Assembly (NCBI GenBank): GCA_024400895.1
Contig: JAKSMA010000004.1
Location: 1-27,488 of the forward strand
Reading direction: 5' to 3'
Origin: Muribaculaceae bacterium
GTDB taxonomy: Bacteria > Bacteroidota > Bacteroidia > Bacteroidales > Muribaculaceae
DNA: 27,488 bases
This document shows positions 1 to 27,488 of this stretch, one piece after another. Each line of letters opens with the position of its first letter. The stretch's first letter is position 1. The notes beneath the pieces were generated by a model, which was not told the origin of the DNA, made no database searches, and saw nothing but the letters and a program-made list of their open reading frames with translations. Position numbers and translations under genes: made by a program.

Positions 1-36
1 ATATTCTGTCGCGAATTAGTATATTATTTACGACTG

Positions 37-66
37 CAAAGTTAATAATAATATTGTGCAAACAAA
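37..66 (-). promoter_or_regulatory. Bacteroidales-type promoter firing leftward out of the window
   Basis: Read on the minus strand, TTTG (63-66) is followed after 18 bases by TAACTTTG (37-44). This fits the Bacteroides sigma-70 pattern TTTG / TAnnTTTG with about 19 bases between. It would drive a gene beyond the left edge. It lies just after the hairpin that probably ends the trmH transcript. Confidence 0.5.
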
Positions 67-76
67 ATATAATTTA

Positions 77-102
77 TACATCAAAGGGGTTCTTTTGATG
101 TA
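77..102 (-). terminator. Probable terminator of the ATPase-trmH transcript
   Basis: A perfect 9-bp inverted repeat, TACATCAAA (77-85) and TTTGATGTA (94-102), has an 8-base loop. On the minus strand it is followed by a T/A-rich stretch. It lies about 160 bases downstream of the leftward methyltransferase gene and just upstream of a new leftward promoter, as expected of a terminator. An operator for that next gene is an alternative. Confidence 0.4.
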
Positions 103-261
103 AATCACTCCTTATCCGCTGATTTACTTTTGGTTAGAGCTATTGATTTATACTCTATTTTTGCAATTCTTGCAAGCTGGCGCATCCCAATCCCGGCATT
201 TATAACAACCATGGGAGTGGATGCGAGAAAGGGAGGAGTGAAGATGGGGGAAAGTGGGAGC

Positions 262-792
262 CTACAGTTTTAATTGGTGGAAGAAGTGCCACATGACTAT
301 GGCGGCGGTGTTGGCTATGTTGAGACTGTGTTTGGTGCCGCATTGCGGTATCTCTATGCAGTAGTCGCTGGCGTCAACTGCCTCTTGACTAACGCCTTTC
401 ACCTCGTTGCCAAAAATAATGGCATACTTTTCATCAGGCTTGGCAATAAATTGTTGAAGACTTATGCTGCCGTGCACTTGCTCAATCGTACAAATTTTAT
501 AACCTTTGTGGCGCAATTGCGCCACTGCTTCACCTATGGTTTCGTAGTGAGCCCAGTCCACACTTTCTTCAGCACCCAATGCTGTTTTGTGGATTTCAGC
601 AGATGGTGGAGTGGCGGTAATACCACACAGCGCTATATGATCGATAACAAAAGCATCGGCTGTGCGAAACACACTACCTATATTCATTTCGCTGCGCACG
701 TCATCGAGCACTACAGCCACTGGTATTTTCTCTACCGCTTTGAATTCCTCGGCGGTAATGCGACCGAGGTCGAGCATACTTTTTTTCTTCAT
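262..792 (-). CDS. TrmH-family (SPOUT) RNA 2'-O-methyltransferase
   Basis: This 176-residue protein has the three SpoU/TrmH motifs. Motif 1 is NIGSVFRT at about 37-44, whose Arg is the usual catalytic residue. Motif 2 is the GNEVKGV loop at about 128-134. Motif 3 is IPQCGTKHSLNIANTAA at about 148-164, which forms part of the trefoil knot that binds S-adenosylmethionine. Proteins of this type methylate a ribose 2'-OH in tRNA or rRNA; the exact target cannot be read from sequence. It consists of little more than the catalytic domain, without the N-terminal substrate-binding domain of the RlmB type, so a tRNA substrate is plausible. It follows the leftward ATPase gene after 9 bases and probably shares its transcript, unless a promoter lies inside the ATPase gene. 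Family assignment is firm, substrate unknown. Confidence 0.9.
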   Translation of the reverse strand: MKKKSMLDLGRITAEEFKAVEKIPVAVVLDDVRSEMNIGSVFRTADAFVIDHIALCGITATPPSAEIHKTALGAEESVDWAHYETIGEAVAQLRHKGYKICTIEQVHGSISLQQFIAKPDEKYAIIFGNEVKGVSQEAVDASDYCIEIPQCGTKHSLNIANTAAIVMWHFFHQLKL

Positions 793-801
793 TTTGTATA
801 A

Positions 802-1965
802 TTAATCTTTCAATTTAAAATTTCTATAATTTAACAGCTGGATTTCGCTCTCATAATTTTCAAAATCACCTGTGTAAACAATCATCTTTTTCTTAACCGG
901 ACAATTTACCCATGAATCTATCTTCTTAAGAGATTTTTCAAAAGTCTTATTGTATGTTTCCGACGACTTTACTTCAATGGCTATAAATTCACCAGCTTCC
1001 TTAATCAAAATATCTACTTCATTTTGATTTGAATCGCGATAAAAGAATACACCACCTTCTTTACCCTGATTGTATCTATGCTTCAAAACCTCCATTACTA
1101 TCATATTTTCAAAAATAGCGCCTCTCATTTTATCTCGCATAAGTTGTTTAGGAGTTTCAATATCAAGCAGATAACAAGCAAGACCAGTGTCGTTGAAATA
1201 AAATTTAGGGGTTTTAACCAAACGCTTTGTTGTATTCTCATAATATGGTGGAAGAAGCGTAATGACATAAGAAGCCTGAAGCACAGAAAGCCATCTCGTA
1301 ATAGTTTTTGAATCTACACCCACTTCATTACCTATTTCTGTAGCATTGAAAAGTGAACCAATTCGCGAGGCACATATTTTTATGAATTTCATAAACTGCA
1401 TTTGATTTTGAATGTGCAGATAATCGCGTACATCTTTTTCTATATATGTTTTGGCATAAGAAGGATAGAAAAATTTTGCTACATTTTTACCGGCACAAAT
1501 AGCAGGATATAAACTATTAAAAAGAATTTCATCAATACTTTTTCTTTCTTGCTTTCCTTCGTATTGCGTCATAGGTAATAATTCAAACACCCCAGCCCTA
1601 CCAGGAAGCGACTCTGATATATTATGAAGCATTTCAAAATTCGAACTTCCAGTGAGCGCAATTTTTCTATTCGGATTTTTATCTACAATTCCTTGAATAT
1701 ACTCAAGCAGAATAGGTACTTTTTGCACCTCATCAATTATAATCCCTTCATCTTTATTTTGATTTAGAAATGCGATTGGATCGTTTTCTGCAAATTCACG
1801 CATATTCAAATTTTTAAGACTATAATATTCATAGTCGGGAAACAAATGCAATAGCATTGTACTTTTACCCGACTGTCTCGGTCCTGTAACCGATATTACA
1901 GAAAAATACTGGGAAGCTTCTTTAATAACTTCCTCCATGTCTCTATGTAGATAAATATTATTCAT
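802..1965 (-). CDS. AAA+ ATPase with C-terminal DUF4143 (PD-(D/E)XK-like), copy 1
   Basis: The 387-residue protein has an AAA_14 N-terminal domain with Walker A GPRQSGKST (28-36), Walker B ending IIIDEVQ (75-81) and a sensor-like LTGSSNF. A winged-helix-like segment, ATEIGNEVGVDSKTITRWL, starts near residue 205. A DUF4143 tail carries NEVDILI and IEVKSS (about 314-333), the D...ExK pattern of PD-(D/E)XK nucleases. The family is very common in Bacteroidales and its role is unknown; NTP hydrolysis and DNA contact are reasonable guesses. The gene is AT-rich compared with its neighbours. It starts 4 bases from a perfect dyad and ends 9 bases before the trmH-type gene. It resembles the other two ATPases of this window only in domain plan; those two are closer to each other (GARxVGKS and a PMDFEEF-like motif) than to this one. 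Confidence 0.9.
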   Translation of the reverse strand: MNNIYLHRDMEEVIKEASQYFSVISVTGPRQSGKSTMLLHLFPDYEYYSLKNLNMREFAENDPIAFLNQNKDEGIIIDEVQKVPILLEYIQGIVDKNPNRKIALTGSSNFEMLHNISESLPGRAGVFELLPMTQYEGKQERKSIDEILFNSLYPAICAGKNVAKFFYPSYAKTYIEKDVRDYLHIQNQMQFMKFIKICASRIGSLFNATEIGNEVGVDSKTITRWLSVLQASYVITLLPPYYENTTKRLVKTPKFYFNDTGLACYLLDIETPKQLMRDKMRGAIFENMIVMEVLKHRYNQGKEGGVFFYRDSNQNEVDILIKEAGEFIAIEVKSSETYNKTFEKSLKKIDSWVNCPVKKKMIVYTGDFENYESEIQLLNYRNFKLKD

Positions 1966-1968
1966 TTT

Positions 1969-2005
1969 TTATGTAATTTCGGAATTATATATCAAAATTA
2001 CATAA
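1969..2005 (-). promoter_or_regulatory. 11-bp perfect dyad in the leader of ATPase copy 1
   Basis: TTATGTAATTT (1969-1979) and AAATTACATAA (1995-2005) are perfect reverse complements with a 15-base gap. The dyad lies between the ATPase start codon (1963-1965) and its likely -7 element (2020-2027). It could be an operator for an autoregulator or an mRNA hairpin covering the start. It occupies the place taken by direct-repeat arrays at the other two ATPase genes. Confidence 0.5.
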
Positions 2006-2019
2006 TTTTTTATTATTAC

Positions 2020-2027
2020 CAAAACTA
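2020..2027 (-). promoter_or_regulatory. Probable -7 element for ATPase copy 1
   Basis: On the minus strand this reads TAGTTTTG, an exact match to TAnnTTTG. Transcription would begin near 2013, about 50 bases before the start codon. I see no good TTTG at the expected -33 spacing. Confidence 0.4.
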
Positions 2028-2045
2028 TTCCATATATTTTTCTTA

Positions 2046-2759
2046 TTATTAACAACCAATGTATATATAACTGTAAATAAGTAATTTCTATATTATTTTC
2101 CACTATGCGAAATAACTACTAAATTTGCTGTCGCAAATTTTCTTCACAGAAAACTTCATTAGAGATATATTTTCACTATTTCCAGGGTGGAATATACAAT
2201 GAGTCCCCTATCAAAATTATACTTATTCTCTTCTTTATTTTCAATGTTAATTCCTTTATAAAAGATGAAATGCTTTTACGGTTATCATCATCCATAAATG
2301 TACGCTACAGCTATCTGTAGCAAGTGTTTTTTGTAGTTATCAACAAATTGTTAATAACTTGTGGAAAACGGCTTGAAAACTTTTAAATAAAAAATTGCGA
2401 AAATACTTGACTTTTGAAAATCGCTCGGGCTTAACAAATTATGCACTAAATCCAAAAAAGTTGGCATTTACTTATTATTGCATATTTAACAGGGTTTTCG
2501 TCAGTTTTTAATAGGTAATGACGCAAGAATTTATTAACTTTGCAAGTTGTTAACAGGGTGTTAATAAAGTTTGGAAAACGCTCTAAATCAAAATTTAAAG
2601 TTGTTGACTAACTATTAATAACCTCTGCACCTACACTAATAACTTTATATGCAAGAAAATGGACGAAAAGTTATTGTCGTTATTAACAGCGTATCATCAT
2701 CAATAATTAATTCTTTAAATTTTAAAAATAAATTAATATATAATGATGTGCGTTGATAA
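2046..2759. other. Candidate replication origin: AT-rich gap with DnaA-box-like 9-mers
   Basis: The gap between the leftward ATPase and leuS is about 900 bases, very AT-rich and without a credible gene. It holds five exact copies of TTATNAACA: 2046-2054 (+), 2337-2345 (+), 2349-2357 (-), 2559-2567 (-) and 2680-2688 (+). One-mismatch copies lie at 2532-2540 and 2751-2759. An exact TTTTCCACA, which fits the known DnaA consensus TTWTNCACA, is at 2360-2368 (-), and near matches are at 2096-2104, 2140-2148 and 2439-2447. Gene direction diverges here. Other dyads include AAATTTGC/GCAAATTT (2121-2140) and TTTATTAAC/GTTAATAAA (2530-2568). Short hand counts of G and C in the flanking genes showed no clear skew reversal, so the origin call stays tentative. 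Confidence 0.4.
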
Positions 2760-2780
2760 CTGTCGGTTGTGTTGGAGGAA

Positions 2781-2804
2781 AAAATCTGAAGGATTTCAGT
2801 TTTT
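2781..2804 (+). promoter_or_regulatory. Small hairpin in the leuS leader
   Basis: CTGAA (2786-2790) and TTCAG (2795-2799) pair across GGAT. After a T-T mismatch, AAAA (2781-2784) pairs with TTTT (2801-2804). A U-tract at the end makes an attenuator possible, 65 bases before leuS. The stem is weak and may mean nothing. Confidence 0.2.
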
Positions 2805-2868
2805 GCCGTACGCACAGAGTGAAGCGGTGCAGCGCTTAAAAATGAATTAAACTACTTTATATAAGACT

Positions 2869-5640
2869 ATGGAATATAATTTTCGCGAAATTGAAAAGAA
2901 ATGGCAGCAGTACTGGCGCGACCAGCACACCTACCAGAGTGAAATAAAGGCTGACAAGCCTAAATATTATGTGCTCGACATGTTCCCTTATCCATCAGGT
3001 GCTGGGCTTCATGTAGGTCACCCTCTCGGTTACATTGCAAGCGACATCTTTGCTCGCTTCAAAAGATTGAAGGGATTCAATGTGCTTCACCCAATGGGTT
3101 ACGACGCGTACGGACTTCCTGCCGAACAATACGCTATTCAGACTGGTCAACACCCTGAAGTGACTACAGTGAAGAATATTGCTCGCTATCGCGAACAGTT
3201 GGAAAAGATTGGTTTCTGCTACGACTGGAATCGCGAAGTGCGTACGTGCGACCCAAAATATTATAAGTGGACTCAATGGGCATTTATGCAGATGTTCAAG
3301 AGTTACTACAATACTGAGCTCGACAAGGCTCGTCCAATCGACGAACTGATTGCATACTTTGAAAAGAACGGTAGCGAAGGATGCAATGCCGCTACCAATG
3401 GCAAGAATGCTTTCACTGCAGAGCAGTGGAATGCAATGACCAAGGTGGAAAAGGAAAATGCCTTGATGGACTATCGTATCGCTTATCGTGGCAACACTAT
3501 GGTAAACTGGTGTCCTAAGCTCGGTACTGTGCTTGCCAACGATGAAGTGAGCGAAGGCGTTTCACTTCGTGGCGGCTATCCTGTAGTTCAAAAGATGATG
3601 AGTCAGTGGTGCTTGCGCGTTTCGGCGTACGCAGGTCGTTTGCTTCGTGATCTTGATAATCTTGATTGGACCGACTCTATCAAAGAAACTCAACGCAATT
3701 GGATTGGCTATAGCGAAGGTGCTGAAATGCAGTTCCCACTTGTGGGCAGCGATGAAAAGATGCTTATCTTCACCACTCGTGCCGATACCATTTTCGGTGT
3801 TACATTTATGGTGCTTGCTCCAGAAAGCGAATATGTGGAAAAGGTGACCACTGCCGAGCAAAAGGCTGCCGTAGAAGCGTATCTCGACGAGGTGAAGCAT
3901 AAGACTGAGCGTGAGCGTATGATTGAAAAGAAAGTGTCGGGTGTGTTCAGCGGCTCGTACGCAGTTAATCCTGTAACCGGTAAGAATATTCCTATCTATA
4001 TCAGCGACTACGTATTGGCTGGCTATGGCACAGGTGCCATCATGGCTGTGCCTGCTCACGACAGTCGCGACTACGCTTTCGCAAAGCATTTCAATCTCGA
4101 CATCGTGCCACTGATTGAAGGTGCAGATGTGAGCGAAGAAAGTTTCGATGCCAAGGAAGGTATCGTAATGAATTCAAACAACGATAAGCTTCAATTGAAT
4201 GGCCTCCAGGTGAAGGAAGCTATTGCCAAGACCAAGAAGTTTATTGAGGAAGAGGGAATTGGTAAAGTAAAGGTAAATTATCGCCTTCGCGACGCTATCT
4301 TCAGCCGTCAGCGCTATTGGGGCGAACCATTCCCTATCTATTACGATGCTGATGGTCAGCCACAGGTGATTGAAGAAAGCGAACTTCCATTGCAACTTCC
4401 TGAAGTAGATAAGTTCTTGCCTACCGAAAGCGGTGAGCCTCCATTGGGTCGTGCTAAGAATTGGGTGGCTACTAATGATCAACCTTTGGAACTTTGCACA
4501 ATGCCAGGTTTCGCTGGTTCGAGTGCCTACTATTTGCGCTATATGGATCCACACAACGATGAAGCGCTTGTGGGCGAAGAAGCAAATGGCTATTGGCGTC
4601 AGGTCGACCTGTACGTAGGTGGTACTGAACACGCTACCGGTCACTTGATTTATAGCCGCTTCTGGAATAAGTTCCTCTTCGACTACGGTTATGTGTGCGA
4701 AGCAGAACCATACAAGAAGCTCTTCAACCAGGGTATGATTCAAGGCCGAAGCAACTTCGTATATCGCATTAAGGACACCAACACTTTCGTAAGCCTCAAT
4801 CTCAAGGATGAATACGATGTAACTCCTATTCACGTGGATGTGAACATCGTGAGCAACGATGTGCTCGACATTGAAAAATTCCGCGCTTGGCGTCCTGAAT
4901 TTGCCGATGCCGAATTCATTCTCGAAAAGGATAAATACATTTGTGGATGGGCTATTGAAAAGATGTCGAAATCAATGTTCAATGTGGTCAATCCCGACGA
5001 TATTGTAGACCGTTATGGTGCCGACACCTTGCGTCTGTACGAAATGTTCCTCGGTCCTGTTGAAGCAAGTAAGCCATGGGATACCAACGGCATCGACGGT
5101 GTGAACCGCTTCTTGAAAAAATTGTGGAACATGGTATTTGATGGTGATGCCGTACGCTTGACCGAAGAAAAGCCAACTGCCGACAATCTTAAGACACTTC
5201 ACAAACTCATCAAGAAGGTTACTGCCGATGTGGAAGTGCTCAGTTACAACACTTCAGTGGCTGCATTCATGATTTGTGTTAATGAACTCTATACGCAAAA
5301 GTGCGTGAGCAAGGCTATCTTTGATGAACTCATCGTGGTGCTTGCTCCATTTGCTCCACACATCACCGAAGAGTTGTGGCATGTGCTCGGTCACGAAGGC
5401 ACCATTTGCGATGCTCAATGGCCTGCTTTCAACGAAGAATATCTCAAAGAAAGCAATGTGAAGTACACAGTGATGTTCAATGGCAAGCCACGCTTCAATA
5501 TTGAGGTACCTGTAGGCACCGACAAGGCTGAAGTAGAGCGCCTCGCACTCTCCGACAAGGGAGCTGAAAAGTGGCTCGCTGGCAAGGCTCCAAAGAAGGT
5601 GATTGTGGTGCCAAACAAGATTGTAAACGTAGTGGTATAA
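2869..5640 (+). CDS. leuS: Leucyl-tRNA synthetase
   Basis: This class I aminoacyl-tRNA synthetase charges tRNA-Leu with leucine in the cytoplasm. It has 923 residues, within the range of bacterial-type LeuRS with Bacteroidetes-type insertions. The HIGH-type motif [13 protein letters not shown] is at 40-52 and KMSKS at 698-702. The CP1 editing domain shows the threonine-rich [11 protein letters not shown] (from about 302) and [10 protein letters not shown] (from about 392), whose Asp normally anchors the amino group of misacylated substrates. Both the synthetic and the proofreading sites look intact. The KMSKS loop follows a leucine-specific insertion, and an anticodon-binding domain with a small C-terminal domain completes the protein. 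The gene starts after the long AT-rich gap and ends 30 bases before a strong terminator, so it is a single-gene transcript. Confidence 0.98.
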
Positions 5641-5670
5641 ATCACATTATTTCCACTAAATAAATAAAAT

Positions 5671-5709
5671 AAATGGTGCAATTCTATAATTACAAATTGC
5701 ACCATTTTT
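5671..5709 (+). terminator. Rho-independent terminator of leuS
   Basis: A perfect 13-bp stem pairs 5671-5683 (AAATGGTGCAATT) with 5695-5707 across an 11-base loop and ends in TTTTT. It starts 30 bases after the leuS stop codon. Confidence 0.85.
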
Positions 5710-5793
5710 CATATGAAGAATCTATAAAATATTTTGTTAGTAAAAATTTTATTAAAAATCTATAACTGAATGATTTAATAGTGTAGTGTTTAC

Positions 5794-5801
5794 TATATTT
5801 G
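5794..5801 (+). promoter_or_regulatory. -7 element of the BspA-hydrolase operon
   Basis: TATATTTG matches TAnnTTTG exactly and lies 26 bases before the start codon. The -33 region (TTTA at 5774-5777) is a poor match. The leader between is almost purely A and T. Confidence 0.5.
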
Positions 5802-5827
5802 CATAATTATTTATTAAAAATAAATTT

Positions 5828-8800
5828 ATGAAAAAACATTTTAAGTTATTAGCACCATCAATGTGTATGTTTCTTGTGTGTATGTTTTCACAGCACATGC
5901 ATGCCATTGAAAAAGAAACGGCGAGTTCAACTATAGGTGTGGTGCACAATAGGATTGATTCAAAGGATTATTCTTCTGAAAAATTACAATCGCCTGGATA
6001 CGACGGTAAGGTGGTAACCACTGAAGAAGGTTATACCTTTAAGTTGAAAGAAGAGGGTGAAGTTCTCACAGCGTCATTAATTGAAATTAGTCCGTACATC
6101 AAGAAAGCGTATATTCCAAAAAACGTTACTATTAATGATGCAATAAAAGGGGAAATTTATGAATATTCGGTTAATACGATTGTGGCGAATGCATTGAGCA
6201 ACGGCACCATTGAATATGTGGCAATTCCTTCTTGCGTCACAAAAATTGAGGATGATGCTTTTCATGCTGCCACAGCACTCAAAGAGGTGGAATTTCAGGA
6301 TGGGGAATCAACTCTGTGGCTTGGATGCAATATTGGCGATTCTGGTATTAAAGAAGGGCTTTTCAGCAACTCTCCTATCCAGAATGTGTATGTAGGCCGA
6401 AATTTGGAATGGGCCGAAAATGAAACACATAATGAACCTTTTAGCGTTCGCAACCAACTCAATGAAATCCAATTCGGTCCGCGCATCACTGTGGTAGGAA
6501 ACATGGCCAACCCCACCTGCACCAATTTTGATTTGTTCTATGGCTGCGAAAATGTGAAGAAATATTCTTTCCTTGGCGATGGGGCAAGCATGGGAACCGC
6601 TGTGAAAATATATTGTGCAGATGGTTTGTCGTACGCAACAGAAGCATTTATCAACCGCGACTTGGAGGAGAGCTTTTTCGTGGAATACACTTTTGGGGGT
6701 AATCGCAAGGCCATCAGCGACAGATTAGTGAGCGTGAAGTTTGGACAGTATGTTACTTATGTGCCCAAAATGATTTATAGTGGGTTTGGTCCTTACCATA
6801 ATGTGCATTTGCAAAATGTTGATTTCACAGAGGCGACAAGCCTTAAAACCATCAGGGAACGTGCATTCGCCCACTGCGACAAACTGGAGAAAATCGACTT
6901 GTCAGAGACCGAAGTCACTACCATAGGAACGGAGTGCTTTTTCGACTGTCAGAATCTAAAAGATGTGAACTTCGGAAATACCGTGCAGAATATAGAAATG
7001 AGTGCCTTTGAGTCGACGGGCATCACTCAAATTAATTTGCCATCATCATTGGTTACTCTTGGAAATAGAGCATTCTACGATTGCACGAAAGCCACTAATC
7101 TCACCATTGCACCGAATGACGAGGCACTGAATTGTCTTGATTATCGCTCGAATTGCAGCACATTTAGCTCTTGCGCCGAACTCAAAAATGTGTATCTTGG
7201 CCGTACGCTCACTTGGAATGAATATAAAGAAACATCATCGCCATTCTACGGCAGTTTAATCGAAACACTGGTGATAGATGAAAACGTAGGAAATCTGCAA
7301 GACTATATGTTTAGTGGTTGTTCAAAGTTGAAATCGGTGAACATAGGTACAAACATCAGTCAAATTCCCAACAACTGTTTCCTCAACGCAGAAAACATTG
7401 AAACATTTGTTCTCACCGACACCATAGCACCCATCACTCTTGGTAGTTCATGCCAGAAAATTAAGGCAAAGATTATGTATATGGGTCGCCCTGTAGCTGA
7501 TGTGGAAAACATTCCAAATGGCAAGGAAGATAACAAGAAAACATTGGAAACACTACATGTTGGCGAATGTGCAGCAATAGTGAAGAGCAATAGTTTTGTG
7601 GATTTACCAAAACTCAAAAGCGTTACGCTTCAAGCCAATATCACTTTAGAGAACAGTGCATTCGTTAACTGTGGCATAGAGGATTTATATGTGCAAGGCA
7701 ATGCGTTCTTTAAGACCAATGCAGTGAAGAATTGCAACAATATAATAGAACTCACCGTGGTGGGCAAACTCACCATGGAGGAAAGTGCATTTGCTCCGGG
7801 AAATGGTGCGCCTGCTATTAGAAAAATTAATGTATTCTTTAGTGAAGATCCTAAGGATGAATCACATGCCAAGTCATTTCCACAAAAGTATCTTGATGAA
7901 TCAGTATTGTGCAACCTCTTCGATAGTCCTTACAACCAAGTGACCTTCACATGTTTGCCTTGGAGTGGTTTTAAAAATCGCTCTTCAATGAGTGCCAATG
8001 ATTATGCGCCCAGCGACGAAGAATTGGATAACGACTATTATGACCATGCCTACATACGCAATACTCATAAGGAAAGAAAATATTTCAGTGCTTACATGCC
8101 ATTTAATGTGAGTACCTACTACTTTGGTTCCGACGCGATTGCTTATAATTTCAGAGTCAACGATGGCTTTACGGATTCTTACACCGACGACGCTGTAACA
8201 TTGCGAACTGTGCACAATGAAAATCTCGACGAAAGCAATAATTTCTTATGGAACATTCCTTTTATCATCTATTCAAATTACGGTGATTCTATTGTGAAGG
8301 CAAGAATCGACCAGTTCCAAGATAAGCAAGTGGAAGTGATATTTGCTCTTAACGCCCACACTCCTGCTCTTCCTTACTTTGTGAGCGCTAAGGATGAAAT
8401 TATTAATCCTCAACAAGGCAACTATTATGTGATAGACAATGGTTGTTTGAAGAAGGTGAATGGCGATTACGAACTCCGTGCTTTCAATGTGGCTTTCAAT
8501 GCCAGCGGAAAACAAAAAATGCACTTCGTTGATAGCAAAACCGACAGTCCGCTCATTCCAGATGAGGCTATTGTGACCCCAGAATACCACCTCATGGGTT
8601 ACACCACATTCTATAGTAGTGAAAGCAGTTTTGAAGTGAAAGGTGCGGAAGTGTACACCGTGAGCGAAACAACAAATCAGCGCGGCAACACAACCCTCAC
8701 CCTCAATCTGGTGAAAGATGGAATTGTGAGTCAGGGACAGGGTGTAGTGATTAAATATCTGCCGGGCGAAACACTTCACATGCAAATGGTGACCAACGAA

Positions 8801-9172
8801 AGCAGCGATGCGGAAGCCTACGGGGCGAATGTGCTCAAGGGTGTGGATGAAGATACACCAGTGAGCCAGTTGGGCGATATCTACGTTTTGGGTAAGGTAA
8901 ACAATTTTGTGGGATTCTTCCCCTACTATACAGCTGAAGGCAATAAGGCCGACGGATTGCTCCATGCAAACAAAGCCTACCTCAATTCGAACGATGTGAG
9001 CGCAGGGGTATTGCCATTTGTTATCGACAGCGAAGTGCCTACTGCAATCGACGACTTAAATGCTGCCGGCAACATGAATTCCCGAATCTACGACCTCAAC
9101 GGGCGCCATGTTATCAATCCAGAGCATGGCGGCATCTACATCAAGGACGGTAAAGTAATCATCAAAAAGTAA
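5828..9172 (+). CDS. Secreted BspA-like leucine-rich-repeat protein
   Basis: A 1114-residue exported protein. The N-terminus has a signal peptide (MKKHF, then a hydrophobic core ending HMHA near residue 26). From about 135 to 650 there are irregular LRR_5/BspA repeats, recognisable by the pattern I-x-x-x-A-F-x-x-C-x-x-L-x-x-V-x-F/I, for example IEDDAFHAATALKEVEF, IRERAFAHCDKLEKIDL and LGNRAFYDCTKATNLTI. A non-repeat middle region follows. The last 30 residues (IYDLNGRHV ... GGIYIKDGKVIIKK) resemble the C-terminal tails of many secreted Bacteroidales proteins and may be a sorting or anchoring signal of the Por/type IX kind. Known BspA proteins bind host matrix proteins and other bacteria; binding here is inferred from the family. 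The gene has its own promoter and is followed after 16 bases by a secreted hydrolase. Confidence 0.85.
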   Translation: MKKHFKLLAPSMCMFLVCMFSQHMHAIEKETASSTIGVVHNRIDSKDYSSEKLQSPGYDGKVVTTEEGYTFKLKEEGEVLTASLIEISPYIKKAYIPKNVTINDAIKGEIYEYSVNTIVANALSNGTIEYVAIPSCVTKIEDDAFHAATALKEVEFQDGESTLWLGCNIGDSGIKEGLFSNSPIQNVYVGRNLEWAENETHNEPFSVRNQLNEIQFGPRITVVGNMANPTCTNFDLFYGCENVKKYSFLGDGASMGTAVKIYCADGLSYATEAFINRDLEESFFVEYTFGGNRKAISDRLVSVKFGQYVTYVPKMIYSGFGPYHNVHLQNVDFTEATSLKTIRERAFAHCDKLEKIDLSETEVTTIGTECFFDCQNLKDVNFGNTVQNIEMSAFESTGITQINLPSSLVTLGNRAFYDCTKATNLTIAPNDEALNCLDYRSNCSTFSSCAELKNVYLGRTLTWNEYKETSSPFYGSLIETLVIDENVGNLQDYMFSGCSKLKSVNIGTNISQIPNNCFLNAENIETFVLTDTIAPITLGSSCQKIKAKIMYMGRPVADVENIPNGKEDNKKTLETLHVGECAAIVKSNSFVDLPKLKSVTLQANITLENSAFVNCGIEDLYVQGNAFFKTNAVKNCNNIIELTVVGKLTMEESAFAPGNGAPAIRKINVFFSEDPKDESHAKSFPQKYLDESVLCNLFDSPYNQVTFTCLPWSGFKNRSSMSANDYAPSDEELDNDYYDHAYIRNTHKERKYFSAYMPFNVSTYYFGSDAIAYNFRVNDGFTDSYTDDAVTLRTVHNENLDESNNFLWNIPFIIYSNYGDSIVKARIDQFQDKQVEVIFALNAHTPALPYFVSAKDEIINPQQGNYYVIDNGCLKKVNGDYELRAFNVAFNASGKQKMHFVDSKTDSPLIPDEAIVTPEYHLMGYTTFYSSESSFEVKGAEVYTVSETTNQRGNTTLTLNLVKDGIVSQGQGVVIKYLPGETLHMQMVTNESSDAEAYGANVLKGVDEDTPVSQLGDIYVLGKVNNFVGFFPYYTAEGNKADGLLHANKAYLNSNDVSAGVLPFVIDSEVPTAIDDLNAAGNMNSRIYDLNGRHVINPEHGGIYIKDGKVIIKK

Positions 9173-9188
9173 AAAAAACTCAACGACT

Positions 9189-10883
9189 ATGAAAAAGATA
9201 TTTTTAGCAATAATATGCCTCACATTGTGTGTTGGTCAGATGATGGCAAATGCCAATAGTGAGAAGGAAATGGAGCGACTCACCAAGGAGTTTCTTGCCC
9301 ATTATGAAGGAAACCTTCCGACTGGCACTGAAATAAGTGCCGACAGCTCAAGCATCAATATCAACTTTCTTGAATTTATCGCCGACCCAGTGGCGAAGCG
9401 ATATTTCGAGCAGATGGGTAAGGTGATTTTGGCTGAGCAAGCTGCCGACACTGAAATGAATGTGGAAATTGAAGATCTGCAGTTGGGACAAATTATGGAT
9501 ATGCGCGAAAGTACGAAGCGCGGTGCGCATAAGGCTGTGGCGATTCCACATGTTACCTGTTGCTTGAAGATTCCCTACACCTATACAAGTGTAGACGGTA
9601 AAAACAATCCTATCCGTTTGTCGTCGATTTTGTATCGCCCAAGTCCGTTCCAACTCAATCTCAATGCAGAACTTGGTGTACTTAATGTTATTAATTACAG
9701 AGTTGCTCTTTTTGCATTTATGATAGAGCTTATAAAAGGTGCCTGGAATGCGGTTGTAGGCTACACTTTTGATTATGGAGTTTTATCGTGCCACCCCACA
9801 GTAACCACCTCTGCTGAGGCACCTTCTGGAAACTCCCCACTTGATGGCGACGTGCACATGTTTTGCTCCGACTATGCGATAGTTGTGTGTCCCGACTATT
9901 GTGGCTATGGCTTGTCGGAATTTAAGCAGCATCCCTATCTTGTGCAAGGCGTGACGGCGCGCAATGTGGTGGATGGCTACATCGCAGCACTCGACTTAAT
10001 CAAATCGAATAATGAATCAGGTGCCAGTGGCAGTTGGAAACTTGCCAGCGATTTCTATACAGATTTGATAGGCTACTCTCAAGGTGGCAGTGTGGCATTG
10101 GCAACATTGCGTTACCTCGAAGGACCACAAGTGTCGAGCGATCAACTCAATCGCATCAACCTGCGCAACGTGTACTGCGGCGATGGTCCTTACTCGCCTA
10201 TTGCCACCATTAACCAGTATGTGGAATGGGCCAACAGTAGTGAGAAAAAATATAATGAAATGGCTTATCCATGTGTGCTCCCGCTCATCGTGCAGGCGGC
10301 AAAAGATGCTTACGACAACGACTGTATGCGCACCGTGGAACTTGAATCATATTTCACCCCAGAATTTATATCGACAGGCATTGTCAAGCAGCTCGACACC
10401 AAAAGAGTGGATACCGAAAGTCTTAATAAAATTATTTGGGCAAAGGGTATTCGGCGCATCGACCAGATTATGAGCGATAAGATGATTAAGAAAGTGGTTG
10501 AAACCGACGACAATGGCGTAACGAAAGAAAAAATTGTGCTCAACACCGAGAGCAACGAGTATAAGTGCCTTGTTCGCGCATTGAGTTACAACGACCTCTC
10601 CAAAGGCTGGACTCCTCACCATCCATTGGTTTTCATGCACCTTGATGGCGACCTCGTGGTGCCCTATAGCAATATGAAAGAGGTGGAGAATAACATAGGT
10701 CGCGACCCTAAAAAGAAAATGATATTTACCGACCCTTATAAGGTGAAGGATGCAATGAGTCCTATCTGGCATCTTATTGCTACTGTAATTAAGGATTGCT
10801 TTAAAAATCCAGATCACGGTTCTATAGGAAAATTTTTCTTCATGGCAGCCGCAGCCGGGGTTTTTGAAGATTGGCTGAAATAA
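9189..10883 (+). CDS. Secreted alpha/beta hydrolase (lipase/esterase-like)
   Basis: The 564-residue protein begins with a signal peptide (MKKIFLAIICLTLCVGQMMA). It has the nucleophile elbow GYSQGG with Ser297, an Asp in HLDGDLVVP (Asp486 or Asp488) and a C-terminal His543 in PDHGS, in the order and spacing of an alpha/beta-hydrolase triad. CPDYCGYGLSE upstream is typical of the oxyanion region. The overall plan recalls secretory lipases and acyl-peptide esterases, with a large insertion between nucleophile and Asp, but the substrate cannot be read. It starts 16 bases after the BspA-like gene, so the two are very likely co-transcribed and co-exported. A strong terminator follows. The catalytic residues are assigned by motif, not by structure. 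Confidence 0.75.
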   Translation: MKKIFLAIICLTLCVGQMMANANSEKEMERLTKEFLAHYEGNLPTGTEISADSSSININFLEFIADPVAKRYFEQMGKVILAEQAADTEMNVEIEDLQLGQIMDMRESTKRGAHKAVAIPHVTCCLKIPYTYTSVDGKNNPIRLSSILYRPSPFQLNLNAELGVLNVINYRVALFAFMIELIKGAWNAVVGYTFDYGVLSCHPTVTTSAEAPSGNSPLDGDVHMFCSDYAIVVCPDYCGYGLSEFKQHPYLVQGVTARNVVDGYIAALDLIKSNNESGASGSWKLASDFYTDLIGYSQGGSVALATLRYLEGPQVSSDQLNRINLRNVYCGDGPYSPIATINQYVEWANSSEKKYNEMAYPCVLPLIVQAAKDAYDNDCMRTVELESYFTPEFISTGIVKQLDTKRVDTESLNKIIWAKGIRRIDQIMSDKMIKKVVETDDNGVTKEKIVLNTESNEYKCLVRALSYNDLSKGWTPHHPLVFMHLDGDLVVPYSNMKEVENNIGRDPKKKMIFTDPYKVKDAMSPIWHLIATVIKDCFKNPDHGSIGKFFFMAAAAGVFEDWLK

Positions 10884-10924
10884 TTTCAACCCAGAAATTG
10901 CAATAGCAATCAATACTCATCATC

Positions 10925-10970
10925 TACACACGATATTAATTTTGCATTGGTATCGTGTGTATTTCTTTTT
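10925..10970 (+). terminator. Rho-independent terminator of the BspA-hydrolase operon
   Basis: The perfect 11-bp stem TACACACGATA (10925-10935) / TATCGTGTGTA (10951-10961) has a 15-base loop and is followed by TTTCTTTTT. It lies 42 bases after the hydrolase stop codon. Confidence 0.8.
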
Positions 10971-11013
10971 CATGTGTTCCTACCCGAAGTTCGTCACAAA
11001 AACGTGTTTTTCT

Positions 11014-11044
11014 ATTGTTATTTATTTGATTTTTAATAACTTTG
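11014..11044 (+). promoter_or_regulatory. Promoter of the flavodoxin gene
   Basis: TAACTTTG (11037-11044) is an exact -7 element. ATTG (11014-11017) lies 19 bases upstream as a one-mismatch -33 element. The start codon is 27 bases downstream. Confidence 0.6.
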
Positions 11045-11070
11045 TAGAAATAGAAAAATTATAATCAAAA

Positions 11071-11637
11071 ATGAAGAATTTATTTTTAGCCTTTATGACT
11101 ATGTTGGCAGTGAGCTTGGTGGCTTGTGCCGGTAAGAATGAAAACAAATCGGAAGCATCGGCCGATGGAAAATCAAAAGTGTTGGTCGCTTATTTTAGTG
11201 CTTCAGGTGTAACAAAAGGTGTGGCAGAGCAAATGCAGAAATTGAGTGGTGCCGAAATCCACGAGATTGTGCCTGCTGAAATCTATACCGATGCCGACCT
11301 TGATTGGCGCAACAAGCAGTCGCGTAGCAGCATCGAGATGAACGACGACAAGGCCCGCACAGCACTGAAGGAGCCAAAAACCGATGTCGCAGCTTTCGAC
11401 ACCATCTACATCGGTTATCCTATTTGGTGGGATTTGGCACCTCGCGTAATTAACACGTGGATTGAAAGCAATGATTTGAAGGGCAAGGTAATTGTTCCGT
11501 TTGCCACTTCAGGCGGCAGCACCATTTCCAATTCAGTGAAAGATCTTCGCCGTCTGTATCCCGACCTTGACATTAAGGATGGTAAACTTCTCAATTCTCC
11601 ATCCGAGGCCGAACTCAAAACTTTTCTCGAAAAATAA
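11071..11637 (+). CDS. Lipoprotein flavodoxin
   Basis: The 188-residue protein carries a lipoprotein signal with lipobox LVAC (Cys19), followed by a short Lys/Glu/Ser-rich linker. The rest is one flavodoxin fold. The FMN phosphate loop is SASGVTKG (43-50), GYPIWW (115-120) supplies a loop that stacks on the isoalloxazine ring, and ATSGGS (145-150) forms the third flavin-binding loop. Such proteins (Flavodoxin_4 type) carry one or two electrons via FMN; the partner is unknown. Anchoring to the cell envelope is unusual for a flavodoxin but common for this subgroup in Bacteroidales. It has its own promoter and terminator and so stands as a single-gene unit. Confidence 0.85.
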   Translation: MKNLFLAFMTMLAVSLVACAGKNENKSEASADGKSKVLVAYFSASGVTKGVAEQMQKLSGAEIHEIVPAEIYTDADLDWRNKQSRSSIEMNDDKARTALKEPKTDVAAFDTIYIGYPIWWDLAPRVINTWIESNDLKGKVIVPFATSGGSTISNSVKDLRRLYPDLDIKDGKLLNSPSEAELKTFLEK

Positions 11638-11665
11638 CGAATAGCCTCCTCTCTGGGGCCTAAAG

Positions 11666-11730
11666 ATGTGCCTTTGGCAAGTGAGCAATAATCCCTGCAT
11701 GCTTCACACCAGCCAAAGGCACATTAATTT
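11666..11730 (+). terminator. Long hairpin after the flavodoxin gene
   Basis: A perfect 13-bp stem, ATGTGCCTTTGGC (11666-11678) and GCCAAAGGCACAT (11712-11724), encloses 33 bases and is followed by TAATTTTA. It is the likely terminator of the flavodoxin transcript. The loop is longer than usual and the T-tract is broken, so another role is possible. Confidence 0.45.
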
Positions 11731-11731
11731 T

Positions 11732-11849
11732 ATAGGAAAAGTGTATTTTTACATGGTAAAATTTATAGGAAAAGTGTATTTTTTAGTTGCGTATTTTATA
11801 GGAAAAGTGTATTTTTGCATGGTAAAATTCATAGGAAAAGTGTATTTTT
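11732..11849 (+). repeat. Iteron array A: four 33-bp units upstream of ATPase copy 2
   Basis: The 19-bp core ATAGGAAAAGTGTATTTTT occurs four times without a mismatch, starting at 11732, 11765, 11798 and 11831, so the period is exactly 33 bp. The 14-bp spacers differ, but spacers 1 and 3 are nearly the same (ACATGGTAAAATTT and GCATGGTAAAATTC), which gives a 66-bp higher-order unit. The last core ends 32 bases before the ATPase start codon. Three helical turns per unit would put all cores on about the same face of the DNA. Because 33 is a multiple of three, the array also translates into a spurious FIGKVYF repeat peptide. I read it as an operator array. Confidence 0.85.
11810..11817 (+). promoter_or_regulatory. 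-7 element embedded in iteron array A
   Basis: TATTTTTG fits TAnnTTTG and consists of the end of the third core plus the first spacer base. A transcript starting about 7 bases downstream would carry the fourth core in its leader. Occupied repeats would then directly block RNA polymerase. Confidence 0.4.
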
Positions 11850-11881
11850 TATAAATAAATTATTGAAATTCAATTTAATAT

Positions 11882-13243
11882 ATGTTATTTAGAAAAATTG
11901 AATATAAAATAGAGAATTTTTTAAAAAGCAATCACAAGCAAATGCTTGTGGTAAGCGGTGCACGTCAGGTTGGAAAATCTTTCATTATTCGCGAAGTTGG
12001 CAAGCGATTATTCGCTAATTTTATAGAAGTGAATATGGAGATGGATAAGCAAGGTGCTCGCTTATTTGAAAAAGCTAATACAGTGGAAGATTTCATGCTT
12101 GCATTGAGTTCTTTTGCAGGATCAAAAATGAAGCAAAAGGAAAATACTTTGGTTTTTATTGATGAGATTCAAGCATATAATCATCTTCTTACTTTAGCAA
12201 AATTTTTGGTAGAGGATGGTAGGTTTACTTATGTAGCCAGTGGTTCTCAATTAGGAATAGCATTGAAGTCGACGCAAAGTATTCCTATAGGTAGTATTGA
12301 AATTTTAAATATGTATCCACTTGATTTTGAAGAATTTTTAATGGCAAATGGTGTGGGTAGTATGTTTATCTCTAATATAAGAAATAAATTTGAAAATAAT
12401 GAGTCGTTATCTGATTCACTTCATAATAAAATGCTTGATTATTTTCGAAAATATTTGCTTATAGGTGGGATGCCAAAAGCAGTAGATACTTATTTAAATG
12501 AACATAACATGGTAAGTGTTCGTAATATTCATAGAAACATAACAATGTTATATAAGAGAGATGCTGCTAAATATGAAAATGAATCTTTGAAAAAACTAAA
12601 AATTCAGCGTATCTACGACATGGTTCCTTCTAATTTAGAAAAAGTAAAAAAAAGAATTGTGGCTAAGGATATTGAACTGAAAAGAGGAAAAAGAATCAAT
12701 GATTACCAAGATGAATTTGAATATTTAATTTCATCTGGAGTTAATTTAAATGTTCATGCTATTAGCAAACCATCTTATCCACTGGTTGAAAATAGTGGAA
12801 AAAATTTGCTGAAGCTTTATATGAATGATGTAGGTTTGCTTACAAGTATTCTTTATCACAATGATGTGCATCCTGTTATGAATGATAATTGTGGTGTGAA
12901 TTTAGGTTCGGTTTATGAGAATTTGGTAGCGCAGGAATTGAAGGCCCACGGCTTTAACCTTTTTTACTACGATAATAAGAAAAATGGAGAAGTAGATTTT
13001 TTAATTGACCATATTGATTCTTTGTCAGTGCTTCCCATTGAAGTGAAATCTGGAAAAGATTATTATATTCATACGGCTTTGAACAATTTATTAAAAATTA
13101 AAGAATACAAAATCAAGAAAGGAATTGTATTTAGTAATAAATCAAGAGTGTATGAAGATAAAAGCATTATTTATATGCCAATTTATTATGTGATGTTTCT
13201 TCATCCTTCTGAATTTGAAAATAGTGAATATATTTATATTTAA
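11882..13243 (+). CDS. AAA+ ATPase with DUF4143, copy 2
   Basis: In this 453-residue protein Walker A is GARQVGKS (26-33) and Walker B VFIDEIQ, with Asp94 and Glu95. SGSQLG follows as a sensor-1-like element, then the family motif MYPLDFEEFL. The C-terminal DUF4143 part has GEVDFLI (about 369) and PIEVKSGK (about 386), the D...ExK pattern of PD-(D/E)XK folds. The gene is strongly AT-rich, unlike the GC-rich rdgB that begins 6 bases after its stop. It is preceded by iteron array A. The family has no established function. Context (array, composition, tight placement before a housekeeping gene) suggests an acquired, self-regulated module. Related in sequence to copy 3 and only distantly to copy 1. 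Confidence 0.9.
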   Translation: MLFRKIEYKIENFLKSNHKQMLVVSGARQVGKSFIIREVGKRLFANFIEVNMEMDKQGARLFEKANTVEDFMLALSSFAGSKMKQKENTLVFIDEIQAYNHLLTLAKFLVEDGRFTYVASGSQLGIALKSTQSIPIGSIEILNMYPLDFEEFLMANGVGSMFISNIRNKFENNESLSDSLHNKMLDYFRKYLLIGGMPKAVDTYLNEHNMVSVRNIHRNITMLYKRDAAKYENESLKKLKIQRIYDMVPSNLEKVKKRIVAKDIELKRGKRINDYQDEFEYLISSGVNLNVHAISKPSYPLVENSGKNLLKLYMNDVGLLTSILYHNDVHPVMNDNCGVNLGSVYENLVAQELKAHGFNLFYYDNKKNGEVDFLIDHIDSLSVLPIEVKSGKDYYIHTALNNLLKIKEYKIKKGIVFSNKSRVYEDKSIIYMPIYYVMFLHPSEFENSEYIYI

Positions 13244-13249
13244 AGAAAA

Positions 13250-13834
13250 ATGAAAAAAATCGTTTTTGCCACCAACAATGCCCATAAGTTGCAGGAATTG
13301 CGCGAAATTGTGGGTGATAAGTTTCAAATTTTGAGTCTGAACGACATCGACTGTCACGACGACATCCCCGAAACCCAGCCCACCATCGAGGGTAATGCCG
13401 AGCAGAAGGCGCGCTTCATCAAAGACAAGTATGGCTACGACTGCTTCAGCGACGACACCTGTCTCGAAATTGACGCATTCGGAGGCGAACCGGGCGTCTA
13501 TAGCGCTCGTTATGCCGGCGATGGCCACGACAGCGAAGCGAATATGAAAAAGGTGCTCACCAAGCTCGAAGGCGTGCCTATGGAAAAGCGCACCGCCCGA
13601 TTCCGCACCGCAGTGGCATTGATTTTGAATGGCGAATTCCACATTTTCGATGGTCGCGTCGAAGGCCACATTCTCACCGCAAAGCAGGGCGACAGCGGCT
13701 TTGGCTACGACCCCATTTTCCAGCCCGACGAAGCCGACGGCCGTTCGTTCGCCCAAATGAGCGCCGACGAGAAAAACGCCATCAGCCACCGAGGCCGAGC
13801 CGTAAAAAAACTCGTACAATTCCTCTGCAAGTAA
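13250..13834 (+). CDS. rdgB: Non-canonical purine NTP pyrophosphatase (HAM1/RdgB)
   Basis: The enzyme hydrolyses dITP, dXTP and ITP to the monophosphates and so keeps deaminated purines out of DNA and RNA. It has 194 residues, the usual family length. Signature motifs are FATNNAHK (6-13), which binds the nucleotide phosphates, [24 protein letters not shown] (67-90) with the catalytic Asp69, GFGYDPIF (150-157) and [11 protein letters not shown] (174-184), which contacts the base. It begins 6 bases after the ATPase copy 2 stop, with no visible promoter between, so its transcription probably depends on the array A promoter or on one inside the ATPase gene. In related genomes leuS and rdgB tend to lie close together; here several genes separate them. 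Confidence 0.95.
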
Positions 13835-13904
13835 TCATCCACCAACCCCTCATCCACCCCCATTTCCACCGCTAAATTCCTATTCCAGAAAGTTCATTAA
13901 TAGT

Positions 13905-13969
13905 AAATTTTACGATTATAACCGCATTTTTACCGGTAAATTTACGGTTATAATCGCATTTTTACCGGT
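13905..13969 (+). repeat. Orphan array C: two 32-bp units with internal dyads
   Basis: Two 26-bp cores, 13912-13937 and 13944-13969, differ at only two positions and have a 32-bp period. CGATTATAACCG in the first core is the exact reverse complement of CGGTTATAATCG in the second. Between them lies a perfect 12-bp palindrome, TTTACCGGTAAA (13929-13940). Period and core length match arrays A and B, but no ATPase gene follows; the next gene is DUF4886, about 600 bases on. Confidence 0.7.
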
Positions 13970-14039
13970 TTTTCAACGATTTCCCCTCCCTCTCTCCCTT
14001 TTTCTGCAGAGCTCAGAAGAATAAAAGGAAGGGATGAAA

Positions 14040-14451
14040 GACAAAAACCGAGATAAACCTCCTTTGGCGTATGTGGGTGCTGCACACCCACCGCTTGATT
14101 TGTGTGACTACAGATTTTTAAGTGAACTTAAATCTAACCTCCCACACACCAACCACGCCCTCTTCCGCGGGCTTATCATACGCCAAAGGACGATAAACCA
14201 CGCCTGCGGCGAAAAACCAATTCGCTTGCCAAATCTGGCAGAAAAGCTCCGCGGTTTTTGGTGGGCACGAATTTAGCGTCATCGGCTTGCCGCTTCGCTC
14301 CGCGATGATTTTTTTGGGATTTTGCGGGGCTAACATGCCAAAGGCATGTCCCTTCTATGTAGGGGTGGGACGAAGCAGAATTGTTTATATCTTGTTTATC
14401 GCCTTGCGGAGGGTGGTGGACTTCCGCAAGGGGTTTATCGAGGTTTTTGTC
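14040..14451. mobile_element. MITE-like non-coding element with 20-bp terminal inverted repeats
   Basis: The ends are GACAAAAACC-ga-GATAAACC (14040-14059) and its imperfect complement at 14432-14451, pairing at 18 of 20 positions. Inside lies a nested 14-bp perfect inverted repeat (14060-14073 / 14177-14190). There are also several hairpins: GTGGGTG/CACCCAC (14073-14091) and ACATGCC/GGCATGT (14333-14349). The reading frames in it look like noise. A 31-bp piece (14266-14296) recurs inverted at 21653-21683. I could not see a clear target-site duplication. No transposase is present, so it would need one in trans. Confidence 0.45.
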
Positions 14452-14456
14452 AGAAA

Positions 14457-14505
14457 TCTAACTTCTAACCTCTAACATCTAATCTCTAACTTCTAACATC
14501 TAATT
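14457..14505 (+). repeat. Heptanucleotide tandem repeat (TCTAAYN)x7
   Basis: Seven consecutive 7-base units all read TCTAA followed by CT, CC, CA, TC, CT, CA, TT. The block ends 3 bases before the -33 element of the next gene. Such repeats can gain or lose units by slippage, though the unit divergence here argues against recent expansion. Confidence 0.8.
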
Positions 14506-14508
14506 TCT

Positions 14509-14539
14509 TTTGAATCCTCGCAGATATTTCTTACCTTTG
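14509..14539 (+). promoter_or_regulatory. Promoter of the DUF4886 gene
   Basis: TTTG (14509-14512), a 19-base spacer and TACCTTTG (14532-14539) make the best match in the window to the Bacteroidales promoter. It lies 27 bases before the ATG at 14567 and shows that an in-frame TTG at 14510 cannot be the start. Confidence 0.75.
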
Positions 14540-14566
14540 TTATTAACTAAAAAACTAATTAAAGCA

Positions 14567-15304
14567 ATGAAAACGAAATCACTTCTTCTGTTTGCAGTCA
14601 TGTTGCTCATGTCGGCCACCGCGTCGGCACAACAAGTGAAAATCCTCTCCTTCAACAATAGTCTGGTGGAAGCCAACAAGCAGTACGCCATGTTCAACGC
14701 CATGTGCGAAGCCATGGGAAAGGACGCCTTCTGGACCCACCGCTCGCAACTCGGCCGTACGCTCATTTACCACTACAACGACGCCTTCTCCCACCAGCTG
14801 CTCAAGTCCGACAGTTGGAACTACATCCTCCTGCAGGAGCAGAGCGCCCTACCCCGCCTCTCGCAGGAAGCATTCATCCAGTCGGTGCTCCTCTGGAAAA
14901 AGTCAATCATCAGCGAATGTCGCAACAAGAAAGCCAAAATCATCCTCCCCATGAACTGGCCCTACCGCGACACCCTCGGCACCTACAAGGAAGACCTCGA
15001 AAAGCTCAAAAAGAGTTATTACAATGCTTCGCGCGACATCCCCGACGTGATTGTATGCCCCATAGCCCTGGCGTTCGACGCGGTGAAAACCACCTACGGC
15101 GAAGAGGAATGGCGCAAGCTCTACAACGATGAAGTGCACCCCAACATCCGCGCCACCTACATGGGCACCTGCATGGAGTTCGCCATGATTTTCGGCATCG
15201 ATCCGCTCGACATCACCTATGTGCCAAAAGGCGTCGACCCCGACGTGGCAAAGATGATGCGCAAGATGGCATCGAAAGCCCTCGCCGACTACAAGCGCTA
15301 CTAA
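14567..15304 (+). CDS. Exported SGNH-like hydrolase (DUF4886)
   Basis: The 245-residue protein begins with the signal peptide MKTKSLLLFAVMLLMSATASA, cleaved near residue 21. The mature protein starts with the first SGNH block, here ILSFNNSLVE with Ser32. It ends the fold with NDEVHPN, the D-x-x-H pair of the last block (Asp188, His191). Family members carry esterase-like activity on acylated glycans or related substrates; no substrate can be read here. In DUF4886 proteins the first block usually reads GNS, while here Asn stands in the Gly position, which may alter the active site. The start was chosen because a near-perfect promoter ends 27 bases upstream and the signal peptide begins there. 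The gene is GC-rich, like rdgB. Confidence 0.8.
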   Translation: MKTKSLLLFAVMLLMSATASAQQVKILSFNNSLVEANKQYAMFNAMCEAMGKDAFWTHRSQLGRTLIYHYNDAFSHQLLKSDSWNYILLQEQSALPRLSQEAFIQSVLLWKKSIISECRNKKAKIILPMNWPYRDTLGTYKEDLEKLKKSYYNASRDIPDVIVCPIALAFDAVKTTYGEEEWRKLYNDEVHPNIRATYMGTCMEFAMIFGIDPLDITYVPKGVDPDVAKMMRKMASKALADYKRY

Positions 15305-15600
15305 TTTTCCTCTTTTAAGTCTACAGGGGCCACAAGCCGTCGGCGATGGCGTATGATGCGCAAACACCATGCAAGCGAGCCAAAGGCGAAGCGCAGCTTG
15401 GTGATATAAGTACACGCCCCCAATGCCAGAGCCTCGGAGAGGGTCGCTCGTGCTTACCAATATGATGTGTTATCGCAGACTTTCAGCCCGCATTAGTTGG
15501 ATGCATACTGCTCCCCACCGGGTACCCCCAACTCCCTCACCCCAAAAAAAAACAGATTTATAGACTCATATCCCTCACCAAATTACCACTGATTCTCTCC
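15305..15600. other. GC-rich non-coding block
   Basis: About 240 bases of GC-rich sequence with short dyads follow DUF4886 and then give way to AT-rich DNA. I see no gene, tRNA or strong terminator. The texture differs from the genes on both sides and resembles the non-coding repeats dispersed in Bacteroidales genomes, but I cannot show a second copy in this window. Confidence 0.3.
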
Positions 15601-15688
15601 AAAATTCTTGATTTCGTGCAAAAACCGCCATACAAAATTCTTGATTTCGTGCAAAATCCTCAAAAAAAATTCTTGATTTCGTGCAAAA
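15601..15688 (+). repeat. Iteron array B: three 32/33-bp units upstream of ATPase copy 3
   Basis: A 23-bp core made of AAAA, then TTCTTGATTTCGTGC, then AAAA occurs at 15601-15623, 15634-15656 and 15666-15688 without mismatch. The periods are 33 and 32. The last core ends 4 bases before a -7 element, so its TTGATTT part covers the -33 region. The sequence is unrelated to array A but copy number, period and position are alike. A fourth, isolated copy lies at 17633-17655. Confidence 0.85.
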
Positions 15689-15692
15689 TATG

Positions 15693-15700
15693 TATATTTG
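15693..15700 (+). promoter_or_regulatory. -7 element of ATPase copy 3
   Basis: TATATTTG is an exact TAnnTTTG match, 5 bases after the last array B core. The predicted transcript starts near 15707, upstream of the reading frame that begins after the TAA at 15731. Confidence 0.55.
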
Positions 15701-15760
15701 CATCTGATTACTAACCACTTAATCATTTTTTAAAAAAAAAGAAAAATTTATAACCAATTA

Positions 15761-17083
15761 TTGCAATGGAAAAATAAAGAAAAAGGTTCCGTTGCCCTAC
15801 TGATTGAAGGTGCTCGCCGAGTTGGAAAAAGTTGGATTGTAGAGGAATTTGCGAAGAATGAATATCGCTCTTATATATTAGTTAACTTTGCTCATATATC
15901 AAACGCCATGAAAATGGTATTTGATGAATACCTAAACGATTTAGATTCTTTTTTTCTGTTTTTACAGAATGTTGCTGGTATAAAGCTATATGAACGAGAA
16001 TCAATGATAGTTTTTGACGAAATCCAGAACTATCCTTTAGCACGCCAAGCTATTAAACATTTGGTGGCAGACGGGCGCTACGACTATATAGAAACTGGGT
16101 CACTTGTAAGTATAAATGAAAATATAAACAACATTCTCTTGCCATCGGAGGAAAGAACTATATCAATGTACCCGATGGATTTTGAAGAATTTCTTTGGGC
16201 TTTAGATGACGAACTTACAATGCCATTTGTAAAACGTTGTTTTGACAAGCATTTGCCATTGGGACCAATGCACAGTAAGGTGATAACTCTTTTCCGCCAA
16301 TATCTTATTGTTGGTGGTATGCCACAAGCAGTACTGAAATATGTAGAGACAAAAAATTTTCAAGATGTGGATGTAATAAAGCGTGATATTATCAATCTCT
16401 ATAGGAGAAGCATTAGTAAATACGCTTCCAATTACAAGGAAAAAGTGAAGTCAATTTTTGACCAAATTCCTGGAGAATTACAGAAACATGAGAAACGTTT
16501 TCGTTTATCGGCAATAGAAAAAACTGCGCGTTATAGAACCTACGAATCATCATTTTATTGGTTACAAGATGCCCAAATCACGAATATGTGTTATCGTGTA
16601 ACAGAACCTCAAGTTGGGATGAGACTTAAAAGAGATGAACAAATTTTTAAATGTTATATGCTGGATACAGGTTTGCTCATTTCCCATTCTTTTGATGAAA
16701 AAGTTATCCAAGGAGAAGAACTCTATCAGAAATTACTTTTAGACAAAATAGAGATGAATTCAGGCATGCTTATTGAAAATGTTGTTGCCCAAATGTTTGT
16801 TGCCAGTGGGCACAAGTTATATTTTTATAGTTGCGCTTCAAGAGATAGCACAGACGATAGGATGGAAATCGATTTTTTAGTAGAAAAACCATCTCTCACA
16901 AATGCTCATAACATTTGCCCTATAGAAGTGAAATCTGGTAAAAACTACACTTTTTCTTCTTTAAACAAATTCATTTCAAAATTCGGAAAACAATTAGCAA
17001 CACCTTATATTGTTCACACCAAAGATTATAAAGAAGAAAACGGAATAGTGTTTTTACCTATTTATATGGTGCCACTTTTGTAA
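15761..17083 (+). CDS. AAA+ ATPase with DUF4143, copy 3; canonical start lost
   Basis: From TTG at 15761 the frame gives 440 residues. Walker A is GARRVGKS (17-24), Walker B IVFDEIQ with Asp86 and Glu87, and the family motif is MYPMDFEEFLW. The DUF4143 end has MEIDFLV (about 368) and IEVKSGK (about 388). The conserved N-terminus of the subfamily can be read further upstream, back to the in-frame TAA at 15731: KKRKIYNQLLQWKN. No ATG or GTG occurs there; the only ATG nearby (15766) is in another frame and stops after three codons. The protein must therefore use TTG or ATT, or it is barely made. AT-rich and preceded by array B. The rest of the frame is intact, so loss of the start would be recent or tolerated. 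Confidence 0.85.
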   Translation: MQWKNKEKGSVALLIEGARRVGKSWIVEEFAKNEYRSYILVNFAHISNAMKMVFDEYLNDLDSFFLFLQNVAGIKLYERESMIVFDEIQNYPLARQAIKHLVADGRYDYIETGSLVSINENINNILLPSEERTISMYPMDFEEFLWALDDELTMPFVKRCFDKHLPLGPMHSKVITLFRQYLIVGGMPQAVLKYVETKNFQDVDVIKRDIINLYRRSISKYASNYKEKVKSIFDQIPGELQKHEKRFRLSAIEKTARYRTYESSFYWLQDAQITNMCYRVTEPQVGMRLKRDEQIFKCYMLDTGLLISHSFDEKVIQGEELYQKLLLDKIEMNSGMLIENVVAQMFVASGHKLYFYSCASRDSTDDRMEIDFLVEKPSLTNAHNICPIEVKSGKNYTFSSLNKFISKFGKQLATPYIVHTKDYKEENGIVFLPIYMVPLL

Positions 17084-17160
17084 CATTTGATAAAATTTTA
17101 CGTTTGCCATTAGCTCAAAAAAGTATTTGCATACTATATGCATTTCTCTATTTTTTTGTG

Positions 17161-17168
17161 TAACTTTG
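17161..17168 (+). promoter_or_regulatory. Possible -7 element before the gene remnants
   Basis: TAACTTTG matches TAnnTTTG. It lies 18 bases before the HNH remnant and 138 before the BRO-N remnant. No convincing -33 element. It may be a leftover promoter. Confidence 0.25.
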
Positions 17169-17185
17169 AAAATACATAAACACAA

Positions 17186-17256
17186 ATTATCCTTTTACTA
17201 AATTAATGCCAATCCTGAAACTACTCGAAAGGCATAGAAATCTATTGATAGGATAA
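17186..17256 (+). pseudogene. 3'-end remnant of an HNH endonuclease gene
   Basis: This stretch matches the end of the intact HNH gene at 18931-19002, and the similarity runs on a few bases past both stop codons. In the last 52 aligned bases 47 agree. One base is missing in the upstream part, so the frame is shifted. The readable tail is MPILKLLERHRNLLIG then stop, against MPSQKLLERHRNLMIG in the intact gene. Nothing of the rest of the gene remains upstream. Confidence 0.75.
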
Positions 17257-17305
17257 ATTACTACTGGTCTGTAGGTTTTTATATTAAGTTGATAAAGATA
17301 GCTTT

Positions 17306-17569
17306 ATGAAAAAGAAACAAACAATACGAATCTTCGAAGAAAAAAAGGTGCGCACTGTGTGGGATGACGAACAGCAGAAATGGTATTTCTGTGTTGTAGA
17401 TGTTGTCGAAGCTCTTACTGATAGTAAGAACCCAACAGACTACATCAAGAAAATGAAAAAGCGCGATCCTGCACTTGCCGAAGGGTGGGGACAAATTGTC
17501 ACCCCCCTTTCAGTGCAAACAGCTGGTGGTAGGCAAAGGATGAATTGCACAACACAAGAAGGATGGTGA
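17306..17569 (+). pseudogene. Truncated BRO-N (phage antirepressor-like) gene
   Basis: The 87 codons match the start of BRO-N domain proteins: KQTIRIFEEKKVRTVWDDEQ, then WYFCVVDVVEALTDSKNPTDYIKKMKKRDP and a C-terminal LSVQTAGGRQRMNC. Intact relatives continue with EGLFRIIQ-like sequence and reach about 200-280 residues. Here the frame stops right after TQEGW. BRO-N proteins are DNA-binding antirepressor-type proteins of phages and mobile elements. The domain is therefore incomplete and probably without function. It sits between the HNH remnant and a decayed iteron copy. Confidence 0.7.
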
Positions 17570-17621
17570 AGAATGATATTCGATGCCGACAAGGTCGACT
17601 CGTAGACTTTAAAAATACAAA

Positions 17622-17689
17622 AACCGCCCTACAAAATTCTTGATTTCGTGCAAAATGTTTATGCTTACATCTGATTATCAACGCCTTAA
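17622..17689 (+). repeat. Decayed copy of array B and its promoter
   Basis: ACCGCC(C/A)TAC plus a full 23-bp array B core (17633-17655) is followed by TTATGCTTACATCTGATTA. In the intact array the same order reads GTATATTTGCATCTGATTA, so the -7 element has changed from TATATTTG to TATGCTTA. No ATPase reading frame follows. The remaining DNA between 17570 and 17855 shows no gene. Confidence 0.7.
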
Positions 17690-17855
17690 TTAATATTAAA
17701 AAAAATCTCATCCCCAAAACCTCGTAGGCCTGTCGACACACCCCCTTGAATCCCCTCTAACACACAAAACCACACATACCTTCTAAAAGTGTTTTTCCTA
17801 TACTCTCACTTCAAGAAAATATATTGAATATTGTCGAAATTGTGTATTATAGAGC

Positions 17856-17887
17856 GTTGTACTATTATCCACAACCCTTTAAATTTG
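17856..17887 (+). promoter_or_regulatory. Promoter of the restriction-modification operon
   Basis: TAAATTTG (17880-17887) is an exact -7 element, with GTTG (17856-17859) 20 bases upstream as a weak -33. It decides the start of the controller gene, because the upstream in-frame codon at 17831 lies before the promoter. An exact E. coli-type DnaA box, TTATCCACA (17865-17873), falls in the spacer. Confidence 0.55.
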
Positions 17888-17911
17888 CAAGTTACAACAA
17901 TATTATTTTCT

Positions 17912-18145
17912 ATGACTATTCAGGACAAGTTTGGCATTGCCATTAAGCGTATAAGAAAGCAAAAAAATCTTTCGCAGGAGAAGTTTGCTTTAGAAGCAGG
18001 AATTAACCGCAGATATATGAGCGAGATTGAAAATGGAAAGGCCAACGTTACCCTCGACATCATAGAACGTATAACAAATTACCTCAATTGCAGTTTAGCC
18101 GATTTCTTCAAAGAACTCGATAACAGTAACACACCAGAACTCTAA
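17912..18145 (+). CDS. XRE-family regulator, likely R-M controller (C) protein
   Basis: The 77-residue protein consists almost only of a helix-turn-helix of the XRE/Cro type: IRKQKNLSQEKFALEAGINRRYMSEIENGKANVTLDIIERI, with the recognition helix near residues 31-40. Size and position, first in an operon with a methyltransferase and an endonuclease, fit C proteins. These bind their own promoter and delay endonuclease synthesis until host DNA is methylated. I could not recognise a clear pair of C-boxes upstream, so the control role is inferred from family and context. The start at 17912 is preferred to a frame-compatible codon at 17831 because it lies 24 bases after the -7 element and matches the family's length. 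Confidence 0.8.
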   Translation: MTIQDKFGIAIKRIRKQKNLSQEKFALEAGINRRYMSEIENGKANVTLDIIERITNYLNCSLADFFKELDNSNTPEL

Positions 18146-18174
18146 AAACACACAACGAAAAAACACTAATAATC

Positions 18175-19002
18175 ATGACGCAGAAAGGTTTTGAAGACTA
18201 TGTTCAAGCTGTGTATAACAGCAAAAATGGTACAGCAAAGAGCTATATCACAGCAATTCGCATCATTGACAAGATGTTTGAATTTGATGATGTGTTTGGG
18301 TTGCAAGGAAAATCTATTACTTGCTTAGATGATGAGGCTTTGCTCCTGCGTATTTCAGTGTTTGTTACCGAGCAACAAACTTTGTTTATTAAGGGTGAAG
18401 ATTCTTTTTTCCGTAACATTAGCCCTACTCAATTAAGTTATCCAGGAAAACGATTCTGTTCTGCGGCATTCAAGCAACTTCTGAATTATTATAAACATCA
18501 CATTGAGGAGGAAAAAGCAGAATTAGTTCTTCGTACCCTGAAATCGGGTATTAAGATTTCAAAAGAACTTTCCACTATCTTTAAGATTGATAAAGAGGGT
18601 ACCGATAAGTTGGTTACGACTAAGGTTAGGCTGGGACAAAATTATTTTAGAAAAATGGTTTTGGCTAACTATGATAACAAGTGTTGTGTAACTGGGCTTA
18701 ATGTTCCTCAAACACTTCGTGCAAGTCACATTGTTGCATGGGCTGAAGACAAGAAGCATAGAATGAATCCAGAAAATGGACTTTGTTTGTGTGCAACATA
18801 TGATGCGGCCTTTGATAAGCATCTCATTTCTTTTGATGAAGACTATCGTATGATAGTAAACAAAGAAATTAAGGAATATTTCACAAATGAAACTGCCAAA
18901 GAATATTTTAGCAATTTTGAAGGAAAGCAGATTATCCTTCCCACAAAATTTATGCCAAGCCAGAAATTACTCGAAAGGCATAGAAATTTAATGATAGGAT
19001 AA
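18175..19002 (+). CDS. HNH endonuclease of the R-M operon
   Basis: The 275-residue protein has an HNH_2-type nuclease domain in its C-terminal half. Elements are CCVTG at the start of the domain, His185 in ASHIVAW, Asn198 in NPENGLCLC and His216 in FDKHLISF. The N-terminal half (about 1-140) has no motif that I recognise and may provide DNA or partner contacts. Genes of this type are frequent neighbours of type II methyltransferases. The role next to a complete HpaII-like pair is open: a second restriction enzyme, a nuclease acting on modified DNA, or a repair nickase replacing a Vsr protein. It lies 29 bases after the C gene and 33 bases before the methyltransferase gene. The end of a second copy is found at 17186-17256. 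Confidence 0.8.
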   Translation: MTQKGFEDYVQAVYNSKNGTAKSYITAIRIIDKMFEFDDVFGLQGKSITCLDDEALLLRISVFVTEQQTLFIKGEDSFFRNISPTQLSYPGKRFCSAAFKQLLNYYKHHIEEEKAELVLRTLKSGIKISKELSTIFKIDKEGTDKLVTTKVRLGQNYFRKMVLANYDNKCCVTGLNVPQTLRASHIVAWAEDKKHRMNPENGLCLCATYDAAFDKHLISFDEDYRMIVNKEIKEYFTNETAKEYFSNFEGKQIILPTKFMPSQKLLERHRNLMIG

Positions 19003-19035
19003 ATTAAAATTTAGAAGAGGTCTTAAATATAACAG

Positions 19036-20370
19036 ATGACTAAAAATAAATTTACACTTATGGACTTTGTTAAACGACAAAGTTTGGCAAATATAACAGG
19101 TATTTTTGGAGAGGAGTGCCTTAACGAGGATGGAACGATTATGACAATGGCTGATCAAGCTGCTGTCATTACACATTATCTTAAACTCAAAAATAATCCT
19201 CAATTTGCTCGCCCTTATATTCTTAAGGGTGAACAGTTATTACAATTGTGGAAGGAATTTATTAACGAGCAACCAAAAAATCAAAAATTTGGCCTTGTTG
19301 CAGAGGATTCAACGGCTTATATGGCAAGTCTTTTCAGTGACGTTAAAAGTTCTCCATTTCCTCCTCAAGAGCCCCATCAATTCACATTTATTGACCTCTT
19401 TGCAGGAATTGGTGGCTTCCGAATGTCGTTCCAAAATTTAGGGGGAGAATGTGTATTCTCGTCGGAATGGGACGAACAAGCTCAACGCACCTATTTTGCT
19501 AATTACGGTGAAGTTCCTTTTGGCGACATAACAAAAGAGAGTACCAAACAGATGATTCCAGATAACTTTGACATTCTTTGTGCAGGATTCCCTTGTCAGG
19601 CATTTTCTCTTGCTGGAAAGAGAAGAGGATTTTCTGAAACACGAGGAACGCTTTTCTTTGACGTTGCTGAAATTCTCCGAAGAAAACAACCCAAAGCGTT
19701 TTTTCTTGAGAATGTGAAAGGTCTTGCTATTCACGACAAGGGAAAAACGTTAGAAACAATTCTTAACACCCTAAACGAAGTAGGATATATAGTACCAAAA
19801 CCTCAAATTCTGAATGCTATGCACTATGGTGTACCTCAACATCGAGAACGCATCTACATAGTTGGATTTAGAAAAGACTTGGGCATTAAAGCGGAAGACT
19901 TTGTCTATCCAGAACGAAATCAACAAACTCCTTGTTGGCTTGACGTTAGAGAAGAGAATCCCGTACCAGCAAAATATTATCTCTCGACAACATATTTAGA
20001 AACACTTCGTCGTCATCGTGCTCGCCATGAAGCAGCAGGACACGGTTTTGGTTACAAGATTATTGATGACAATGGTGTTGCCAACGCTATAGTATGTGGA
20101 GGTATGGGAAGGGAATGTAACCTTGTTAGGGACTTCCGTCAAACTAAACTTATTCCTACCACTAACATTAAGGGCGAAATCAACAAAGAAGGGGTTAGAA
20201 AGATGACCCCTCGCGAATGGGCACGTTTGCAAGGATATCCTGATAGTTTTAGAATAGTTGTTTCAGATGCTTCTGCATATAAACAATTTGGAAACAGTGT
20301 TGCTGTACCTGCTATTCAAGCAACTGCTAATCAGATTCTTTTGGTTTTAAAGAATAAAAATATTATATAA
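19036..20370 (+). CDS. DNA (cytosine-5)-methyltransferase, M.HpaII-like (CCGG)
   Basis: This 444-residue enzyme transfers a methyl group from S-adenosylmethionine to carbon 5 of cytosine. Motif I is FIDLFAGIGGFR (from about 118). Motif IV has the catalytic Cys187 in GFPCQAFSLAGKR. Motif VI is FLENVKG, motif VIII HRERIYIVGF, motif X FGNSVAVPAIQAT near the end. SSEWDEQAQ, PAKYYLSTTYLETLRRH and MTPREWARLQGYPDS agree closely with what I recall of M.HpaII, so CCGG is the likely target. About 115 residues precede motif I, more than in M.HpaII as I recall it; their job is unknown. The stop lies 2 bases before the endonuclease start. Confidence 0.93.
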   Translation: MTKNKFTLMDFVKRQSLANITGIFGEECLNEDGTIMTMADQAAVITHYLKLKNNPQFARPYILKGEQLLQLWKEFINEQPKNQKFGLVAEDSTAYMASLFSDVKSSPFPPQEPHQFTFIDLFAGIGGFRMSFQNLGGECVFSSEWDEQAQRTYFANYGEVPFGDITKESTKQMIPDNFDILCAGFPCQAFSLAGKRRGFSETRGTLFFDVAEILRRKQPKAFFLENVKGLAIHDKGKTLETILNTLNEVGYIVPKPQILNAMHYGVPQHRERIYIVGFRKDLGIKAEDFVYPERNQQTPCWLDVREENPVPAKYYLSTTYLETLRRHRARHEAAGHGFGYKIIDDNGVANAIVCGGMGRECNLVRDFRQTKLIPTTNIKGEINKEGVRKMTPREWARLQGYPDSFRIVVSDASAYKQFGNSVAVPAIQATANQILLVLKNKNII

Positions 20371-20372
20371 AC

Positions 20373-21455
20373 ATGGCTATTACAGGAAACAAAGGTGAAT
20401 GGAGTGAAATTTACACACTGTTCAAGTTACTTGGCGAGGGAAAAGTATATGCTGGTGATGCCGACATGAACAAGATGGATTTATACTATCCAATACTCAA
20501 CATAATTCGAGAAGAAAGTAAAAAATATGAATACCGCCCCAATGTAGAGCAAAACATTGTTATTGTGGATGAGGATAACAATGAATATGCCAGAATCTCT
20601 ATGGATAAGTTTATGAAGGAATCTCAACATTTATTGAAAGAGATTAAAGCTGCAAAGGATAGAACATTTTCTGTTCCCACTACAGAATCATTTATGGGAA
20701 TGATAGGGTGCACAAAATTAAAAGCACCGTCAAAGGATAAAGCTGATATTCATATAGTTATTCACGATTTGCGTACAAATATGACGCCTTTATTGGGATT
20801 TAGTATCAAATCTCAATTGGGCAGTGCATCAACTCTTCTCAATGCTGGTTTACCTACAAATATTACTTATAATGTCGTGGGGAAAAAATTGACCGATGCA
20901 GAGATTCAAGAAATAAACGATATTAATGAACATCTTCCTCGTATTCAGGCTTTGATAGATAAAGGTTGTTCATTGGCGTATTGTGATATAGAACATAAGA
21001 CTTTCAAAAACAATCTGCTTTTCCTTGACAGCTGTATGCCTCAATTTATTAGTGAGTGCTTAATCTCTGATAGTATGCCAGGTTCAACCTCATCATTAAA
21101 AGATGCTGTTGAGAATGTTGCACAAAAAAATCCATTCAATTTTACTGGTTCTGATGTTATTTCTTTTTATGAGCATAAAATGAAAGTTTTGTTGTTGGAT
21201 GCAGCTCTCGGAATGACACCTGCCAACGAATGGAAAGGTCGTTATGATGCAAATGGTGGTTATCTTGTAGTTCGCAAAGATGGTGAAATTGTTTGCTATC
21301 ATTTCTACAATCGTAATGATGTAGAAGATTACCTTTATCATAATACACGTTTTGAACGTGCCAGCCGGAGCCGCTACAACTATGGCTCACTTTACCGAGG
21401 TAATGACGGAGATGTTTATTTTAAACTCAATTTGCAGATTAGATTCAAGAAATAA
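20373..21455 (+). CDS. HpaII-family restriction endonuclease (CCGG)
   Basis: The 360-residue protein begins MAITGNKGEWSEIYTLFKLL, the typical start of HpaII-family enzymes (about 358 residues), which cut unmethylated CCGG. A possible catalytic centre of the PD-(D/E)XK kind is Asp125 (KADIHIVI) with SIK at 144-146 (FSIKSQLG); this assignment is inference. The gene follows the methyltransferase after 2 bases, so the two are probably translationally coupled, with the methyltransferase first, which protects the host. The frame is intact. No strong terminator follows. The AT-rich composition and the remnants upstream suggest that the whole operon was acquired. Confidence 0.9.
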   Translation: MAITGNKGEWSEIYTLFKLLGEGKVYAGDADMNKMDLYYPILNIIREESKKYEYRPNVEQNIVIVDEDNNEYARISMDKFMKESQHLLKEIKAAKDRTFSVPTTESFMGMIGCTKLKAPSKDKADIHIVIHDLRTNMTPLLGFSIKSQLGSASTLLNAGLPTNITYNVVGKKLTDAEIQEINDINEHLPRIQALIDKGCSLAYCDIEHKTFKNNLLFLDSCMPQFISECLISDSMPGSTSSLKDAVENVAQKNPFNFTGSDVISFYEHKMKVLLLDAALGMTPANEWKGRYDANGGYLVVRKDGEIVCYHFYNRNDVEDYLYHNTRFERASRSRYNYGSLYRGNDGDVYFKLNLQIRFKK

Positions 21456-21652
21456 ATCACTTTTCTTGTGCTAATAAAAATTATGGTAAATAAATCTTTT
21501 TATTCCCTTGCTCAATTTTTTTGTTGGATTGAGGGGGGGCGGGTTGAACTGGTGTGTGAGAGGTTTTGTAGGAATTATTTTTGTTGAAGCGAGCACAGCG
21601 TGTTTATGGAGGAAAAGCAGTGGTCTGTGAGAAGTGCAAAAGCACACGCCAA

Positions 21653-21683
21653 GAAGCGGCAAGCCGATGACGCTTAATTCGTG
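21653..21683 (-). repeat. Inverted copy of a 31-bp piece of the MITE-like element
   Basis: Read on the minus strand, 30 of 31 bases agree with 14266-14296 (core GCGTCATCGGCTTGCCGCTT). The flanks also share a CACACACCA motif in matching orientation (14141-14149; 21552-21560 read on the minus strand), which supports common descent. Confidence 0.6.
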
Positions 21684-21868
21684 ACAATACCCAAACACAC
21701 ATCGCGCAAATCTGTTTAAATCTGTTGAATTTGTGTGAGTCATCTTATTTCCAATTCCCCGTTTTGGCATTGCCGCCACTTTGTGGATTCGCTATCTTCG
21801 CATCAGAGTTCTTTGGCGTAATGAAGATATCGCATCCACTGTTTCACTTAAAGTAGCGTGTTCGTATA

Positions 21869-21898
21869 TGGACCAAAAAAGTGGCGGTTTTTGGTCCA
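21869..21898. repeat. 11-bp perfect inverted repeat
   Basis: TGGACCAAAAA (21869-21879) and TTTTTGGTCCA (21888-21898) enclose AGTGGCGG. There is no T-tract after the stem in either direction, so an operator or protein-binding dyad fits better than a terminator. Confidence 0.6.
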
Positions 21899-22243
21899 AA
21901 AGCGAACAAAAAAATGGTGTTTCGGGTGTTTCAGGTGATTCTCGTGCTTCGGGTGATTCAAAGTTTCGGAGTTTTAAAAATTCAGAGATTTCAGAGAGAT
22001 TGAAGAAGTTGGGGTATCAAACGCTTTTGGCACAACAACACAAAACTTTTTGTTAAACCCAAAATGTGCATTAGGGCATGGATAAGATTCAGCTTCTTCA
22101 CTTCCGAGCTCCGCAGGAGCGCTAACTTCTTCACTCCTTAACTCCCGCGCAAGCGTAATGCCTTGTTTCCCCATTAATTTGTGGATTTGTAAGTTTTTAT
22201 GTAGATTTGTAATGAAATTGAATAATTATAAAAATATTTATTT

Positions 22244-22390
22244 GAATCAAGTTTCGCAAGTTACACTTGATTCGGAAGTTAAAGAAGTTATTCTTTAGGA
22301 AGTTAAAGAAGTTAAGACGGATGTAGCCGAGCGGACATCTTATCGGTATCGTCTTAACTTCCCAAAGCGACGAAGGAGCTAACTTCCGAA
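22244..22390. repeat. Interleaved dyads of the GAAGTTAA type
   Basis: Three perfect inverted repeats overlap in 150 bases. They are GAATCAAGT/ACTTGATTC (22244-22273), TTCGGAAGTTA/TAACTTCCGAA (22271-22281 with 22380-22390) and GAAGTTAAGACG/CGTCTTAACTTC (22308-22319 with 22350-22361). The block ends about 60 bases before the polyferredoxin gene. It could form a large branched RNA. Confidence 0.6.
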
Positions 22391-22452
22391 CTTCTTAACT
22401 TCTTTTTCGCAAGTAAGCAAGTTAAAGACTTTTGAAACTTAAATTATTTGAT

Positions 22453-23940
22453 ATGCTACGGAAAGTTAGAATTACGCTTGCAGCGGTTTTCTATGTGTTA
22501 ATCACGCTGCTTTTGCTCGTCTTTACAGGTGTCACCTACCAGTGGTTGGGCTGGATGGCAAAAGTGCAGTTCTTGCCAGCAGTGTTGGCACTGAATGCTG
22601 TGGTGATTGTGGCCCTGGTGCTGCTCACACTCGTGTTTGGCCGCATCTATTGCTCGGTGATTTGTCCGCTGGGCGTGATGCAGGATGTGGTGTCGTGGAT
22701 TCACGGCCGCAAGAAGAAAAACCGCTTCACCTACAGTGGCGCGAAAAACTGGCTGCGCTATCCGTTGCTGGTGCTGCTCATTGTGGGAGTGGCTCTGGGC
22801 ATCGGCATTATCGTGACGGTGCTTTCGCCCTACGGCACTTATGGCTACATCGTGAACAACCTGTTTCAGCCGCTCTACATCTGGTGCAACAATGGCTTGG
22901 CTGCCATTGCTGAGCACTACGACAGTTATGCGTTCTATAGCAAGGAGGTGTGGCTGAAGAGCGCGCCGGTGCTTGCTGTGTCGGCTGTGCTTTTCGTTGC
23001 CATCTGCGTGCTGGCATGGCGCGGTGGTCGCACCTATTGCAACACCATTTGTCCTGTGGGCACGGTGCTTGGCTTCGTGTCGCGCTTTTCGTGGCTGAAG
23101 GTGCATTTCGATGCCGACAAGTGCAAGAACTGCGGCTTGTGCAGCAAGAATTGCAAGGCTTCGTGCATCGACTTCAAGACCCATACGGTGGACTATTCGC
23201 GCTGCGTGACTTGTGGCAATTGCATCGAGAAGTGTAATTTCGGCGCCCTTACCTATGCCCACGCTCCACAAAAAGCTGCGGAGGCAAAGACGGAGGCCGC
23301 TGCCGAAACCACCGACACCACTCGCCGCGCCATTATCGTGGGTGCTGCCATCGTGGGCGCTGAAGCAGCCATGGGTCAGCTGAAGAAGGTGGACGGCGGC
23401 ATGACCGTGCTTCAGGACCGCGAAACGCCTGAGCGCGACGTGATTTCCACCCCTCCAGGCTCGCTGAGCGTGAAGAATATGGAACAGCGCTGCGTGGGTT
23501 GCCAGTTGTGCATTTCGAAGTGCCCCAACGGTGTGCTTCGCCCATCGAGCGACCCTATGCGCTTTATGCAGCCAGAGATGAACTTCGACCGCGGATTCTG
23601 CCGCCCCGAGTGTACCACCTGCTCCGACGTGTGCCCCGCTGGCGCCATCCAGCCTATCAGCGTGGCCGACAAGTCGAGCACCCAGATTGGGCATGCCGTT
23701 TGGTGCCGCCAGTATTGCGTGGTGCTCACCGATGAGGTGGATTGCGGCAACTGCGCCCGTCATTGCCCCACCGGTGCCATTCAGATGGTGCCCAGCGACC
23801 CCAACGACGACACCTCTATTGAAATTCCGGTGGTGAACACCGAGAAGTGTATCGGTTGCGGCTCGTGCGAATATGTGTGCCCGGCACGCCCCCACGCAGC
23901 CATGTATGTAGAAGGTCACGAAGTACACAAAACAGTTTAA
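22453..23940 (+). CDS. Membrane polyferredoxin, NapH/NapG-like fusion
   Basis: Starting at the ATG (22453; a TTG seven codons upstream is also in frame) the protein has 495 residues. Four membrane helices come first, with two CxxxCP motifs (YCSVICPLG, YCNTICPVG) as in NapH and related quinol-side electron-transfer proteins. Two 4Fe-4S clusters follow (CKNCGLCSKNC, CVTCGNCIEKC), then a further helix after TTRRAIIVG. Last comes a NapG-like part with four more Cys groups: CVGCQLCISKC, CRPECTTCSDVC, CGNCARHC and CIGCGSCEYVC. So membrane part and soluble polyferredoxin are fused in one chain. It probably moves electrons between the quinone pool and a partner outside the cytoplasm, most simply the aldo/keto reductase encoded 12 bases downstream. 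GC-rich. Confidence 0.85.
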   Translation: MLRKVRITLAAVFYVLITLLLLVFTGVTYQWLGWMAKVQFLPAVLALNAVVIVALVLLTLVFGRIYCSVICPLGVMQDVVSWIHGRKKKNRFTYSGAKNWLRYPLLVLLIVGVALGIGIIVTVLSPYGTYGYIVNNLFQPLYIWCNNGLAAIAEHYDSYAFYSKEVWLKSAPVLAVSAVLFVAICVLAWRGGRTYCNTICPVGTVLGFVSRFSWLKVHFDADKCKNCGLCSKNCKASCIDFKTHTVDYSRCVTCGNCIEKCNFGALTYAHAPQKAAEAKTEAAAETTDTTRRAIIVGAAIVGAEAAMGQLKKVDGGMTVLQDRETPERDVISTPPGSLSVKNMEQRCVGCQLCISKCPNGVLRPSSDPMRFMQPEMNFDRGFCRPECTTCSDVCPAGAIQPISVADKSSTQIGHAVWCRQYCVVLTDEVDCGNCARHCPTGAIQMVPSDPNDDTSIEIPVVNTEKCIGCGSCEYVCPARPHAAMYVEGHEVHKTV

Positions 23941-23952
23941 TCTCAGTCAGTT

Positions 23953-25404
23953 ATGGAAAAAGAAAACAAGAAAAATATATTCAGTCGCCGCTCATTCCTT
24001 AAGGGACTGGGATTGGGCACCGCAGCCGTGGCAGCTCCCACCATCGTGAGTTGCGCCAAAGGCGACAAGCAGGTGGGCGAACAAGAGCCTCCTATCGGCA
24101 AGATGACCTATCGCACCTGCCCTACCTCGGGCGACAAGGTGTCGATTCTGGGATATGGAATGATGCGCCTGCCAACTAAAAACGACAACATCGGCGAGCG
24201 CCAAAACGGCGAAGGCGAAATCGACCAGGAAATGGTGAACAAGCAGGTGGACTATGCGCTGGAGCATGGGCTGAACCTCTTTGACACGTCGCCTGTGTAT
24301 TGCAAAGGCCTCAGCGAAAAGGCGGTGGGCATCGCCCTCTCGCGTCACGACCGCAAGAAATACTTCATCTCCACGAAGATGAGTAATATGCACGAATTCA
24401 CCCGCGAGGCGTCGATTGCGATGTTTGAAAAGTCGCTTGCCGACCTCCAGACCGACTATATCGACTACTACCTTTGGCACAACATTGGCGGCAGTCGCGA
24501 TGAGGAAGGCCTCGACTCGATGGGGCTTTTCGAAGCGCGATTCATCAACAATGGCATGATGGACTACCTCAACAAGAAGAAGGAGGAAGGCGTGATTCGC
24601 AACCTCGGTTTCTCGTATCACGGCGATGTGGCCATCTTCGACCACGCCCTCAAGCTCCACGACGAGGGTAAGGTGAAATTCGACTTCGTGCTCATCGAGC
24701 TCAACTACCTCGACTGGAAGCACGCGAAGGAAATCAACGACTACAACACCAACGCCGAATACCTCTACGGCGAGCTGGAAAAGCGCGGCCTGATGGCATT
24801 TGTGATGGAGCCGCTGCTGGGTGGACGCTTGAGCAATTTGCCCGACAAACTGGTGGCGCAACTCAAGCAGCGCGACCCTGAGCGCTCGGTGGCTTCGTGG
24901 GCATTCCGCTACGCCGGCACGCCGAAGAATGTGCTGTGCGTGCTCTCGGGCATGACCTACATGGAGCACCTGAAGGACAACCTGTGCACTTACAGCCCAC
25001 TCAAACCGCTCACCGACGATGAGATGCATTTCCTCGACGACACCATCTCGAAACAGATTGTCGACTATCAGACCATACCGTGCAACGACTGCAAATACTG
25101 TATGCCATGCCCCTACGGCATCGACATTCCGGGCATCCTCGTGCACTACAACAAGTGCCTGAGCGCCGAAAATGTGGTGAAAAAAGCCAACGACTCACGC
25201 TACGAAGAAGCGCGCCGCGCCTTCCTCGTGGGCTATGACCGCAGCGTGCCCAAGCTTCGTCAGGCCGACCACTGCATCGGTTGCGGCAAATGCGTAAGTT
25301 CGTGTCCGCAGCGCATCCAGATTCCGCAGGAATTGCACCGCATCAGCGCCTACGTAGAGGCCCTCAAGCAAGGCAAAGACGCCCCCGAAGAAAAATCCGA
25401 ATAA
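23953..25404 (+). CDS. Tat-exported lipoprotein aldo/keto reductase with ferredoxin domain
   Basis: The 483-residue protein begins with a twin-arginine signal (SRRSFLKGLGLGTAAVAAP) that ends in IVSC, a lipobox-like site. This suggests folded export and membrane anchoring. The aldo/keto reductase domain keeps the catalytic tetrad: Asp111 and Tyr116 (LFDTSPVY), Lys142 (ISTKMS) and His176 (LWHNIG). The C-terminal part has Cys groups CNDCKYCMPCPYGID and CIGCGKCVSSCPQRIQIP, probably two 4Fe-4S clusters. An exported reductase has no NADPH supply, so electrons probably come from the polyferredoxin encoded just upstream. The substrate is unknown. The gene pair ends before a bidirectional terminator. 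Confidence 0.88.
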   Translation: MEKENKKNIFSRRSFLKGLGLGTAAVAAPTIVSCAKGDKQVGEQEPPIGKMTYRTCPTSGDKVSILGYGMMRLPTKNDNIGERQNGEGEIDQEMVNKQVDYALEHGLNLFDTSPVYCKGLSEKAVGIALSRHDRKKYFISTKMSNMHEFTREASIAMFEKSLADLQTDYIDYYLWHNIGGSRDEEGLDSMGLFEARFINNGMMDYLNKKKEEGVIRNLGFSYHGDVAIFDHALKLHDEGKVKFDFVLIELNYLDWKHAKEINDYNTNAEYLYGELEKRGLMAFVMEPLLGGRLSNLPDKLVAQLKQRDPERSVASWAFRYAGTPKNVLCVLSGMTYMEHLKDNLCTYSPLKPLTDDEMHFLDDTISKQIVDYQTIPCNDCKYCMPCPYGIDIPGILVHYNKCLSAENVVKKANDSRYEEARRAFLVGYDRSVPKLRQADHCIGCGKCVSSCPQRIQIPQELHRISAYVEALKQGKDAPEEKSE

Positions 25405-25425
25405 CCTTTTTTGAGGGGCAACGAG

Positions 25426-25534
25426 CTTTTCAAGCTTTCGATGCGCCGAGGCTTTTTCGGGGGGGCGAAGCCCACGCTGCTTTTTGGCATCCGCGAGCTT
25501 TCCGATTTTTCGATTTTTCGAGGCTTTTTTGGGG
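25426..25534. repeat. Imperfect 41-bp direct repeat after the reductase gene
   Basis: Two stretches starting CGAGCTTT at 25426 and 25494 continue with TTTCGAT and then CGAGGCTTTTT(C/T)GGGG, 68 bases apart. The function is unknown; a dispersed non-coding repeat is likely. Confidence 0.35.
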
Positions 25535-25551
25535 TCTGGAGATAAGATAGA

Positions 25552-25587
25552 AAATGGGATTGGAAGTAGTGATTTCCAATCCCATTT
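25552..25587. terminator. Bidirectional terminator between convergent genes
   Basis: The perfect 14-bp stem AAATGGGATTGGAA (25552-25565) / TTCCAATCCCATTT (25574-25587) has an 8-base loop. It lies between the rightward reductase and the leftward GYF/YARHG gene and can serve both; a T-rich stretch follows on the minus strand. Confidence 0.8.
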
Positions 25588-25611
25588 CATTATGTTTGTG
25601 GAGGTGTTGTC

Positions 25612-26343
25612 TTATTCGTGCTTTTTGATGTATTGCACGTTGTTTTGCTCCATTTTCGAGAGGTCTCTTGTCACATCGACGTACTTGGGCGTATACCAAG
25701 AGAACTGGCTGAAGTATTCGCGAAGGTCAGCCGATTTGAAAATGTAGCTGTGGCGGGCGAAAATGTAGTTGCGCATAATGCGAAGTTCTGCCGACGACTT
25801 ACCTGCAATGTCGTCGTAGGTCACCGAGCGCTCAAGCAGGAATTCATAGGGATATTGGTCGCTATTCATCCCCTCTGCAGCAGGGTCGTCAACTAATGTG
25901 TTGTCGGTAGCAGTGGTCCCGTATGTGGTGGTTGCCACCTTCGTTGTGTAGTTGCTATAAATGATATAACCGATAGCCGCCAAAGCAATGACAGCCACAG
26001 CCACCAATGCTCCAATCAGCACGTTATTGTTCTTCTTTTGAGGAGCTGGCGCGGTGGGATAGGGCGATACAGGCGCACCATAATTTGGTGTTGCAGGAGT
26101 TACAGGAGTAGGTGAAAACGGTGGCACTTGTGGTTGTGCAGGCATTGATGGTGGAGTCGGAATTGCTGTGGTTTCTGAATTAAATATCTGTTTCAGTTCT
26201 TCCACATTTTTTGCTTCCATCCATTCGGTCATCCCTGGCGTCCAAACTTGTGTATCAGGAGTGATATATGATGCCAATTGCGATGCTTCAACAGGCCCTT
26301 TTTTCTCTCCGTTTTCTACATAGTAATATAATGTTTCGTCCAT
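25612..26343 (-). CDS. Membrane protein with GYF_2 (DUF4339) and YARHG domains
   Basis: In this 243-residue protein the N-terminal 55 residues (YYYVENGEKKGPVEASQLAS, then VWTPGMTEWMEAKN) are a GYF_2/DUF4339 domain. A Pro-rich linker (about 60-100) and one membrane helix (NVLIGALVAVAVIALAAIGY) follow. The last about 75 residues are a YARHG domain: ELRIMRNYIFARHSYIF, with Ser in place of the usual Gly of the motif, then LREYFSQFSWYTP. Both domains are thought to serve protein contacts. The GYF domain is cytoplasmic if the N-terminus stays inside, which puts the YARHG domain outside. Function unknown. It has its own promoter and terminator. Confidence 0.85.
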   Translation of the reverse strand: MDETLYYYVENGEKKGPVEASQLASYITPDTQVWTPGMTEWMEAKNVEELKQIFNSETTAIPTPPSMPAQPQVPPFSPTPVTPATPNYGAPVSPYPTAPAPQKKNNNVLIGALVAVAVIALAAIGYIIYSNYTTKVATTTYGTTATDNTLVDDPAAEGMNSDQYPYEFLLERSVTYDDIAGKSSAELRIMRNYIFARHSYIFKSADLREYFSQFSWYTPKYVDVTRDLSKMEQNNVQYIKKHE

Positions 26344-26369
26344 ATCTGTTTGTATTATTATTCTATTGG

Positions 26370-26377
26370 CAAAAGTA
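26370..26377 (-). promoter_or_regulatory. -7 element of the GYF/YARHG gene
   Basis: Read on the minus strand, TACTTTTG fits TAnnTTTG, 26 bases before the start codon. No clear -33 element. Confidence 0.45.
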
Positions 26378-26475
26378 CAAAAAAATATCTTTTGAGCGCT
26401 AACTTTCTACAATTATATCATTTATTCTTGCGAATTATTTGATTTGATAATTCATCTGCTGAATGCGCCCAATAG

Positions 26476-27372
26476 TTATTTTGGGTGTTTTGTGGGCTCG
26501 ATGTGGAGCATGATGTGGGTGGAAGCGCCGAATTCCTCGCGTAGGGCTTCCTCGATTTTTGTGGCGTGGCGGTGCGATTCCTCGAGGGTGATTTCGGCGG
26601 GCAGGCGGAAGTGCATCTCTATGGCGATGATGCTGCCGATGCGGCGGGTGTGAAGGCGGTGGATGTCGCTCACGAGCGGGTCGCGATACACTGTGGCTTC
26701 GATTTTGTCTTCCGTTTCCTTTGGCAGACTTTCTTCGAGGAGTTCGCCTGATGCCTGGCGCAAAAGGCGGAATGCGGTGATGAAAATGAGTATGCTGACC
26801 ACTACCGATGCTATCGGGTCGAGCACTGCCCAATGGCTGCCGAGCGCTACTGCCCCGCCGATGCCAATGGCTGTGCCGATGGATGAGAAGGCGTCGGTGC
26901 GATGATGCCATGCATTGGCTTCAAGTGCTTGTGAATTAACTTCTTCTGCCACCTTTTTTGTAATACGGAACACCCATTCCTTCAGCAAAATGCTCAGTAA
27001 TGCCGCCGCGAGGGCAATCATGCCGGGCGATTCTATAGTTTCGCCTTTGACGAACTGTATGATTTTCTCCACCCCTTTCCATCCGAGCATCACTGCCACG
27101 ATACAGAGCGCCATGCCGATGATGGATGTGGCGATGGTTTCGTATTTCCCGTGTCCGTAGTCATGGTCGTGGTCGGCGGGTTTGCTGCTGAGTCGTACGA
27201 AGGCGATGACCACAATGTCGGTGATGAAGTCGCTCAACGAGTGTACGGCGTCGGCTATCATGGCGGCGGAGTTGCCGAGGATGCCTGCCACGAATTTAAA
27301 CACGAGCAGCACCATGTTCACAATGCTGCCAGTGAGTGTGACTTTGTAGATTCTTTGGTCGCGTGTTTGCAT
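26476..27372 (-). CDS. CDF-family divalent cation exporter
   Basis: This cation diffusion facilitator of 298 residues probably exports Zn2+ (or Fe2+/Mn2+) in exchange for protons at the inner membrane. It has six membrane helices followed by a cytoplasmic C-terminal domain. The metal site between helices 2 and 5 shows HSLSD (His44, Asp48) and HHRTD (His156, Asp160), an arrangement usually linked with zinc. HDHDYGHGKYE (68-78) after helix 2 matches the cytoplasmic metal-binding loop of the family. The C-terminal part (about 210-298) has the ferredoxin-like fold seen in FieF-type dimers (EMHFRLPAEITLEESH). It starts 24 bases after the acetyltransferase gene and is probably transcribed with it. 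Confidence 0.92.
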   Translation of the reverse strand: MQTRDQRIYKVTLTGSIVNMVLLVFKFVAGILGNSAAMIADAVHSLSDFITDIVVIAFVRLSSKPADHDHDYGHGKYETIATSIIGMALCIVAVMLGWKGVEKIIQFVKGETIESPGMIALAAALLSILLKEWVFRITKKVAEEVNSQALEANAWHHRTDAFSSIGTAIGIGGAVALGSHWAVLDPIASVVVSILIFITAFRLLRQASGELLEESLPKETEDKIEATVYRDPLVSDIHRLHTRRIGSIIAIEMHFRLPAEITLEESHRHATKIEEALREEFGASTHIMLHIEPTKHPK

Positions 27373-27396
27373 TGTTTTTGAGATTTAGATTTATGG

Positions 27397-27488
27397 TTAT
27401 TTGAATGGACGTAGCGGAGCCGGTGTTTCGGGGCGGTCGGCGAGATGGTGCTCCATATACACTACATCGTACCATCGGCCGAACTTGT
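27397..27488 (-). CDS. GNAT acetyltransferase, C-terminal end only
   Basis: The last 30 codons of a leftward gene that enters from the right edge read KFGRWYDVVYMEHHL, then a Pro-rich end and stop. The GRWYDVVYMEHHL pattern is typical of the C-terminus of phosphinothricin/methionine sulfone N-acetyltransferase-type GNAT proteins. The catalytic domain is outside the window, so the call rests on this tail. Confidence 0.6.
   Translation of the reverse strand, partial: KFGRWYDVVYMEHHLADRPETPAPLRPFK

Follow-up and report, generated by a model that had tools for sequence, protein, structure and literature searches.

A private array of phased direct repeats precedes a PDC-S01-type ATPase gene, and comparable arrays that vary with the protein precede most of the DUF4143 AAA+ genes surveyed

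Genes for AAA+ ATPases with a DUF4143 domain are commonly preceded by direct repeats with a period near 33 bp, whose repeated word is private to the gene and co-varies with the protein that the gene encodes. The case described here is array B, which precedes the gene for ATPase B in the window, the 27,488-nucleotide stretch of Muribaculaceae DNA that was analysed. Judging from the sequences compared, array B is probably the private operator of ATPase B: the ATPase-nuclease would bind its own array head to tail and repress its own promoter. The locus comprises the following features:

15601..15623, + strand: array B core copy 1, 23 bp, exact
15634..15656, + strand: array B core copy 2, a step of 33 bp from copy 1
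15666..15688, + strand: array B core copy 3, a step of 32 bp from copy 2
15693..15700, + strand: TATATTTG, a TAnnTTTG box 4 bases 3' of the last array B core
15761..17083, + strand: ATPase B, with AAA_14 (PF13173) and DUF4143 (PF13635), PDC-S01 according to PADLOC; presumed reader of array B
17620..17700, + strand: decayed second copy of the ATPase B 5' region, 0.55 kb past the gene, extent by eye

Array B is made of three exact copies of the core AAAATTCTTGATTTCGTGCAAAA; the initial annotation had placed them at these steps, four bases before a -7 element, and its coordinates hold. We take TAnnTTTG to be the Bacteroidales -7 type element, and the third core would then overlap the expected -33 region of the promoter. 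Tandem Repeats Finder reports the array at 15601-15689 with period 32 and a score of 143, and within the 400 nt upstream of the gene the top repeat pair reaches a score of 24.5, against a maximum of 13.5 in 100 dinucleotide shuffles. With up to three mismatches allowed, a 22-bp version of the core has four occurrences in the genome (2.18 Mb, 67% complete), always inside the window, and its backwards control pattern has none at the same tolerance. The fourth occurrence is a solitary, exact core at 17633-17655 in the decayed copy, which also retains a degenerate -7 element and leader. A regulon of the B core was considered and rejected, as the 67% complete assembly holds no further B cores beyond the window. 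Copy number varies: the gene at locus L247 (G829) is 99% identical and is preceded by two copies, by eye, rather than three.

In ATPase B the AAA+ core, helical domain and winged helix are arranged in STAND order, as in STAND-type proteins, and the D and ExK of a PD-(D/E)XK-type nuclease are present, with E389 and K391 invariant and D371 found in at least 90% of 58 sequences. The archaeal AAA+ ATPases SSO1545 (2fna) and PABY2304 (2qen) count among the nearest known systems; a sequence search of the PDB with ATPase B returned no relative at E up to 1, and a search of NCBIfam gave no match. The coordinates of the gene begin at the first in-frame TTG, since the ATG of its relatives, nine codons earlier, is absent from this assembly, and a copy that lacks this start codon may be silent, or the assembly may be wrong. 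Further on, genes for an Xre-type regulator, an HNH protein, a cytosine-5 methyltransferase and an HpaII-type endonuclease (17831-21455) probably form a restriction-modification island; between them and ATPase B lies a short ORF (17306-17569) whose partial BRO-N domain falls under the cut-off of Pfam.

Other ATPase-linked elements of the window are:

11732..11849, + strand: array A, four exact 19-bp cores at 11732, 11765, 11798 and 11831, period 33
11810-11817, + strand: TAnnTTTG of array A, inside the array
11882..13243, + strand: ATPase A, AAA_14 and DUF4143, PDC-S01; 33% identical to ATPase B over residues 12-438
13913..13966 (about 13903-13969), - strand: orphan array of two 22-bp cores, 13913-13934 and 13945-13966, with no adjoining ATPase gene
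802..1965, - strand: a further PDC-S01 ATPase; no 33-bp array found, but its upstream DNA has the inverted repeat TTATGTAA..TTACATAA

All three ATPases match models of PDC-S01, a candidate phage defence (5.6e-176 for ATPase A, 3.3e-108 for ATPase B and 2.7e-93 for the 802-1965 protein); Pfam assigns AAA_14 and DUF4143, and in ATPase A also weak AAA and AAA_16. The words of arrays A and B had been described as fully different, and this stands: their similarity is 4, the level of unrelated words, and a similarity of at least 4 to the B word is reached by 58 of 63 other words whose proteins are less than 40% identical to ATPase B. The idea that A and B are related words was rejected, because they are no closer than other distant pairs, though GTG is common to many words of the family. 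The two arrays had also been said to agree in copy number, period, position and target gene family. Period and gene family do agree; with four cores in array A against three in array B, and the TAnnTTTG of array A inside the array, the likeness in copy number and promoter position is a rough one. In L334, L336 and L377, motifs related to that of the orphan array stand where an ATPase ORF ends or begins, and the orphan array may be what was left when an ATPase gene was lost from between two flanking arrays. The inverted repeat TTATGTAA..TTACATAA is common, by eye, to the paralogues L001 and L002, both without a 33-bp array.

Periodic repeats before most homologues were one of the predictions made from the window, and it was borne out by the homologues surveyed. 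The source genome has 20 DUF4143 matches, and in 16 of the 19 loci that could be used (L007 has no upstream DNA) the top repeat pair of the upstream region exceeded all 100 shuffles; the exceptions were L001, L002 and the broken L018. At L003 the score came from a different repeat pair, and a 32-bp repeat was seen later. A detector requiring three copies at 31-35 bp and a score of 34 was run on the DNA before 206 DUF4143 AAA+ genes. It found an array in 169 regions (11/18 in the source genome, 94/109 in relatives and 64/79 from a GTDB scan), and 37 regions fell below the threshold. Dinucleotide shuffles reached this score in 2 of 1030 cases, and control genes, taken from 20 hand-picked 20-kb stretches on long contigs of 12 relatives and unscreened for ATPases, in 1 of 233. 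The set of relatives was found with ATPase B (120 genomes; 30 loci, and 80 more among the matches listed) and the GTDB scan set came from 80 loci; L007, L018 (broken gene), L021 and L051-L054 (duplicates) and L238 (no Walker A) are excluded from the 206. When all periods from 17 to 75 were scanned, 179 regions scored at least 34, and a period of 32-34 was best in 164. In a second set the array was present in 75 of 85 regions; all of its loci belong to the same bacterial family but one, which is from another family of the order.

Genomes with the 33-bp period are filed under Bacteroidota, Bacillota, Actinomycetota and Archaea; a phylum search returned 2 of 395 genomes and helped little. We extended the family search to five genomes, namely those of Candidatus Methanomethylophilus sp. 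1R26 (L236), Holdemania filiformis (L219), Mobiluncus mulieris (L212), Faecalicoccus acidiformans (L204) and Prevotella sp. HJM029 (L200). Thirty of the 53 matches were taken and 28 analysed, which gave 27 distinct upstream regions, as L400 and L405 share one; five of them repeat earlier loci. The 33-bp array was found in 9 of the 27 (0/560 shuffles), and a period of 22-24 bp, about two helical turns, reached the threshold in 8 (1/540 shuffles, 0/233 controls). Either period was present in 16 regions, one of which had both, and neither in 11. Family members in which the 22-24 bp period was noted are L391, L393, L394, L397, L398, L406, L409 and L009. Spacings near 23, 33 and 52 bp approximate 2, 3 and 5 helical turns.

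The units lie on chromosome-type contigs and on 59 plasmid records, and plasmid copies with 33-bp arrays occur in Segatella copri and Collinsella aerofaciens. When virus contigs were scanned with ATPase A, a single locus turned up, L158, where the word is repeated at 33 and 33 bp. Among seven phage, plasmid or virus loci, the 33-bp spacing was seen in L158, L159 and L160, and weakly in L162 (32 and 33); L164 has two copies at 66 bp, and L161 and L163 show nothing clear.

The word is inherited with the protein. Core similarity rises with protein identity from 4.7-5.5 (below 50%) through 6.0 (50-60%) and 7.5 (60-75%) to 14.1 (75-95%), and spacer similarity stays at 4.2-4.8 up to 75% identity, reaching 5.9 at 75-95% and 9.5 above 95%. 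Turnover of the word is fast, even within 50-75% protein identity, and across all pairs the correlation is weak because most pairs are distant (Mantel test, Spearman 0.16; 0/200 permutations as high). Close words also recur with their proteins at long range: L168 and L209, in metagenome-assembled genomes filed as Clostridia and Bacilli, have words matching the B word at 18 of 20 positions and ATPases 59-60% identical to ATPase B, and a Bacteroidales word (L024, L178, L182 and L226) is found in Faecalicoccus acidiformans DSM 26963 before an ATPase of 57-59% identity. The labels of the metagenome-assembled genomes may be wrong; DSM 26963 is a named strain. Core polarity relative to the gene is uniform, with GTG in 115 of 203 words and CAC in 7.

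We compared word similarity with individual residues at given overall identity. In the largest clade the word co-varies most strongly with the winged helix and the nuclease-like domain: it tracks residues 257 and 259 of the winged-helix recognition helix and residues 367, 380 and 383 around the nuclease-like motif. These five positions were replicated in a second set of 57 proteins from the same bacterial family, from which sequences at least 85% identical to the first set, at least 90% identical to each other or less than 38% identical to ATPase B had been removed; positions 256, 260 and 361 replicated poorly. Columns 168, 189 and 342 also score highly and lie outside any plausible DNA-reading place, and of the smaller clades one (n=21) mildly favours the nuclease-like segment and one (n=26) shows no such preference. 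The covariation could partly reflect ancestry left over after identity binning. Together with the arrays in both sets, it supports the initial annotation's proposal of cognate protein-operator pairs, as far as sequence comparison can. A further part of that proposal, that the words diverged to avoid cross-talk, found no support: words from one genome are no less alike than words from different genomes at equal identity (31 same-genome pairs of at least 45% identity, one a duplicate; mean residual -0.18; 1794/5000 draws as low).

Mutual information across 76 words, with ancestry still in the signal, singled out R259, R367 and the pairing of R257 with the base that precedes GTG; K257 goes with G in 13 of 14 cases, while of 59 cases with R257, 33 have C and 18 have G. 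A residue-to-base code was not accepted as more than a lead, several of the top pairs being in unlikely places and ancestry not having been removed.

The arrays also keep register with a promoter element. From 60 nt before the array onward, TAnnTTTG is found at 172 of 182 same-order arrays against 17 of 182 with one shuffle each, in a set that was not dereplicated and whose spacing counts come from a detector limited to 31-35 bp. The last such box lies downstream of the array in 83 cases, inside it in 60 and upstream in 29. Measured from the GTG of the core, modulo the period, the box falls at 3-6 nt in 40 words, 11-16 nt in 27 and 19-23 nt in 10; these three classes hold all 77 non-redundant GTG words with TAnnTTTG, and no other phase was seen. 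The 3-6 nt class is partly built in, because GTGTA words supply the TA. Over 144 non-redundant arrays with the box the phase is uneven (R 0.39). Steps of 9-10 nt are what would be expected if bound protein and polymerase kept to a fixed helical face.

Polarity, spacing, promoter register and residue covariation point to a head-to-tail assembly of protein on DNA. ATPase B would combine a STAND-like AAA+ domain, a winged helix and a PD-(D/E)XK-like domain, and each asymmetric core would be bound by one subunit of a head-to-tail oligomer. As the cores are about three helical turns apart, the subunits would lie on nearly one face of the DNA and could stack through their AAA+ domains. The bound oligomer would cover the promoter and repress its own gene, and its removal or re-arming, for instance by an infection signal, would release expression; where the array is 3' of the last TAnnTTTG, repression would need roadblock action. 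A possible though unlikely variant is that the array, beyond its role as an operator, is a parking and arming platform, on which the NLR-like (STAND) ATPase-nuclease waits in an ordered but inert oligomer at a private, phased address near its own promoter, to be freed when an invader disturbs the DNA, transcription or nucleotide state. Were this so, the word would be a private address that moves with its gene, and some twenty units could coexist in one cell.

The array and its gene travel as a unit. In the strongest rival to the operator reading, the array would serve a small mobile element as its recognised end or target, and the ATPase-nuclease would move array and gene in the manner of TnsA/TnsC, regulation being secondary. 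We compared 55 pairs of loci with proteins 85-98.5% identical and at least 400 nt on each side; pairs at or above 98.5%, many of them one genome in two collections, were excluded. In 38 pairs DNA similarity is confined to array and gene, starting at most 75 nt before the array and ending at most 25 nt past the stop codon; as these still repeat some comparisons, the 15 groups they form are the fairer count. In the others similarity extends to the right only (9), the left only (2) or both sides (6). In 33 of the 55 pairs the start is no more than 15 nt from the first repeat, and in 39 the end is equally close to the stop codon; similarity with these limits indicates co-transfer of array and gene. 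The likeness to toxin-antitoxin systems that had been suggested is accordingly one of analogy rather than membership, since what is conserved is an array and one ORF rather than a two-gene module.

Within 1.5 kb past the gene the own word recurs on the same strand in 7 of 176 non-redundant loci and on the opposite strand in none (0/1760 shuffled words), a recurrence that an operator would not need; at L377 (G605:C1) a two-core array flanks the ATPase ORF as a direct repeat (2791-2839 and 4036-4084). Against mobility by the arrays, no second downstream array copy was found in the other 169 loci, and array and -7 box keep register. Some units follow a gene that, by its C-terminus, we take to be mnmE; differing units stand after it in some genomes and none in several neighbouring genomes. 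At L371 and L373 the unit sits between the 3' end of this presumed mnmE and a second copy of that end. A duplicated gene 3' end beyond an inserted unit is the pattern of attachment sites, and it points to a separate site-specific recombinase. We regard movement by the arrays as rather unlikely, though it is compatible with regulation and could also be true.

That a separate host regulator rather than the ATPase reads the array is improbable. Dedicated repressors of defence loci do exist: RptR autoregulates through three direct repeats over the promoter of a restriction-modification/DarTG2 island (PMC12255303). RptR is, in the account given there, a dedicated 9-kDa repressor with one conserved site, and its repeats are of 9 bp with a palindrome, whereas here the putative reader is an ATPase-nuclease, the cores are asymmetric and the word varies from gene to gene. 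Words private to each gene, joint conservation of array and gene without a regulator gene, the recurrence of a word with its ATPase in other phyla and its tracking of ATPase residues all argue against an outside reader. Control at the RNA level, by repeats acting in the leader transcript, would suit the 29 of 182 arrays preceded by their last TAnnTTTG, but the 83 arrays wholly upstream of that box would not be transcribed from it, and spacing near whole helical turns is a feature of DNA; we consider it very improbable. Neutral tandem duplication by slippage would account for varying copy number, as at L247, but is hardly credible given one period across four groups as filed, cores that are kept while spacers drift, the promoter register, and the control and shuffle counts.

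Plasmid iterons are direct repeats about two helical turns apart, and their winged-helix Rep initiators repress their own gene. The ATPases have no Rep domain in Pfam, and no Rep gene beside the repeats is indicated, so that iterons, too, offer an analogy rather than a class for these arrays. Nor do the arrays fit CRISPR, whose repeat-spacer units are about 60 bp or more, against about 33 bp here, mostly in 3-4 copies. PDC-S01 itself, an ATPase fused to a member of the PD-(D/E)-X-K superfamily, has been described as the fourth most common prokaryotic defence, among candidates most of which await validation (PMC12988326), and in a collection of rumen genomes no other single locus was reported as often (PMC13356809). 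The available text of PMC12988326 mentions neither arrays nor operators, and no mechanism is stated there or in that of PMC13356809. PDC-S01 genes are thus known as a defence candidate, and a direct-repeat operator at a defence locus is known from RptR. Searches for DUF4143 with "direct repeats" found no literature, and no description of arrays before DUF4143 or PDC-S01 genes was found in the literature covered, which has no preprints and few subscription papers. With its array, each gene comes with a recognisable candidate DNA target, so that binding can be assayed for many proteins. Word-residue covariation points to the DNA-reading surface of an AAA+ nuclease-like protein, and the few hundred proteins with their matching words could serve as a library made by nature.

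The ATPase gene at L087 (G004:C107) is preceded by 17 copies of a 16-bp word, with steps of 42 and 27 bp in alternation. In genome G022 two ATPase matches, C21:4894 and C37:30937, are equal in score and length, and are perhaps identical copies or an assembly duplicate.
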